Below are positions 1 to 60,308 of a stretch of DNA of 60,308 bases, one piece after another. The notes below the pieces were generated by a model that was not told where the DNA came from, searched no databases, and saw only the letters and a program-made list of their open reading frames with translations. Positions within the stretch are counted from its first letter, which is position 1. Each line of letters starts with the position of its first letter. Both the position numbers and the translations under genes were made by a program. This DNA is from Balneolia bacterium. GTDB taxonomy: Bacteria; Bacteroidota; Rhodothermia; Balneolales; Cyclonatronaceae. The stretch is from the NCBI GenBank assembly GCA_022565795.1, contig JAIUMA010000016.1:1-60308 (forward strand), given 5' to 3'.

Positions 1-900
1 AAGCTCATAGGTGAAATATAGCCTCGAGCGCTGCTCATCATAAAACATGATTCGCTGGCTTCCGGGAAATTCAAACTCGTGGATGATTTCGCAATGTGTG
101 TCTATGACTATCGCAATGCCGTTATTGAAACGGCCGCCGTATTGTACAATCAGATGCTCTCCCGCTTGTGCGACGCCCCGGATTAGCTGACCTGACGGGA
201 GATAGACGCCTTTGTTAAACAGAGTGGCCTGCTCTTCGGTCATGTTATTTGTGGGGATATCAAAGTGCTGTATTTCATAATCAACCTCATCCGGAAGTGA
301 GGAAATCTGGCAGGTGCCCGAATATACTCCCTCCGGCGTGAACCTGTCGAGACGGTTGATGTACGTCCAGATCAGAGCAAGCTGTTTTCCTGTGCTAAAT
401 CCTGTGAACGTGTCTCTGAGCCCCATGCCGTGCAGATCCGGTATTTCTATTTCGCTGATCAGACCGCCACGAAGATTGTATTTCCCAAAGTTTTCTCCAT
501 ATATAGGCGAAGATGCCATAAACAGCAGGGAATCAGCGTGATGAAAGGCATCATAAGCGGGTATAAACACATCGCGATCAACGATTACCTCTTGTAAGCT
601 CAGATCCGGATTAAAGATATTCAGCGAACCTGGAAGCTGATCTAGGACCAGAAGCCGCCCATCCGCCTTCACCATCCGGTTTGGCCCCATCTGGAACTCA
701 CCCGGACCTCTGCCCTGCCTCCCTGTTCTCGAAATTTGATTTCCATCATGATCAAACTTAAAGATCTGGGCGCTTCTCAGGTCAGAGACATATACACCGG
801 ATTCTGTCACAATCAGATCAGATACCTGCGCGAAGTATTGCTGGTGCAAGGATTCGCCAGGGGTTTGAATGGTGAATATGAAGATGAGGAAAATGCTCAT
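1..900 (-). CDS. 6-bladed beta-propeller protein, 3' end cut by window edge
   Basis: An open frame of 300 codons runs from an ATG at 900 to the left edge without a stop, so the C-terminus is missing. The visible product starts with a short hydrophobic leader (MSIFLIFIFTIQTPG) and carries the GRQGRGPGEF signature at residues 60-69. That signature marks the 6-bladed beta-propeller (BF3164/DUF5128-like, NHL-related) proteins abundant in Bacteroidota and relatives. An in-frame TGA just upstream fixes the start near 900. The stop of the next upstream gene lies 10 bp away, so the two are probably cotranscribed. The product is likely exported; its ligand is unknown. It is one of four such propellers in the window. 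Confidence 0.75.
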   Translation of the reverse strand, partial: MSIFLIFIFTIQTPGESLHQQYFAQVSDLIVTESGVYVSDLRSAQIFKFDHDGNQISRTGRQGRGPGEFQMGPNRMVKADGRLLVLDQLPGSLNIFNPDLSLQEVIVDRDVFIPAYDAFHHADSLLFMASSPIYGENFGKYNLRGGLISEIEIPDLHGMGLRDTFTGFSTGKQLALIWTYINRLDRFTPEGVYSGTCQISSLPDEVDYEIQHFDIPTNNMTEEQATLFNKGVYLPSGQLIRGVAQAGEHLIVQYGGRFNNGIAIVIDTHCEIIHEFEFPGSQRIMFYDEQRSRLYFTYEL

Positions 901-910
901 TAAATATCAA

Positions 911-1972
911 TTACAGATCAGCAGTAAAAACATGCACGGCAGGTTCATCATTCATAATGCCTAATATAAAAAACCTTACCGAATTGTATTCATCAGGCTG
1001 CACTTTCAGTTGTCTTACAGAGCTAAAGTTTTGCGTAAGATCATTTTTACCTTCGGTTTTGTAGCGTCTTTTGTACGATCCTGAATGACTATACTGATCA
1101 ATAACCAGAGAATTGTCTACATTATTTATGATAATAAAAATGCCTTCTTTGGTAACATCATAGGCTGAAAATACGGGCCTTAGTCTAATCCGTGATGGAT
1201 CAGAAAAAACTTCCGGCCGATAATTTGCCTCTGCAAGCTCATTATATTTTAGGTCGAATTCTATTTTGCGAATTAGCTCACCGTCCGAGTTATACACGTG
1301 CAAAAAAGGAAAGTTTTGAAACAAAACGTAGAGTTCGTTTTCAAACCATTTAAGCTGAGATGCTGAGATAGCCGACGGTATGCCTGGTACCAGACCTTTT
1401 AAACTTTCACCGAAGCTATCAATTTTGTTCATCTCAAAATCGAAACGGGTAATAAACCCTGATTCTTCCATACCATTACTACCAGCTTCATCAAGTCTGG
1501 TTTTATAAAGATAGTCATCACCAGCTGTAAAACTTCTAGGTATAAACGATGCCTGAAAGATTTCCGTAATATTATCCTCTTCCGACCATCGCCAGAATCG
1601 GGCGTTACCTATATCATAAATCCACAAGTCACCATTATGAAAGCTTGCCCTTCCAGGCAAACCTAGCTCTCCGGGCCCCCTGCCCGGTCTGCCGATCTGC
1701 CCCATGTAGCTTCCTTGCAGGTCAAAATGATGAACTTCGTTACTTGCCTGATCGGGAATAAAAACGGCTGATTCAGAAAACGCTGCATTTGTTGGGATTC
1801 CAATGAACACCTCAGCTTCTTCATCAGGAAAAGAGGATAACCTTTCTAAAGCAATGCCTCCCTCATTCAGGTCTTTGTCATTTTCGATATTGGAACATGA
1901 GCTCGGTATTAACAAAATTGTGACCAAGGCCAGTTTAATGATTAGCGGGGTGTATGATTTGGAATCAAACAT
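911..1972 (-). CDS. 6-bladed beta-propeller lipoprotein
   Basis: A 353-residue protein with a lipoprotein signal peptide (lipobox ending IPSSC, Cys26) followed by repeating beta-propeller-type strands. The family signature GRPGRGPGEL is at residues 94-103. It is expected to be lipid-anchored in the outer membrane or periplasm; no catalytic residues or ligand can be named. It is the second gene upstream of the window edge in a minus-strand run of related proteins, with 10 bp to the gene downstream and 41 bp to the gene upstream. Confidence 0.8.
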   Translation of the reverse strand: MFDSKSYTPLIIKLALVTILLIPSSCSNIENDKDLNEGGIALERLSSFPDEEAEVFIGIPTNAAFSESAVFIPDQASNEVHHFDLQGSYMGQIGRPGRGPGELGLPGRASFHNGDLWIYDIGNARFWRWSEEDNITEIFQASFIPRSFTAGDDYLYKTRLDEAGSNGMEESGFITRFDFEMNKIDSFGESLKGLVPGIPSAISASQLKWFENELYVLFQNFPFLHVYNSDGELIRKIEFDLKYNELAEANYRPEVFSDPSRIRLRPVFSAYDVTKEGIFIIINNVDNSLVIDQYSHSGSYKRRYKTEGKNDLTQNFSSVRQLKVQPDEYNSVRFFILGIMNDEPAVHVFTADL

Positions 1973-2013
1973 AAACGAGTTGTTTTTGATTTAATTTACC
2001 CGGTAGTTTAATC

Positions 2014-2445
2014 CTATTGAATTGTTGCTTCGAACACCAAACTATAAAAACGTTGCTCCGTATCTGCTTCTACTATTATGTAATTCTTAAAGTACCCCCG
2101 GATAGTTGTATGAAGATGCACTACAATTTCTAATTCTGAATGTGGTTCTATTTCATAACCACGAACCTCGTATCGAGTAAAGACACAGCCGGGTTTAATT
2201 GATTCAATTAGTATAATTGAGTCTCCATTGTTTTTCAGAGTATATGTTGCCTTTAATGGTTTATCGCCATTTACTTCACCTAATTCAGCCCATCTGTTAA
2301 CTATCTCCAGATTATTCACCACCGACCCCATGGCTTTAATTATAATACCACGAGCCAACTTGGCAGATGGCTCATCTATTGTTATGGTTGGATTACTGGC
2401 TAAAAATGCTCCGTATATTAAAAACAATTGGAAAAGAGATTTCAT
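2014..2445 (-). CDS. DUF1573 domain protein
   Basis: A 143-residue exported protein with an N-terminal hydrophobic signal (residues 1-17). The body matches DUF1573, an immunoglobulin-like fold: a LGEV strand, then LKNNGDSIILIESIKPGC, then a PHSELEIVVH strand and a final beta strand. The usual SCGCT of the family is reduced to PGC here. DUF1573 proteins often sit beside beta-propeller lipoproteins in Bacteroidota, as here; their function is not established. It follows the 371-residue protein gene with a 3-bp gap, so the two are probably translated from one mRNA. Confidence 0.7.
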   Translation of the reverse strand: MKSLFQLFLIYGAFLASNPTITIDEPSAKLARGIIIKAMGSVVNNLEIVNRWAELGEVNGDKPLKATYTLKNNGDSIILIESIKPGCVFTRYEVRGYEIEPHSELEIVVHLHTTIRGYFKNYIIVEADTEQRFYSLVFEATIQ

Positions 2446-2448
2446 AAT

Positions 2449-3564
2449 TTACTCCATAAAACTACTTAACTTTTTATAAACTTTTCGCGCATTCTCAAAA
2501 GTGGGTTCTCCACCATGCCCCAAATGAACCTCTCCTGCAGAATCAAGATTGTAGCGCCAAGGTTGGTTAGAGTTATCAACGAACTGCTGTTCAAGCGTTT
2601 TTTCGAATTCTAAATCGGAGCGGATTTGAGTCATGTCATTTATAAAATACGATTCAAAATGGTCAAGACTCCCCACTTCAGATATCCATGGGTTAACCAT
2701 CTGAGCCTGAATAAGAAAATATTCGCTCTCGGTAAATTCTTCAGTATATAAAACCGGCTCACTGAATCTTGTCGATATCGTGTAATCTACCCCTCGCCGA
2801 TCGATCATTACACTCATTTCCGATACGAATGCCCGCTCGTTCACATAACTTATTGATATTTCCGACTGCGCATTCAACCAGCGAAAAAAGTTAACGCTGT
2901 GAAACGGTACTTTGGAAAGCGAAATATGATGCACCCGCTCTGATTCGACATCTACCAGCATGCGTCCTTCATAAGACGGACCCCGGGAGGAATCAGTTAT
3001 AAAATCTATGCTTAGCATCGAGGATTCCTCAGGCTGGTATTCTGACGAGGAAACTGAAAATGAGTGCCGTCTTGGTTGCATGAGCGGGCCGTTCAGTTCA
3101 AAAAAACGAAAGCATGAAGTCAATGAAGGAAAACCAGTCTGAGTATCGCTGAAATAATCATACTTAGGAAATGTGTTTCTGTAACCGTCCATATTCTCTT
3201 TCCAGGCTTCGGTTCGGTCACTTTTGTAGATTACGCTAGGAACAAAAATGGCATTTTGCACCTCTACCGGAGCATCGTAACCAAACGAGCGGAGATAACC
3301 TTCACCTTCTGTAAACATGCACCAGCTTTCCTCGCATCGTGCTTTCTCCATGTAATATGCCCGCGCAACAAAGGGCTCACTGAGTGTATCATTTTCATAA
3401 TTATCCGAAACGCTGCGCATCAGGCGATTCAGCTGACGATCGCTTAACTCGTCTGAATTCGTTTCTACTTCAGTTTCTATTGGGTTGGTGATGGCATGGG
3501 AATTGGGATTCGCTCCAAAAAACAGAGCGCTACCAATGAGGGCCGAGAGAATAAAGTAGTTCAT
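2449..3564 (-). CDS. Secreted protein of unknown function (371 aa)
   Basis: A 371-residue protein with an N-terminal signal peptide (MNYFILSALIGSALFFGANPNSHA). I do not recognise a defined domain. The pattern around residues 70-140 (AYYMEKARCEESWCM, then a GEGYL segment) and the beta-rich middle (EGRMLVDVESERVHHISL) recall the region that follows carboxypeptidase-D-like plug domains in Bacteroidota surface proteins, but that plug is absent. It is followed 3 bp later by the DUF1573 gene and preceded by a propeller lipoprotein, so it probably acts in the same envelope process. Confidence 0.65.
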   Translation of the reverse strand: MNYFILSALIGSALFFGANPNSHAITNPIETEVETNSDELSDRQLNRLMRSVSDNYENDTLSEPFVARAYYMEKARCEESWCMFTEGEGYLRSFGYDAPVEVQNAIFVPSVIYKSDRTEAWKENMDGYRNTFPKYDYFSDTQTGFPSLTSCFRFFELNGPLMQPRRHSFSVSSSEYQPEESSMLSIDFITDSSRGPSYEGRMLVDVESERVHHISLSKVPFHSVNFFRWLNAQSEISISYVNERAFVSEMSVMIDRRGVDYTISTRFSEPVLYTEEFTESEYFLIQAQMVNPWISEVGSLDHFESYFINDMTQIRSDLEFEKTLEQQFVDNSNQPWRYNLDSAGEVHLGHGGEPTFENARKVYKKLSSFME

Positions 3565-3631
3565 AGTGCAGATTATTTTTGTCTAGGTTTATGCAGGAAT
3601 ACCTTCTAAAGATCCGGTTTTAATATTTAAA

Positions 3632-4783
3632 TTAATCCAGTCGGAACCGGTAGATTTTTTTAGTTTCTTCACGTTCGTTTATTTCGGCATCGGTGTAGTA
3701 CCAGCCGTCTATATAACCGATCACTTTGCGTTCCGATGGGATGTCTACGTCAGCAATAAGCACATTGTCTCTGTAAATCTGCAGCCCGTCCATATCCGGA
3801 TCGGAGCGACGGGTATATCCCCTGAACAGCAGATTGGTCTCCGGCACGTACTGAAGCGATCTGTAGAAGTCTTTTGTATCCCACTGGTCCAGCATAAAAT
3901 TTTCGAACTGCCGGTCGCTGATTCCTTCAAAACTTTCATATTCCACTTCCATGTTTCTTCCGGGGACTCCAAACGTGGCTATATGATCAAAATCCGTCGA
4001 AAACAGATAAATATCCGGATCCGGACCATACGTAATGGCCATTGTTTCATCATCAATCAGATCATAAAAGAAAAATGGAAACATGCGTGTATTGGGCTCA
4101 TATACGTAAACGGGCGACAAACGGCCAAAAATGCGGTCAACTTCGCCCGTTTCTATATCCATTGATGCCAGAATCCGGGCTTCCTCAGCGAACAGATCGG
4201 TCGTAAAATTAAAAGCCGTGTACTGAGGTTCGCCGCCCAATAACGGAAGAAACGCCGTGCGGTCAGTCGTGCGTAAATCCCCGATGTAGTAGGCTAAGTT
4301 ATACGACCGGTGGTCTTCCGGTGTCGGGTTATTATTAAGATATTCCAGCGGTTTATCCTGCTGGAAACGAACCATCATATCCTGCAGACGATCGTAATCG
4401 GAATTGAACACATAATAATCGTATGAGCTTCCAACGAATACATACCCACCATTGGGCATCTGACTGTAAAAAGTAATCCCGGAGCGAGGCAGTTCTGAAG
4501 GCCCGCGCCCCTGATCCAGGACGAGGCCGGTATAATTACCCTCCGTGTCAAATTCATGAACCTTGCCCAATCGGTAATCAATGAAATTCAGCATGTCGTT
4601 ATTCACCACGACTACACCCCCAAGCGAGGTCTGCACGTACTCAAGGTAAATACTCTCGTATTCGACGGACTCAATCTCGATAGCAGCCGTTCGCTCTGCA
4701 TTCTGATTAAAATAGCCGGTTTCCTGCTCAGCGCTGCATGCGAAAAACAGGACGGGTAATAGAAGTTTCAGGAAATTCTTCAT
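3632..4783 (-). CDS. 6-bladed beta-propeller lipoprotein
   Basis: A 383-residue lipoprotein with a short signal and lipobox ending LFFAC (Cys16). The propeller signature is a variant, QGRGPSEL, at about residues 91-98. It is the first gene of the minus-strand cluster that ends at the window edge, with 67 bp to the next gene and about 500 bp of non-coding DNA upstream. It probably carries the cluster's promoter, although I found no clear consensus element there. Ligand and partner are unknown. Confidence 0.8.
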   Translation of the reverse strand: MKNFLKLLLPVLFFACSAEQETGYFNQNAERTAAIEIESVEYESIYLEYVQTSLGGVVVVNNDMLNFIDYRLGKVHEFDTEGNYTGLVLDQGRGPSELPRSGITFYSQMPNGGYVFVGSSYDYYVFNSDYDRLQDMMVRFQQDKPLEYLNNNPTPEDHRSYNLAYYIGDLRTTDRTAFLPLLGGEPQYTAFNFTTDLFAEEARILASMDIETGEVDRIFGRLSPVYVYEPNTRMFPFFFYDLIDDETMAITYGPDPDIYLFSTDFDHIATFGVPGRNMEVEYESFEGISDRQFENFMLDQWDTKDFYRSLQYVPETNLLFRGYTRRSDPDMDGLQIYRDNVLIADVDIPSERKVIGYIDGWYYTDAEINEREETKKIYRFRLD

Positions 4784-5222
4784 GAAATGAGAAATTAGGA
4801 ATGTGATTAGATGATATGTATGAATTAGACAAACCTCTTTTTGGGTGATGATAAGGGTTCATAAAAGATGATGCACCAATCTACCATTTGTTACACTTTT
4901 ATTTCGCTGTTAGGGTAATTTTAATTTTTGTAAAGTTGGGAGGACGCAAAGGAACGCGGATTTTAAGCAAAGGAACGCAAAGGTTTATGGGAAGAGAGTA
5001 CAAAAATATGGATACATATTACTATAAAATGGATGCTCAAATATCCCAATTAGAGTTAATCACCTAATCATACTAATCACAGTTCCAAATATGGGTGATG
5101 AACTGTGATTTCTGTGATTAAATGATGGGCTGTGATACGGTCCGGGGTAGGTTTGAAGTATCCAACCCAATAATTTTACTTCCCCGCTGAGGCAATGACT
5201 AATCAAACCATGCGGATAAAAT
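4784..5222. other. Non-coding stretch with repeat fragments
   Basis: No gene was found here. Positions 4941-4985 (aggacgcaaaggaacgc and onward) belong to a dispersed intergenic family that recurs near 12745, 23909 and 42841. Positions 5056-5160 resemble 11366-11455: both contain aatcacagtt followed by gggtgat and a later tgtgatac/tatgatac segment. Confidence 0.5.
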
Positions 5223-5254
5223 AAAAGCCCGCCGAATTACTCCGGCGGGCTTTT
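5223..5254 (-). terminator. Rho-independent terminator of pckA
   Basis: A perfect 12-bp inverted repeat (aaaagcccgccg / cggcgggctttt) with an 8-nt loop lies 33 bp beyond the pckA stop codon. On the minus strand the hairpin is followed by TTTTATTTTAT. Confidence 0.9.
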
Positions 5255-5287
5255 ACTTAGATTTTTAAAGAAGTGTGATTTGATGTA

Positions 5288-6874
5288 TCACACTTTCGGT
5301 CCCGCATTAATAATGGCATCGCTGCTTTCTTTTTTGAACTTTTCGAAGTTCTTGCTGAAGAGCTGACCAAGCTTTTTAGCCTGCGCATCGTAGGCGGCTG
5401 CATCACTCCAGGCCTTGCGTGGAATGAGGATGTCATCGGAAACCTCAGGGCAAGTGGTCGGAATATCAAAACCGAATACCTCGTCTTTTTCGGTTGATAC
5501 GTTATCGAGTTTGCCGCCCAGAATCGCATCAATAATCCCGCGGGTGCTCTTGAGGTCGATACGCTTTCCGGTTCCGTAGGCTCCGCCAATAAGTCCGGTG
5601 TTGATGAGCCACGCTTTTGAGCCGTGCTTCTTCATTTTTTCGGCCAGCATTTCGGCATAACGCGCCGGCGCCCAAACGAGGAAGGCCGCACCAAAGCAGG
5701 CCGAAAACGTAGCCTGAGGCTCCGTAACGCCCATTTCCGTACCGGCTACTTTGGCCGTGTATCCGCTTATGAAGTGGTACATCGCCTGCTCAGCCGTGAG
5801 TTTGCTCACCGGAGGAAGCACGCCAAAGGCATCATAGGTAAGAAATATGATGTTTTTTGGATGACCGCCTTCGCACGGTATTTTTGCATTTGGTATGTAC
5901 TCAATTGGGTAGGCGCAGCGGGTGTTCTGTGTGATGCTTACGTCGTTGTAGTCAACTTCACGGCTGTTCGGGTCAACAACCAGGTTTTCCAGAACCGTGC
6001 CGTATTTTATGGCACCAAAGATCTCGGGCTCTTTTTCCTGAGAAAGACCGATCGCCTTGGCGTAGCAGCCGCCCTCAATATTGAAAATACCTTCCTCGCT
6101 CCAGCAGTGCTCATCGTCGCCGATCAGCGCACGGTTGGTGTCGGCTGAGAGCGTGGTTTTTCCCGTGCCTGAAAGTCCGAAAAACAGGGCTACGTCTTTG
6201 TCTTTACCCTCGTTGGCCGAGCAGTGCATGGAAAGCACTCCCTTTTTGGGCATGAGGTAGTTCATGACCGTAAAAATACCCTTTTTCATCTCTCCTGCGT
6301 ACTCCGTGCCCAAAATGACCATGGTGTTGGTCTTGAAATTAACGTCCACGCTGGCGTTGGAGGTCATGCCTTCGGTGTAAGGATTAGCCGGAAACTTGCC
6401 GGCGTTGAAAACTACAAAATCAGGTTCGCCAAAATCGGCTAGCTCTTCCTGCGTCGGGCGAATTAGCATGTTGTGCATGAACAATCCGTGGTATGGACGC
6501 TCAGCAATAATGCGCACTTTCAGACGATACTTCGGGTCCCAGCCCGCATAACCATCAACCACGTAGAGCCGCTCGCGGGTGTTCAGATAATCAATCGCGC
6601 GACGATGGTTGATGTTATAGGTATTTTCTTCAAGAGGTACGTTTACATCACCCCACCAGATATCCTCAACGCCCTCAGTTTTAACGACTCTCTTGTCTCC
6701 GGGACTTCTGCCTGTCCGCTCACCAGAGCTAACGTTCAGCGAGCCGTTGGCCGTAACCACCGAACCCGGATCGTACTTTATGGCGTCTTCGTAAAAACGT
6801 CCGGGAGCGGGATTTCTAATAATATTCCGAACGCTTATCTCATGTTTAGTCAAATCAAATGTTTGTTCGTTCAT
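5288..6874 (-). CDS. pckA: Phosphoenolpyruvate carboxykinase (ATP)
   Basis: Converts oxaloacetate and ATP to phosphoenolpyruvate, CO2 and ADP, the entry step of gluconeogenesis in the cytosol. The 528 residues match the usual length. Visible motifs are the substrate-binding TGRSPGDK at 54-61, the PCK-specific P-loop GLSGTGKTTLS at 233-243 and the metal/phosphate-binding LIGDDEH at 250-256. The GTP-dependent enzyme family lacks this arrangement. It stands alone with its own terminator. It complements the glyoxylate-shunt and acetate genes elsewhere in the window, since growth on C2 substrates needs PEP carboxykinase. The start MNEQTF is chosen because the N-terminus aligns with family length. 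Confidence 0.97.
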   Translation of the reverse strand: MNEQTFDLTKHEISVRNIIRNPAPGRFYEDAIKYDPGSVVTANGSLNVSSGERTGRSPGDKRVVKTEGVEDIWWGDVNVPLEENTYNINHRRAIDYLNTRERLYVVDGYAGWDPKYRLKVRIIAERPYHGLFMHNMLIRPTQEELADFGEPDFVVFNAGKFPANPYTEGMTSNASVDVNFKTNTMVILGTEYAGEMKKGIFTVMNYLMPKKGVLSMHCSANEGKDKDVALFFGLSGTGKTTLSADTNRALIGDDEHCWSEEGIFNIEGGCYAKAIGLSQEKEPEIFGAIKYGTVLENLVVDPNSREVDYNDVSITQNTRCAYPIEYIPNAKIPCEGGHPKNIIFLTYDAFGVLPPVSKLTAEQAMYHFISGYTAKVAGTEMGVTEPQATFSACFGAAFLVWAPARYAEMLAEKMKKHGSKAWLINTGLIGGAYGTGKRIDLKSTRGIIDAILGGKLDNVSTEKDEVFGFDIPTTCPEVSDDILIPRKAWSDAAAYDAQAKKLGQLFSKNFEKFKKESSDAIINAGPKV

Positions 6875-7151
6875 ATGCCGATAGAATTAATAATACAGAC
6901 CCTCCTGCAAGCCTTTGGGCTTCATCATTATAACAGTCGGTTCTATTCGTTTATATGTGAAGGCTTTGGGAGCCTTCGTTTGGTTAGTTTAGCAGGCTTC
7001 TATTATACTCATTTAGGCGGACAGAATAAATTAAGTTATTCGCTTCGAACAGAAGAAATTGTGGATGGTGAATTGTGAATTGGTCGAAAGTCCAAAGTCG
7101 ATGGTAAAAGTCTTGATGAAATACTAAATACTGTTTACTGGTTACTGATTT
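6875..7151. other. pckA upstream region with two hairpins and repeat fragment
   Basis: No gene. Two short hairpins lie in the presumed pckA leader: AAGCC/GGCTT at 6909-6922 and GAAGGCT/AGCCTTC at 6959-6977. The two stems share AGCC/GGCT cores. Whether they pair or compete is not known. A GAATTGTGAATT-type repeat fragment (7063-7080) recurs at 7560-7600. Confidence 0.35.
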
Positions 7152-7562
7152 TTATAAAATCATCGATAAAACGAATAGGGCGAACAGTATTGCGAAGCCG
7201 GCCATCATCCGGTTTTCAAGCCTCGACGCAGCTTTTGTCTGCTCAAGGGTGATGGCGTCCTTTACCTCTTCCAGCTCCCTGCGAAGGGCCGCCACGTCTG
7301 AGCGAAGCTGCTTTTTTTGCTCCGGCTGTCTGGATCTCAGGTCCTTTACCTCGGCCCTGATGGCCTCCAGCTTTGGAGACAGCGAACTGCTAACATCACC
7401 CACTTTGGCAGACAAATTCGTCTTCAGCTGCCCAAGCTGATTATCCACGGCCGCAATGCGTTCGTTGTGCTGCTGCAGCATCGCCTGCACCTCTTTCTGC
7501 AGACGAATGATTTCCTTCATTTCAGTTGATTTATTCGCTTCGTTTGGTTTCGCTTCGCTCAA
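7152..7562 (-). CDS. Coiled-coil protein with C-terminal membrane anchor
   Basis: A 136-residue protein of unknown function. Residues 15-115 are charged with heptad-like spacing of Leu/Ile/Val (for example LRSDVAALRRELEEVKDAI), predicting a long coiled coil. Residues 120-136 form one hydrophobic segment that ends the protein, so it is a tail-anchored inner-membrane protein facing the cytoplasm. A start at Met15 is possible. The upstream DNA is a repetitive GAATTGTGAATT-rich stretch, so promoter and start are hard to place. Confidence 0.6.
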   Translation of the reverse strand: MSEAKPNEANKSTEMKEIIRLQKEVQAMLQQHNERIAAVDNQLGQLKTNLSAKVGDVSSSLSPKLEAIRAEVKDLRSRQPEQKKQLRSDVAALRRELEEVKDAITLEQTKAASRLENRMMAGFAILFALFVLSMIL

Positions 7563-7600
7563 ATTGTGAATTTTGAATGGTGAATTGTGAATTGAATTAG
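7560..7600. repeat. GAATTGTGAATT-type intergenic repeat
   Basis: Near-repeats of gaattgtgaatt and gaatggtgaattg occur here and at 7063-7080; a weaker copy (gaatggtgaatcc) is at 52726-52738. The type is a low-complexity intergenic repeat. Confidence 0.5.
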
Positions 7601-7682
7601 TTAAAGATCCATAGTCGAAGGTCGAAGGTCTTTCAGGTTACAGCATCCTGAACCAGAATTAACTTACGAAAATCCGAACCTG

Positions 7683-8795
7683 TTACCTGTTACCTGAAAT
7701 TTTATCCAGCCAGCTGAACCACTCCGCGTAGACTTTCTCGCGTACCGGCTCGCGGGAAAGCACCAGATCGTGCATGCCGTCCTCAATTTCCATGATATCC
7801 AGCCTTGGCGCCTCAATTTTCTGTGCCCGTTCCCGGATGTGATCCACATTCAGAACGGCATCACCCGTAAAAAAATCATCGGACCACTCGCTGCTGCTTA
7901 TCGTCTTATCGGAGTGCATTACCAGAACCGGAACGGTGATTTCCAGACCGCGGGCAACTCTTTGATGCCCCTCCCTTATGGCGCGAATCCAGCCGTAACT
8001 AACAGGCTGAGAATCGAGCGTTTTCCACTCCGGATTAAAATCCCATTCGCCCCGGCCGCTGCTGTGCAGACTTTTTCCATAGAGAGAAATCTCCTCACTG
8101 CCCACGGTTCCCCCGTGGTTGGACTTTCCGCGCCAGGCAATGAAAGGTATAGCAATACTGCGGGTAAAAAAGCCGCTGTTGAATTCAAAGAAAGGGCTGT
8201 TGAGAAAAAGAGCATCAAAAGCAGGACTGTCCGGGTTCGAATCGGCGTATAGTGCGGTTACGAGTCCACCGGTGGAATGACCCGCAAGCAGCGTCCAGAC
8301 GAAGCCTTCCTCCCGTATAATAGCCAGACTTGTGTCGATATCAGCGTAATATTCGCTGAGGTCACGCACATTGGTCATAATTTGATGTTCGCGCCATGAA
8401 CGGCCGTATTTCCTCAAATCTACCGCATAAAAAGCGTAGCCGCGGTCGGTAAACCTGCGAGCCATTTCCGTCTGAAAAAAATAGTCGTTGTAGCCGTGCA
8501 CATAGAGCACAGCCCGCCCGTTTGCCAGGGAACCCTCCGGCAGGCTGCGCACCAGCGTGATGAACACTTCACCCTCATAATCATCGGGCTGCTGAATGGT
8601 TATCTGTTCAAAACCTTCACCCAGCACGTCTTCCTCCCAGCTGTGCGGAGCAAAAGCAGATTCCAACGCAGCTTCGGGTTCTCCGCTTTGTGCATTCAGA
8701 AGACCGCCCGGAATGAGCAGCACTATGCTCCACAGGAAAAGATGCGGCAGCCGGGGAAATCCTCTGCATGTTGTTATCCCGTTTACCGTCATCAC
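7683..8795 (-). CDS. Exported alpha/beta hydrolase (serine hydrolase S33-like)
   Basis: A 370-residue hydrolase of the Hydrolase_4/monoacylglycerol-lipase type. It has a signal peptide (hydrophobic 19-33, cleavage near LNAQ), an oxyanion segment YVHGYNDY at 98-105, the nucleophile elbow GHSTGG at 172-177 (Ser174) and a C-terminal His in DGMHDLVLS (His342). The acid residue is probably Asp296. Substrate is unknown; an ester or acylglycerol in the periplasm is likely. The start is GTG at 8795 or ATG at 8792, overlapping the stop of the META-domain gene, so the two are translationally coupled. Confidence 0.85.
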   Translation of the reverse strand: MMTVNGITTCRGFPRLPHLFLWSIVLLIPGGLLNAQSGEPEAALESAFAPHSWEEDVLGEGFEQITIQQPDDYEGEVFITLVRSLPEGSLANGRAVLYVHGYNDYFFQTEMARRFTDRGYAFYAVDLRKYGRSWREHQIMTNVRDLSEYYADIDTSLAIIREEGFVWTLLAGHSTGGLVTALYADSNPDSPAFDALFLNSPFFEFNSGFFTRSIAIPFIAWRGKSNHGGTVGSEEISLYGKSLHSSGRGEWDFNPEWKTLDSQPVSYGWIRAIREGHQRVARGLEITVPVLVMHSDKTISSSEWSDDFFTGDAVLNVDHIRERAQKIEAPRLDIMEIEDGMHDLVLSREPVREKVYAEWFSWLDKISGNR

Positions 8796-9280
8796 ACGGA
8801 AGCCACTTCAAATTCGGCAAGATTTTCTCCGGTTCGGCTCATCAGGATGAGGCGGTCGCCGGTTATCGTGAATCCAGCCGTTTCTTCAAAGACCTCCATA
8901 AAGCGATCTTCAACAGACATATCGGCGCACAGCATTTTTGTGGCCGCGATATTGCCGAAGCTCAGACCGCCCGCCTCACCAAGCTCGTAGCCTCCCATAA
9001 ACTGGTTACAGCCTGCATTTCCGGAAACGCGGCTTTCCTCCGCAGAAAAAGCGATATACGGAGTTCCCCGGGATTCTTCGGTAAGCTTTATCTCTTCACC
9101 GCGAATGGAAACAAGATGCCACTCGGTTTCCTCAAGCGGGGTAATGACCTCAACGGACGCAGCAGAATCGAGCTGTTCATCAGGGCCCGGCTGCTGGTTT
9201 TCGGTCTGTTCAGACCCGCATGCCATCATCATAAAGGATAAAAGAAGCAGGGCGAAAACTACAGATGTGATGCGCATCAT
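8792..9280 (-). CDS. META domain lipoprotein (HslJ-like)
   Basis: A 162-residue lipoprotein (lipobox MMAC, Cys21) with one META domain at about residues 52-160. The hallmark GNAGCNQFMGGY is at 87-98, and the later LSFGNIAATKMLC segment also fits. META/HslJ proteins are envelope proteins linked in E. coli to heat and novobiocin tolerance. It is the middle gene of a three-gene operon, 1 bp after the NlpE-like gene and overlapping the hydrolase gene start. Confidence 0.88.
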   Translation of the reverse strand: MMRITSVVFALLLLSFMMMACGSEQTENQQPGPDEQLDSAASVEVITPLEETEWHLVSIRGEEIKLTEESRGTPYIAFSAEESRVSGNAGCNQFMGGYELGEAGGLSFGNIAATKMLCADMSVEDRFMEVFEETAGFTITGDRLILMSRTGENLAEFEVASV

Positions 9281-9281
9281 A

Positions 9282-9752
9282 TCAGAAAGATTTAGTTAAG
9301 ATATACATTTCGGCCAATTCACCGGTAACGCGGTTGCCGTCCATGTCGAGCTGTACCAGCATGTTTTCACCAACAAAATACTGAGACGGCTGATCCTCAA
9401 GCCCCTGCAGGGTGATGGTGTTCCCGGCATCATTCCAGCTGTATTCGCCTTCAAAACGATGTTCGGAATCATCTTCATAGCCCAGATATTCCATCGTTTT
9501 GGTGAAAGTACCTTCATAGGTGATGGTCACGGTCGTTCTGATTCCCTCACAGTTTGCGCAGGGCGTAATGCCCGTATATTCACCGGCGTAGTCCAGTGAG
9601 TTACGCGCGTTATGGTGATCTACAAATTCCTGAGGGAATTCACCGTTCTCAGTTTCTGAAGCCATTGGAATTTCCTCCGGTTCAGGTTCGCTTCCGCAGG
9701 CCATAAGCGATACAGAAAGCAGCAGGGCAGCAGACAGATATAAAAACTTCAT
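9282..9752 (-). CDS. NlpE N-terminal domain lipoprotein
   Basis: A 156-residue lipoprotein (Cys19 in LMAC) with an NlpE N-terminal beta-barrel domain. The diagnostic GEYTGITPCANCEGI is at 58-71 and holds a CxxC pair (Cys65, Cys68), followed by antiparallel strands. In enterobacteria NlpE is an outer-membrane lipoprotein that senses surface contact and copper/redox stress through the Cpx system. No CpxAR pair is visible here, so only an envelope role can be inferred. It is the first gene of the NlpE-META-hydrolase operon. Confidence 0.85.
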   Translation of the reverse strand: MKFLYLSAALLLSVSLMACGSEPEPEEIPMASETENGEFPQEFVDHHNARNSLDYAGEYTGITPCANCEGIRTTVTITYEGTFTKTMEYLGYEDDSEHRFEGEYSWNDAGNTITLQGLEDQPSQYFVGENMLVQLDMDGNRVTGELAEMYILTKSF

Positions 9753-9777
9753 AAGAACACTTATTTAGGGATTAAAA

Positions 9778-9815
9778 AAACCACCTTCCGGACAACTGCA
9801 CCCGAAAGATGGTTT
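9778..9815 (-). terminator. Terminator of the trans-sulfuration gene
   Basis: Arms 9778-9791 and 9802-9815 form a 14-bp stem with two mismatches. On the minus strand it is followed by seven T. It lies 23 bp past the stop at 9838. Confidence 0.8.
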
Positions 9816-9837
9816 AAAGGTACGGATTTATACAGAC

Positions 9838-11091
9838 TTAAACGGCCTCGAGCGCCTGTTTAATATCCCAGATTAAATCTTCGTGGTACTCAACGCCTAC
9901 GGAAATACGCACCAGTTTTTCCGTAACTCCGAATTCGCGCCTGTGCTCGGGATCCACGCCGGCGTGCGTCATCGTAGCCGGATGTTCCACAAGCGACTCC
10001 GTGCTGCCCAGACTTACCGCCAGCTTGATCAGCTTCAGCCCGTTGATAAAACGAAACGCCTCTTTTTCACCTCCCTTGATATCAAAAGAAAGCATGGCGC
10101 CGGGCGACTCGTACTGCCGCTTGTAGATCTCGTATTCGGGCGTACCTTCTTCGATTAGACCAAGGTAGTTCACCTTTTCAACCTTCGGATGCTCGTTCAG
10201 GAAAGCGGCCACCTTCTGCGCGTTACGGCACTGCTGCTCCATGCGTACCTTCAGCGTTTCCAGGCTTCGCATCAGCAGCCAGCCCGTGTGGGGTGATGCC
10301 ATGTTGCCGAGGAACGTACGCAGCGTTTTAATCCGCTTAATGACCTCAAAATTGCCGCATGCGGCACCAGCAATTACGTCGCTGTGTCCGCCAATAAACT
10401 TGGTGGCCGAGTAGAGCACAATGTCTGCTCCGTGCTCCAGCGGATGCGACCAGATCGGGCCCATGTAGGTATTATCCACGGCTATCCATACGTGCTTATC
10501 CTCCGCAGTAAAGGCGTTGGCAACTTCACGGCAGGCCGCTATGTCGATAATGGAGTTGGTTGGGTTCGCGGGCGTCTCGATATAGACCATGGCCAGCTTT
10601 TCGGCCATGCCGGTTTTTTCGAGCACCTTCATGATTTCATCCTTATTCTGACCTGCCTTAAACGAAACAGCATGAACACCAATCTTCTCCAAAAAATGGT
10701 TGATGAAATGATCCGTGCCACCATAGACCGGAGCGCTGTAGAGAATCAGATCGCCGGGATTCAGGAACTCCAGCATGGTTGTGGTGATGGCGCTCATGCC
10801 GCTTTCAAACACCGCGCAGTCATCGCAGTTATCCCAAAGTGTGAGACGGTTTTCCAGAATTTCCAGATCCGGATTGTTGATTCGGCTGTAGATCAGCCCA
10901 AGTTCCTCATCCTGCTCCTTTTCCCGAAGCCCGTAGGCCAGCTCAAAAAAAGCCTTGCCCTCTTCGGCATTCTTGAAGGCAAATGTAGAGGTGAGAAAAA
11001 TCGGAGATTTAACGGCTCCCTCAGATAGTTCCGGCTTATAGCCGTAGGACATCATCAGGCTTTCAGGCCTGAACTGTTTTTTCGAATCCAT
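9838..11091 (-). CDS. Cystathionine gamma-synthase family PLP enzyme
   Basis: A 417-residue trans-sulfuration enzyme of the Cys/Met metabolism PLP family. Seen are YSRINNPD at 68-75, FESGMSA at 95-101, the VDNTY Asp206 that pairs with the pyridine nitrogen, and the PLP lysine Lys231 in SATKFIGGHSDV. The family includes cystathionine gamma-synthase, cystathionine beta/gamma-lyase, methionine gamma-lyase and O-acetylhomoserine sulfhydrylase. The motifs do not tell these apart, and no neighbouring sulfur gene helps. It is monocistronic with its own terminator; no SAM riboswitch was seen upstream. Confidence 0.9.
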   Translation of the reverse strand: MDSKKQFRPESLMMSYGYKPELSEGAVKSPIFLTSTFAFKNAEEGKAFFELAYGLREKEQDEELGLIYSRINNPDLEILENRLTLWDNCDDCAVFESGMSAITTTMLEFLNPGDLILYSAPVYGGTDHFINHFLEKIGVHAVSFKAGQNKDEIMKVLEKTGMAEKLAMVYIETPANPTNSIIDIAACREVANAFTAEDKHVWIAVDNTYMGPIWSHPLEHGADIVLYSATKFIGGHSDVIAGAACGNFEVIKRIKTLRTFLGNMASPHTGWLLMRSLETLKVRMEQQCRNAQKVAAFLNEHPKVEKVNYLGLIEEGTPEYEIYKRQYESPGAMLSFDIKGGEKEAFRFINGLKLIKLAVSLGSTESLVEHPATMTHAGVDPEHRREFGVTEKLVRISVGVEYHEDLIWDIKQALEAV

Positions 11092-11550
11092 AATAATTCA
11101 GCTCTGTAGTTTTGAAGAATACACAAATAATAGTGGCCGTCCCGGCGGCAGATGAAAACCGCTCAAACCCACGCAGGACAAGCCTTTAATTTCTAATCGA
11201 AGATAGCCAATTCACCAACAAAAACACATTTTAAGATGAGGATTCGGGATTAAAAAAGCGCTTTTTGATTACTTCCGCCTGTACAGAATGAAGCTGTTTG
11301 TTTCGAATCAGGATTGGTTGGATTTAAGGATCGAAAAGATGCTGCTATCCGGATATTGCCATCATAGCACATCACCAAATCATACGAATCACAGTTCAAC
11401 AAAGGGTGATTAAGTGATAAGCTATGATACGCTTCAGGGCAGATTAGAGGTGCCTCTCAAAACTTTTTCTCCGTTTTGGTCGTCTTTATATCGTTTCATT
11501 TTAGTAGATTACCTCCGGCTTTGCCTTAACCCTAACAAACTAATTGTATC
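11092..11550. other. Non-coding region between divergent genes
   Basis: No gene was found between the divergent trans-sulfuration and propeller genes. Positions 11366-11455 are a diverged copy of the segment at 5056-5160. Confidence 0.45.
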
Positions 11551-12720
11551 ATGCTTAAATCTGCACTTGGCGGACTCGTTGTGCTTACGGGTGCCATCAC
11601 CCTGTTTACATCCTGCTCCGGTAACGACGAATCCGGCGCACGACCCGGCTCCGGTAATGAAACGGCCACCTTTACCGAGGCCGATCTTCCCCACTGGGTT
11701 GTTGAGCCCGTAACGCTTATTGACGAAAGCGACAACTACATGCCCGGGCAGATTCAGGGGCTGCAGGTTATGCCTAACGGACATATCGTTGTAATGGACC
11801 GTACTCCGATTTCCATCCATCAGTTTGACGATTCGGGTAACTGGCTACGTCAGGTTTCGAGGGAAGGCTCAGGCCCCGGGGAGCTGGAGCCATGGAATCA
11901 GATACAGTACGCACCTAACGGAATAGCCGTCGGCCGCATGGACGGAACGGTAATGCTGTATGAACCCGGTGATGACAACCTCATTCGGTTTAGCAGGGAT
12001 TTCAACATTCAGTCGGAAGACCGGAGCTCCAGCTTTGTCCGCATGTTAGAACCGGGCAGACTGCTCTACCAAAGCACAAACCGCGTGGAGATAACCGACA
12101 ATAGCGATCCGGATCAGATGATGCCGGAATTCAGGTACGGCACAGCTTTTTTCATGAATGAAGATGGCGAAATTCTCCGGGACTCGGTTTATTCCACTGT
12201 TCAGCACGCGCCATTACTGAGCATTTCAGGCGGAGGAACAAGTATACAGGTTCATTATCTGCCGTGGCGGTTTTCAACAGCACAGGCCTTTACGACTGAT
12301 GGCTCAATTATTATTGGTGATCCTGAGAATGGAGAAATTATAACGATTAATGCCAACGGCGAGGAGATTAGCAGAAGCATTTTTCGCATCGAGGAAAGAA
12401 TGGTAACCCGCGAAGAATTAAACCGGGCGCTTGAAGACATCCCCCGTGAGGAGCATCGCCGGGCGGAATCGCGCATTAAGCCTCACAAACCAGCCTTCAC
12501 CCGGATATTGGCCGATGACAGCAACCGTCTCTGGCTGCAGACCAGCCGCTCCGATGACGGCTTCACCTATGTGATTACCGATTTGAACGCCAATCCTCTG
12601 GGACGGATGGAACTGCCGGCGTTTCACAATCTCGCCGCCGTCCGCAACGGCAGGCTCTACATCCGCTACACCCCGGATGATGATCTACATGAAGTGCGCG
12701 TGGCAAGCTTAAACTTATAA
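11551..12720 (+). CDS. 6-bladed beta-propeller lipoprotein
   Basis: A 389-residue lipoprotein (lipobox LFTSC, Cys22). After an acidic linker the propeller begins; the signature appears as SREGSGPGELEPW at 103-115, with a Ser for the usual Arg. It is likely anchored in the envelope. It is a paralogue of the propellers in 1-4783 but stands alone between a PLP enzyme and a fasciclin gene, on the opposite strand to both. Function is unknown. Confidence 0.78.
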   Translation: MLKSALGGLVVLTGAITLFTSCSGNDESGARPGSGNETATFTEADLPHWVVEPVTLIDESDNYMPGQIQGLQVMPNGHIVVMDRTPISIHQFDDSGNWLRQVSREGSGPGELEPWNQIQYAPNGIAVGRMDGTVMLYEPGDDNLIRFSRDFNIQSEDRSSSFVRMLEPGRLLYQSTNRVEITDNSDPDQMMPEFRYGTAFFMNEDGEILRDSVYSTVQHAPLLSISGGGTSIQVHYLPWRFSTAQAFTTDGSIIIGDPENGEIITINANGEEISRSIFRIEERMVTREELNRALEDIPREEHRRAESRIKPHKPAFTRILADDSNRLWLQTSRSDDGFTYVITDLNANPLGRMELPAFHNLAAVRNGRLYIRYTPDDDLHEVRVASLNL

Positions 12721-12744
12721 GTGGTCACTGACTAACTCACTTTA

Positions 12745-12786
12745 TTTGCGAAAATCTGCGAGATAATCAGCGTATCTCTGCGTCCT
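12745..12786. repeat. Copy of the CTCTGCGTCCT intergenic family
   Basis: The segment ends in tctctgcgtcct preceded by ataatcagcg, matching 42950-42971 closely and 23940-23951 in part. Confidence 0.5.
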
Positions 12787-12796
12787 GATCAAAAAA

Positions 12797-12824
12797 AAGG
12801 GGATGCTGAACTCAGCATCCCCTT
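12797..12824 (-). terminator. Terminator of the fasciclin gene
   Basis: A 13-bp inverted repeat aaggggatgctga / tcagcatcccctt is followed on the minus strand by a run of eight T. It lies about 50 bp past the stop at 12874. Confidence 0.88.
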
Positions 12825-12873
12825 CAGGTCATCTAACAGGATTTTCTACAAACCTGTGTTCCTATATCCTACC

Positions 12874-13383
12874 TTAGTAACCGCTTGATTCTGCTGGTGG
12901 CATAATAACTGCATCAACAACGTGGATCACGCCGTTAGAAGCCATTACGTCTGCCTGAGTTACAGTAGCGTTACCTACGCGTACACCGTAATCACCTGAA
13001 CTAATAGGAAGTACGTTTCCGGCAGCAGTTGGCGCTTCAGAAAGTCCTACAACCTGCTCAGAAGTAACGGCACCTACTACTACGTGGGTAAGAAGTACTT
13101 CACGGAGAAGATCTAAATCAGCAAGCAGAGCCTGGAGTGTCTCTTCTGGTACTGCTTCAAAAGCTTCGTTTGTTGGTGCGAACACGGTGTAGTTATCACC
13201 ATTTTCAAGTACGTCTACAAGTCCGGCTTCGGTGAGGAGCATGGCTAGTGTACTGAAATCATCGTTGCTTGTAGCAATTTCTACGATGCTTGGCTCAGAA
13301 TCAGAGTTATACTGTGCGAACGTACTCACAGCAGCAAAAGCCGTCATGAGCAGCATGATTGAGAATATTTTTAGAGTTTTCAT
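12874..13383 (-). CDS. Secreted fasciclin (FAS1) domain protein
   Basis: A 169-residue exported protein: signal peptide 1-23 (cleavage near TFAQ) and a single FAS1 domain from about 30 to 163. The conserved H1 box YTVFAPTNEAF is at 65-75 and the H2-type box NGVIHVVDAVIMP lies near the C-terminus. FAS1 domains mediate adhesion or matrix interactions. There is no lipobox, so it is probably periplasmic or released. It is monocistronic, with its own terminator and a 216-bp upstream region. Confidence 0.92.
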   Translation of the reverse strand: MKTLKIFSIMLLMTAFAAVSTFAQYNSDSEPSIVEIATSNDDFSTLAMLLTEAGLVDVLENGDNYTVFAPTNEAFEAVPEETLQALLADLDLLREVLLTHVVVGAVTSEQVVGLSEAPTAAGNVLPISSGDYGVRVGNATVTQADVMASNGVIHVVDAVIMPPAESSGY

Positions 13384-13599
13384 ATCAGTAGTAGTTGGTT
13401 TATTTGTTTTGGTGAACTGTTCTTGTATTAGTTACACAACCAAACAACTACATATACACAAAACGTTTAGACACTGATTATACAGCATTTAACGCCATGG
13501 AAAGTATTTAAAACAATGCGCATCATGAATTTAACGTCACAAAAAACTAACGCTTTGAGCTAGTCAGCTCCTGAGATTGCAAACATTTACAAATGTGAC

Positions 13600-15030
13600 T
13601 CAACATTCAATAACATTCACCGGAATCGTGGCTAAACCGCCCTCTGACGTCTCTTTGTATTTGTTATTCATGTCTTTTGCCGTTTCCCACATCGTTTTGA
13701 TGACGTCATCCAGAGAGACGCGGGCGGCAGACGGGTCTTCATCAAGCGCAATATTGGCAGCGGTGATGGCTTTCATGGCGCCCATGGAGTTTCGTTCAAT
13801 ACACGGAACCTGAACCAGTCCCGCAATCGGATCGCAGGTCATGCCAAGATGGTGCTCCATGGCAATTTCGGCGGCCTGCATCACCTGCTCCTTGGTTCCG
13901 CCCAGAATTTCGGCCAGCGCACCAGCGGCCATTGAGCTGGAAACGCCGATCTCAGCCTGACATCCGCCCATTGCCGCAGAGATGGTCGCTCCTTTTTTGT
14001 AGAGCGTCCCGATTTCGCCTGCCGTGAGCAGGAAATCGACCGCGGTGTCATCATCAAAACCGGGCGTAAAGCAGTAGGCGTACATCATAACGGCAGGGAT
14101 TACACCGGAAGCTCCGTTCGTTGGCGCCGTAATGATGCGTCCGAATGAGGCGTTTTCTTCATTAACGGCCAGAGCAAATATGCTCACCCACTTATTTACC
14201 GTGTTGAAATCCGACGGGCCATTTTTGATGGCTTCGAGCCAGTCGTTCACATTATCGAACTTATGTCCGGCCATTCTTTTCTTGGAGAGCTCATAGGCAC
14301 GGCGCCGTACCTTAAGTGATCCCGGCAATGTGCCTTTCTGCCGCACACCCCGGAACACACACTCTTTTATTTCATTCCAAATGTAAAGAGCATGGCTTCT
14401 GATCTCCTCGGGTTTTCGCCATGCTTGTTCATTCAGGAATACCAGCTCAGATACCTTCAAATTCAGCTTTCGGCAGGTATCCAGAATTTCTTTTGCCGTA
14501 TGGCACGGGTACGGCGTGACTTTAGAATGATTGTGAATTTCCTCATCGTCATCACCATCCCGAACCACAAATCCGCCTCCGATGGAAAAGTAGTTGCACG
14601 TCACGATTTCACCGTCATCGAGCAGGGCCTGAAACCGCATGCCGTTTGGGTGAAACTCCAGCGTGATGCCGTATTCAAAAACCAGATGGCGGTCAGGAAT
14701 AAACTCGATTTCATGCTCCCCGCCGAGGCCTATTTTCTCCATCGCTTTAATGAAAGCCACACGGTCAGGTATGGTGGTCGTGTCGATTGTGGTGAAATCT
14801 TCCCCTGAAAGCCCCATCAGGATGGCCACATCCGTACCGTGACCGTGCCCTGTTTTGGCCAGAGAACCATACAGCGAAACTTTTATCTCCGTCACTTTTT
14901 CGAGCACTCCTTTTCGCCGGAGGCTGTTTACAAACCGCTCAGCCGCTTTCCACGGGCCCATGGTATGCGAGCTGGACGGACCAATTCCCACTTTAATGAT
15001 TTCAAATGCGCTGATGGATTCCATGCACAA
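13600..15030 (-). CDS. sdaA: L-serine ammonia-lyase, iron-sulfur type
   Basis: Deaminates L-serine to pyruvate and ammonia using a 4Fe-4S cluster. The 476 residues correspond to the single-chain enzyme in which the beta domain (GIGPSSSHTMGP at 15-26) precedes the alpha domain (ITAPTNGASGVIPA, then MGGCQAEIGVSS). Cysteines in GGCQAEIG, MTCDPIAG and VPCIERN are the candidate cluster ligands. The start may be the second Met, MESIS, at 15024. The upstream neighbour, the ammonium transporter, also concerns ammonia, but each gene appears to be transcribed separately. Confidence 0.94.
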   Translation of the reverse strand: MCMESISAFEIIKVGIGPSSSHTMGPWKAAERFVNSLRRKGVLEKVTEIKVSLYGSLAKTGHGHGTDVAILMGLSGEDFTTIDTTTIPDRVAFIKAMEKIGLGGEHEIEFIPDRHLVFEYGITLEFHPNGMRFQALLDDGEIVTCNYFSIGGGFVVRDGDDDEEIHNHSKVTPYPCHTAKEILDTCRKLNLKVSELVFLNEQAWRKPEEIRSHALYIWNEIKECVFRGVRQKGTLPGSLKVRRRAYELSKKRMAGHKFDNVNDWLEAIKNGPSDFNTVNKWVSIFALAVNEENASFGRIITAPTNGASGVIPAVMMYAYCFTPGFDDDTAVDFLLTAGEIGTLYKKGATISAAMGGCQAEIGVSSSMAAGALAEILGGTKEQVMQAAEIAMEHHLGMTCDPIAGLVQVPCIERNSMGAMKAITAANIALDEDPSAARVSLDDVIKTMWETAKDMNNKYKETSEGGLATIPVNVIEC

Positions 15031-15208
15031 AAACTATTTAGATGTTAAGTCGAATCAAATTTTATTCAGTCAGGCTGAAGGTAATCTCCTACAGAAGAAA
15101 TGTTTAGGGTGATGCCCTCCATGCTTCTACAACCAACGTTCTAAAAATCTCTCTTATTTCAGCGAAAGACAACGCCCATTTTCGCTTTTTAACGAATGGG
15201 TGAAAACA

Positions 15209-15245
15209 AAAAAGCGCCCCCGGCTTTTAAACCGACGACGCTTTT
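15209..15245 (-). terminator. Terminator of the ammonium transporter gene
   Basis: An imperfect hairpin with AAAAAGCG and CGCTTTTTT arms, followed by T on the minus strand. It lies 45 bp past the amt stop. Confidence 0.7.
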
Positions 15246-15289
15246 TCGCTTCTTTACCACACAAGTAAAGATCTTAAGGATAGCTTACA

Positions 15290-16684
15290 TCAAACTAAAG
15301 CGGGTGAAGGTTGTGCCCCAACCGGCTTGTCATCTATTGATGCGAAGTCCGGATAAGCCGCCACGCCATGCTCGGCTATATCGAGACCTGTAGATTCGAA
15401 CTCCTCGCTCACGCGCACTCCGATGGTGTACTTAAGCGCGGCAAAGACGCTGAAGGCGAACAAAAAGGTGAAGCCGTATATAGCCAATACGCCAATAAGC
15501 TGAGTGAGGATGGAGAAACCCGGCGCAAAAATACCAACGGCAAGCGTGCCCCAGATTCCGCAAACGCCGTGCACGGAAACCGCGCCAACGGGGTCATCCA
15601 GGCGGAGTTTATCCAGACCGACCACAGCAAAGACAACTATTGCACCGGCTACAGCACCGACGATGATAGCAAGCATAGGCGAAATGACATCAGCGCCTGC
15701 GGTGATTCCCACAAGACCCGCCAGTATTCCGTTGAGCGCCATCGTGGCATCCAGCTTCTTGATCCAGAGCTTGGTTACGAGCATGGCTGAAAGCGCGCCT
15801 GCTGCGGCTGACAATGCTGTGGTTACAAACACAAAGCTGACCTCAGCCGGATTGGCGCTCAGTACCGATCCGCCGTTAAAGCCAAACCAGCCGAACCAGA
15901 GCAGAAACGCTCCAACGGTTGCCAAAGGAATATTATGACCAAGAATCGGATTGACCTCGCCATTCTTGCCATATTTTCCTTTTCGGGCTCCGAGAAGGAT
16001 GATACACGCCAATCCTGCTACGCCGCCCACGCCGTGAACCAGCGTTGAGCCCGCAAAATCATAAAATCCCATTTGATCCAGCCAGCCTCCACCCCACAGC
16101 CAGCTTCCCGTGATGGGATAGGAAACGGCCACCAAAAGAAATCCGAATATCATAAAAACATGAAGTTTAATCCGGCCCGTAACGCAGCCCGAAACAATCG
16201 TAGCTGCCGTTGCCGCAAACATCGCCTGAAAGATGAAATCCGACCAGATCGTCATTTGTTCGCCATAGGCAGGCGTGAGGTAGGCAACAGGATCGGCGGA
16301 GTCGTAACCGATTCCAAAACCGCCAAAGCCAAACCATCCGTTAAAATCACCAGGATACATAATCTGAAAGCCGATTATTGCATAGGCCAGAATACCGGTA
16401 CACAGGATGAAGACGTTTTTGTAGATTACGTTTACGGTGTTCTTGGCGGCCGTCATGCCGCTTTCCACCGAGGCAAAACCAAGGTGCATGATAAACACCA
16501 TGGCTGCAGCCAGCAGAATCCAGAGGTTATCTATAATAAAGATGGCATATTCCGGGGAAGCCTGAAACGCTTCCATCGATTCATAGACGGGCTCGGCGGA
16601 AAGTATGCCCGCCGAAGCCAGAAATAAAACCGGCAAAAGTATACAACATTTCCCGAGTGAACGAAGCACTTTCGTCATTCTCAT
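15290..16684 (-). CDS. amt: Ammonium transporter
   Basis: A 464-residue Amt/MEP/Rh channel for ammonium uptake in the inner membrane. It has an N-terminal signal-like segment, about eleven hydrophobic helices and the two pore-histidine motifs, VHGVGGVAG and VSVHGVCGIWG. The DFAGSTLVHGVGG signature is typical of Amt. No PII (glnK/glnB) gene is adjacent, although amt genes usually have one. The C-terminal tail (GVRVSEEFESTGLDIAEHGVAAYPD) is the canonical regulatory tail that contacts PII. Confidence 0.96.
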   Translation of the reverse strand: MRMTKVLRSLGKCCILLPVLFLASAGILSAEPVYESMEAFQASPEYAIFIIDNLWILLAAAMVFIMHLGFASVESGMTAAKNTVNVIYKNVFILCTGILAYAIIGFQIMYPGDFNGWFGFGGFGIGYDSADPVAYLTPAYGEQMTIWSDFIFQAMFAATAATIVSGCVTGRIKLHVFMIFGFLLVAVSYPITGSWLWGGGWLDQMGFYDFAGSTLVHGVGGVAGLACIILLGARKGKYGKNGEVNPILGHNIPLATVGAFLLWFGWFGFNGGSVLSANPAEVSFVFVTTALSAAAGALSAMLVTKLWIKKLDATMALNGILAGLVGITAGADVISPMLAIIVGAVAGAIVVFAVVGLDKLRLDDPVGAVSVHGVCGIWGTLAVGIFAPGFSILTQLIGVLAIYGFTFLFAFSVFAALKYTIGVRVSEEFESTGLDIAEHGVAAYPDFASIDDKPVGAQPSPALV

Positions 16685-17094
16685 AGCTGCGAAGTTAGAT
16701 TAAAGTAGGTTAGCTGTAGTTATGTTAGTTTGGTGATGAAAACGACTACATCACCCGGGCTAAATTTTAAAACTATTTATCCTATTTGCAATATATTTTT
16801 TAAGTATAATTACTAATTTTACCTAATTTATTTATGCAATTAATTAAAAAGCGCTTTCATTAGTGAAACACAAATTCAACCGGTTCTGACGACAGGACGC
16901 AATCGAGCGCCGTTTATCTCCTCTAAGGCAGGCGCAAATTTGCTCAAAGAGAGTCCCAACCTGCCAAATATCATCACAGCTCTACTTCATTCTGATTATC
17001 TTACAGTTATTCGATTCCTGCCCTACGCAAAGGTTGACTGAACCTCCGCGATTGATTACTATTCATCATCATCCTTCCTTTAAACGATATAGAC
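16685..17094. other. Non-coding region between divergent genes
   Basis: 410 bp between amt and the YtxJ gene. It is AT-rich at 16770-16860. I see no gene, structured RNA or convincing promoter consensus. Confidence 0.4.
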
Positions 17095-17484
17095 ATGAGC
17101 TTTTTCGACAAATTCAAATTCTCGTCCGGCGGACCGAAGGTTTCTGACGCCTGGAATCATCCACAAACCGAAGATGAAGTCCGCGCCGCATTTGCCACCG
17201 ATCTGAAGCCACAGTTTATCTACAAGCACAGCTTTGCCTGCTACACCTGCACCCTTTCTCTTCTGGATCTCGAAAAACAGCTCGATGCCATCAAAGAGAA
17301 GGCGGATGTACACTTTATCGACGTTCGGGCCAGTCGTCCGCTGTCGAAACTGGCTGCGGAGCTCAGCGGGGTGCAGCATGAATCACCGCAGGCCATACTT
17401 TTGTACAAGGGTGAAGCCTTCTGGCACGACTCGCACTCCGGAGTCCGCGCCGGCGCCGTGCTGGATGCTCTGAATGAAATCTGA
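17095..17484 (+). CDS. Bacilliredoxin-like YtxJ protein (bacillithiol system)
   Basis: A 129-residue thioredoxin-fold protein of the YtxJ/DUF2847 family, annotated as a bacillithiol-system monothiol redox protein. The family motif is FIYKHSFACYTC at 41-52. The first Cys (Cys49) is the expected nucleophile; this copy has Cys52 where relatives often have Ser. The FIDVRASRPLS and SPQAILLYKGEAFWHDSH segments are also typical. It acts in the cytosol, removing bacillithiol or other thiols from oxidised proteins. No bacillithiol biosynthesis genes are in the window. Confidence 0.88.
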   Translation: MSFFDKFKFSSGGPKVSDAWNHPQTEDEVRAAFATDLKPQFIYKHSFACYTCTLSLLDLEKQLDAIKEKADVHFIDVRASRPLSKLAAELSGVQHESPQAILLYKGEAFWHDSHSGVRAGAVLDALNEI

Positions 17485-17625
17485 AACTAAACTCTGAGCC
17501 CCTGAATAATAGGTCTGCATACCATGTTCAGAACAAAGTCCGTTATCGAAAGCATCACCCAACATTATACTACGCTGTAACTGTGCTTCCCGGCGTACGC
17601 TTCATATTACCAACACCTTTTTATC

Positions 17626-19062
17626 ATGCTGCTTATGCGATTCCTCTCTACCCTGCTGCTTTGTCTGATACCGGCAATCGCCAGCGCTCAAATAGTATCC
17701 GAACAATCTGACGAGCGCCTGCTTACTGTTTACAACCAGAATGAGTCGGCTATTTACGACATCAGGAAGGTGAATCTCGAAGCCGGCATGAATGAAATAC
17801 AGATTCTGAACATACCGGAGCTTTTCAGCATCGACCGGATTTCTGTTTTTTTTGATAAAGGTGAGCTTGTCGACGTCCGTTATCCCGTTTCACAGCCGGG
17901 GCTTCAATCTATAATGGACCGCCTCAGCGGAAACAGGGTGAAGCTAATCCGCAGTGATGAAACCCACGAAGGTGTGCTGGATCATTATCAGGGAACCATC
18001 ACCCTTACCGGACCGGACGGGATGATGCTTTTCGACCGGCCGGGTGAATTCATTTACTCACCGCTGGATGGCGACCTCAGCCTGATTGGCGAAACAGCGC
18101 TTACGCTTAGAATTTATGCGGAGGAATCGGGTCAGCACGAGATTGGCCTGCTTTACGGAAATCGCCAAATAGGCTGGGCCGCGCTTCACAGTATACGTGT
18201 TCATCCGGAAACAAAAAAAGTGGACTGGTTCACCGAAGCACATGTGCTCAGCAGATCGGAATCAGACATGAATGATGTGCGCGTTCGTCTTCTCGCCGGA
18301 GAGGTATTGATTAGCTCACTTCCGAATATTGGCGCAGGCAGAGTTAGCCGTATTTTTGGCCCCGGAGACCTGATGGCCACTGAGAGTCAGTATGGAGTTG
18401 TTACGAGCCGTGATGGCGGCTTACGTGATGTTGTCGTAACAGGTTTTTCAGCTCCAGCACAGGAGTCGCTTGCTGACTTTTTTGTCTATAATCTCCCCGG
18501 CACATTCGAGCTTCGCTCCCAGGAGCTAAGTACTATCATCCTTCATGAGAATACGGGGCTTAACTATGCCAAGGAACACTATTTCTACATCACCGGAAGT
18601 GCAGGCTCGGGCCTCAGGCCTGCTGTGTTCGCCCGGTTGAATGATAATGAGATCGAGGGCTCAACCCTGTCACAAACGCTTCCTTCCGGCAGCGGCTATG
18701 TGAGCAGTATAGACGTAAACAACCGCCCGGATTTCGAATCCAATATTTTTCTGAATATGGTAAGCCCCGGCGACGCCATCTATCTTCCGCTCCGCGAGGC
18801 ATCGCCTGTAATTATTTCAGAAAGCTATAGTTCAAGAGGGCAGCGCGATGATGACCGCCACCATTTCCATACGCTTCAGCTCGAGAACACCGGTGATGAA
18901 ACAGTATGTCTGTTTTTGCGCAGAAACGTCTCCTCCGGCGCGCAGCTTATTGATGCATCACTTCCGTTCGAACGCCGGGCCGGTTACCTGCAGACGCAGC
19001 TTTCCATGCAGCCCGGTGAGACTCTCGAAGTTTCCCTCCATATTTTATATCCGGCAGATTAG
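17626..19062 (+). CDS. DUF4139-type secreted protein
   Basis: A 478-residue exported protein with a signal peptide (cleavage near ASAQ, residues 21-24). It begins with LLTVYNQNESAIYDIRKVNLEAGMNEIQILNIPE, the hallmark opening of DUF4139 (mucoidy-inhibitor-A-like) proteins, followed by beta-rich domains. Function is unknown; the family is found in periplasmic or surface proteins. A paralogue follows 14 bp later, so the pair forms an operon created by tandem duplication. Confidence 0.75.
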   Translation: MLLMRFLSTLLLCLIPAIASAQIVSEQSDERLLTVYNQNESAIYDIRKVNLEAGMNEIQILNIPELFSIDRISVFFDKGELVDVRYPVSQPGLQSIMDRLSGNRVKLIRSDETHEGVLDHYQGTITLTGPDGMMLFDRPGEFIYSPLDGDLSLIGETALTLRIYAEESGQHEIGLLYGNRQIGWAALHSIRVHPETKKVDWFTEAHVLSRSESDMNDVRVRLLAGEVLISSLPNIGAGRVSRIFGPGDLMATESQYGVVTSRDGGLRDVVVTGFSAPAQESLADFFVYNLPGTFELRSQELSTIILHENTGLNYAKEHYFYITGSAGSGLRPAVFARLNDNEIEGSTLSQTLPSGSGYVSSIDVNNRPDFESNIFLNMVSPGDAIYLPLREASPVIISESYSSRGQRDDDRHHFHTLQLENTGDETVCLFLRRNVSSGAQLIDASLPFERRAGYLQTQLSMQPGETLEVSLHILYPAD

Positions 19063-19076
19063 ACTGAGGTAATCCT

Positions 19077-20495
19077 ATGCAATCATTCAACTTCTACCGC
19101 TCTTCAAATTCGGTTACCATGTTCAAATCAGCTTTTCTGCTCGCGCTTATACTCCTGTTTACTTGCGGGATGATGCCATCACAAACCATGGCTCAAAACG
19201 ATACAGACTACGTTTTCAGTCCGGAAGCCGACCGGATTGGCATCACCATTTATTCCAACAGCTTTGCCATGGTCTTCGAAACAAGAAAGGTCGAGCTTGA
19301 GGCGGGTGTCAATCATGTTCTGATACACGGACTGCCTGACCCCAACGAAATTTCTGATCTTCAGTTCACAAGTGATGTCCGTCTACTCGGATCTGCCACC
19401 GTGCTTCAGCCGAGAGGAATGCGCGGCGTTTTTCAGGAGCTAAGAGGTGAACAAGTTACGTTGAACGGTCCTGCAGGTCGAATCAGCGGAACGTTAACCG
19501 ACTATTCGCTTGGCATGCTCTCAATCCGATCGGAAAGTGGTGAACAGCTCATCATCACCAACCCCGGCGCCTATACGGTGCAATCCACATCCGGTAGCTT
19601 TGACCTTCGTCGCGAAACCGGTGTGATGGCCAGTTTCGAAGCTGAGCGGCCCGGAAGCTACGAAATCGGTCTGCTCTACTATACGGGCGGCCTTGGCTGG
19701 GTGGCCGAACATCAATTGCAGCTTGATGAGGAATCAGAGACGCTGGAATGGCTCACTCTTTCACACATACAAAACAACACCAGCGCCGGATTTGAGGGAG
19801 CAAATGTCACGCTTTTCTCCGGAGAGCTAAGAAGAAATCAGCAGCGCCCGGATGTGAATCAAGCCACCGGACGCCGTACGTATCAGCCCGTTTACACCTA
19901 TGATATCGGGACCGTCGACGAGCTTCCCCGCAGAGAGCGTGCGCAGATAAGAAGCTTTTATGCCGATAATGTTTCTTATAAAAAGGAATATCACCATAGT
20001 TTCGGGCTTGGTATCAGAAATGGGAGCGAGCGTTTCAACATCAAACCAAACATCATGTACCGTATTCAAACCGGTGGTGAAACCCCGCTAACTGAAATTT
20101 TACCTTCAGGTTCAGTCCGGATTCTTGACCGATCAACTGCATCACCGGCGCTGATTGGCGACACGAGTCTGGATAGGTCCACCGAGCCGGGGCAGGAACT
20201 GCTCCTTGGCGGGAGTCGGGCTTCAGAAATCCCAATCGATGAAGTATTAACCGGTAGTTCTGAGGGTAGCGATGGACCGAATGAAGTACGCAGCTCTATC
20301 ATCATTCGAAACGGAACTGACGAGGAAGCCATAATGATGCTCTCTGCAAACACAGGCCGCAACATGTCTATTGATGAAACCAACGTGCCGGTCTACAAAC
20401 AGACCTCAAGTCAGGTAACCTTCCGCATAGAGCTGGAGCCCGGCGAAGAGTTCGAGTTCAAACTTTTGGTTTCATATCCGGAGTCAAGGAGATAA
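19077..20495 (+). CDS. DUF4139-type secreted protein, second paralogue
   Basis: A 472-residue paralogue of the preceding gene, with the same architecture: IGITIYSNSFAMVFETRKVELEAGVNHVLIHGLPD matches the upstream protein's opening. The signal peptide begins at MFKSAFLLALILLF, so the true start may be the ATG at 19119. The ATG at 19077 is kept because a GAGG sits 7 nt upstream of it. The pair diverges mainly in the C-terminal half (a Ser/Thr-rich insert near 360-400). Function is unknown. Confidence 0.75.
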   Translation: MQSFNFYRSSNSVTMFKSAFLLALILLFTCGMMPSQTMAQNDTDYVFSPEADRIGITIYSNSFAMVFETRKVELEAGVNHVLIHGLPDPNEISDLQFTSDVRLLGSATVLQPRGMRGVFQELRGEQVTLNGPAGRISGTLTDYSLGMLSIRSESGEQLIITNPGAYTVQSTSGSFDLRRETGVMASFEAERPGSYEIGLLYYTGGLGWVAEHQLQLDEESETLEWLTLSHIQNNTSAGFEGANVTLFSGELRRNQQRPDVNQATGRRTYQPVYTYDIGTVDELPRRERAQIRSFYADNVSYKKEYHHSFGLGIRNGSERFNIKPNIMYRIQTGGETPLTEILPSGSVRILDRSTASPALIGDTSLDRSTEPGQELLLGGSRASEIPIDEVLTGSSEGSDGPNEVRSSIIIRNGTDEEAIMMLSANTGRNMSIDETNVPVYKQTSSQVTFRIELEPGEEFEFKLLVSYPESRR

Positions 20496-20516
20496 GATCA
20501 GGAATCGGCGCTGTTT

Positions 20517-21848
20517 CTATGCGCCTCTTCGTAAAACGTTTTCCTCTTCGCTGACTCCCGGCTTGTCTTCCCCCTCACTCCGGGTAATTAATCGCACGCC
20601 GCGCTTGTAGGTGAAGTAGTGCCACATCCATTCCACGAATACGTGGAGGCGGTTGCGGAAGCCGATGAGGAACAGAATATGGATGACCGACCACATGGCC
20701 CATGCCAGAAATCCGCTCATTTTGAAACCGCGGATGTCCGCTACAGCCCGGGCCCGGCCGATAGTTGCCATACTGCCCTTGTCCAGATAGTTGAACGGCT
20801 TGCGTTCGGCCGCGTTATAGGCTTCCGGATCCTTGATCAGCTTTGCAATGTACTTGCCCTGCTGCATCGCAACAGGCGCCAGGGCCGGAAGCGGCTTTCC
20901 TTTATCGTCTGTCATAAAAGCGGCGTCACCTATCACAAAAATATCGCGATGGTTGGGCAGGCTCATATCAGGTGCTACAATGGCGCGGCCCGCGCGGTCA
21001 GTTTCCACATCAAGCGTTCCGATTACGGCGTTGGCCTCAACGCCGGCCGCCCATACAATGTTCGGTGACTCAATCACCCCGTCTTCCAGAAAAATCTTGT
21101 CGTGCTCGATGTGCGTAACCGGTCGACCCTGCATCACCTCAACATCCAATTCCTCAAGCATTTTTACGGCTTTGTCAGACAGCGTTTCGTCGTAGCCGTT
21201 CAGAATCCGCGGACCCGCCTCAACCAGATAGACGTGGGCATCCTCCCGGTCGAAGTTGTTGTAGTCGCGCATCATGTTTCGCTTGGCGATTTCGGCTATG
21301 GCGCCGGCCATCTCAACTCCGGTCGGGCCTCCGCCTATCACGACAAAGTTCAGGTATTTCTGCCGCTCCGCCGGACTGTCGATCTGATCGGCCTTTTCCA
21401 GCGAGAGCAGAATCCGCTCACGGATGTCCAGCGCGTTCGACAGGGTTTTTAAACCCGGGGCGTGCTTCTGCCAGGCCGTGTTGCCGAAATAGTTGTATTT
21501 GGCTCCGCAGGCCACAACCAGCGTATCGAAGGGAATCATCCGGTCGTCTTTCAGCTTCACGATCTTTTTCTCCTCCAGCACATCAACCACTTCACCCAGC
21601 ATCACCTTCACGTTCTGCTGTTTGCTGAAGATACCACGGATCGGCACGGCAATATCACCCGGAGAAAGCGCGGCCGTAGCCACCTGATACAGCAACGGCT
21701 GAAACAGGTGATGATTGGTCTTATCGATAAGGGTGATGTCTACATCGGCCTTAGCCAGCATCTTTGCCGTCTTGATGCCGCCGAATCCGCCGCCGATAAT
21801 TACGATGTGTCTTTTGGTTTTGTCGCCTGTACTCATAGCCTTATGCAT
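20517..21848 (-). CDS. ndh: Type II NADH dehydrogenase (NDH-2)
   Basis: A 443-residue flavoprotein of the pyridine nucleotide-disulfide oxidoreductase family that passes electrons from NADH to quinone without pumping protons. The FAD-binding GGGFGG is at 19-24, HHLFQPLLYQVATAALSPGDIA at 46-67 is diagnostic of NDH-2, and the NADH-binding GGGPTG is at 172-177. A hydrophobic/amphipathic C-terminal segment (FLAWAMWSVIHILFLIGF) anchors it to the inner membrane. The start may be Met5. It is convergent with the DUF4139 pair, with only 21 bp between stops. Confidence 0.95.
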   Translation of the reverse strand: MHKAMSTGDKTKRHIVIIGGGFGGIKTAKMLAKADVDITLIDKTNHHLFQPLLYQVATAALSPGDIAVPIRGIFSKQQNVKVMLGEVVDVLEEKKIVKLKDDRMIPFDTLVVACGAKYNYFGNTAWQKHAPGLKTLSNALDIRERILLSLEKADQIDSPAERQKYLNFVVIGGGPTGVEMAGAIAEIAKRNMMRDYNNFDREDAHVYLVEAGPRILNGYDETLSDKAVKMLEELDVEVMQGRPVTHIEHDKIFLEDGVIESPNIVWAAGVEANAVIGTLDVETDRAGRAIVAPDMSLPNHRDIFVIGDAAFMTDDKGKPLPALAPVAMQQGKYIAKLIKDPEAYNAAERKPFNYLDKGSMATIGRARAVADIRGFKMSGFLAWAMWSVIHILFLIGFRNRLHVFVEWMWHYFTYKRGVRLITRSEGEDKPGVSEEENVLRRGA

Positions 21849-22054
21849 TTGATTTAGTGTGTCTATCTGAAACTAAATTATTGGCTTATCAGTTCGTTTA
21901 TGCGGTTTTTTGGTACAGCTGCTGGAAGCGGTTTGCCGTAAAGGAAAAAATGATTTAATAGTGAACGGCATAGATAACCTTCAAATTAAATTCCGAAAAT
22001 GAATGCTCCTATGTCGTTTAAACATGCCAAATAAAAAATCCTGAATCAGGTAAC

Positions 22055-22092
22055 TTGCCTGGAATACGAATAAGTGATACTATAGTAATACT
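22055..22092 (+). promoter_or_regulatory. Promoter and palindromic operator of the Phd/YefM module
   Basis: TTGCCT (22055-22060), 17 nt, then TACTAT (22078-22083) fits a sigma70-type promoter. The perfect palindrome TACTATAGTA (22078-22087) covers the -10 element and lies 5 nt before the start codon, as expected for autoregulation. The 5' leader would be almost absent. Confidence 0.55.
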
Positions 22093-22350
22093 ATGAAAAC
22101 AGAACTCGTTACAACGCTCAAAAGACAGGCCCCCAAAATCCTGCAGGAACTCCGGGAAGAGAAAGAGCCTGTGTTGATTACAGAACATGGAAAGCCATCT
22201 GCTTATCTGGTTGATGTAGATCATTTTGAACATCTCCAGAAGAGGCTGAAACTACTGGAAGGATTAGCAAGGGGTGAAAAGGCCATTCTTGAGGACCGGG
22301 TTTTATCACATGAGGATGCCGAAAAGCGCATGGCTCGATGGCTCAAATAA
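22093..22350 (+). CDS. Phd/YefM family antitoxin
   Basis: An 85-residue antitoxin. The N-terminal half (LKRQAPKILQELREEKEPVLITEHGKPSAYLVDVDHFEHL) is the Phd/YefM DNA-binding fold. The charged C-terminal tail (LSHEDAEKRMARWLK) is the part expected to wrap the toxin. It overlaps the toxin gene by 13 bp, giving coupled translation. It should neutralise the RelE/ParE toxin and repress the module through the palindrome just upstream. Confidence 0.9.
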   Translation: MKTELVTTLKRQAPKILQELREEKEPVLITEHGKPSAYLVDVDHFEHLQKRLKLLEGLARGEKAILEDRVLSHEDAEKRMARWLK

Positions 22351-22640
22351 TCTGGACTGAACCTGCTCTGCAGGAGCTTGATGAGATTGCGGATTACATC
22401 TCATTAGACAATCCGGATGCAGCCAGGAATCTGGTCCAAAAAGCCTTTGAACGCGTGGCGCATTTAGCCAGCCATCCCGAAAGCGGCAAGCCTGTTGAGG
22501 AATTAGAAGTATCCGTGTACAGGGAAATCGTCTTACCTCCCTGCAGGATTTTTTATCGCCTTGCAGACGACAAAGTCTATATCATCTACGTGACCCGGGA
22601 AGAGCGGTTGTTTGATCCGGACATTCTGAAATTTCGGTAG
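22338..22640 (+). CDS. RelE/ParE family toxin
   Basis: A 100-residue toxin of the RelE/ParE superfamily. The start IIWTEPALQELDEIADYISLDNPDAARNLVQKAF and the end IVLPPCRIFYRLADDKVYIIYVTREERLFDP match ParE-type toxins, which target gyrase, more than mRNA-cleaving RelE; this assignment is only tentative. It is co-transcribed with and overlaps the antitoxin gene. Immediately downstream is the repeat element that separates it from the VapBC module. Confidence 0.88.
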   Translation: MAQIIWTEPALQELDEIADYISLDNPDAARNLVQKAFERVAHLASHPESGKPVEELEVSVYREIVLPPCRIFYRLADDKVYIIYVTREERLFDPDILKFR

Positions 22641-22808
22641 ATTTCATCATCTCAACTTTCGCCTGTGGCGATATACCTTAATTGACCGGATTTAAAACTA
22701 AATCTTCCTGCCTTTTGTGCGGATATATAGGAAAGTCGGAGGCAGGACGTAGAAAAAGAAACAGCTTCGAATTAATTCATACATCTCATCCCCCCCTTAC
22801 CCATCATG

Positions 22809-23075
22809 TTGGCTTCGGCTCCGCTCAGCCAACGGTTCTGGGTATAACGAATATTGGTACAAAACAGCTTTTACACTGAATCCTGTCAAGTTTTGTTACA
22901 ATCATAACCCATCTTTCGCCCAACCCGCTGCCTGAGCTCAGCCAAAGGTTCCGGGTATTACGAATATTGGCACAAAACAGCGTTTACACTGAATCCTGCC
23001 AAGTTTGAATACAACCAAAACTCCCGCTTCGCCCCACCCGCTGCCTGAGCGGAGCCGAAGGCAGGAGGGTTCGGG
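22809..23075. repeat. Palindrome-ended intergenic repeat, two fused units
   Basis: One end holds ttggcttcggctccgctcag and the other ctgcctgagcggagccgaag; these share TTCGGCTCCGCTC in opposite orientation, so the unit has inverted ends. Two units lie in tandem with a 113-bp offset (cagcca at 22826 and 22939; gctgcctgag at 22927 and 23040). Related copies are at 23754 and in the array at 32702. Confidence 0.8.
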
Positions 23076-23090
23076 AACGAGTCCCCTTTC

Positions 23091-23137
23091 TTGACTAATT
23101 AACAGAATCCTGTTATTATGCATATATAAATATGCAT
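23091..23137 (+). promoter_or_regulatory. vapBC promoter and operator
   Basis: TTGACT (23091-23096), 17 nt, then TATTAT (23114-23119) is a near-consensus sigma70 promoter. It overlaps an 8-bp inverted repeat ATGCATAT / ATATGCAT with a 4-nt spacer (23118-23137), a likely VapB operator, 17 bp before the vapB start. Confidence 0.7.
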
Positions 23138-23153
23138 TTATACATATATAATT

Positions 23154-23348
23154 ATGCGAACAACTCTGGACATTCCTAAAAAGCTTATTGATGAAGCGAT
23201 GAAGGTTACCGGGGCTTCTACAAAAAGCCAGCTAATCAAAGATGCGCTTCAGGGTGAAATTGACCGGGCCAAAAGAAAGCGCCTGATTGCAAGAAAAGGC
23301 ACGATTGATTTAGAGATTGATCTCGAATCACTCAGAGACCGTGCCTGA
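23154..23348 (+). CDS. vapB: VapB-type antitoxin
   Basis: A 64-residue antitoxin. RTTLDIPKKLIDEAMKVTGASTKSQLIKDAL at residues 2-32 is a ribbon-helix-helix DNA-binding segment of the VapB type that acts on virB/vapB-like promoters. The tail holds the Arg/Asp-rich stretch that occupies the PIN active site. Its stop codon overlaps the toxin start by one base (TGATG). Confidence 0.88.
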   Translation: MRTTLDIPKKLIDEAMKVTGASTKSQLIKDALQGEIDRAKRKRLIARKGTIDLEIDLESLRDRA

Positions 23349-23737
23349 TGTCGAAATACATGGTGCTTGTTGATAGCTCGGTATGGATAGATTACTTCAG
23401 GTCGGGTGGTCTGCAAAAACTGGATCGTCTGATTGAAGAAGATTTAGTCTGCACCAACGAGTTAATTCTCACCGAGCTTGCACCGGCACTTATGAAAAGG
23501 AATGAACGAGAAATCCTGGATGGACTTAATGCCATCCCCAAAATCCCGCTAAACATAGACTGGGACATCATCCGGGAATACCAGCTCCTGAACTTAAACC
23601 ATGGTATTAACCGGGTCGGCATTCCGGACTTGATCATCCTCCAGCAGGTAATTGATCAGAAGCTCAGCCTCTTCACCCTCGACAAACACTTTGCACTGAT
23701 GAAAAAGCATCTGAACTTTGATATGCTGTCTGCCTGA
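23348..23737 (+). CDS. vapC: VapC-type PIN-domain toxin
   Basis: A 129-residue PIN-domain ribonuclease. Expected acidic metal ligands are visible: the Asp in LVDSSVWIDYF, the Glu in CTNELILTELA, the Asp in RVGIPDLII and the Asp in FTLDKHFALM. VapC toxins usually cleave initiator tRNA or rRNA; the target here is not deducible. It forms an operon with vapB and is bounded on both sides by copies of the same intergenic repeat. Confidence 0.9.
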   Translation: MSKYMVLVDSSVWIDYFRSGGLQKLDRLIEEDLVCTNELILTELAPALMKRNEREILDGLNAIPKIPLNIDWDIIREYQLLNLNHGINRVGIPDLIILQQVIDQKLSLFTLDKHFALMKKHLNFDMLSA

Positions 23738-23753
23738 GTTGCGCCCCATCCTG

Positions 23754-23845
23754 TTGGCTTCGACTCCGCTCAGCCAACGGTTCCGGGTATAACGAATATG
23801 GGTACAAACAGCATTTATACCGGGTCCTTTCACGTTTGGACTTAA
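23754..23845. repeat. Single partial copy of the palindrome-ended repeat
   Basis: It starts with ttggcttcgactccgctcag and continues with ccaacggttccgggtataac and a gggtacaaacagc segment, as at 22809 and 32702. The inverted right end is missing. It directly follows vapC. Confidence 0.7.
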
Positions 23846-23908
23846 CTGAAACTAAAGGTTACCGATCAGGAATAAATCAGAGCAGAACGCAACGTTATTT
23901 TTATAACC

Positions 23909-23951
23909 CTTTGCGCGACTTTCCTTTTAAACTTTGTGAACTCTGCGTCCT
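23909..23951. repeat. Copy of the CTCTGCGTCCT intergenic family
   Basis: ctttgcgcgactttc, then gaactctgcgtcct, matches the right half of the element at 42841-42971. It abuts the stop of the downstream kinase gene. Confidence 0.55.
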
Positions 23952-23958
23952 ATAGCTC

Positions 23959-26661
23959 TTACTCCAGAGGCAGCTCCATGATAAATCGTGATCCCTCGCC
24001 GGTCCTGCTTTTCACCAGCAGTCGCCCGCCGTGCATGCTCATGATTTTACGGCTGATGCTCAGACCCAGCCCCGTGCCGCTTTTTCGTTTTGAGATCTCT
24101 CCGGTCTGCGAGAACGGTTTAAAAATACGCTCCTGATCCTCTTCGGCTATTCCCGGCCCGTTATCAGTCACCTCTACCATGAGCTTCTGATCTTTCACAA
24201 AAATGCGCACTTCAATCGCTGGATTGGTTTCGCTTCCGTAGCGCACCGCGTTCGATAACAGGTTCAGAACGACCTGCTTCAGACGATCAGCATCACCCTG
24301 AATCCCGGGAAGCGACGGCTCAGCATCAAACGCGACATCAATCTTTTTCTCCCGGAAAACCTGCTCCATAGAATCCATGGATTCCTGAACAACCTGCTCC
24401 ATACGCAGCGGCAGCGACTCGATTTCGAAGGTGCCTGTATTGGCCTTTTGCGTATCCAGAAGCTGGTTTATGAGACGTGTGAGGCGTTCGGTTTCTTTTC
24501 CGATGATGTCCAGGAAGCGGGCTTTATCGGACTCTTTTACGTCCGGAGTGTCGCGCAGAATTTCGGTTAACGCCCGTATCGAAGTGAGCGGTGTTTTGAG
24601 CTCATGGGTTACCGTAGCCACAAATTCATCCTTCATCTCGTCGAGCTGACGCAGCTGCTCGTTGGCCTGCCTCAGCTCTTCGGACGTTTCCTGAAGCTGT
24701 CTGCTGTACTGAAGTACTTGTCGCGTTTCATCCAGAATACCGCGGATCTCAGTAATGCTCATTGGCTTCTGACGCACCTCCATGGCCATCAGCAGGCGGG
24801 CTGATGAAGAGCCAATCGCACCGGCAAGCTGCTTCTCGGCATGACCTATGAACATCAACGGTGCCGGCTGATCATCTCCGGGAAGCGGGCTGTTTGAATT
24901 TTCGTACGTGGTGATGGTCTCCGAGGCTTTTCGCTCACCCAGGAAGCGCGTCAGTATGGTTTTGAGGGTGCCAACCGTAGCCTCGCTCTGCCGGTCAGCC
25001 GCGTGGGTGTCCTCGATGGTTTTCCCCTCCACAAACAGGGCAGCCTGCGACAGCTCAAGGGGCGTCTGCCTGCTGAAGGCCGAGACCACCAGCAGTAGCA
25101 GCGTATTCACCGAAAGGCTCCAGAATACCGACTGCGCCACGGTAGAATAGCCCGTAATACCCAGAAGCTGACCCGGGCGGAGCAGCTCAACTCCCCACGG
25201 ACCGTTTTGGGTGAGGTCCATAAAGAAAGGACTGATGCCGGCCACGGACGGAATAACCAGCGTGTAGGCCCAGATCACAAATCCGGAAATGATGCCGGCC
25301 AGCGCGCCGGTTCGCGTGGCGCCGTACCAGAACATGCCAATAAACAATGCGGGCGCAAACTGAGCGACAGCGGCAAAGGACACCAGGCCAATTGAAACCA
25401 GGCTGTAGTCTTCACCAATAAAACGAAAATATAGATAGGCGAGCAGCAGAATGACAAAAATACCCACCCGGCGAATAAGCAGGATGAGCCGGCCCGGCGA
25501 CTGCTGCTGAAGCAGGCCCAGACGGGGCGAACGCAGAAGAGCAGGCATGATGAGGTCGTTGCTCAGCATGGTGCTCAGCGCGATGGTAGCTACAATCACC
25601 ATCGAAGTGGCCGCTGAGAGTCCGCCGGTAAATACGAGAATAGCCAGAAAGCTCTGCCCCTCAATCAGCGGAATGCTGAGCACAAAGGAATCGGCATCCA
25701 CGCCCTGAAGCCCCGGATGCATGAGGCCCGCCAGCGCAATCGGCAGCACAAAAATATTGATAATGAGCAGATAAAGGGGAAACATCCACGCGGCCGAGCG
25801 CACGTGGTCTTCGTTTACGTTTTCCACCACCGCCGTCTGAAACTGCCTTGGCAGCAGCAATATGGCCGGCATGGAAAGAATGGTGAGCCAGATCCAGTCT
25901 CGCTGCAGCTCCGATCCCTCTCCGGTGCTGAATAACTGACGCATTTCAGGCCTTTCCCAGGCGGCACGGAAGAGCTCTGCCGGACTGCCGTACATCACAA
26001 AAACCACAAACAAACCGGCAGCCGTAAAGGCCAGCAGCTTCACCACCGACTCAAAGGCAATAGCGGCCACCATTCCCTCATGTTTTTCGGAAGCGTCCAG
26101 CTCGCGGGCGCCAAATAAAATGGTAAACACGCCGAGCACCAGCGTCACATAAAAAGCCGTATCCGTAAGGAAAAACCCACCCGTTTGCTCCCAGCCCATC
26201 TGCATGACCGAAAGGTCGCCGGTCATGATGGTATAGCTGCTTGAAATCGCCTTGAGCTGCAGCGAGATATACGGGATGATGCCCAGCACGGCGATCACCG
26301 TTACCACTCCGGCCAGCAGGGTGCTTTTACCGTAGCGTGATCCAATAAAGTCAGCAATGGAGGTAATCCGCTGATGGCGGGAAATGCGGATCATGCGGCG
26401 AAGCACAAGGAAGAAAAGCGCGGCCATGAGCGTCGGCCCGAGATAGATGGGCAGAAACCCGAGACCCGTTTCCGCAGCCCGGCCCACCGATCCGTAGAAC
26501 GTCCATGCGGTGCAGTACACGGCCAACGAAAGCGAGTAGACCCACGGATTGTTGATGAGGCTCTTGCCCTGCTTGGCCCGCTTATCGGCCAGATAGGCAA
26601 TCAGGAAAAGCAGCGAAAGGTAACCAAACGCAATAGCCGCTATGAGCACCGGACTGTTCAT
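23959..26661 (-). CDS. Sodium/solute symporter-histidine kinase fusion (CrbS/CbrA-like)
   Basis: A 900-residue inner-membrane sensor. Residues 1 to about 540 form a sodium:solute symporter domain with roughly 13 hydrophobic helices. After a linker and coiled coil comes a complete kinase core: H-box THELKTPLTSIR with His686, N-box NLLSNA at 800-805, G1 DNGPGIA at 833-839 and G2 GTGLGLS at 862-868. This architecture matches CrbS of Vibrio and CbrA of Pseudomonas, which control acetate and carbon use. No LuxR-type partner such as CrbR is adjacent. It overlaps the preceding small membrane gene by 4 bp, in an operon with the ScfR-type regulator. Confidence 0.93.
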   Translation of the reverse strand: MNSPVLIAAIAFGYLSLLFLIAYLADKRAKQGKSLINNPWVYSLSLAVYCTAWTFYGSVGRAAETGLGFLPIYLGPTLMAALFFLVLRRMIRISRHQRITSIADFIGSRYGKSTLLAGVVTVIAVLGIIPYISLQLKAISSSYTIMTGDLSVMQMGWEQTGGFFLTDTAFYVTLVLGVFTILFGARELDASEKHEGMVAAIAFESVVKLLAFTAAGLFVVFVMYGSPAELFRAAWERPEMRQLFSTGEGSELQRDWIWLTILSMPAILLLPRQFQTAVVENVNEDHVRSAAWMFPLYLLIINIFVLPIALAGLMHPGLQGVDADSFVLSIPLIEGQSFLAILVFTGGLSAATSMVIVATIALSTMLSNDLIMPALLRSPRLGLLQQQSPGRLILLIRRVGIFVILLLAYLYFRFIGEDYSLVSIGLVSFAAVAQFAPALFIGMFWYGATRTGALAGIISGFVIWAYTLVIPSVAGISPFFMDLTQNGPWGVELLRPGQLLGITGYSTVAQSVFWSLSVNTLLLLVVSAFSRQTPLELSQAALFVEGKTIEDTHAADRQSEATVGTLKTILTRFLGERKASETITTYENSNSPLPGDDQPAPLMFIGHAEKQLAGAIGSSSARLLMAMEVRQKPMSITEIRGILDETRQVLQYSRQLQETSEELRQANEQLRQLDEMKDEFVATVTHELKTPLTSIRALTEILRDTPDVKESDKARFLDIIGKETERLTRLINQLLDTQKANTGTFEIESLPLRMEQVVQESMDSMEQVFREKKIDVAFDAEPSLPGIQGDADRLKQVVLNLLSNAVRYGSETNPAIEVRIFVKDQKLMVEVTDNGPGIAEEDQERIFKPFSQTGEISKRKSGTGLGLSISRKIMSMHGGRLLVKSRTGEGSRFIMELPLE

Positions 26662-26870
26662 GCTTCTTTTTCCTTAGCGGTTTTCTGTCCCGACACAAAC
26701 AGAAGCGCAATGATGAACAGCCAGACGGCAAAGATGTAGATCATCCCGGAGGGCAGGCCAAGTAAATAGCCGGGACGAGCGGCAATTCCGGAAGCCGGTG
26801 ACAGGAGCAGTATGATGCCCGTAATGAAGGCGACGATGCTTAGCACACGTTGTTTTCCGGCCTTTTTCAT
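26658..26870 (-). CDS. Small two-helix membrane protein
   Basis: A 70-residue protein with hydrophobic segments at about 9-28 and 42-61 and a Lys/Glu-rich tail. I do not recognise a family. Its 4-bp overlap with the symporter-kinase gene suggests a small subunit or assembly partner of that sensor, analogous to the small subunits encoded beside acetate symporters. That role is an inference from position only. Confidence 0.75.
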   Translation of the reverse strand: MKKAGKQRVLSIVAFITGIILLLSPASGIAARPGYLLGLPSGMIYIFAVWLFIIALLFVSGQKTAKEKEA

Positions 26871-26898
26871 AGAGTTGGGCTTCAGGATTTAGCTGTTC

Positions 26899-28389
26899 TC
26901 AGGAGGTTGAGCCTTCGGCAAAAAGTTCATCCATGCGGCGGGCTATGCGTTCCTCGCGCAGCTTCTTCTCATGAATTACCGGGGCAGTTGCCCGTTCGCT
27001 GCAGTCCTCAATAGGACAGCGTTCGCAGGTCCGGTTCACAACCGATCGCACGACCTTCTCATCATCCCAGAATCTCACCTTACGCTTGAACCGCTGATCC
27101 ATCAAAAAGCCGATGGTCACGCAGGAGTTTACGCCCGGACTCAGGCGTAGCGGTCTCACCGCTGAGATGCAGAAGTACTCGTTTTCGGTATTGTGAAACA
27201 GCGACCGCTGGGCCCCGAAGGTTACGCCCTCCTTGTTTGAGTCGGCTACTTCCTTAAGCAGGCGCAGCGTAATCCAGCGGCGGCAGTAATGCTCGTTAAA
27301 GCCAATGCCGTGGGTGGAGTGCAGTTTCGAAAAGTGAAGCTCCTTGGTAAGCTTAAGCGCACCCGTGTTAGTATCATGATTGAAGCGCAGAAAATAAAAC
27401 TGCCCAAGCTGAAATTTCTCCGCCATAATCTGGGTCAGCCGGTGAAACAGCATTTCGGGCGTCACTCTGTATTTGGAAATCATGGCCTCCAGCGCATCCG
27501 TATTCCATTCTCCGGATTCGAACCATGTTTCGATATCGGCAGCCAGATCATCCTTGTCCAGCAAAAGCGCACCGGCGAAATAGGATGCGTGCGTGTTATT
27601 GAGAAGCTGATCAAAAGTGGCATCCTTCAGATAGGATGAACCTGGAACGCGCTCCTTGAGCTCGAGTACCTCATAGCCCAACTCACGGCAGAGCGAAAAA
27701 AGCTGCTGAGATTCCGTGAGCCGGGTATTTACGTACAGACGCTGAGGTTTTTTCGGCAGATAAAGCGAGCGAAAATGCCCGAGCTCTACGCTTTTTGCCA
27801 GCTCCTCTTCATCAATGTTATAGCCATATTCCTGCTCCATCAGGCTTTTGATTTTGGCGTAGGTCAGCCGCTCACCTTCAAGACTGTACTGCTTTCGGAA
27901 TGCCGCCGCTTTTTTTTCAATCTCGGGGAAGTAGTTGTTCTGCATCTCCTGATACGATCGCAAGGCGCCGAACAGCAGGTTCTCCACGCTCAGGTCGTAG
28001 GTCCTTGCAATCTTGATGAGCGTATCGATCAGTGCGGCAAAGCGAGCCGGCGCGTTGGTCATAAACTCCATCAGGTCCGACTTCTTCAGGCCGAACAGAT
28101 CAAACGGGATTTCCTGCATAATGCTGGTGCTCAGCAGTTCGGAAAGCGGCATGAGCTGCTGATCGAGCTGAAGCGAAACGAGCTCGTCGTACGGTTTGCC
28201 AAGCGCCTCGGCCAGAGACATGATTTTGTCGGCTTTGGGATATTTTTTACCCTTTTCGATTTCATTCAGATACGAAATCGACATCCCGCTCTTTTCGGAC
28301 AACTCCTTTAGCGAAAGCCCCCGCTGCTGCCGCAGCCAGCTGACCTTCAGACCAAGAACAAGATTAAGATTTTCTTTACTGATACCCAT
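26899..28389 (-). CDS. RamB/ScfR-type transcriptional regulator
   Basis: A 496-residue regulator with an N-terminal XRE helix-turn-helix (about 13-68: LRQQRGLSLKELSEKSGMSISYLNEIEKGKKYP), a central ImmA/IrrE-like region and a C-terminal DUF2083-type domain ending in CERCPIEDCSERA (Cys455, Cys458, Cys463). This is the architecture of short-chain fatty acyl-CoA responsive regulators, including RamB of Corynebacterium and PrpR of mycobacteria, which act on aceA/aceB, acetate and propionate genes. It is divergent from the malate synthase gene, with a 207-bp intergenic region holding operator-like repeats. It is the first gene of the operon with the symporter-kinase. Confidence 0.9.
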   Translation of the reverse strand: MGISKENLNLVLGLKVSWLRQQRGLSLKELSEKSGMSISYLNEIEKGKKYPKADKIMSLAEALGKPYDELVSLQLDQQLMPLSELLSTSIMQEIPFDLFGLKKSDLMEFMTNAPARFAALIDTLIKIARTYDLSVENLLFGALRSYQEMQNNYFPEIEKKAAAFRKQYSLEGERLTYAKIKSLMEQEYGYNIDEEELAKSVELGHFRSLYLPKKPQRLYVNTRLTESQQLFSLCRELGYEVLELKERVPGSSYLKDATFDQLLNNTHASYFAGALLLDKDDLAADIETWFESGEWNTDALEAMISKYRVTPEMLFHRLTQIMAEKFQLGQFYFLRFNHDTNTGALKLTKELHFSKLHSTHGIGFNEHYCRRWITLRLLKEVADSNKEGVTFGAQRSLFHNTENEYFCISAVRPLRLSPGVNSCVTIGFLMDQRFKRKVRFWDDEKVVRSVVNRTCERCPIEDCSERATAPVIHEKKLREERIARRMDELFAEGSTS

Positions 28390-28410
28390 GTTCGAGCTGT
28401 TAAATAGAAG

Positions 28411-28428
28411 TTTCGCTTATAGCGTAAA
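28411..28428 (-). promoter_or_regulatory. Outward-facing operator half-sites near the regulator start
   Basis: TTTCGCT and AGCGTAAA half-sites with a 3-nt spacer lie 22 bp upstream of the regulator start codon. They are the same half-sites as in the operators at 28510 and 37472 but arranged outward. The position fits autoregulation. Confidence 0.45.
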
Positions 28429-28489
28429 ATAGACAAAAATGCATCTGATTAAAATCTGAAGGCTGTTGGCTTATACATAAAATAGGAAA

Positions 28490-28525
28490 ATTTGCGAATT
28501 TATATCATTAGCGAATTTTCGCTTG
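28490..28525 (+). promoter_or_regulatory. Bipartite operator upstream of aceB-aceA
   Basis: ATTTGC (28490-28495) is followed 20 bp later by AGCGAATTTTCGCT (28510-28523). The same layout, with the same spacing, occurs at 37452-37487 upstream of the porin/acetate-uptake operon. The palindrome centre falls at about -41.5 from the start predicted by the adjoining promoter. Confidence 0.75.
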
Positions 28526-28551
28526 TTAATTTTTTTATGCTCAGCTAATTT
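28523..28551 (+). promoter_or_regulatory. Predicted aceB promoter
   Basis: TTGTTA (28523-28528), 17 nt, then TAATTT (28546-28551). The predicted start is near 28558, giving a leader of about 39 nt. A GGAG lies 5 nt before the aceB ATG. Confidence 0.55.
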
Positions 28552-28596
28552 GAACGCAGAAGAAACACCCAAAGACCTTCAATTACCGGAGTTTAT

Positions 28597-30243
28597 ATGC
28601 TTACCGAAAAAGAAACCCTCACCGTATCGGAAACCGGATTTGAACCGGTTGGATATCACATTCAGATCAGAAAAAATGCGCTTAACGGGCGCAGCAAAGA
28701 GATTTTTACCGAGCCCGTTCTTAAACTTATTTCAGCCCTTCATCAGCAGAAAAACAAAGAGCGGGTTCAGCTGCTGGATAAGCGGAAGCTGCGTCAGGAA
28801 AAATTTGATACGGGTGAGCTGCCCTCCTATGAAGACCGTCATTCCGAAGCCGTAACCGGAAGCTGGAAAGTTGCGCCGCTGCCGGATGACCTGCTTCAGA
28901 GAAGAGTCGAAATTACCGGACCGGTGAACTCTGCAAAAATGGTGATTAATATGCTCAGCCGGAACGATGATGGCGAGCGGGCCGACATGGCCATGCTGGA
29001 TTTCGAAGACTCCATGAAGCCCGACTGGAGCAACGTAATAGATGGCTACCATAACGTTATTGGCGCGGTTGATAACACCCTTCGTGAGGAGCAGGGTGGA
29101 AAAGTCTATGAAATCAATCCGGATGACAAAGCCGGTGTGATGGTTCGCGTTCGCGGGCTTCACCTTGCCGAAAACAACATTTTAGTCAATGGTGAACCGG
29201 CCTCGGCGGGCATCACCGATCTGGCGGTCGCTTTTTATCATACCGCAAAAACCCTGAAAGCTCAGGGCCGGACACCCAAATACTACATCCCGAAATGCGA
29301 ACACTATCTCGAAGCCCGTTGGTGGAATGATCTTTTCAAGCTGGTGCAGCAATTGTGCGGCTTCCCTTCCGGCACGCTCCGGGCAACCTTTCTAATCGAA
29401 ACCCTCACGGCTGCATTTCAGATCGAGGAAATTCTGTATGAAATCCGTGAGCACGCCGCCGGACTCAACACCGGGCGCTGGGATAAAATCTTCAGCGACA
29501 TCAAGGTGCTGAAGGCCCATCCCAGACACATTATGGCCGACCGGGTGACCATCACCATGCAAAAATACTGGATGGAAAATTACGCCAAACGCATTGTGCT
29601 GATCTGCCACAAGCGCGGTGCATTTGCCATGGGCGGCATGTCTGCCTTCACCCCCGGCAAAACCGGTGAGCTGCGCGAAAAGCAAACCCGTAAGGTGGCC
29701 GAAGACAAAGCCTGGGAATCGGGCTTGGGTCACGACGGCTGCTGGGTTTCTCACCCCTATTTCATTGGTGTGGCGCTCAGGCAGTTCACCAAAAAGAATC
29801 AGCTTGATGTGATTCCCGGGTATGAGCTCTATCCTGACCTGATTCCCTCTTCTGAAGGACCCAAATCACTCGACGGGCTCCGGACCAACGTGCGCGTGGG
29901 CATTGGCTACATGAACGGCTGGCTTCAGGGCATCGGATGCGTGGCCTGGGATAACCTGATGGAAGATCTGGCCACGCTGGAAATTTCCCGCGCCCAAACC
30001 TGGCAGTGGAAACATCACCGCGTAATTCTGCGCGAAGGCATGACCGTAGATGATGTACTCATCAGCCGGATTTTCGACGAAGAGCTTGAAAAGATCCGTC
30101 AGGAAGCCAAAGAGCTGATCAGCGATGGGGCGCAGCTGCAAAAGGTAACGGAAGGCTTTGAGCGGGCCGCCGCCGAAGCACGCCGCATTTTTCTTCAGGA
30201 CGAGCTGGCCGACTTTCTCGCCATGGGCTCCGATCCCGCCTGA
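28597..30243 (+). CDS. aceB: Malate synthase A
   Basis: Condenses glyoxylate with acetyl-CoA to malate, the second step of the glyoxylate shunt. The 548 residues match malate synthase A rather than the longer G form. Typical segments are MLDFEDSMKPDWSNVIDG, MVRVRGLHL (catalytic Arg region), RATFLIETLTAAFQIEEIL with the metal-binding Glu, and the signature KRGAFAMGGMSAF followed by GHDGCWVSHPYF. The start at 28597 is supported by GGAG 5 nt upstream. It is the first gene of the aceB-aceA operon, divergent from the ScfR/RamB-type regulator. Confidence 0.97.
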   Translation: MLTEKETLTVSETGFEPVGYHIQIRKNALNGRSKEIFTEPVLKLISALHQQKNKERVQLLDKRKLRQEKFDTGELPSYEDRHSEAVTGSWKVAPLPDDLLQRRVEITGPVNSAKMVINMLSRNDDGERADMAMLDFEDSMKPDWSNVIDGYHNVIGAVDNTLREEQGGKVYEINPDDKAGVMVRVRGLHLAENNILVNGEPASAGITDLAVAFYHTAKTLKAQGRTPKYYIPKCEHYLEARWWNDLFKLVQQLCGFPSGTLRATFLIETLTAAFQIEEILYEIREHAAGLNTGRWDKIFSDIKVLKAHPRHIMADRVTITMQKYWMENYAKRIVLICHKRGAFAMGGMSAFTPGKTGELREKQTRKVAEDKAWESGLGHDGCWVSHPYFIGVALRQFTKKNQLDVIPGYELYPDLIPSSEGPKSLDGLRTNVRVGIGYMNGWLQGIGCVAWDNLMEDLATLEISRAQTWQWKHHRVILREGMTVDDVLISRIFDEELEKIRQEAKELISDGAQLQKVTEGFERAAAEARRIFLQDELADFLAMGSDPA

Positions 30244-30327
30244 TAACTACCTATCACCACGAACACCATCACCCTGCACACACATCATTAACCAACATCC
30301 CATCATTCAAACACTATTATTTGACCT

Positions 30328-31593
30328 ATGAAAACATTCCACGACATCACGTACAACTGGGAGCACAACCCAAGATTCAAGGGCGTTGCCCGTACCTATA
30401 ACGCGGCAGATGTAGCCAAACTGGCCGGCTCTGTCGAAGTGAAATACACGCTGGCCGAGCGCGGCGCTACCCGACTCTGGAAAAGCCTTAAAGAAGAGCC
30501 TTATGTAAACGCACTAGGCGCCCTTACCGGAAATCAGGCGCTTCAGCAGGTAAAAGCCGGCCTGCAGGCCATTTATCTGAGCGGCTGGCAGGTTGCCGCC
30601 GATGCCAATCTGGCCGGACAAATGTACCCGGATCAGAGCCTTTACCCCGTAAACTCCGTGCCGGATGTGGTGAAGCGCATTAATCAGACGCTTATGCGTG
30701 CCGACCAGATTTACCACAGCGAGGGCGGCGGTGACTTCGACTGGATGGTGCCCATTGTTGCCGATGCGGAAGCCGGCTTTGGTGGTCCGCTGAACGCTTT
30801 TGAGCTCATGAAATCGATGATTGGCGCAGGCGCGGCGGCCGTCCACTATGAGGATCAGCTGGCATCAGAGAAAAAATGCGGTCACCTGGGCGGCAAGGTG
30901 CTCGTGCCCACATCACAATTCGTGAAAACCTTGAACGCGGCCCGTCTGGCAGCTGATGTGTGCGGAGTCGAAACCATCATCATCGCGCGGACAGACGCCA
31001 ATGCTGCCCGCCTCATGACCAGCGACGCCGACGAGCGCGATCATCGCTTCATAACCGGAAACCGCACGGCCGATGGCTACTACAGCATAACCGGTGGGCT
31101 TGAAATGGCCATCGAGCGCGGACTCGCCTATGCGCCCTATGCCGATCTGGTATGGTGCGAGACATCGAAGCCCGACATTGGTGAAGCCCGCGAATTTGCG
31201 CAGGCGCTGAAAGACCAATACCCGGACAAAATGCTCGCCTACAACTGTTCGCCATCATTCAACTGGAAAAAGCAGCTCAGCGACAAGGAAATCAGAAGCT
31301 TCCAGGATGATCTGGGCGCCATGGGATACAAGTTCCAGTTTATAACGCTGGCCGGCTTCCATGCGCTGAATCACAGCATGTTCTCTCTGGCGCACGATTA
31401 CCGACATACCGGAATGAGCGCTTATGCCAAGCTTCAGGAAGCGGAGTTCGCCAACGAAAACCTGGGCTATACCGCCACACGCCATCAGCGCGAGGTTGGC
31501 ACCGGCTACTTCGATCTGGTAACGAACGCACTATCCGGAGGTCAGGCTGCCACCGCAGCCATGGCGGGTTCTACGGAAGCGGAGCAGTTTTAA
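30328..31593 (+). CDS. aceA: Isocitrate lyase
   Basis: Splits isocitrate into glyoxylate and succinate, the first step of the glyoxylate shunt. The 421 residues are close to the bacterial norm. The catalytic-loop signature KKCGHLGGK begins at 182, with the active-site Cys184, and the substrate/metal region [10 protein letters not shown] is at 144-153. It follows malate synthase by 84 bp and precedes a strong terminator, so aceB-aceA are one transcript. Together they allow growth on acetate or fatty acids. Confidence 0.97.
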
Positions 31594-31624
31594 ACTTGCA
31601 TAGTTCGTACAGCGGACACCCCAC

Positions 31625-31659
31625 AAAAGCGCCAGAGCTTCGGTTCTGGCGCTTTTTTT
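31625..31659 (+). terminator. Terminator of aceB-aceA
   Basis: A 12-bp perfect stem aaaagcgccaga / tctggcgctttt with an 8-nt loop is followed by further T. It starts 32 bp past the aceA stop. Confidence 0.92.
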
Positions 31660-31743
31660 ATGACGTGATTAAGCTTTATTGTCATATCTCAAATCCTCGT
31701 ATTACATTAGAGCAAACAAACAGATTACCAAACCTCTGAAAAC

Positions 31744-32694
31744 ATGCGAATAAGCTTTCTATCTTTATTTTTAGCGATACTATTCTCGCTGACTACAGCC
31801 TGCAGTTCTGATAACCAAACAGAATCTGATGCTGCTAACTCCGGCGAAACGGCTGATCTTCTGATTGAAGGTGAAGAGCCGGAGGTTATATCCGGGCCTC
31901 ATCAGTTCACAGAGGGTCCGTACTGGCATCCTGAGGGCTATCTTCTCTTCAGTGATATACCCGCAAACCGCGTCTACAGATGGAGCGGGGAAAACGGCAC
32001 GGAGGTTTTTCTCGAGCCCAGCGGCAACTCCAACGGCATTCAGGCCGATCTGGACGGATCTGTTTTGCTGGCTCAGCACAGAGGATCATTGGGGCGCATA
32101 TCCGATGGCAGCGATCAGTTCGAAATAGTGATCGACACCTTCGAGGGGCAGCGATTCAACAGCCCGAACGACCTGGCTGTACATTCGAACGGCACCATCT
32201 TTTTTACCGATCCGCCGTTTGGCGTGAGCGATGAAGACCGGGAGCTGGACTTCAGCGGTGTATTCATGCTCACCCCGGATGGCGAACTTTCCGTTTTGTA
32301 TGATGAGTTTAACTATCCAAACGGCATTGTGTTCAACGCTGATGAAACCGTGCTCTACCTGAATGATTCTGAAACTGGAGCTATCATCGCGTTTGAAGTT
32401 GACGAAGCCGGCATGCCTCATTCTCCAAGGGAGTTTGCAAACGTCGGCGCAATGGGTGCCGGAGTCGGAGCCGCCGACGGCATGATAACAGATATGCAGG
32501 GAAATCTGTACGTAACCGGTCCTCCCGGGCTCACCATATTTGACCAAAACGGAGAGGAGCTTCACATAATCGAATTCGATGAGCAAATCACCAATCTGGA
32601 ATGGGGCGGCGAGAATGCGGATCAGCTGTTCATCACCGCAAGAGATTACGTCTACCGGTTTCGGATGAATACCACGGGCACGAAAAAGAGATAG
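31744..32694 (+). CDS. SMP-30/gluconolactonase-like lipoprotein
   Basis: A 316-residue lipoprotein (lipobox TTAC, Cys20) with an SMP-30/gluconolactonase/LRE beta-propeller. Expected metal ligands are visible: Glu57 in FTEGPYWHPEG, Asn in NSPNDLAVHSNG and Asp in the VGAADGMITDMQGNLYV region. The FFTDPPFGV segment is also typical. Such enzymes hydrolyse lactones such as gluconolactone. The lipid anchor would place it in the periplasm. It lies between the aceA terminator and the repeat array and appears to be monocistronic. Confidence 0.88.
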   Translation: MRISFLSLFLAILFSLTTACSSDNQTESDAANSGETADLLIEGEEPEVISGPHQFTEGPYWHPEGYLLFSDIPANRVYRWSGENGTEVFLEPSGNSNGIQADLDGSVLLAQHRGSLGRISDGSDQFEIVIDTFEGQRFNSPNDLAVHSNGTIFFTDPPFGVSDEDRELDFSGVFMLTPDGELSVLYDEFNYPNGIVFNADETVLYLNDSETGAIIAFEVDEAGMPHSPREFANVGAMGAGVGAADGMITDMQGNLYVTGPPGLTIFDQNGEELHIIEFDEQITNLEWGGENADQLFITARDYVYRFRMNTTGTKKR

Positions 32695-32701
32695 CAGTCC
32701 G

Positions 32702-33392
32702 TTGGCTTCGGCTTTGCTCAGCCAACGGTTCGGGGTTTAAGGAATATGGGTAATGGGTACTAAACAGCATTTTTACTGAGTCCTTTCACGGTTGGGCACA
32801 ACCTAAACTCACACTTCTCCTCCACCCGCTGCCTGAGCGGAGCCGAAGGCAGAAGGGGTTAGGGGCTTGATTTAGCCTAAAAAAATATCAACCGTGCTAA
32901 GTAATCCTGTTTCCAGGCAGTAAACAACTCTCTCCGCCTCATCATGTTGGCTTCGGCTCCGCTCAGCCAACGGTTCTGGGTTTAACGAATATGGGTAATG
33001 GGTACTAAACAGCATTTATACTGGGTCCTTTAACGGTCGGACACAACCCAAATTCCCCTTCTCCTCCACCCGCTGCCTGAGCGGAGCCGAAGGCAGAAGG
33101 GTTCAGGGCTTGATTTAGGGAAATGAAAATATCAACCGTGCTAAGTAATCCTGTTTCCAGGCAGTAAACAACTCTCTCGGTCCCCATCATGTTGGCTTCG
33201 GCTCCGCTCAGCCAACGGTTCTGGGTTTAACGAATATAGGTAATGGGTACTAAACAGCATTTATACTGGGTCCTTTCACGGTTGGACACAACCCAAACTT
33301 ACACTTCTCCTCCACCCGCTGCCTGAGCGGAGCCGAAGGCAGATGGGATTAGGGCTTGATTTTAGGCTAATGAAAATATCAACCGTGCTAAA
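32702..33392. repeat. 245-bp tandem repeat array (about 2.8 copies)
   Basis: Unit starts (ttggcttcgg) lie at 32702, 32947 and 33192, an exact 245-bp period. Each unit contains the palindrome-ended element seen at 22809 (left ttggcttcggctccgctcag, right ctgcctgagcggagccgaag) plus a spacer with atatcaaccgtgctaa and, in the first two units, a ccaggcagtaaac segment. The third unit departs from the others after ccgtgcta at about 33390. Confidence 0.9.
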
Positions 33393-33495
33393 GAAAGTCG
33401 GTTTCATTGAGTTTAAAGGAACTGCTCCTCAAACCGGTGGTTATTTCATTACTGACAAACTGAAAAAAATAATTGCCAAAAAAACTGCGGATTAA
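33370..33495 (+). CDS. Possible small ORF (41 aa) growing out of the repeat
   Basis: An ATG at 33370 opens a frame of 41 residues, MKISTVLKKVGFIEFKGTAP and on to a Lys-rich end (LKKIIAKKTAD). The first seven codons lie inside the third repeat unit; the second unit contains the same ATG and codons but then runs into a stop after 14 codons. I do not recognise a family. It could be a decayed gene end or a real small protein. Confidence 0.3.
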   Translation: MKISTVLKKVGFIEFKGTAPQTGGYFITDKLKKIIAKKTAD

Positions 33496-33657
33496 CCTGC
33501 GGGATAAAAACCACCTCATATAAACACCAAATCAGGTATACTATCAAAAATGTGATCAGTTTGAGCAATTTAAACCGGTTTTGGAAAAGGTTTTAATAGC
33601 CTGCGTTGCTTACATTGGTAAAGCTGTCCGTTAGCCACAAACAACCACTCCCACCAT
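33496..33657. other. Possible decayed coding remnant
   Basis: A frame from 33524 to a TAG at 33632-33634 reads as a basic 36-residue tail (ending CVAYIGKAVR) without a start codon. It may be the 3' end of a lost gene; there is no family match I can name. Confidence 0.25.
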
Positions 33658-34773
33658 ATGCCCACTTTCCAATCATATCGCCGGCAAATAATGGCTCAGG
33701 CAGAGTCTGATGATGGAATATCATCATCCGGAACCGAAGACCGAATCGGGGAGATTTGCGGTCGTATAATCCACAATTGTGAGTTTAATCATCCGGCAGA
33801 TTTACGCCCCCGACTGGGCGAAGAGATTGGGCAATTGCTGGATGATGGGATGCGGCCGTCGCAAGCATGCCGGGTGGTGACCAAAGTGGCCGACGAGTTG
33901 ATGAGCATTGGCTTTGAGCACGCTATCAAAAAAATGGGTGAAGCTCCAGCTCGATGGATGCTCATGCTGATGGGCTCTGAAGGGCGGACCGAACAAACGC
34001 TGCGCACTGATCAGGACAGCGCGATTGTCTTTGAGTCCCGCGGAAAAGAGCAGGACAAATCCGCCCGTGACTATTTTACCAAAATCGGCCGGATGGTTTC
34101 CGACGGACTGAACGGCTTCGGCTTTCTCTACTGCAAGGGCGGGGTGATGGCCTCAAATCCCGAATGGGTGATGCCCCTCGATCAGTGGAAGGCGGCCTTT
34201 TCGGGCTGGGTGGAAGAACCCGAACCCATGGCCATCATGAAGGCCTGCATCTTTTTTGACCTACGGGCCGGCTACGGAGATCGCGCTTTTGCCGATGAAT
34301 TGAATACCCACATCCGCAAACTGCTCGACGGACGAAGCGGACTCTTTTTTTACCATATGGCGCAGAACGCGCTGAGCCATTCCGTGCCGCTCGGCTTGTT
34401 TGGCGGTATCAGCCGCAGCGCGTCCCGCTCGATGGACATCAAAAAAGCGATGCTACCGGTTACCGATCACGCCCGGATTTATGCGCTTCAGAAAGGCATC
34501 ACACTGAACAACACGCTGGATCGGATAGCAGAGCTGGACTCCCAAAAGTCCTACAACGGCGCTGAATCAGTCGAAGCTGCCGCATGTTATGAGTTCCTTA
34601 CAGAGCTGCGGTTACGGCATCAGATCGGGCAGCTTCGGGAAGGCGGGGAGCCGGATAACATCATTGATCCCTCTGCCCTTTCACAGGAACAGAAGAATGA
34701 TCTGATCGCTGCTTTAAAACTTTCGGACGCCCTTCAGAAAAATATCGGCATGAACTTCCGCGCCGCCTACTGA
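33658..34773 (+). CDS. DUF294 nucleotidyltransferase-like protein
   Basis: A 371-residue protein with the GlnD-like nucleotidyltransferase motif LMLMGSEGRTEQTLRTDQD at 102-120 (Gly-Ser at 106-107, Asp118 and Asp120) followed by the DUF294 C-terminal domain. Relatives usually carry an N-terminal cyclic-nucleotide-binding and/or CBS domain of 200 or more residues; this copy starts directly at the transferase part. The substrate is unknown. Its stop abuts the stop of the exonuclease fusion gene with no gap. In proteobacteria related genes sit beside acetate permease clusters, which agrees with the neighbours here. Confidence 0.85.
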   Translation: MPTFQSYRRQIMAQAESDDGISSSGTEDRIGEICGRIIHNCEFNHPADLRPRLGEEIGQLLDDGMRPSQACRVVTKVADELMSIGFEHAIKKMGEAPARWMLMLMGSEGRTEQTLRTDQDSAIVFESRGKEQDKSARDYFTKIGRMVSDGLNGFGFLYCKGGVMASNPEWVMPLDQWKAAFSGWVEEPEPMAIMKACIFFDLRAGYGDRAFADELNTHIRKLLDGRSGLFFYHMAQNALSHSVPLGLFGGISRSASRSMDIKKAMLPVTDHARIYALQKGITLNNTLDRIAELDSQKSYNGAESVEAAACYEFLTELRLRHQIGQLREGGEPDNIIDPSALSQEQKNDLIAALKLSDALQKNIGMNFRAAY

Positions 34774-36882
34774 TCAGTACCGCAGCCTGGCGTAAAGGCT
34801 TTCCCGGCTGGCGCGCAGGGCGTCTTCGATGGTAACAATGCCCTCGGACCGGAGCAGCGGCACCAGCTTCACGAACAGCGCGGCCGTCAGCAGGGTGTCG
34901 TCCAGGGCGTTGTGACGCGTGCCGGTTTCCAGACCAAAGCGTTCGGCAAGCACGTCCAGCGAATGCCCCTCCAGATTCGGGTGCAGCACGGTCGACAGCA
35001 GCAGCGTATCCAGCACCGGCTGACGAAAATGATCCGGATTCGCGCGCTCCAGCTCCAGAAAACGCATATCAAAAGCAGCGTTGTGGGCAATGAGCGGATC
35101 ATCGGCGCAAAAGTGGCTGAAGTCGCCGAGCACCTTTTTTGCACCCGGCTTTCCGGCAACCATATCCTCGGTAATGCCGTGAATGGCCGTGGACGATGCG
35201 GGAATTCTCCTGCCCGGATCAATCAGCCGGTCAAACTGCTGATTCGTATCTGGCTTTCCGTTTACGATACGGATGGCGCCAATAGAAATCAGGCGATCGC
35301 CCCCGGTAGGGTTCAGCCCGGTGGTTTCGGTATCAAACACGGTAGCGGTGATGGCATCGAGGCGGATCTTCAGCGTATCGGCATCGGCCCGCTGATTAAA
35401 CAGATCAAAGTCGTAAAACTCTGCCCTCTGTTTTTCCGGCGCCGCAGGAGTAGCTGATTTCGGACGTTCAGGCGCCATTGGCAGGATGACACTCAGCTCA
35501 CAAAGGCCACCATCACTGGTTTTCTGCCACCACTCCGCCCGGTGGTGCTGCATGATTTCACTGAGCGGGTAAGGAACCTGCAGTCCGCCTACCGATGGAC
35601 GCGCTTCAAACCAGGATTCCGCCACTTCAGTCAGGATCTCTTCACCCTTCCACATCCATGAAAGCCGCACATAGCCGTCGTGTTTGCCGGTCTTCAGCTC
35701 CGGAATTTTGCCGGTTGCTTCAGCAATAGATTTGCCCAGAAACAGCAGTCCGACGGGCAGGGTGAAGGCATCCGCGTGCAGAAAAAGCTCCTCATCCGGA
35801 TCTCCGATTTCCGGCTGATGCTCAAGTTCACCCTCCATATTGCGGAGTAGGCCAAAAAGCTCGTCAGTGCTGACCAGACTGAGCGCCACATCCGATTTCG
35901 CCCGCTCCTCGTGCCCCGCCTGATGCTCCAGCACGATACCGGCAATTTTTTCACTTTCATCCAAAATGAGCTCATAAAAACGCTGCTGCATCTTAGGATC
36001 CGTATCGGGATATTCGCGCAGGTTTTCCGCCGCCGAGCGGATTCCAGCCACGGAGTCGCGCACCTTGCGAATGCCCTCATCGGCAAATCGACTGCTCTGA
36101 TCCTGGGTGGATTTCAGCTCGGTTACATCATTCACAAAAAACAGAAACCCTGAGCCGGCTGTGGGCTCGTGGGTAGTGGGCAGTACCTGCACGCGGGCCA
36201 GACGGTTGCCGGCCGTGGTGGTTATGAAGGAAACGCCCTCATCACCGGTTCTACGGACTGACTCCTGCATGGCCCAGCTGACCAGGCGCTCGTCCAGAAT
36301 GCGGCCAAGCTGTCTGCCAAGGCCGAGATAAACCGGCGGCGAAAGCTCGGAATAGGAAAGCATGCGGCCGGCGGCATCATTAAACAGAAGAATCTGAGCC
36401 TCGCTGTTGGTTACGATAAGCCCGCGGGCAAGCTGATTCACGATGGCGCTGAGCACGTCCCGCTCGGATGACAGTCGCGTGGAGGCCTGCTTTAATTCCC
36501 GGTCGAGACGCTGCTGCTGATCCCGAAGAAGTTCAGAGGCGTCCTTCAGGCCGGAAGCGATGCGGTCAATTTCCGGGATTCCGGTTGGGGGTCCGGTTTC
36601 GGGTGGCATGTTCTGCTTCAGCAGCGTGGATGCATCAGCCAGCCGGCCTACGGGACCAATGCGTATTTGAATCAGCTGATAAACCAGCCACGCAGGCACT
36701 CCGGCCGTTAGCAGCAGTAAAAAAAGCACCACGGGACGATTTTCGCGGATGATGCTTTGAAGAGTCTCCGCCGAATCGGGCGTAGTGAGGTATAGGAGAA
36801 AAGCGTACAGCAGAATCCCGCCGGTGAGAATTACGGCAACAATTAGGGCGGGCAGCAGTCGAAGGCTGCGTTCACTTCGCAT
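34774..36882 (-). CDS. Membrane PAS/degenerate kinase-DEDDh exonuclease fusion
   Basis: A 702-residue protein. Two transmembrane helices (about 8-31, 50-70) are followed by a HAMP-like/coiled region, a PAS-like domain (about 142-255), a kinase-shaped region (262-470) and a DnaQ-type 3'-5' exonuclease (512-673). The exonuclease is intact by motif: Asp517/Glu519 (FDTETTGL), Asp605 (HNAAFD), His657/Asp662 (HNALDD). The kinase region lacks the phosphoacceptor: IRKVRDSVAGIRSAAENL at 271-288 stands where the H-box should be, and no N- or G-boxes are recognisable. It overlaps the upstream receiver gene by 11 bp. Confidence 0.88.
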   Translation of the reverse strand: MRSERSLRLLPALIVAVILTGGILLYAFLLYLTTPDSAETLQSIIRENRPVVLFLLLLTAGVPAWLVYQLIQIRIGPVGRLADASTLLKQNMPPETGPPTGIPEIDRIASGLKDASELLRDQQQRLDRELKQASTRLSSERDVLSAIVNQLARGLIVTNSEAQILLFNDAAGRMLSYSELSPPVYLGLGRQLGRILDERLVSWAMQESVRRTGDEGVSFITTTAGNRLARVQVLPTTHEPTAGSGFLFFVNDVTELKSTQDQSSRFADEGIRKVRDSVAGIRSAAENLREYPDTDPKMQQRFYELILDESEKIAGIVLEHQAGHEERAKSDVALSLVSTDELFGLLRNMEGELEHQPEIGDPDEELFLHADAFTLPVGLLFLGKSIAEATGKIPELKTGKHDGYVRLSWMWKGEEILTEVAESWFEARPSVGGLQVPYPLSEIMQHHRAEWWQKTSDGGLCELSVILPMAPERPKSATPAAPEKQRAEFYDFDLFNQRADADTLKIRLDAITATVFDTETTGLNPTGGDRLISIGAIRIVNGKPDTNQQFDRLIDPGRRIPASSTAIHGITEDMVAGKPGAKKVLGDFSHFCADDPLIAHNAAFDMRFLELERANPDHFRQPVLDTLLLSTVLHPNLEGHSLDVLAERFGLETGTRHNALDDTLLTAALFVKLVPLLRSEGIVTIEDALRASRESLYARLRY

Positions 36883-37252
36883 TGGCTTCGGAGAGGGTTT
36901 CCTTCACCTTCTCGACCAGCGCACGTGTGGAAAACGGCTTGGATACATAAGCATCAGCGCCAAGGGTAATTCCCTTGGTGATATCCTGATCGCGCCCCTT
37001 GGCGGTGAGCATAATGATTTTGATATGCTTCGTCTTTTTATCCTTCCGAAGAAGCTGAAGCACCTCAAAACCGCTGCGGTTTGGCAGCATTACATCCAGC
37101 AGCACCAGATCGGGTTTTATTTCCGGAATAAGGTCGAGCGCCTGCTCGCCGTTTCGGGCTACAAAAACATCGTAGCCGTTCTGGGCCATCAGAAACTCGA
37201 GCGAAATGACGATGCTGGGCTCGTCGTCAACAATTAAAATTTTGTGTGCCAT
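36872..37252 (-). CDS. Stand-alone response-regulator receiver
   Basis: A 126-residue CheY-like receiver with no output domain. All phosphorylation residues are present: Asp9/Asp10, phosphoacceptor Asp53 (LVLLDVMLP), Thr83 and Lys105 (SKPFS). Translation is coupled to the exonuclease fusion gene by an 11-bp overlap, so it may gate that protein. The fusion protein cannot phosphorylate it by the usual route. The only complete kinase in the window is the symporter-kinase at 23959. The gene is divergent from the porin/acetate-uptake operon. Confidence 0.92.
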   Translation of the reverse strand: MAHKILIVDDEPSIVISLEFLMAQNGYDVFVARNGEQALDLIPEIKPDLVLLDVMLPNRSGFEVLQLLRKDKKTKHIKIIMLTAKGRDQDITKGITLGADAYVSKPFSTRALVEKVKETLSEANAK

Positions 37253-37451
37253 ATTAGAAAGTAATTATTCGGACTGATACTTACAATTTGGATTCTGCAT
37301 CGCGCTTCGATTTTCATATCTGAGCGCTTCACCCTTCAATGCGACACCCTGCCCGGAAATCATCATGATTTTACGCAGCACCGAAATCCATGATTCACAA
37401 ATACATAACAAGCTCACATTAAAACATTTCCGCCAAATAGTATTTTTCACT

Positions 37452-37487
37452 ATTTGCAGAAATTCATGTTTAGCGAAATTTCGCTTG
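37452..37487 (+). promoter_or_regulatory. Bipartite operator upstream of the porin-symporter-acs operon
   Basis: ATTTGC (37452-37457) and, 20 bp later, the perfect palindrome AGCGAAATTTCGCT (37472-37485). This is the same pair and spacing as at 28490-28525 upstream of aceB. The palindrome touches the -35 element and is centred at about -41.5. Confidence 0.75.
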
Positions 37488-37513
37488 ATTATTATTTTTC
37501 AACTCCGTACACT
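37485..37513 (+). promoter_or_regulatory. Predicted promoter of the porin operon
   Basis: TTGATT (37485-37490), 17 nt, then TACACT (37508-37513). The predicted start is near 37520, about 69 nt before the porin ATG. Confidence 0.55.
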
Positions 37514-37588
37514 TTCATCAGGGTCTTGGAAGCGCTTTTATAATCCCGGCTCATCCTTCAATACAAAACACAACCAAGCTGCTGATCT

Positions 37589-38818
37589 ATGAAACCGGTC
37601 GACGCTCTTCTTTTCGCTTCACTTTTGTCTGCGCTATTTGTTCTGGCTTTTTCGGCTCAGGCAGATGCGCAGTCTCAGCCTCAGGATGAAGGCTTTCGTT
37701 TTTTCGGATTCGTGAAGCATGATATGTATTACGACTCCCGCACCATGGTTGCCGCGCGGCAGGGTCAGTTTTCGCTCTACCCTGCACCGGTGCTAAACAA
37801 CGAGGCCGGCAACGACAGAAACGATGTCCCTCAGTTTCATATGCTGGCCATTCAGTCCCGTCTTGGTGTGGAGTCCCCTTCCTTTGAAGCCTTTGGCGCG
37901 CAGGCACGCGGCTTCGTGGAAGGCGCCTTTTTCGGAAATATTGAATCGGACATTAACGGGTTTCGGCTTCGTCATGCGTTTGTGGAGCTAAACTGGGACG
38001 GCCGGCACAAGCTTCTGATGGGGCAATACTGGCACCCGATGTTTGCAGTGAACGCGGTGCCGGGCGTAGTTGCCTTCAATACCGGCGCTCCGTTTAAGCC
38101 CTTTTCCAGAAATCCACAGATTCGATACACATTCAGCCCGGGCAGTACGGAGTTCATCGCAGCGGCTATGTCGCAGATTGACTTTGTGAGTCAGGGCGGT
38201 ACATATCCTCTGCGCCGCTCGGGCATACCAAATCTGCATGGACAAATTCGTCAGCATTTCGGCAGCTTTGTAGCCGGAGCCGGAATCGATTTCAAGGCCC
38301 TGCGCCCGGATATCCTCAGCGGTGAGGAGTACGTCTACTCTCTTGCGGGAACCACATTTGGTACCTACGCCTCCGGCTACACCCGCGTAATGGCGCAGGT
38401 GACCTACGGCCAGAACTTATTCGACCATCTGATGCTCGGCGGTATCGGGCTCAATCAGCCTGATCCGGAAAATACGCTAAACTACAGCCTGATTAACATC
38501 AGCACCGGCGCGGCATGGATGGATGTTTCTCACGGCAACCGCTTCAGAGGAGGACTTTTTGCCGGCTACACGCAAAACTTTGGCGCTGATGAAGCTTTCA
38601 CCGGCGGAACAGCGCTGCCAGCCTACCGAGGAACCGACATCGAAACGGTATGGAGAATCGCACCGCGGGCCGAGTGGAATTCGGGCCCGGTTCGCCTCAG
38701 TCTGGAGGCCGAAATATCAGCAGCAGCCTACGGAAGCCCCGATAACGAGGGCGTAGTCCGCAACGCTGAGGACGTGACCAACTTCAGGCTGCTCTTTGCA
38801 TCCTGGTTCTTTTTCTGA
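37589..38818 (+). CDS. Outer-membrane beta-barrel porin
   Basis: A 409-residue exported protein: signal peptide 1-28 (cleavage near ADAQS), then alternating beta-strand pattern throughout and an aromatic C-terminus (LLFASWFFF), as in outer-membrane barrels. It starts an operon with the DUF4212 subunit (49-bp gap), the sodium symporter (4-bp gap) and acetyl-CoA synthetase. It is probably the outer-membrane entry for acetate or related carboxylates. The substrate is inferred from neighbours, not from motifs. Confidence 0.82.
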   Translation: MKPVDALLFASLLSALFVLAFSAQADAQSQPQDEGFRFFGFVKHDMYYDSRTMVAARQGQFSLYPAPVLNNEAGNDRNDVPQFHMLAIQSRLGVESPSFEAFGAQARGFVEGAFFGNIESDINGFRLRHAFVELNWDGRHKLLMGQYWHPMFAVNAVPGVVAFNTGAPFKPFSRNPQIRYTFSPGSTEFIAAAMSQIDFVSQGGTYPLRRSGIPNLHGQIRQHFGSFVAGAGIDFKALRPDILSGEEYVYSLAGTTFGTYASGYTRVMAQVTYGQNLFDHLMLGGIGLNQPDPENTLNYSLINISTGAAWMDVSHGNRFRGGLFAGYTQNFGADEAFTGGTALPAYRGTDIETVWRIAPRAEWNSGPVRLSLEAEISAAAYGSPDNEGVVRNAEDVTNFRLLFASWFFF

Positions 38819-38867
38819 TCCGGGCCCCTTCACTTTACATAACACAAACACCTAATACATCACCACC

Positions 38868-39122
38868 ATGGACGAAAAATACCAACAGTACTGGAAGCGC
38901 AATCTGGCCATACTGGTCAGCCTGCTTATCGGATGGTTTGTCTTTTCATACGGCCTGGGCATTCTGCTTGCAGAGCCGCTCAACAGCATACGATTCGGCG
39001 GCTTCAAAATGGGCTTCTGGTTCGCTCAACAGGGATCTCAGTACGCCTTCATCATCATCATATTTATTTATGTGTATATGATGAACCGTCTCGATCGCGA
39101 ATTTGACGTAAGGGAGGAATAG
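38868..39122 (+). CDS. DUF4212 small subunit of sodium:solute symporter
   Basis: An 84-residue membrane protein with two helices (about 12-34 and 50-71) and the family's opening pattern YQQYWKRNLAILVSLLIGWF. DUF4212 proteins are encoded directly before VC_2705-type sodium symporters and are thought to be their small subunit, in the same place as YjcH before ActP in E. coli. The symporter gene follows after 4 bp. Confidence 0.92.
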   Translation: MDEKYQQYWKRNLAILVSLLIGWFVFSYGLGILLAEPLNSIRFGGFKMGFWFAQQGSQYAFIIIIFIYVYMMNRLDREFDVREE

Positions 39123-39126
39123 GACT

Positions 39127-40800
39127 ATGGATATCCAAACATGGACTTTTATTATAGTCGGAGCCACCTTTGCGCTCTATATCGGCATTGCGGTCTGGTC
39201 CCGCGCCGGAAACACCAAAGATTTTTACGTGGCGGGCGGCTCAGTTCATCCGCTGTTTAACGGAATGGCCACCGCCGCCGACTGGATGTCAGCCGGCTCA
39301 TTTATCTCCATGGCGGGCATGATTGCCTTCCTCGGCTACGACGGCTCGGTCTACCTGATGGGCTGGACCGGCGGTTATGTGCTTCTGGCGCTGCTCCTGG
39401 CCCCCTACCTTCGCAAGTTCGGCAAATTCACCGTGCCCGATTTTGTGGGCGATCGCTACTACTCCAGCGGTGCGCGCATGGTGGCTGTATTCTGCGCGGT
39501 GTTCATTTCCTTCACCTACGTGGCGGGTCAGATGCGCGGAACAGGAATTGTGTTCTCCCGCTTTCTGAACGTGGAGATCGAAATCGGCGTGGTAATCGGT
39601 ATGATTATCGTCTTCTTCTACGCCGTAATGGGCGGCATGAAGGGCATCACCTATACGCAGGTGGCGCAGTACTGCGTGCTCATTTTTGCCTATCTGGTTC
39701 CGGTGATTTTCATTTCTATTATGATGACCGGAAACGCCATTCCGCAATTGGGATTCGGCGGCACGCTCGAAGACGGCACCTACCTGCTCGACCGTCTCGA
39801 CGGCCTGAGCGAAGAGCTTGGCCTGGCCATGTACACATCGGGGAATAAACCCATGATCGACGTCTTCTTTATTACGGCGGCGCTCATGATTGGGACGGCC
39901 GGGCTGCCGCACGTAATTGTGCGCTTCTTTACCGTGCCCCGCGTTCGCGACGCCCGTACATCTGCCGGTTATGCGCTTATTTTCATCGTACTCCTTTATT
40001 CCACCGCGCCTGCCCTGGCCGCTTTCGCCAAGGTTAATCTGGTTGATACAATCCACAACGTGGAGTACTCTGAGGTGCCCGACTGGTTTACCAACTGGGA
40101 GCAGACAGGGCTCGTGGCCTTCAACGACCTGAACAACGACGGAATCATCAACTACTCGGGTGATCCAGCCGTCAATGAGCTTCATATCGATCCGGATATT
40201 ATCGTACTTGCGAATCCGGAAATTGCCAACCTGCCCAACTGGGTGATAGGCCTGGTTGCCGCCGGCGGGCTTGCTGCGGCACTATCGACCGCGGCCGGAC
40301 TGCTTCTGGTGATCTCCACCTCCGTTGCCCACGACTTATTCAAACGCACGCTCAAGCCGGATCTTTCCGACAAAAATGAGCTCTGGATTGCTCGTATTGC
40401 TGCTGGTGGTGCCGTAATCGTAGCCGGATATTTTGGAATCAATCCGCCTGGATTTGTAGCACAGACCATTGCATTTGCCTTCGGCCTTGCGGCGGCCTCC
40501 TTCTTCCCGGCCATCATTTTAGGCATCTTCTACAAAAAGATGAACAAAGAAGGTGCCGTTTCGGGAATGGTAGTTGGCGTGCTGTTTACCACGGCCTACA
40601 TCATCTTTTTCACCTTTATAAGGCCGGAACTGAACAATGCCGACAACTGGCTGTTTGGTATCTCTCCGGAAGGCATTGGTACGCTTGGCATGCTGCTCAA
40701 CATGGCCGTAGCTCTTGTAGTGGTTCGCTTTACCAAGAGTCCGCCTTTACATATTCAGGAGCTGGTTGAAACCATTCGCGTGCCCGGCAAGCGGAAGTAA
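39127..40800 (+). CDS. Sodium:solute symporter, acetate-type (VC_2705 family)
   Basis: A 557-residue sodium:solute symporter with about 13 hydrophobic helices. The segment FYVAGGSVHPLFNGMATAADWMSAGSF near the N-terminus is characteristic of ActP-related carriers. A long loop at about 300-365 holds DLNNDGIINY, a dockerin/EF-hand-like calcium loop seen in the VC_2705 branch. The neighbouring DUF4212 subunit, porin and acs gene indicate acetate or another short monocarboxylate as substrate. It acts in the inner membrane. Confidence 0.92.
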   Translation: MDIQTWTFIIVGATFALYIGIAVWSRAGNTKDFYVAGGSVHPLFNGMATAADWMSAGSFISMAGMIAFLGYDGSVYLMGWTGGYVLLALLLAPYLRKFGKFTVPDFVGDRYYSSGARMVAVFCAVFISFTYVAGQMRGTGIVFSRFLNVEIEIGVVIGMIIVFFYAVMGGMKGITYTQVAQYCVLIFAYLVPVIFISIMMTGNAIPQLGFGGTLEDGTYLLDRLDGLSEELGLAMYTSGNKPMIDVFFITAALMIGTAGLPHVIVRFFTVPRVRDARTSAGYALIFIVLLYSTAPALAAFAKVNLVDTIHNVEYSEVPDWFTNWEQTGLVAFNDLNNDGIINYSGDPAVNELHIDPDIIVLANPEIANLPNWVIGLVAAGGLAAALSTAAGLLLVISTSVAHDLFKRTLKPDLSDKNELWIARIAAGGAVIVAGYFGINPPGFVAQTIAFAFGLAAASFFPAIILGIFYKKMNKEGAVSGMVVGVLFTTAYIIFFTFIRPELNNADNWLFGISPEGIGTLGMLLNMAVALVVVRFTKSPPLHIQELVETIRVPGKRK

Positions 40801-40916
40801 AGCCATAGCACAAATCTTCAGCCGATTCCGGCAGGCTTCATACCAGTTCTTTATAGGGGTGATGTCTGCCGGTCCCGGCTTTCAGTCAAAAATCAACATC
40901 ATATTATTTACACATC

Positions 40917-42830
40917 ATGAAAACTGAACCAACAGATACAAAAAAAGACGATTCGCTTCTCTATCATCCGCCCAAAAGTATTATGCGAAAGGCGAATATC
41001 AAGGAGTATGAGCAGGCTTATGCCAAGTCAATAGCCGACCGCGAAGGCTACTGGGCCGGGGAAGCCAAAAAGCTGAAGTGGTTCCGAAAGTGGAAAGAGG
41101 TGCTCGACGACAGCAATAAGCCGTTTTATAAGTGGTTCACGGGCGGCAAAATCAACATTGTGGCCAACGCCATCGACCGTCATCTGGAAACGCACCGGCG
41201 CAATAAGCTGGCTATGATCTGGGAAGGCGAGCCGGGCGATGTGAAGACGATGAGTTATCATGCCCTTAATCGCGAGGTCTCCAAGTTTGCGAACGTGCTC
41301 AAAAGTATGGGTGTAAAGAAGGGTGAAATCGTAACGATTTACATGCCTCAGATTCCGGAACTGCCTATTGCGATGCTGGCTTGTGCCAAAATCGGCGCCA
41401 TGCACTCGGTAGTCTACGGCGGCTTCTCGGTTGAAGCCCTTGCAGGGCGAATCAGCGATGCCCATTCCCGGGTGCTGGTTACGGCCGACGGCGGATGGAG
41501 ACGCGGCAAAATCACCGATTTGAAAGCAATTGCCAACGAGGCCATGGACCGCTCCCCTACCATAGAGGTGTGTATTACGGTGAAGCGTACCGGTCAGGAA
41601 GTCCACATGGAAAACGACCGCGACTTCTGGTATTCCGATTTGATGGCCCTGCCCATCGCCTCACCAAGCTGCGAGACGGAAGTAACAGACGCTGAAGATC
41701 CGCTCTTCATTCTGTTCACATCCGGCACAACCGGCAAGCCCAAAGGTCTGGTGCATACGCACGGCGGCTATACGGTGTACACGTCTACAACCTTAAGGAA
41801 CGTGTTTGATATCAAGGATGAAGACCGCTGGTGGTGCGCGGCAGACCCGGGCTGGATTACCGGCCACAGCTATCTGGTCTACGGTCCGCTCATCAACGGC
41901 GCCACAATTGTGATGTATGAAGGCGCCCCCAACCATCCCTACCCGAACCGCTGGTGGAGCATGATTGAAAAGTACGGCGTTTCCATTCTTTACACCTCGC
42001 CCACGGCTATCCGCGGACTGATGCGATTTGGCGAGCAGTGGCCGAAGCGACACGACCTCTCCAGCCTGAGACTGCTCGGATCCGTCGGTGAGCCCATTAA
42101 TCCGGAGGCGTGGCGCTGGTACCACGAGGTGATCGGCCGCGGTGAGTGCCCGATTATGGATACCTGGTGGCAGACCGAAACCGGCGGTATGATGATCGCC
42201 CCGCTGCCCATCACCCCGCTAAAACCGGGCTCGGCAACCAAGCCGCAGTTTGGCATTGAGGTTGGCGTTGTGGACGAAAACGGCGAGGACGTAAAAGCTG
42301 GTGAAGAGGGCAAGCTGGTGATTAAAGGCCCCTGGCCGGGTATGGCCCGAACCATTTATGGTGATGCCGATCGTTATGCGGAAACATACTGGAAGGAATA
42401 CGAAGAGCAGGGCTGGTACAAAGCCGGCGATTCCGCCCGTATAGATGAAGATGGCTATATCTGGATTATCGGCCGCATCGATGATGTGATTAAGGTGAGT
42501 GGCTATCGCCTGGGCACGGCTGAAGTGGAAAGCGCGCTGGTGAGTCATCCGGCCGTATCCGAAGCCGCCGCAATCGCGCTGCCTCACGAGGTGAAAGGTA
42601 ATGCCATCCACACCTATGTGATCCTCAAAAACGGTCTCGTTGGTGATAAAAAGCTTGAAGAAGAACTTCGTAAACACGTTTCCGACGAAATGGGGCCGAT
42701 TGCCCGTCCTGAAACCGTCGCCTTCCTCGAAAGCCTCCCGAAAACCCGAAGTGGCAAAATCATGCGCCGGGTGCTAAAGGCCAGAGCCATGGGCGTAGAT
42801 GAGGGGGATCTTTCGACGTTGGAGGATTAA
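40917..42830 (+). CDS. acs: Acetyl-CoA synthetase (AMP-forming)
   Basis: Activates acetate to acetyl-CoA with ATP. The 637 residues equal the usual Acs length. Seen are the P-loop TSGTTGKPKG at 268-277, WWQTETGG in the middle, YKAGDSARIDEDGYIWIIGRIDD and the C-terminal PKTRSGKIMRR with Lys614, the residue that is acetylated by Pat-type enzymes in other bacteria. It is the last gene of the uptake operon (116-bp gap after the symporter). It supplies the glyoxylate shunt encoded at 28597-31593. Confidence 0.97.
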   Translation: MKTEPTDTKKDDSLLYHPPKSIMRKANIKEYEQAYAKSIADREGYWAGEAKKLKWFRKWKEVLDDSNKPFYKWFTGGKINIVANAIDRHLETHRRNKLAMIWEGEPGDVKTMSYHALNREVSKFANVLKSMGVKKGEIVTIYMPQIPELPIAMLACAKIGAMHSVVYGGFSVEALAGRISDAHSRVLVTADGGWRRGKITDLKAIANEAMDRSPTIEVCITVKRTGQEVHMENDRDFWYSDLMALPIASPSCETEVTDAEDPLFILFTSGTTGKPKGLVHTHGGYTVYTSTTLRNVFDIKDEDRWWCAADPGWITGHSYLVYGPLINGATIVMYEGAPNHPYPNRWWSMIEKYGVSILYTSPTAIRGLMRFGEQWPKRHDLSSLRLLGSVGEPINPEAWRWYHEVIGRGECPIMDTWWQTETGGMMIAPLPITPLKPGSATKPQFGIEVGVVDENGEDVKAGEEGKLVIKGPWPGMARTIYGDADRYAETYWKEYEEQGWYKAGDSARIDEDGYIWIIGRIDDVIKVSGYRLGTAEVESALVSHPAVSEAAAIALPHEVKGNAIHTYVILKNGLVGDKKLEEELRKHVSDEMGPIARPETVAFLESLPKTRSGKIMRRVLKARAMGVDEGDLSTLED

Positions 42831-42840
42831 GCTAAAAAGC

Positions 42841-42971
42841 AGGACGCAAAACTTGTCCCGGCCCCGCCATGCGGGTATCGGGAGGAACGCAGATTACGAC
42901 GCAGAGTCACGCAAGGATTTATTATTTCTTTGCGTGACTTTCTTTTTTATAATCAGCGAACTCTGCGTCCT
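42841..42971. repeat. Intergenic repeat with inverted ends and internal hairpin
   Basis: The ends aggacgca (42841-42848) and tgcgtcct (42964-42971) are inverted copies. Inside, agtcacgcaa / ttgcgtgact (42905-42914, 42930-42939) form a 10-bp perfect stem. Shorter relatives are at 4941, 12745 and 23909, with a weaker one near 54086. Confidence 0.75.
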
Positions 42972-43030
42972 CCCTACGATTTTTTTCCCATCCCTAAAAC
43001 TATTCTACCGCCGGCATCGTCTTATGGCAT

Positions 43031-43624
43031 ATGAATCAGAACATGCAGCATAATGGCGACAGCGAACTGGTTGCCCGGTGTATCTCGGGTGATGAGGAGG
43101 CGTTTGCGCAATTGGTAAGCCGGTGGCGGATGCCGCTGTTTACCTTTGCGCACCGGCTTACGCGTAATGAAGACGACGCCCACGACCTCACACAACGAAC
43201 GTTCATCAAGGTTCACCAAAAGCTGGATTCACTCGATGATGCAGCGCGTTTTTCCGCATGGGTGTACCAGATTATGATGAACCAGTTTCGTGACTGGAAA
43301 CGCTCTCAGAATCGAGAGATCAACCGCAGAGAAATGCTGGCAGCAGAGCTCACGAACAATGAACAACACAGCCAAGCCACTACATACGCTGATACCCAAT
43401 TCGAAAAAAGTGAGCGGAAGCGTCTGCTGCATCTGGCTATGAATCAGCTCCCGGAGGAACAGCGGACCGTTCTGCTGCTCAAGGAATTTCAGGAGCTCAC
43501 TTTCCGTGAAGTTGCGGAGGTACTCGATATTCCGGAAAACACCGCCAAGTCGAGATTGTATTACAGTTATAAAGCCTTGGGCAAAATTTTCAGCTCTATG
43601 CAGCTAAACAAGGAGGATTTTTGA
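43031..43624 (+). CDS. ECF RNA polymerase sigma factor
   Basis: A 197-residue sigma-70 family factor of the ECF group. Region 2 spans about 8-85 (GDEEAFAQLVSRWR, then DAHDLTQRTFIKVHQKL) and region 4 about 133-190 (LPEEQRTVLLLKEFQELTFREVAEVLDIPENTAKSRLYYSYKAL). Region 3 is absent, as in all ECF factors. The following gene, 3 bp away, encodes a single-pass membrane protein in the anti-sigma position. No target promoter can be assigned. Confidence 0.94.
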   Translation: MNQNMQHNGDSELVARCISGDEEAFAQLVSRWRMPLFTFAHRLTRNEDDAHDLTQRTFIKVHQKLDSLDDAARFSAWVYQIMMNQFRDWKRSQNREINRREMLAAELTNNEQHSQATTYADTQFEKSERKRLLHLAMNQLPEEQRTVLLLKEFQELTFREVAEVLDIPENTAKSRLYYSYKALGKIFSSMQLNKEDF

Positions 43625-43627
43625 ATT

Positions 43628-44353
43628 ATGAAAGAACACGATAACAGCCATAGCGAAACCGATTTTCACATCCGGCTGATGGAATATATCGCGGGTGAAA
43701 TGAAACCGGATAACGCACGGGCCTTTAAGAGCGAGCTTGATGCCGACCCGAATAAGCAAAGCGAGTACGAGCAAATCCTGAGCGTACAAAAGATGATGCA
43801 TGCCTTGGATCAGAAAGATAAAGCCGCTACTAAAGTGGCCAGCGCCAGGACAAAAGGTGATGCCATTTGGGCCGGATCGAATATCCTCGCATGGATGCGT
43901 CCGTTCGCGGTTGCGGCCGGTCTGCTGCTTGCGTTTATGATTGGAGGTTACGTTACAAACTTCCAGATGAGCTGGAGCGACAAAGGCTTTTATGCAGGAT
44001 TCGGACCTGCTCCTCATACTTCAGAGGCTACATCAGGGGCTGTAAATCAAAACGACATCACCTCATCAGCCATTACCGAAAGCGAACTAAACGATTTGTT
44101 TTCTGCCTGGCAGCAGCAGCAGTTCACCATGCTTTCCGATTTACTGGTAGACGAAAGGGAAATCCAGCAGGCCCAGCTTATCGATTTGCTTGGGCAGTAT
44201 GCCGAAGAAATTGAAACCCGCAGACTGATCGACCTGCAGATTATCAGCTCTGAGCTTCAGTACCAGCGGGATTACTTCACCATCCACACGCTCGAGCAGG
44301 ACATGGTACTTAATGAAATCATTGAAATTGTAAACACACGAATCGACGACTAA
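43628..44353 (+). CDS. Putative anti-sigma factor, single-pass membrane protein
   Basis: A 241-residue protein with an N-terminal cytoplasmic part (LMEYIAGEMKPDNARAFKSELDADP, like zinc-less anti-sigma domains), one transmembrane helix at about 91-110 and a Gln/Glu-rich extracytoplasmic part predicted to be helical. Position right after the sigma gene and this topology indicate an anti-sigma role. It shares one base (TAATG) with the lipoprotein gene that follows. Confidence 0.78.
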   Translation: MKEHDNSHSETDFHIRLMEYIAGEMKPDNARAFKSELDADPNKQSEYEQILSVQKMMHALDQKDKAATKVASARTKGDAIWAGSNILAWMRPFAVAAGLLLAFMIGGYVTNFQMSWSDKGFYAGFGPAPHTSEATSGAVNQNDITSSAITESELNDLFSAWQQQQFTMLSDLLVDEREIQQAQLIDLLGQYAEEIETRRLIDLQIISSELQYQRDYFTIHTLEQDMVLNEIIEIVNTRIDD

Positions 44354-45891
44354 TGAAAAACACATTTTTGATTCCAAAATCCTTACTGCTGCTTGCGGCA
44401 ACCGCCATGCTTGCGTTTACTTCATGCGCCGCTACTTCAGCACCGTCCTCTACAGAGGGTGAAGACATCTCCGCGACTGTTTCGCCTTCGGGCGCCATCA
44501 CCCTTGAGGAAACCGAACTACCAGAATCCGAGCGCGACCTTCGTATGATGCGCGGACTGCTGGATTCTTTCATCCACGAGTCTACGGGCCGTAATGATTT
44601 CAGGTCTGAGGGATTTCTGCTGCCCGGCAAAGGATTGCTGTTTGGCGAATTTACCAGCGGTCGCTTTTTCATAAGCCGTGCAGAAATGGATTTTTTCAAT
44701 CCCGATGGGGAAAATGACCCCGATGTCCTTACCGAACAAATCCGTGAAGGTGCCGGGATTTTCCTTAAGGATTATGTTCGTACTGAGGGACTGGATTCCG
44801 ATGACCGCATCACGCTGCTGTTTCCGCTCCCGTCTGCAGAAACAGATTTCCTGATTGAATCGCAACGAAGCGGTCAGCGCACCATGCTTTTGCACCGCGC
44901 TGTTTCGGGTGAATATCTGCTCATTATTGCAGCCATTCGTGATATTAAAGGCCTCCGAAGCGGCAGACTTTCTGCATCTGCTTTCGAAAACCGCCTGACG
45001 GACACAACCATCCGAAGCAACGACACGGATGCCTTCCGCAGAATGAATGAGGTTATCGCCAGAGGTCTCGAATCGGATTCTGAAAACCTGTTTCGATTCA
45101 GTCATGCCGGAAGCCTTTATCTTCCCGGGACCGGTCTTATTCTCAGCGGTGAGCTTCGAAGAGACAGGATTGGGGCGCTGAGCGGCAGGACAGCCAGCCT
45201 CAGGATTAACGGGATTGAGGTGAGCCCGGAAAACATCAGCGGCATAAATGTTGCCTACCTTGGCGGAGATTCAGACAGCGTACAGGTTGAAATCGTGCGC
45301 AGAACGGAGGAAGCCCGTCAGCTTTCCGGAAGGGCTGATTCCATTCGAACGCGAAACCTATTGATGGCCGACAGCCTGAGAGCCCATGCAGAGATGGAGT
45401 TTCGCGAACTTCGCGAAAACCTGGCACCCGCGCTCACCCATCTGCGCGAAGGGCTGGTAGCATTCCGGGATGAAGCAGCTCCGGCGCTCAGAGAGATGGC
45501 TGCCGAAATTGAGGCTCATGCCGATTCGCTTTTCGGACGACAGTCGCGGGTAAGAGGCGTCAGAAGCGTACAGACTTCACGCACCGGCAGAGGTACTGAA
45601 GCCGTTTACTGGCCCGATCGTGAGGCAGATATCCCGGATGAAGCTACAAGAGAAACCGTTCGCCATTTGGAAACGGAGCTCACCGGTCTGATAGCTGATT
45701 TTGCCCACACCCTTCGACAGCTGGAAGACAAAGAAATAGTGCTCCTGAACTACACGCTTAAAGGCGGAGCCACCGGAGCCCACTGGCGCGACACTCCCCT
45801 CAAGCTCATGTTTCGGGTATCCGACTTAAGGGCGCATCTTTCAGGAAGTATCGACAGAGATGAGCTTAACAACAGATTAATCCGGCTTTAA
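44353..45891 (+). CDS. Lipoprotein of the ECF operon, unknown function
   Basis: A 512-residue lipoprotein (lipobox FTSC, Cys26). I do not recognise a domain. Residues about 300-470 are rich in Arg/Glu/Leu with heptad-like spacing and suggest a helical coiled-coil region; the N-terminal half has mixed strands. Translational coupling to the anti-sigma gene makes it a likely signal-side component or an effector of this envelope-stress circuit. It ends the operon at a strong terminator. Confidence 0.75.
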   Translation: MKNTFLIPKSLLLLAATAMLAFTSCAATSAPSSTEGEDISATVSPSGAITLEETELPESERDLRMMRGLLDSFIHESTGRNDFRSEGFLLPGKGLLFGEFTSGRFFISRAEMDFFNPDGENDPDVLTEQIREGAGIFLKDYVRTEGLDSDDRITLLFPLPSAETDFLIESQRSGQRTMLLHRAVSGEYLLIIAAIRDIKGLRSGRLSASAFENRLTDTTIRSNDTDAFRRMNEVIARGLESDSENLFRFSHAGSLYLPGTGLILSGELRRDRIGALSGRTASLRINGIEVSPENISGINVAYLGGDSDSVQVEIVRRTEEARQLSGRADSIRTRNLLMADSLRAHAEMEFRELRENLAPALTHLREGLVAFRDEAAPALREMAAEIEAHADSLFGRQSRVRGVRSVQTSRTGRGTEAVYWPDREADIPDEATRETVRHLETELTGLIADFAHTLRQLEDKEIVLLNYTLKGGATGAHWRDTPLKLMFRVSDLRAHLSGSIDRDELNNRLIRL

Positions 45892-45909
45892 TCATGCCGG
45901 CCTCATGAG

Positions 45910-45945
45910 AAAGCCCGGATTCTGTGGAGATCCGGGCTTTTTTTT
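45910..45945 (+). terminator. Terminator of the ECF operon
   Basis: An 11-bp perfect stem aaagcccggat / atccgggcttt with a 9-nt loop is followed by a T run. Confidence 0.92.
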
Positions 45946-45962
45946 ACCTCAACATATCTAAA

Positions 45963-46433
45963 CTACCTAATCACAACCTCTCTGTAGAGTCTGGCATAGT
46001 CGGGATGATTGGGGTTTGAGGTGAGGGTGATGACCAGACGATAGCGACCTGGAATCATTCTGTCGTATTCCGATATACGCTCGTAAGGAAAGTAGTACTC
46101 AAAGATTGAACCCGACTCAATGGTTTGGCGAACGGACTGTCGTCCTGGTTGACGCACCGGCTGTGGCATTGGATGAACCCCTCTAGTCCTTCGAAACGTA
46201 CGAACAGCAACCCATTCATGCGCTTCGAGTCTTTCCAGCCGCTGGGATATCAGATAGACATTCTCAAATGAATTATTACGGTATTCAAAGCGAATCTCTT
46301 CCCCAATATCGAAAAGCGTCCACCCGCCATCAACTTCCAGCTCACCAAAGTAGTACTGAGCCTGAGTGGTTTTAGCCGCCCCAAGACAGAGCAAAGTAAA
46401 CGCAAGCATCAAAAAGAAACAGCGCCACATCAT
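45963..46433 (-). CDS. Secreted beta-sandwich protein, unknown function
   Basis: A 156-residue exported protein with a signal peptide (cleavage near TTQAQ, residues 21-26). The body is beta-rich and ends with PGRYRLVITLTSNPNHPDYARLYREVVIR, the pattern of immunoglobulin-like domains that describe forces or extension (Big-type). An Arg/Gln/Pro-rich loop (about 90-105) is unusual. It is convergent with the ECF operon and monocistronic. Confidence 0.65.
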   Translation of the reverse strand: MMWRCFFLMLAFTLLCLGAAKTTQAQYYFGELEVDGGWTLFDIGEEIRFEYRNNSFENVYLISQRLERLEAHEWVAVRTFRRTRGVHPMPQPVRQPGRQSVRQTIESGSIFEYYFPYERISEYDRMIPGRYRLVITLTSNPNHPDYARLYREVVIR

Positions 46434-46785
46434 ATCATGTCAATTTATGGTTGATAGTCACTGCTGTCCGGTGAAAACCTAATCCAACTCAATTTACAGC
46501 TGTGAAACAACCCAGAAGGCAATTTCTTTCACATTCTCAAAACAAACCCCTGCATTACGGATTCATTTAATTGCCTGATCTGTCGAAAAAACATCTTTTA
46601 CCTTTCGTGGTTTTTAGTGTTATACTTTTTAGTGTTTCTCCTCAGCGGCAGTATAGTTTACCCGGACACCAGTAATTGATAGTATTTCCGGAATAAACTT
46701 TTTCAGAGCGATGTTGTTCCGTTCCTTTTGTTTAGAGAAAAACCTGTGGCTCAATCACCTAAATTAAAAACATCCGGTAATCGTA
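46434..46785. other. Non-coding region between divergent genes
   Basis: About 350 bp without a gene, AT-rich. Nothing was recognised apart from the promoter just downstream at 46786. Confidence 0.45.
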
Positions 46786-46817
46786 TTTGCCCAGCGCCTT
46801 CATGCTTCCTACCTTTG
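46786..46817 (+). promoter_or_regulatory. Bacteroidota-type promoter of the phosphatase gene
   Basis: TTTG (46786-46789), 20 nt, then TACCTTTG (46810-46817) matches the Bacteroidota -33/-7 consensus (TTTG and TAnnTTTG). The start would lie close to the ATG at 46833. Confidence 0.55.
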
Positions 46818-46832
46818 TTAATCTGAACATAT

Positions 46833-48101
46833 GTGTATGCACCTAATCCTGGACCTATGGATTTATTTGGCTCTCCCCTCCTCAATAATAAATATATTGC
46901 CCTCAACCGGGACCATGAACTGAAGGCCTTTTACGATGTACCGTCTCACGTGCAGCGGAAGGTCGTTTATGCCCATCTGATTATTCACTCGGTGGTAATT
47001 ACGGCACTAATCAGCTTTTTTCATTTCATGGCCGACCCGCAGCTTTTTTGGCTTGCTACAGCCCTATGCTGCATTCTGTATGTGTACATCGTTTTTGAAA
47101 CGGCATCATATATGAATGAAAAGGCACGCAGCTTCCTGAAAAAATATATGTGGGCCATTTTCCTGGTGCTTTTTATCGGATCCGGATTTCTTGGCATGCA
47201 GATTGGTACAATCATTTTTGATCCCGATTCATCTTTTATAGCCGTGTTTTTGCCATTTCTTTTGGGGACATTCGGCTGCATTTTTCTTTTCGGCTGGGCC
47301 CAGTTTGGCATTGGAAAACTACTTGAAGCATCCGGCGTGCTCCACAGCAATATGGCCAGGGTTGAGGCTGACGTTCGGTTTGCATCTGAGGTGCAAAAAC
47401 GACTTCTCAAAAAGACCAAAATCAGAGATGAAAAAACAGGGCTGAACGCAACCGCAGCGAGCGTGCCCGCAAGTGAGCTTGGTGGTGATTATTTTGAACT
47501 CAGCAGGCAGGCAGGCTCGCTATACGCCTCAGTTGGCGACATTTCCGGACATAGCTTTGGAGCCGGCCTTTTAATGAGCATGATGAAGAGTGCGCTTCAG
47601 ACGCATCTCAGCTATTCTGATAATCCGGCTGAAATACTTGGTTCGCTCAACAAGATGATGCTTAACCAGTCTGATCGCAGCATGTTTGCTACAATGGTGC
47701 TTCTTAAACTTGAACCGGAATCCGGAATGGCAACCTTGTCGAATGCTGGCCACGTGCCCGTATTTCATTTTACGAAAAGTACCGGCAGGCTGGAGCAGCG
47801 CTGGAAACGTGGCGTAGGTCTGGGGATGAGCCTCAGAGCCAGTTATGATAATCTGAACTTCGAAACTCAGAAGGGTGATCTCATCATCATTTACTCAGAC
47901 GGCCTTGCAGAAACCAGAGACGAGTCCGGGGCTATACGGGATATGTCTTATTTTAGGGCTCAGGTCGAAAAGCAGCTGATAAACATTTCTACTGATGCTG
48001 ATGCCAGTTACGTTTCTGAATTAATTCTTAGCAGCGTTCAGCAAGAGGACAGCGCCATCAGGCAGGAAGATGATCAGACGCTGATTGTAATTAAAGTCTA
48101 G
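46833..48101 (+). CDS. Membrane SpoIIE/PP2C-type serine phosphatase
   Basis: A 422-residue protein with four to five hydrophobic helices (about 45-66, 71-92, 105-126, 134-163) and a C-terminal SpoIIE/RsbU phosphatase. Metal-binding acidic motifs are present: LGGDYF at 216-221, GDISGHSFGAGL at 235-246 and a later YSDGLAETRD. Such enzymes dephosphorylate anti-anti-sigma (STAS) proteins in partner-switching. No STAS or RsbW gene is adjacent. The start may be Met9 at 46857 if the promoter at 46786 leaves too short a leader. Confidence 0.88.
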   Translation: MYAPNPGPMDLFGSPLLNNKYIALNRDHELKAFYDVPSHVQRKVVYAHLIIHSVVITALISFFHFMADPQLFWLATALCCILYVYIVFETASYMNEKARSFLKKYMWAIFLVLFIGSGFLGMQIGTIIFDPDSSFIAVFLPFLLGTFGCIFLFGWAQFGIGKLLEASGVLHSNMARVEADVRFASEVQKRLLKKTKIRDEKTGLNATAASVPASELGGDYFELSRQAGSLYASVGDISGHSFGAGLLMSMMKSALQTHLSYSDNPAEILGSLNKMMLNQSDRSMFATMVLLKLEPESGMATLSNAGHVPVFHFTKSTGRLEQRWKRGVGLGMSLRASYDNLNFETQKGDLIIIYSDGLAETRDESGAIRDMSYFRAQVEKQLINISTDADASYVSELILSSVQQEDSAIRQEDDQTLIVIKV

Positions 48102-48115
48102 TTTTCCAGCCTCAA

Positions 48116-48158
48116 AAAAAGCGCCTGTTCCGGATTTCCTACGGAACAGGCGCTTTTT
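48116..48158. terminator. Bidirectional terminator
   Basis: A 17-bp perfect stem aaaaagcgcctgttccg / cggaacaggcgcttttt lies between convergent genes. T runs occur on both strands. Confidence 0.93.
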
Positions 48159-48181
48159 ATTAATTACTGCCTGACGAATTA

Positions 48182-49342
48182 TTATTCAGGCTGATAATCG
48201 AGTTCTGTTACCGAGAGCCATCCCGGTAAAAACTCATCGCGACTGTAGCTGGCCACCCAGATATCATAGCGACCCGCACCATACCCGGAGAGATCCAGCA
48301 TTGGATTTAGCGTACCAGAGAAAGCATCGTCATTACAGACCCAGTCTCCGTTAGGTGTATTGACGATCAGCACCGTATCACCCCCGGACCGTTCTGATTC
48401 AAAGAATACCCGAAGATCACTAGAGCTTCCGGCCCATTGCAGACTAACATTTGGAGCTACGCCCGCATACCCCCTACAACCAGATCCAAGCTGCATATCC
48501 GAGACGTTGACCGAGCCGCCGGATGTGAGCCTCAGTTCATGCGGATCCGGCGTGAATCCAGCCTGAAGGTTAATTACTCCGGCACGTGCCGTAGCTGAAA
48601 AGTCAAGTCTTGCCCCGCCCGAAGTGGATGGCTGCGTCGTTGATGTAGTCGGAGGTGTATAGCCAGTTGGACCAACGGAGGAAAGCTCAGATATACCAAG
48701 CGTCCCGCTGATATATTCGCCCTCACTGTAGCTGGCAACCCAGATATCGTAGCGCCCGTTTTGCGCCTGATCCAGAATTACCATCGGATTCAGCGTGCCG
48801 GAAAAAGCATCATCATTGCATACCCACTGGCCATTCGGAAAGTTGATGAGCAGTACGGTATCATCATTACTGTTATTAGCCTCAAAATAGAATCGCAGAC
48901 TGTCACCATCTCCATTCCAATGCAGCCTGTAATCCGGACTTGAGGCTGCATATCCCCGGCATCCGGGTGCGTTGATATATCCTGCATTCACCACCCCTCC
49001 GGACGTTACGGATACGGTAAACGGATCAGGCGTGAACCACGCGCTCAGACTCGTACTTCCGTAGGTTGGCGTTCCGCTGAGGTCCAGACGGTCAAGGGCA
49101 ACTTCTCTTGTTTCAGGATTCTCTGAGTTCACGTTCAGTTCTGTTTGCCCTACTCCTTCTCCCCGAATCGTATCAGCATCGGGCTGAGCCTGTGCAGGGG
49201 AAATCATTAGAATTAAAAGAAACAGTACCAGAGAAAAATATACACTTAGTTCTGGTTTACGTGTAACCGGCAGAGAACAAAAACCCCTACCTTCAAACGC
49301 GCATTTGTCGCGCCCGCAGTCCATCGTCGTATTGTTTTCCAT
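48182..49342 (-). CDS. Secreted protein with two WVCNDD-type domains
   Basis: A 386-residue protein with a membrane/signal segment at about 32-53, preceded by an unusually long charged, Cys-containing leader. Two similar domains of about 130 residues follow, near 90-225 and 250-383. Each starts WFTPDP/GFTPDP, has a GCRGYA segment and ends with WVCNDDAFSGTLNPM and GRYDIWVASYS. This pattern resembles peptidase-associated pre-C-terminal (PPC) domains. The same domain occurs twice in the protease encoded just upstream on the same strand. No catalytic part is visible, so a binding or matrix role is likely. Confidence 0.78.
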   Translation of the reverse strand: MENNTTMDCGRDKCAFEGRGFCSLPVTRKPELSVYFSLVLFLLILMISPAQAQPDADTIRGEGVGQTELNVNSENPETREVALDRLDLSGTPTYGSTSLSAWFTPDPFTVSVTSGGVVNAGYINAPGCRGYAASSPDYRLHWNGDGDSLRFYFEANNSNDDTVLLINFPNGQWVCNDDAFSGTLNPMVILDQAQNGRYDIWVASYSEGEYISGTLGISELSSVGPTGYTPPTTSTTQPSTSGGARLDFSATARAGVINLQAGFTPDPHELRLTSGGSVNVSDMQLGSGCRGYAGVAPNVSLQWAGSSSDLRVFFESERSGGDTVLIVNTPNGDWVCNDDAFSGTLNPMLDLSGYGAGRYDIWVASYSRDEFLPGWLSVTELDYQPE

Positions 49343-49599
49343 AAGCTTTAGTTAGTTAATCAGTAAACTATTTATGTTGTCCTCAAAACGCAGACTTAGT
49401 TCCGACTTATCGAAACAAACACATAATAATGCTACGCAAGTCTGTTTGTTGGATGTATACAGGCAGTCCAGGGCCCGATAACGACCCTAATTATACGTAA
49501 AAGAATGAAAATATATTGCCTGTTTTTACATATCGTCAGAATAATAACATACCCTTAAAACTAAAATACTGTGCACCATCAACTTAAATAACATACACC
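49343..49599. other. Intergenic region, nothing recognised
   Basis: 257 bp between the two PPC-like genes. It holds no clear hairpin, promoter or repeat. Confidence 0.4.
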
Positions 49600-51318
49600 T
49601 CACGGCCGGGAATCGTATTCCGTGACTTTAAGTGTACCACTAATATATTCTCCGGGACTGTAGCTACCCACCCAAATGTCATAACGGCCGGAATTAAAGG
49701 ATTTCAAGTGAACCATTGGGTTCAACGTCCCTATGTGCGCATCATCATTGCAAATCCAGCCGCCGTTCGGGGTGTTGATAATCAGAACCGTATCATCGGT
49801 TTCGTCATCGGCCACAAACATCACCCGGAGATCAGCTGAGCTTCCCGTCCAGTAGAGACTGTAATCCGGAGCTACCGCTGCATAACCGATACAATCATTG
49901 CCAAGCCCGAGCGCCGATACGTCTACAGAACCACCGCCGGTAATAGTCCGGGTGTGAGGATCAGGCAAAAATCCGGTTTCAAGTTCTATGCTCCCATAGA
50001 GCGGAGATTCTGTAAAGTCGAGCGTGTCGGTCGAACCGGAAGCAGAGGCCCCGCTTCCCGGCCCCTGAGCACGAATTTCCGAAATATGGAGCGTCCCTCT
50101 GTGATAATCACCGGCATCATAACTCGCCACCCAGATATCGTACTGACCCGACGACGGATTGTCTATTTCGACCAAAGGATCAAAGGTTAACTCATGGGCG
50201 TCGTCATTGCAGATCCAGCTACCGTCCGGCATGTTGATCAGCAGTACGGTGTCATCACCCTCTGCATCCGGCTCGAAATATATCCTGAGCGGCAAATCGC
50301 CGCTTGCCGTCCATTGCAGCCGAAAATCAGGCGAGGCAGAAGCGTATCCGATACAGTCTTCTTCTGTGATGTATGAAGCATTGATTTCGCCTCCGGAAAT
50401 CACGGATACCGTATAAGGATCAGGCGTAAATCCACCGCTGAGATTTACCGAACCAAAGGTAGAATCCAGGCGAAAATCGAGCTGTTCGCCCCCGTACATA
50501 CCACCCATAGTACCCGAAGCCAGATTGCCCCAATCATTCTCGAGCGCATGATTCTCCAGAATTTTATTCACCACCTGTATGGAGAGCACGCTCCCGAGCC
50601 TTCCGCCGGTAACCGATTCGGTGCGCACATAGGTCGGAATTCCAATCATTTCACCATGCATGTTTGTGGCCACCCCACCGCTGTTACCCGGCGACATTTC
50701 CGCATTGGTGCGGTACCAGACCGGAATGCGCTCGCCGTAAACCTCATCGTACTGCACGGATGAAATAATGCCGGTTGTAATAACCAGCTCGTTATCACCA
50801 ATTCCCGGGTAGCCAAAAACGGCCGTATGGTCGCCCCGGCCCGGCACATCCGTAGATGAAGCCATTTGAAGGGCGGGCACAATTCTGCTATCCGAACGGG
50901 CAGACAGGTAGGCATGCGGATCATTAATGGGTTCCCCGTTCATATTTTCGGTAATGCGCAGCACGGCGAAATCGTACGTATCGGAATAACCGACCAGTTC
51001 CGCTTTGAAAACAGGACGAGCCGTATCGGTAAGATCAAGCAGCGCGTGAATATCAAAATTGTAATATCCCTCAGGCACATGACGATTGGTATAAATGAGG
51101 TTGGTACCCTCAACCAGACTTCCGGAGCCCTCTGTTGTTGGCGTATGAATCTGAACCACCGCCATCGAAACCTGATCGATCTGATCTCTGTCCATTTGGA
51201 TCTGAGCTTCAATACCTGATGGAAAAATGACAGCAAATGCCATCAAAGAAAACACATAAATGGCCTTTGCAGACCGTGAAAAACTGTTTGATATCATATT
51301 TAAGCAGCTGTGGATCAT
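49600..51318 (-). CDS. Secreted trypsin-like protease with two PPC-like domains
   Basis: A 572-residue exported protease. A signal segment (about 19-38) precedes a trypsin/DegP-like domain with a full catalytic triad: His80 in TNRHV, Asp116 in YDFAVL and Ser213 in PGNSGG. No PDZ domain follows. Instead two PPC-like domains lie at about 279-420 and 432-568, each with a TPDP/LPDPHTRT opening and WICNDDAH. These match the repeats of the neighbouring 48182-49342 protein. The start may be Met8 (51297). Substrate is unknown. Confidence 0.9.
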   Translation of the reverse strand: MIHSCLNMISNSFSRSAKAIYVFSLMAFAVIFPSGIEAQIQMDRDQIDQVSMAVVQIHTPTTEGSGSLVEGTNLIYTNRHVPEGYYNFDIHALLDLTDTARPVFKAELVGYSDTYDFAVLRITENMNGEPINDPHAYLSARSDSRIVPALQMASSTDVPGRGDHTAVFGYPGIGDNELVITTGIISSVQYDEVYGERIPVWYRTNAEMSPGNSGGVATNMHGEMIGIPTYVRTESVTGGRLGSVLSIQVVNKILENHALENDWGNLASGTMGGMYGGEQLDFRLDSTFGSVNLSGGFTPDPYTVSVISGGEINASYITEEDCIGYASASPDFRLQWTASGDLPLRIYFEPDAEGDDTVLLINMPDGSWICNDDAHELTFDPLVEIDNPSSGQYDIWVASYDAGDYHRGTLHISEIRAQGPGSGASASGSTDTLDFTESPLYGSIELETGFLPDPHTRTITGGGSVDVSALGLGNDCIGYAAVAPDYSLYWTGSSADLRVMFVADDETDDTVLIINTPNGGWICNDDAHIGTLNPMVHLKSFNSGRYDIWVGSYSPGEYISGTLKVTEYDSRP

Positions 51319-51385
51319 TCTATGAGCGTGTTTCAGCTTATTATACTGCTAAATGATGTAAATCAACAAGCGGGAAAAGATTGGT

Positions 51386-52552
51386 CTACTCTTCCCTGCT
51401 CAGAAAATTTGGCAGCTTCATTGTGTTGTCCTGCTCTTCATGAAAAACGGGGCAGGTGCTGCCCGAAACCGGCGGAACAAGCCACGACCACTCACCGGTG
51501 ACCTCCCGATCCGCTTTTTTCTCCAATTCGGCAAACGTCATGTACTGCTCAGAAGCAGTATGATGATCAACCATCTTTACCCCTTTTTCCTTAAAAGAGT
51601 GAAGCACAGCGGCATTAAGTTCTACAAGCGCACGGTCTTTCCAAAGCGAGAAATGCTTGCTGGTATCCAGCTTCATAATCTCTGCCATCGGTTTCAGCTG
51701 ATTGTACCTGAAGGTGTCAGCCAGATTTCGGGCGCCAACTTCTGTGCCCATATAGTAGCCGTTAAAAGGCGCAGTGTGATACCTGATTCCGCCAAATACA
51801 AGATCCATATTGCTAATGACGGGGAGCGCATGCCACTTCAGTCCAAATGGTTCCATATCAATTTCGGGATGGCGAATATCCACTTGCAGCACATACGCGG
51901 GGTCTTCGGGCAGTTCGTAAACAACCGGAGTGTCATCATCAAGCTGAAGCACCAGAGGGAGTACAACAAATCGTCCTGTTGTTTTGGGTCTCCATCCTAA
52001 TTCGAGCGCATACTGCGTAAAATCTGCAAGCATGGCGTCACCCGTAACGCTTCCGTCAGGGTTTCTGAAACCGGCATACCGGATAAGCTGCGGATTGTGG
52101 ATGCGAATCCGGTTGCTAAAGACCGACATCACTGAGCGGATGCGCCCGCGGTTTGTGGCAAAAGAGAGATGTTCAAGCAGCGCCTCATAGGCATCATCCG
52201 TGGTTTCAATTCTGCGTCTGTCGAAGGTATGAAGCGATCTCCAGTGAAGCCTGCCAATACAGCGGTTGCTGTTTCTCCAGGCTAGTCGACCAGCCTCTGA
52301 CAGCTCCGCTTTTGTCGGCGTCCAGGCGCCTGCTTTTTCACCTGAAGCTGTGAGCTCTTTCAGAATTTCTTCGTAGCGCGCCCGGGCTTCCTTCGGGGTA
52401 TATAAAGCAGCCGGCTCTTCGCAAAGCTGATGCAGAAACTGAATAATTTCAGTCTGCAGCTCCTCAGCAGACAGCCCGTTATTGTTTAGGACTGAGACCG
52501 AACTATAGATTTGATCCTTTTCCTGCTCCTTTTCTCTTGTGAAATTCCTCAT
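51386..52552 (-). CDS. nos: Nitric oxide synthase oxygenase
   Basis: A 388-residue bacterial NOS oxygenase domain that makes NO and citrulline from arginine. The heme ligand Cys98 lies in AWRNSNRCIGRLHW, the arginine-binding Glu271 in PFNGYYMGTEVGARN, and the pterin-site tryptophans 355 and 357 in TGEWSWLVPP. The C-terminal part ends soon after FHEEQDN, so no reductase domain is fused; electrons must come from a general flavodoxin/ferredoxin reductase, as in Bacillus. It is divergent from a flavin amine oxidase, with 215 bp between them. Confidence 0.96.
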   Translation of the reverse strand: MRNFTREKEQEKDQIYSSVSVLNNNGLSAEELQTEIIQFLHQLCEEPAALYTPKEARARYEEILKELTASGEKAGAWTPTKAELSEAGRLAWRNSNRCIGRLHWRSLHTFDRRRIETTDDAYEALLEHLSFATNRGRIRSVMSVFSNRIRIHNPQLIRYAGFRNPDGSVTGDAMLADFTQYALELGWRPKTTGRFVVLPLVLQLDDDTPVVYELPEDPAYVLQVDIRHPEIDMEPFGLKWHALPVISNMDLVFGGIRYHTAPFNGYYMGTEVGARNLADTFRYNQLKPMAEIMKLDTSKHFSLWKDRALVELNAAVLHSFKEKGVKMVDHHTASEQYMTFAELEKKADREVTGEWSWLVPPVSGSTCPVFHEEQDNTMKLPNFLSREE

Positions 52553-52767
52553 TTCAAATATTTTCCGGAATGTTCAAGCGGTGCTTTAAAACGTCCACCT
52601 GATACCAATCCTGTCGCAATTTGTGTGTTTTAAATAATTTCAATAGGTATTAAGATAGCCCGATTTTGCTAACGCCCGATCTCTTTTTTTCGTGCGGTTC
52701 GAGGAAAAAACTGAGTATTAAATGGCGAATGGTGAATCCTTAATGCTGTTCGGTTGTTCGATAGACC

Positions 52768-53871
52768 ATGCAAAAAACATCAGACATCATCATTCTTGGA
52801 GCCGGACTGAGCGGTTTGCTTATCGCAGCGCAAATCAGGGAAAAAAGTCCCGAAAAAAAGGTTCTAATTCTGGAGGCTCGCCCGCAACCCGGTGGACGCA
52901 TCAGGACCGTCCGGTCCGGAAATTCTGCCCCGGTTGAAATGGGCGCAACATGGCTAAACAGCAGCCATACCCGGCTTTTGGCTCTGATTGATAAGCTCGG
53001 GCTTGATCTCGTTCAGCAGTTCACCGGGCAAAAAGCGATCTATGAATTTTCTGGTCATGAGCCGCATCAGATTGTACACCTTCCCGAAAACGGCGGAGCA
53101 AGCTTCAGGGTGAAAGGAGGCTCTGACCGGCTCATTCACGCACTAATTAAAAAGCTTGATGGCGTACAAATACGCTACAATGAACCGGTGACGTCCATTT
53201 TTGAATCTAAAGAGAATAAAGACAGCAAAAAAGGTGCTGCCGGGCTGCTCAGCGTTGAAACTTCTGGCCATAAAGAAGCCTTCCTTACCGGTTTAGTTAT
53301 CAGCACCCTGCCCCCGCGCCTTCTTACGGCCACGGTTAATTTCACTCCGGCTCTGCCCGATGAGGTAATGAATATTTCATCGCAAACCCACACCTGGATG
53401 TCTGAATCCATCAAGTCTGGCTTCACATATGCACCAGACAATACGTTTTGGCTGAGGCCGGATTCAGCTGCGACATTTTTCAGCAACGCGGGACCGCTAA
53501 CGGAAATGTATGATCAGTCCATCGACGGAAAGCATGCGCTTGTGGGGTTTATGCACGACAGTTTTCATTCGCGCTCCAAGAAAGAGCGAGAAGGGTTGGC
53601 GCTGGAGCAGCTCAACCGGTTTTTCGGCAAGTCAGCCTCTGGTTTCATGGAATACCATGAGTGCGTGTGGAGTGAGGAGGTTTACACCCACAGCCCGCAT
53701 AAAAACTTCATTGTCCCGCACCAGAACAACGGACATCCGATTTTTCGCCAGCCACTGATGGATGGCCGCCTTATACTGGCAGGAACTGAAACAGCCGCCA
53801 CACACCCCGGCTACATGGAAGGCGCCGTAATACGAGCGGAAGAAGTTGTGAGGGAGTTGGGTTTGGGTTGA
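52768..53871 (+). CDS. Flavin-dependent amine oxidase
   Basis: A 367-residue FAD enzyme of the monoamine oxidase family. The Rossmann motif ILGAGLSGLLIA is at about 8-19 and the GG doublet ARPQPGGRIRTV follows. The C-terminal FAD segment LAGTETAATHPGYMEGAV is typical of amine oxidases. It is shorter than the usual 450 residues but has both ends. The substrate, an amine or carotenoid-like molecule, is not deducible. It is divergent from nos; a functional link is possible but unproven. Confidence 0.88.
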   Translation: MQKTSDIIILGAGLSGLLIAAQIREKSPEKKVLILEARPQPGGRIRTVRSGNSAPVEMGATWLNSSHTRLLALIDKLGLDLVQQFTGQKAIYEFSGHEPHQIVHLPENGGASFRVKGGSDRLIHALIKKLDGVQIRYNEPVTSIFESKENKDSKKGAAGLLSVETSGHKEAFLTGLVISTLPPRLLTATVNFTPALPDEVMNISSQTHTWMSESIKSGFTYAPDNTFWLRPDSAATFFSNAGPLTEMYDQSIDGKHALVGFMHDSFHSRSKKEREGLALEQLNRFFGKSASGFMEYHECVWSEEVYTHSPHKNFIVPHQNNGHPIFRQPLMDGRLILAGTETAATHPGYMEGAVIRAEEVVRELGLG

Positions 53872-54225
53872 TACTTGCAGGTTGAATGTTTTTTCGATGT
53901 CGATCCCTGAATTATGCCAAACCCACATACCTGCCCACCATACTCATCACAGTAGTTCAATTCAACTAGCGATAATCAGAGGTTCAGACGAAAGACGAAA
54001 GTCGGCTGAGCGGTGGGTGGTATTTTAGCAATTGGCGTGAATTCGTGCTAATTGGCGTAAATTCGCGTCCCGTCTGCCATACTCCGGGACGCAGATTATA
54101 GCGTAACAATGGCTTTTACACAAAGCCTTGCCTTTGCTATATTTACACTTATAAATGTGTCTTTCGGGATAATCCGGACAAAAATCCGCATTGTTGGTAT
54201 ACCTCTTACCAAAGCACCTTCAATT
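53872..54225. other. Upstream region of the kinase gene with direct repeats
   Basis: A direct repeat aattggcgtgaattcg / aattggcgtaaattcg (54030-54045, 54050-54065; 20-bp period) is followed by gggacgcagatta at about 54086, related to the GCGTCC family. An ATG at 54109 extends the kinase frame but the extension looks non-coding. Confidence 0.5.
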
Positions 54226-56958
54226 ATGCAGAACTGGGAAAAAGTATCCGCTGTCGTAGATCAGGCGCTCGATTACAGCGCTGATGAACGCCTCACTTTT
54301 ATCAATCGTACGTGCGCCGGCGATCCGGAGCTGAAGCAGAGCGTCATCACATTTTTAGAGAGTATCGATTCATCCGAGGGCTTTTTTGATAAGCTGATGA
54401 AATCGGGCGGCTCCATTGCCAATGAGCTTGTCGAGACCGGAAGCGATATAAACATCGGTAAATTTTACAACCCGCCTGAGCAGGCCGGAGCCTACAAAAT
54501 TATCAGGCTGATTGCGCGAGGCGGCATGGGCAACGTATTTTTGGCCGAAAGATGCGACGGACAGTTCGACCGGAAGGTGGCCATAAAAGTGCTGAGGCAG
54601 GAGCTTACTTCCGATAATTATACACGCCGGTTCACGGCCGAGCGGAACATTCTTTCAGGGCTGGAGCACCCTCATATTGCGCGGCTTTATGATGGCGGCA
54701 TCACCGAAGACAACCGGCCGTATTTAGTTATGGAATATGTGGACGGGCTACCGATTTCATCCTACTGTCGCAAGAACAACTGCTCCCTTAATGAGATTCT
54801 CGATTTATTCACTCAGGTTTGCAAAGCGGTGAAGTACGCTCACAAAAACCTGATTGTCCACCGTGACCTCAAGCCGGATAATATTCTGGTGAACGAAGAT
54901 GGCACGGTCAAAATTCTGGACTTCGGAATTGCAAAAATCATCAACGATGAGCTCTCGCCGGAAGCCTTGTTTGAGACGCGTGAAAACCAGCAGATGCTCT
55001 CGCTTCAGTATGCCGCCCCGGAACAAATCACCCTTGAAAAAATCACAACAGCAACCGACGTCTACTCTCTCGGACTCCTGCTGTATGAGCTGATAACCGG
55101 ACAAACGCCATTCGATCTAAGCAGGAAAAATTTGCGCGAGGTGGAACACATCATCCGCAATAATGAGGTGAAAAAACCGAGTTCAGTCTTACAGGATTCA
55201 GCCTTGTCCAAAAAGGTGAAGGGCGATCTGGATGCCATCATCCTCACCTCTTTGGAAAAGGAGCCCGAACAGCGCTACAATAGCGTGGATCAAATGATGG
55301 AGGATATAGAAAGGTACCGGGCCAATCGCCCGATTCCGGCAAGGTCGGGCAGCTACCGGTATCGCATAGCAAAATATGTGAAGCGACATCCCTGGGCCGT
55401 TGCGGCGGGAATTGCCACGCTGCTTGTGCTCGCCGGATACATTTTCACGCTGCTCATCTACACCGAGCGACTGGAACACGAGAGAGGCATCGCGCAATTG
55501 GAAGCCGCAAACTCAGCACAGATTGCCGGATTTGTGGTGATGCTTTTCGAGGCCAATGACCCAAATGCTCACAACGGCGAAATCCCAACCGTGCCGGAGC
55601 TGCTCGAACGCGGCGTGGAAAGGGCTGAGCTGCTGGATGATCAGCCTGCGGTATCCGCACGGATGCTTGAAACTATCGGGCAGATGTACGCCAAGCTTGG
55701 CCGTCATCAGGATGCCGAGCCGTTGTTCCGCCGCGCTGTTGAACTCAGACGCGAATCTAATCCTGAGCCGCATACCGAGCTGGCTTTTGCCCTCGACAAG
55801 CTCGGTGATGCTCTCTATCGCATGGACTACTTCGACGATGCCGAGCAGGTGCTGCGCGAAGGCCTGGACGTTGCGATTGCATCGGGCGACCGGGTTCTTG
55901 AGGCCGACATTCTCAATGATCTTGGCCTGGTAAGCTTCGGGAGGGGAAATTATGAAGAGGCAGCGGCATTCCACCGCGAAGCCCTGGATATCCGCCGGGA
56001 GGTTAAGGGTGAAACGCACCACCGGGTTGGAACCAGCCTCAACAACATTGCGCTGGCATTAGAGCGACAGTTTCTGATGCAGGAAGCCACCGAAATGTTT
56101 GAAGAAGCGCTCGCAATTAAACGGGCCTATTTGGGTTCGAACAACACAGCAGTGACCAACACCATGCGGCAGCTTGGCCGTGTTTATGCCGAAACGAACA
56201 GGCAGGAAGAAGCTGCAGTTATACTGCTCGAAGCGCTTGAAATCAACCGGGGGCTACTCGGTAGCGAGCATCCCAGAATTGCTGAGGACCTCAACGATAT
56301 TGCCGCCATGTATTCCCGTCAGGGTGATAACGCCCGTGCCGAAGAGCTTTTCCGTGAGGCGCTCACCATTCGTGAAGCCACCCTCGATAGCAACAGCCTC
56401 GACGTCGCATTGAGTCTTTCAAACCTTGCTACGGTAAAACTACAGCAGGGTAACGCCTCCGGAGCCGTGCCTTTGTACGACAGAGCTGTTGAGATAGCAC
56501 GTGAGCGCTGGGGAACAGATCATTTGAATACCGCAATCTTCATTCTGAATGCCGGATCCGCCAAACTCCGCCTGGAACAGTATGATGAGGCCGAACCCAA
56601 TTTCAGAGAATCCATAGAAATGATGAGCCGCGTGATTCCTGAAGACCATGTCTTTAACGCGCATCCTAAAATGAGGCTTGGTGAGCTGCTCACCACAACG
56701 GGAAGATACTCCGAGGCTGAGCCTCTGCTCCGCCGCGTGCTCGATCTCAGGGTCAGAGCAGAAAGCTCACCGGCTGATATCGCACAGGCCGAGTTCTACC
56801 TGGGCCGCACGCTCGTTTACCTCTCCCGGTTCGAGGAAGCAGAACGCCTGCTCGGCAATTCCCTGGAAGTACGCACCTCCCTCATGGGCGAAGACCACGG
56901 CGTAGTGCAGATTACACGAACGTATCTGGATCGTGCGATTGCCAGGGAAGTGGAGTAA
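54226..56958 (+). CDS. Membrane Ser/Thr protein kinase with TPR repeats
   Basis: A 910-residue kinase counted from MQNWEKVSAVVDQAL, the usual N-terminus of this family; the frame also opens at 54109. Kinase motifs: glycine loop ARGGMGNVF, Lys121 in VAIKVL, catalytic HRDLKPDN with Asp214, DFG at 232 and YAAPEQI. One transmembrane helix lies at about 389-412. The rest, from about 450, is a series of TPR repeats of roughly 42 residues (for example EEAEPLFREA-type helices), so the sensor part is outside the cytoplasm. No phosphatase is adjacent; a SpoIIE phosphatase is at 46833. Confidence 0.92.
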   Translation: MQNWEKVSAVVDQALDYSADERLTFINRTCAGDPELKQSVITFLESIDSSEGFFDKLMKSGGSIANELVETGSDINIGKFYNPPEQAGAYKIIRLIARGGMGNVFLAERCDGQFDRKVAIKVLRQELTSDNYTRRFTAERNILSGLEHPHIARLYDGGITEDNRPYLVMEYVDGLPISSYCRKNNCSLNEILDLFTQVCKAVKYAHKNLIVHRDLKPDNILVNEDGTVKILDFGIAKIINDELSPEALFETRENQQMLSLQYAAPEQITLEKITTATDVYSLGLLLYELITGQTPFDLSRKNLREVEHIIRNNEVKKPSSVLQDSALSKKVKGDLDAIILTSLEKEPEQRYNSVDQMMEDIERYRANRPIPARSGSYRYRIAKYVKRHPWAVAAGIATLLVLAGYIFTLLIYTERLEHERGIAQLEAANSAQIAGFVVMLFEANDPNAHNGEIPTVPELLERGVERAELLDDQPAVSARMLETIGQMYAKLGRHQDAEPLFRRAVELRRESNPEPHTELAFALDKLGDALYRMDYFDDAEQVLREGLDVAIASGDRVLEADILNDLGLVSFGRGNYEEAAAFHREALDIRREVKGETHHRVGTSLNNIALALERQFLMQEATEMFEEALAIKRAYLGSNNTAVTNTMRQLGRVYAETNRQEEAAVILLEALEINRGLLGSEHPRIAEDLNDIAAMYSRQGDNARAEELFREALTIREATLDSNSLDVALSLSNLATVKLQQGNASGAVPLYDRAVEIARERWGTDHLNTAIFILNAGSAKLRLEQYDEAEPNFRESIEMMSRVIPEDHVFNAHPKMRLGELLTTTGRYSEAEPLLRRVLDLRVRAESSPADIAQAEFYLGRTLVYLSRFEEAERLLGNSLEVRTSLMGEDHGVVQITRTYLDRAIAREVE

Positions 56959-57003
56959 AGCACTAACTATCCCCCTGCTTTCACCGTTGGCACTGAAATA
57001 ACA

Positions 57004-57036
57004 AAAGCCCCGAACGGCCGAACCATTCGGGGCTTT
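57004..57036. terminator. Terminator between convergent genes
   Basis: An 11-bp perfect stem aaagccccgaa / ttcggggcttt with an 11-nt loop. T follows on the minus strand (TTTT), with a shorter run on the plus strand. Confidence 0.85.
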
Positions 57037-57069
57037 GAATTACATCTTTTCAGATTCGAAGCTCAGGAC

Positions 57070-59325
57070 TTAAAACCTGAACCGGTACCCTGCCGCCAGA
57101 TTGTTGAAACTAAACATGTTTTGGTTGGCATATTCTATATAGAGCGAGCCCGGTCCAAACTCTGCGGTTGCGCCGAGGTGGAACGACCAAACGAACTGAA
57201 TACCCGAGGCGCTTGAAGGCGGATTACTAAACGCCTTAATACCAACTCCAAGGCCGGCGTAAGGGCTAAACGGCGTGATATTTACATACGGTATTTCAGG
57301 AAGTGGTATTAATGTGATGGCGTTTATATTCCACATTCTGGTACCGCCGCCAAGCCCGACTACCAGTTCCGGAATGAGTTCGAAGCGATCGCCCAGAACG
57401 GAGCCATAATCGCCGCGAATACCCAGTATAGCCTGGAACGGGTTAATCAAGCCTAAATGAATCGATACGCCCTGCAGCTCTCCCGGCCCTACTGCTGCGG
57501 GCAGCTCTGATTCAACATCCACCTCGGGCTCAATTTCTCCGTCTGTGCGCCTTTGCTCCAGTCTGGCTTCGAGCTCTTCGATTCGGCGTTCAAGCGCCCG
57601 CTCACGGTCAGTCCGTTCACGGTCTGCAGATTCTGAGGCGGTTCTAACCCGATCTCTTTCACGATCCCGCTCACCGGTAAGCTCCGTTATACGACGCTCA
57701 AGTTCACGGATTGTTGAATCTCTGTCTGATCCTGAAACTGCTGTACCACCCGCCTGCGGCACAACGACTACCGGCTGAGCAGGGGCTGGCTGAGGAGCAG
57801 GAGGTCCAAATCTTATGTTTATTTCCCCCTCTTCAAGCACGGGAAGCATAATCACCCGATCGTCCGGAGTACGAACCATCTGCTGACCCGGCCGCGCCAT
57901 CAGTCGGGAAGATGATTCCCGAACCTGCTCCAGCTGAATCTGCAGGTTATTGGCTGTGAGCGTATCACCCTCGGCCAGTGCCCGTGCTATTTCGGTTGAA
58001 AGGGCAGCTTCGCGCATTACAAGAAGACGCTGCTGATCTTCAAACTGTCGGTCGTCGAAACGTCGGGGCTCTTCCGTTATTCGGCTGTCCGGCCTTCTGC
58101 GCTCTCTGTAGGTAAATTCACCGATTCGATACGAGACACCCAGCGTGAACATCGGGCTCAGCTCAATTCTGGAAGGCGAGCTGCTGTTGTCTACGCCGTC
58201 CTGGGTTAGCATGATAGCACGTATGTCGCCGGAAAAGCTAACATTGTTAGTAAAATCAACTTCAATTCCGGCGCCTGCCGTAGAGAAAAGCTGGCTGCGA
58301 GCCCGCACCAATGAATCCGGACGATATCCGCTGTGGACATTTAAGTAGCCGCCGCCAAGCATCAGTATAGGTGATACTGTCGTACGGAAAAATGAAGCTC
58401 TGAACTCCGCGCCGTACGCATTGATGTCGTCGAGACTCACGCCATCGGTAGCATCAACACCGTGCCAATAGAAACCGCGGACACCCGCAAAGGGCCCGAA
58501 ATCGCCGCCAAACTGCAGACCGGTTAAATGAGTATTCGAGCGGAAGCCAAGGTTTTCATTATTGAAAAATATCTGGCCATAAATAGCATCAAACGACCAG
58601 CGAAGGTTGCTCAGGCCTCCGTTAAACTCATCCAGAAAAAGAACATCGCGGCTGTCTGGCGCTTCCGAACTTCCCCCGAGATAGACCTTAAGTCCACCGG
58701 CAAAATGCCAGTTTGTTACAAGCTGTTGTGAGAAGTTGTTGGGCTCCAGCTGTGCGGAAACAAGGTCTGAGCCTCTCAGGAAAGCTGAGCCGGGGTTATA
58801 CCGATAGCCTGTGTGCGTCGCCTGAGCAAATAAAGAGTAGCGCGAGGCGAGAGTGAGCATAAACCCTGCACCACCGCTTAGGTAGATGCTGTCGCTTTCA
58901 TTCAGGCCGGAGCGCGAGAACCTAACCAGTCCCGTACCTGCAGTAAGATAAGGCACAAACGCAGTACTGCTCAGATTAACTTTTGTTGATAATCCCAGCC
59001 GCTCCATATTTATTCGACGATTGGGTATGCTGTCTAATCTGTTGCGAAGTTCAGAATCGCTGGTCTGAAGCCTGGAAAAGTCGGTGCGGTAGCCATCACC
59101 GAGTAAATAGGTGGCTTGTAGCTCAAGATACTGACCCAGCCCCATACCGAGTGAACCACCAAAAGCATAGCCGGATTGTAGCGCGGTATTACCCTCGAAC
59201 ACGGTGTATTCTACAGTGGGTGAAAAGCTGAAACTTACTCCGGAAACCTGAGCCTGAGCATCACCCGGGCTAAGAATACCGGACTGAAGCAAAAGGAAGG
59301 CAATAAAAAGTAGCGTTTTTTTCAT
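57070..59325 (-). CDS. Outer-membrane beta-barrel protein with internal coiled coil
   Basis: A 751-residue protein counted from MKKTLLFIAFLLLQSGIL, a signal peptide ending near DAQAQ; the frame also extends upstream to 59424 but that part overlaps the preceding gene. The N-terminal half and the last 150 residues are rich in alternating strands (ending AAGYRFRF), as in outer-membrane barrels. Between them, about 534-597, is a strongly charged heptad stretch (RELERRITELTGERDRERDR). A barrel split by a coiled coil is unusual. Function is unknown. Confidence 0.75.
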   Translation of the reverse strand: MKKTLLFIAFLLLQSGILSPGDAQAQVSGVSFSFSPTVEYTVFEGNTALQSGYAFGGSLGMGLGQYLELQATYLLGDGYRTDFSRLQTSDSELRNRLDSIPNRRINMERLGLSTKVNLSSTAFVPYLTAGTGLVRFSRSGLNESDSIYLSGGAGFMLTLASRYSLFAQATHTGYRYNPGSAFLRGSDLVSAQLEPNNFSQQLVTNWHFAGGLKVYLGGSSEAPDSRDVLFLDEFNGGLSNLRWSFDAIYGQIFFNNENLGFRSNTHLTGLQFGGDFGPFAGVRGFYWHGVDATDGVSLDDINAYGAEFRASFFRTTVSPILMLGGGYLNVHSGYRPDSLVRARSQLFSTAGAGIEVDFTNNVSFSGDIRAIMLTQDGVDNSSSPSRIELSPMFTLGVSYRIGEFTYRERRRPDSRITEEPRRFDDRQFEDQQRLLVMREAALSTEIARALAEGDTLTANNLQIQLEQVRESSSRLMARPGQQMVRTPDDRVIMLPVLEEGEINIRFGPPAPQPAPAQPVVVVPQAGGTAVSGSDRDSTIRELERRITELTGERDRERDRVRTASESADRERTDRERALERRIEELEARLEQRRTDGEIEPEVDVESELPAAVGPGELQGVSIHLGLINPFQAILGIRGDYGSVLGDRFELIPELVVGLGGGTRMWNINAITLIPLPEIPYVNITPFSPYAGLGVGIKAFSNPPSSASGIQFVWSFHLGATAEFGPGSLYIEYANQNMFSFNNLAAGYRFRF

Positions 59326-59365
59326 GGTAAAAAGATCTAAGTGATAATTCAGAACCACAGCTATG

Positions 59366-59896
59366 TTAGTTCCTCGGAGACAGGTCCAGGAAAAGTATGC
59401 CAGGTACCGGGGGCAACCCTTCATATCTGCCTGAATAGACGCTTAGATCAACCGTCTGGGAATTCTCCATATTAAAAGAGTCTCGGCTCTGACCTGAAAC
59501 AGGTACACGCGTGAGAAGAATCGGGGCTTCAAGCAGCAGCGAAGTAAGTCGCGCTTCTGAACCTGCTGAAGGCTGAAGCTCAACTCTGTTTGCACTAACG
59601 CTGAAATTTCCCGAGATGAGCGACTCCGGACCGTTCTGGAACTGATAGTTGAGCAGGAACTGTCCGCCGGAGGTCAGGCGCAGAAAAGTATTTTCAGCAA
59701 CAAGCGTATCTAATACTACTGCCGGCTGGATAGCCGAAGCTGAAGGCACAAACTCAAAACGATCAAAATCGTACGTTCCGGCAACCTCTTCAGGGAGCAC
59801 ATTAACGGGGTTATCTTTGGAACAGCTAAATAAAGATGAAGCTATAGCTAGTAAAATTAATGCTGCGAGAACGCACTGCTATCTCTTACAAATCAT
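59366..59896 (-). pseudogene. Lipoprotein gene with amber codon in the signal peptide
   Basis: A good start (AGGTG 5 nt before ATG at 59896) opens MICKR, then TAG (59879-59881), then in the same frame QCVLAALILLAIASSLFSCS, a complete lipoprotein signal with lipobox LFSC, and about 150 more residues to the stop at 59366. Only a GTG at 59800, downstream of the signal, could restart translation. The body (beta-rich, ending LFLDLSPRN) is of unknown function. It precedes the outer-membrane protein gene by about 40 bp and probably shares its transcript. The TAG could also be a sequencing error. Confidence 0.6.
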
Positions 59897-60215
59897 ATAA
59901 ACACCTGTTAATTGGGTTGTAAAACAATAAACGTTAAATAACACGGTCCGGCTGTTCTATTCCGGCTGTTAGACTAAGGCTGGATGAGCTGAGTTTTTTT
60001 GGTGCTGACGTTTGGGATAGTTGGATTCAGGAATACAACCTGAGACTGAATACAATAACCAGAATTATTGCATCTTTTTCCCTTTATCAAAGCGTAGTTA
60101 ATGTCTGCCGGTTATAACAACAAACTTTCTGGCTAATTACCATAGATTCAGATCATAAGTTAATCAATTCCACTATAAGTACGAGCAATGAACTGCTTTT
60201 TATATCAAAAACAAA
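59897..60215. other. Intergenic region, nothing recognised
   Basis: About 320 bp between the lipoprotein gene and the tRNA terminator. A short direct repeat (tccggctgtt, twice near 59947-59970) is the only structure seen. Confidence 0.4.
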
Positions 60216-60249
60216 AAAGCCCTGAACAGTCGAAACCATTCAGGGCTTT
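60216..60249 (-). terminator. Terminator of the tRNA-Phe transcript
   Basis: An 11-bp perfect stem aaagccctgaa / ttcagggcttt is followed on the minus strand by TTTTTTGTTTTTG, just past the tRNA 3' end. Confidence 0.88.
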
Positions 60250-60257
60250 AAGTGATG

Positions 60258-60308
60258 TGGGACCGGGCGGAATCGAACCGCCGACACACGGATTTTCAGT
60301 CCGTTGCT
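60258..60308 (-). tRNA. tRNA-Phe (GAA), 5' part cut by window edge
   Basis: On the minus strand the visible 3' part holds the anticodon arm GGACTGAAAATCC with anticodon GAA, a variable loop, the T arm GGCGG-TTCGATT-CCGCC, the acceptor 3' strand CGGTCCC and discriminator A. CCA is not encoded. Confidence 0.92.

Follow-up and report, generated by a model that had tools for sequence, protein, structure and literature searches.

Results and Discussion

A sensor-like protein ending in a nuclease

What might a protein do that combines membrane helices, a PAS domain and the body of a sensor kinase with a C-terminal nuclease, and that is encoded within an acetate locus? The question was raised by a single gene in a DNA stretch of 60,308 nucleotides from a Balneolia bacterium (contig JAIUMA010000016.1), the whole of which is hereafter referred to as the window. 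The features of this gene, with the evidence for each in parentheses, are as follows.

34774..36882, minus strand: TM-PAS-pseudo-histidine-kinase-DEDDh exonuclease fusion, 702 aa (ORF, Pfam, alignment, AlphaFold2, Foldseek)
36661..36870, minus strand: two membrane helices, residues 5-74 (hydropathy, helices in the model)
36124..36453, minus strand: PAS domain, residues 144-253 (Pfam, 4e-6)
35902..36123, minus strand: pseudo-DHp hairpin, residues 254-327 (alignment, AlphaFold2, profile-profile comparison)
36067-36069, minus strand: Arg272 at the phospho-His position of the pseudo-DHp (alignment)
35473..35880, minus strand: CA-like domain without N, G1 and G2 boxes, residues 335-470 (AlphaFold2, Foldseek, profile-profile comparison)
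34777..35370, minus strand: DEDDh exonuclease domain, residues 505-702, with D517, E519, D605, H657 and D662 (Pfam, alignment, Foldseek, tree)

The membrane helices, PAS domain and kinase-shaped region described in the first-pass annotation of the sequence were all recovered, the helices by hydropathy (hydrophobic stretches at about 5-35 and 49-73, a helical linker leading from the second to the PAS domain), the PAS domain by Pfam, and the kinase fold by AlphaFold2 and Foldseek. The AlphaFold2 model showed a mean pLDDT of 82 and a pTM of 0.42, the latter value indicating that the relative placement of the domains is uncertain. Structure prediction, which had been proposed for residues 262-470, gave a helical hairpin of DHp type (254-290/296-327) and a CA-like alpha/beta domain (335-469, mostly at pLDDT 76-94), followed by the exonuclease (501-699). 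Foldseek matched WalK (4e-18), VicK, ThkA and HK853 on the kinase side, whereas the nuclease side superposed on PolC/DnaQ exonuclease domains with an rmsd of 1.6 A across 188 columns. Except for the gene itself, no paralogue of the fusion was found in its own genome.

Distribution of the fusion family

Three relatives with identical architecture and about 26-34% identity were found within the same genus, and a scan of GTDB genomes for the family identified at least 80 full-length or near full-length relatives (33-41% identity to a genus member). Among the matches listed, these belonged mainly to Beta- and Gammaproteobacteria, together with single metagenome-assembled genomes (MAGs) labelled Deltaproteobacteria, Spirochaetia and Caldilineaceae, and a plasmid search added members from Paracoccus and Cupriavidus. 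A unique fusion was thus ruled out by the genome scan: the architecture read at first as that of a single protein proved correct, but what had looked like a local oddity represents a widespread and conserved family. The 80 loci with the best-scoring matches, mostly from Betaproteobacteria, were taken for the analysis of gene neighbourhood, and all the counts out of 80 given below apply to these loci.

Loss of the kinase motifs and retention of the nuclease residues

Neither HisKA nor HATPase of Pfam gave a match on the fusion. By profile-profile comparison with hhalign, a profile of 59 relatives aligned with intact SLC5-type kinases over 216 columns (probability 99.4, E 1.9e-21). The H-box THELRTPLTSIR of the intact kinases aligned with TEGSRASLANIR in the family and with IRKVRDSVAGIR in the window protein, and the N box, DNGPGI (G1) and GTGLGL (G2) of the SLC5 kinases were lost in the family; the last segment of the CA domain was retained, as EIMQHHRAEWW in the window protein and RDVxERHGGExW in the family. 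Among 84 aligned proteins, the phospho-His position was occupied by Glu in 65, Asp in nine, Gln in three, Arg in two, and Asn, Ala, Thr, Ser and Tyr in one each, and His was found in none of the 84 at position 272 or within three residues of it. The window protein is a divergent member of the family (about 30% identity), with Arg at this position and not Glu or Asp. A conserved His and ATP-binding boxes, the finding that would have spoken for a working kinase, were thus absent from the 84-protein alignment and the hhalign comparison, and the proposed replacement of the H-box and loss of the ATP-binding boxes were confirmed. As judged from these alignments and the predicted structure, the core of the fusion appears to be a phosphorylation-incompetent pseudokinase that retains the DHp-CA fold. 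The single Tyr was observed in a protein from a Spirochaetia MAG (L127, 4582-4848), and Tyr is also the residue at the phospho-His position of DivL.

The C-terminal part was matched by Pfam RNase_T at residues 515-670 (4e-34). All five catalytic residues named in the first-pass annotation (Asp517, Glu519, Asp605, His657 and Asp662) are intact, and when their loss was looked for in orthologues, they were kept in 84 of the 84 aligned proteins. By fold and residues, therefore, the domain is assigned as a DEDDh (DnaQ-like) exonuclease. It shares the fold and the five residues with PolC/DnaQ-type DEDDh domains (2p1j, 39% identity by Foldseek), but differs from them in being membrane-tethered, in its two-component context and in its phylogeny: in a tree that also contained a sample of the phylum's other DEDDh exonucleases, the fused, f3 and TM-only exonucleases made up one separate clade (support 100/99). 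The dnaQ_proteo score of the fusion was 123.8 bits, below the NCBIfam equivalog cut-off of 222.7. Homologues are named in databases as "exonuclease domain-containing protein" or "DNA polymerase III subunit epsilon".

The response regulator and the SLC5-STAC kinase encoded nearby

A two-component system, of which the first-pass annotation had not included the adjacent regulator, is encoded by the following genes near the fusion.

36872..37252, minus strand: single-domain response regulator, 126 aa, phospho-acceptor D53 (Pfam Response_reg, 1.4e-30)
23959..26661, minus strand: SLC5-STAC sensor histidine kinase of CbrA/CrbS type (HisKA and HATPase intact; 10ED match)
26658..26870, minus strand: membrane ORF of 70 aa, overlapping the kinase start by 4 nt (like CbrX by position and size only)

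The response regulator gene is located directly upstream of the fusion and overlaps its start by 11 nt, and the SLC5 kinase gene lies about 10 kb from the fusion in the window. Pfam SSF gave no match on this kinase, and the doubt thus raised about its transporter part was settled by the match of its N-terminal part to the SLC5-STAC structure of CbrXA (10ED, 2e-68). A small ORF ahead of the SLC5 kinase is also present in Paracoccus denitrificans (L169, 4486-4731), as CbrX is before CbrA.

In the best loci, a receiver-only response regulator adjoins the fusion in 68 of 80 and the SLC5 kinase is encoded upstream in 63 of 80; no response regulator was found beside the fusion in the other 12, two of which are on contigs without upstream room. 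The usual order in relatives is SLC5 kinase, response regulator and fusion, often followed by DUF294 and ActP, and sometimes with Acs upstream. The ORFs of regulator and fusion overlap by 4 nt in many relatives, and in P. denitrificans PD1222 the genes for DUF294, the small membrane ORF, SLC5 kinase, response regulator (WP_011751331.1) and fusion (WP_011751332.1) are arranged on one strand with overlapping ends. The receiver residues were conserved for D9 in 68/68, D10 in 67/68 and D53 in 67/68 (an alignment gap in the remaining one). Most regulator ORFs measure 121-129 aa; where an ORF is longer (to 176 aa), the excess is a start extension that overlaps the upstream gene, so that there is no space for a DNA-binding or other output domain behind the receiver.

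The protein had been proposed to be a membrane sensor. The pseudokinase nature stood up to this analysis, but primary sensing probably falls to the SLC5-STAC kinase, which has a gene of its own, and the pseudokinase part is better explained as reading the stand-alone response regulator next to it than as an independent sensor kinase. In three loci (L073, L092 and L097, the latter two from Competibacteraceae-type genomes), the fusion lacks an adjacent response regulator or SLC5 kinase, and a gene for an SSS-family transporter is present on the opposite strand.

Separate occurrence of the modules and kinship of the two DHp domains

The modules of the fusion were also found apart. In two genomes from one family of the class (L161 and L162), the SLC5 kinase and response regulator are accompanied by a stand-alone PAS-pseudokinase without nuclease, with Glu at the His position. 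Conversely, in L163 and L164 a TM-exonuclease without PAS or pseudokinase is located beside DUF294 and ActP, and neither a response regulator nor an SLC5 kinase was found within 20 kb. Loci L034-L037 of another family encode SLC5 kinase, response regulator, PAS-pseudokinase, Acs and a porin, together with a separate TM-HAMP-PAS-exonuclease lacking DHp. The pseudokinase thus travels with the response regulator and the nuclease with DUF294 and ActP, and the fusion unites both sets.

When the pseudo-DHp profile was searched against its own genome, which contains 33 HisKA matches, it detected itself with 84.9 bits, the SLC5 kinase with 40.6 bits (8.6e-10) and the next kinase with 17.5 bits; on the general HisKA model the SLC5 kinase ranked only sixth. 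The consensus sequences of the two DHp domains align in register, with differences at several positions beyond the His site. By these profile scores, the pseudo-DHp is judged far closer to the DHp of the SLC5 kinase than to any other in the genome. This kinship fits one receiver serving both proteins, but common descent alone or heterodimerisation might also account for it.

The acetate locus and the DUF294 nucleotidyltransferase

The placement of the fusion in an acetate locus held true, and the genes around it are listed here.

33658..34773, plus strand: DUF294/DUF294_C nucleotidyltransferase (Pfam), convergent with the fusion, the stop codons abutting
38868..39122, plus strand: DUF4212 small membrane protein beside ActP
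39127..40800, plus strand: sodium:solute symporter of ActP type (Pfam SSF)
40917..42830, plus strand: acetyl-CoA synthetase, Acs (named from sequence)
28597..31593, plus strand: genes taken from their sequence to be those of malate synthase and isocitrate lyase (glyoxylate shunt)

Acs homologues recur in the loci of relatives. The DUF294 gene is present in 53 of the 80 best loci, and in 48 it either follows the fusion directly or converges with it. The best Foldseek match of the DUF294 model was 1v4a (E 2e-8), followed by DrrA and the GlnE adenylylation domain, and the catalytic-motif residues G106, S107, R110, D118 and D120 were invariant. The DUF294 partner, as known here from sequence and model, thus resembles the glutamine synthetase adenylyltransferase GlnE in fold and in the kept catalytic-motif residues. 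The recurrent pairing of the two genes suggests that the substrate of the nuclease is connected with the product of DUF294.

A stand-alone DnaQ-like protein of 220-223 aa, in which DEDDh residues are lost (for example DLN or DIV instead of DxE), was observed in L058 (13064-13729), and its counterparts in L061, L069, L076 and L086. Its gene adjoins a DUF294 gene (of cNMP/CBS type in L058) and ActP. By sequence, loci of this type appear to pair a pseudo-exonuclease with a second nucleotidyltransferase at the same locus as the intact fusion. Degenerate stand-alone exonucleases were noted in loci of Dechloromonas-like type.

Comparison with known systems

In DivL of Caulobacter, Tyr replaces the phosphorylatable His, the protein reads DivK~P, and its DHp-CA co-evolves with DivK and is often lost where the receiver is lost (PMC4211667). 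The fusion resembles DivL in the PAS plus DHp-CA core, the replaced phospho-His and the linkage to a single-domain receiver (68 of the 80 best loci). DivL, however, has retained its N/G1/F/G2 boxes and acts via CckA, whereas the fusion is without ATP boxes and its C-terminus is a nuclease. Because of the loss of the ATP boxes the fusion is not classed as DivL, but may still work like it.

CrbS/CrbR (MxtR/ErdR) and CbrA/CbrB share with the present system an SLC5-STAC transporter-kinase in an acetate locus. CrbR and CbrB are transcription factors, and CrbR activates acs. In the fusion system, in contrast, a bare receiver is the one regulator encoded next door, with the nuclease fusion behind it, and owing to the lack of a DNA-binding response regulator partner the system is not classed as CrbS/R type.

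As to the nuclease, PP_0353 (RNase_T) and PP_0354 (CBS protein) of Pseudomonas putida share an operon that belongs to the acetate regulon of MxtR/ErdR; deletion of PP_0353 left growth on 20 mM acetate unaffected and impaired growth on pyruvate, and the P. aeruginosa counterparts PA3232/PA3233 adjoin actP/yjcH (PMC9927547). PA3232-PA3235 are up about 16-fold on propionate, and the cNMP-CBS-nucleotidyltransferase Pflu5625 belongs to the CrbS/R regulon. PP_0353/PP_0354 are likened to the fusion system by family and by a similar acetate-regulon context of an RNase_T protein; no fused membrane, PAS or pseudokinase part is described there. In the openly licensed literature, no description was found of the fused protein, of the bare-receiver arrangement, of its mechanism, or of DUF294 with acetate and exonuclease. 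The earlier statement that no mechanism is described therefore stands within this literature, but the acetate link of this type of nuclease is already partly described (PMC9927547).

A proposed pathway from transporter-kinase to nuclease

The fusion family is real, conserved and uncharacterised, and by analogy its members probably couple DivL-type reading of a receiver to a nuclease. We propose, with about an even chance of being right, that the fusion forms the output arm of a two-component pathway ending in a nuclease and not in a transcription factor, the response regulator being read in the manner of DivL. The proposal is built on the observed gene triad, the lost kinase residues, the kept nuclease residues, the DHp kinship and the modular splitting, from which we infer the phosphotransfer, docking and switching as well as the sign of the effect. 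The SLC5-STAC kinase would sense its transported substrate, probably a short carboxylate, and autophosphorylate, as judged from the CbrA/CrbS family. It would then phosphorylate the stand-alone receiver, as the operon order and receiver residues suggest, and the phosphorylated receiver may dock on the pseudo-DHp as DivK~P is read by DivL, in line with the likeness of the two DHp domains and with the example set by DivL. Jointly with the PAS domain, this docking could reorient the dimeric membrane-tethered fusion and thereby switch the DEDDh exonuclease on or off.

The fusion might instead be its own sensor, the PAS/TM part sensing a ligand or redox state and controlling the nuclease, with the pseudokinase as a dimerisation or transmission scaffold and the response regulator serving another target. 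The well-conserved PAS, the retained membrane anchor and the f40 relatives, in which the TM-exonuclease is without PAS, pseudokinase and nearby regulator (L163, L164), are consistent with such a protein; yet regulator and pseudokinase stay adjacent even without the nuclease (L161, L162), the pseudo-DHp specifically resembles that of the SLC5 kinase, and no alternative output of the regulator was seen within the operon, so that we consider it unlikely that the fusion senses by itself. Action of the pseudokinase further upstream, by heterodimerisation or competition with the SLC5 kinase or by sequestration of the response regulator, with the nuclease as a passenger or a separate activity, would be permitted by the close DHp relationship and is in keeping with the stand-alone pseudokinases (L161, L162, L034-L037). 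We hold this to be improbable, since a passenger would not retain catalytic residues that are invariant in 84 proteins, and fusions persist in several bacterial classes.

As regards the nuclease itself, it might simply be misannotated, an exonuclease of DNA proofreading or repair whose N-terminal domain has no bearing on its function. The polymerase epsilon-subunit name given to homologues in some databases suggests as much, but this reading is very improbable in view of the membrane anchor, the conservation of an operon that also encodes a two-component system and carbon uptake, the clade separate from the other sampled DEDDh exonucleases of the phylum (100/99) and scores far under the NCBIfam DnaQ equivalog cut-offs; the repair reading was dropped on gene context and separate clade. 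Within the output-arm model, RNA is a possible though somewhat doubtful substrate, in which case the nuclease would trim RNA of acetate genes, either mRNAs or small fragments: mRNA decay was proposed by the authors who studied PP_0353 (PMC9927547) and the RNase_T superfamily contains RNases, but the solved structures closest to this nuclease are those of DNA proofreaders (PolC, DnaQ), and the sequence leaves RNA versus DNA undecided. The linkage of DUF294, the trio of TM-exonuclease, DUF294 and ActP without two-component parts (L163, L164) and the DUF294 fold point to a bolder scheme that we regard as a long shot, in which the two-component pathway controls a reversible nucleotidylation: DUF294 would write a nucleotide, and the receiver-gated DEDDh phosphodiesterase would erase it via the pseudokinase. 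The target of such a switch, an equally speculative matter, might be the 3' end of a nucleic acid or else a protein, for example Acs or the transporter ActP.

If the output-arm model is true, the output of a bacterial two-component pathway would be a membrane nuclease or nucleotide phosphodiesterase, read through a catalytically dead kinase, and such a pathway would be conserved in several proteobacterial classes, in a spirochaete MAG and in the phylum of the window. The system would then offer a testable case of DivL-type receiver reading by a pseudokinase as a general device, and a way into the DUF294/exonuclease pairs of acetate and pyruvate regulons, which are as yet unexplained.

Other features of the window

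Upstream of the DUF294 gene, a long intergenic region contains three direct repeats (32701-33425) at a spacing of about 245 nt, with a 185-nt core that is 65-89% alike and a 53-nt segment present in two identical copies. An XRE-family regulator with an IrrE-like domain (26899-28389, minus strand; Pfam HTH_3 and Peptidase_M78) is encoded divergently from malate synthase, and is presumably a glyoxylate/short-chain acyl-CoA regulator of RamB type.
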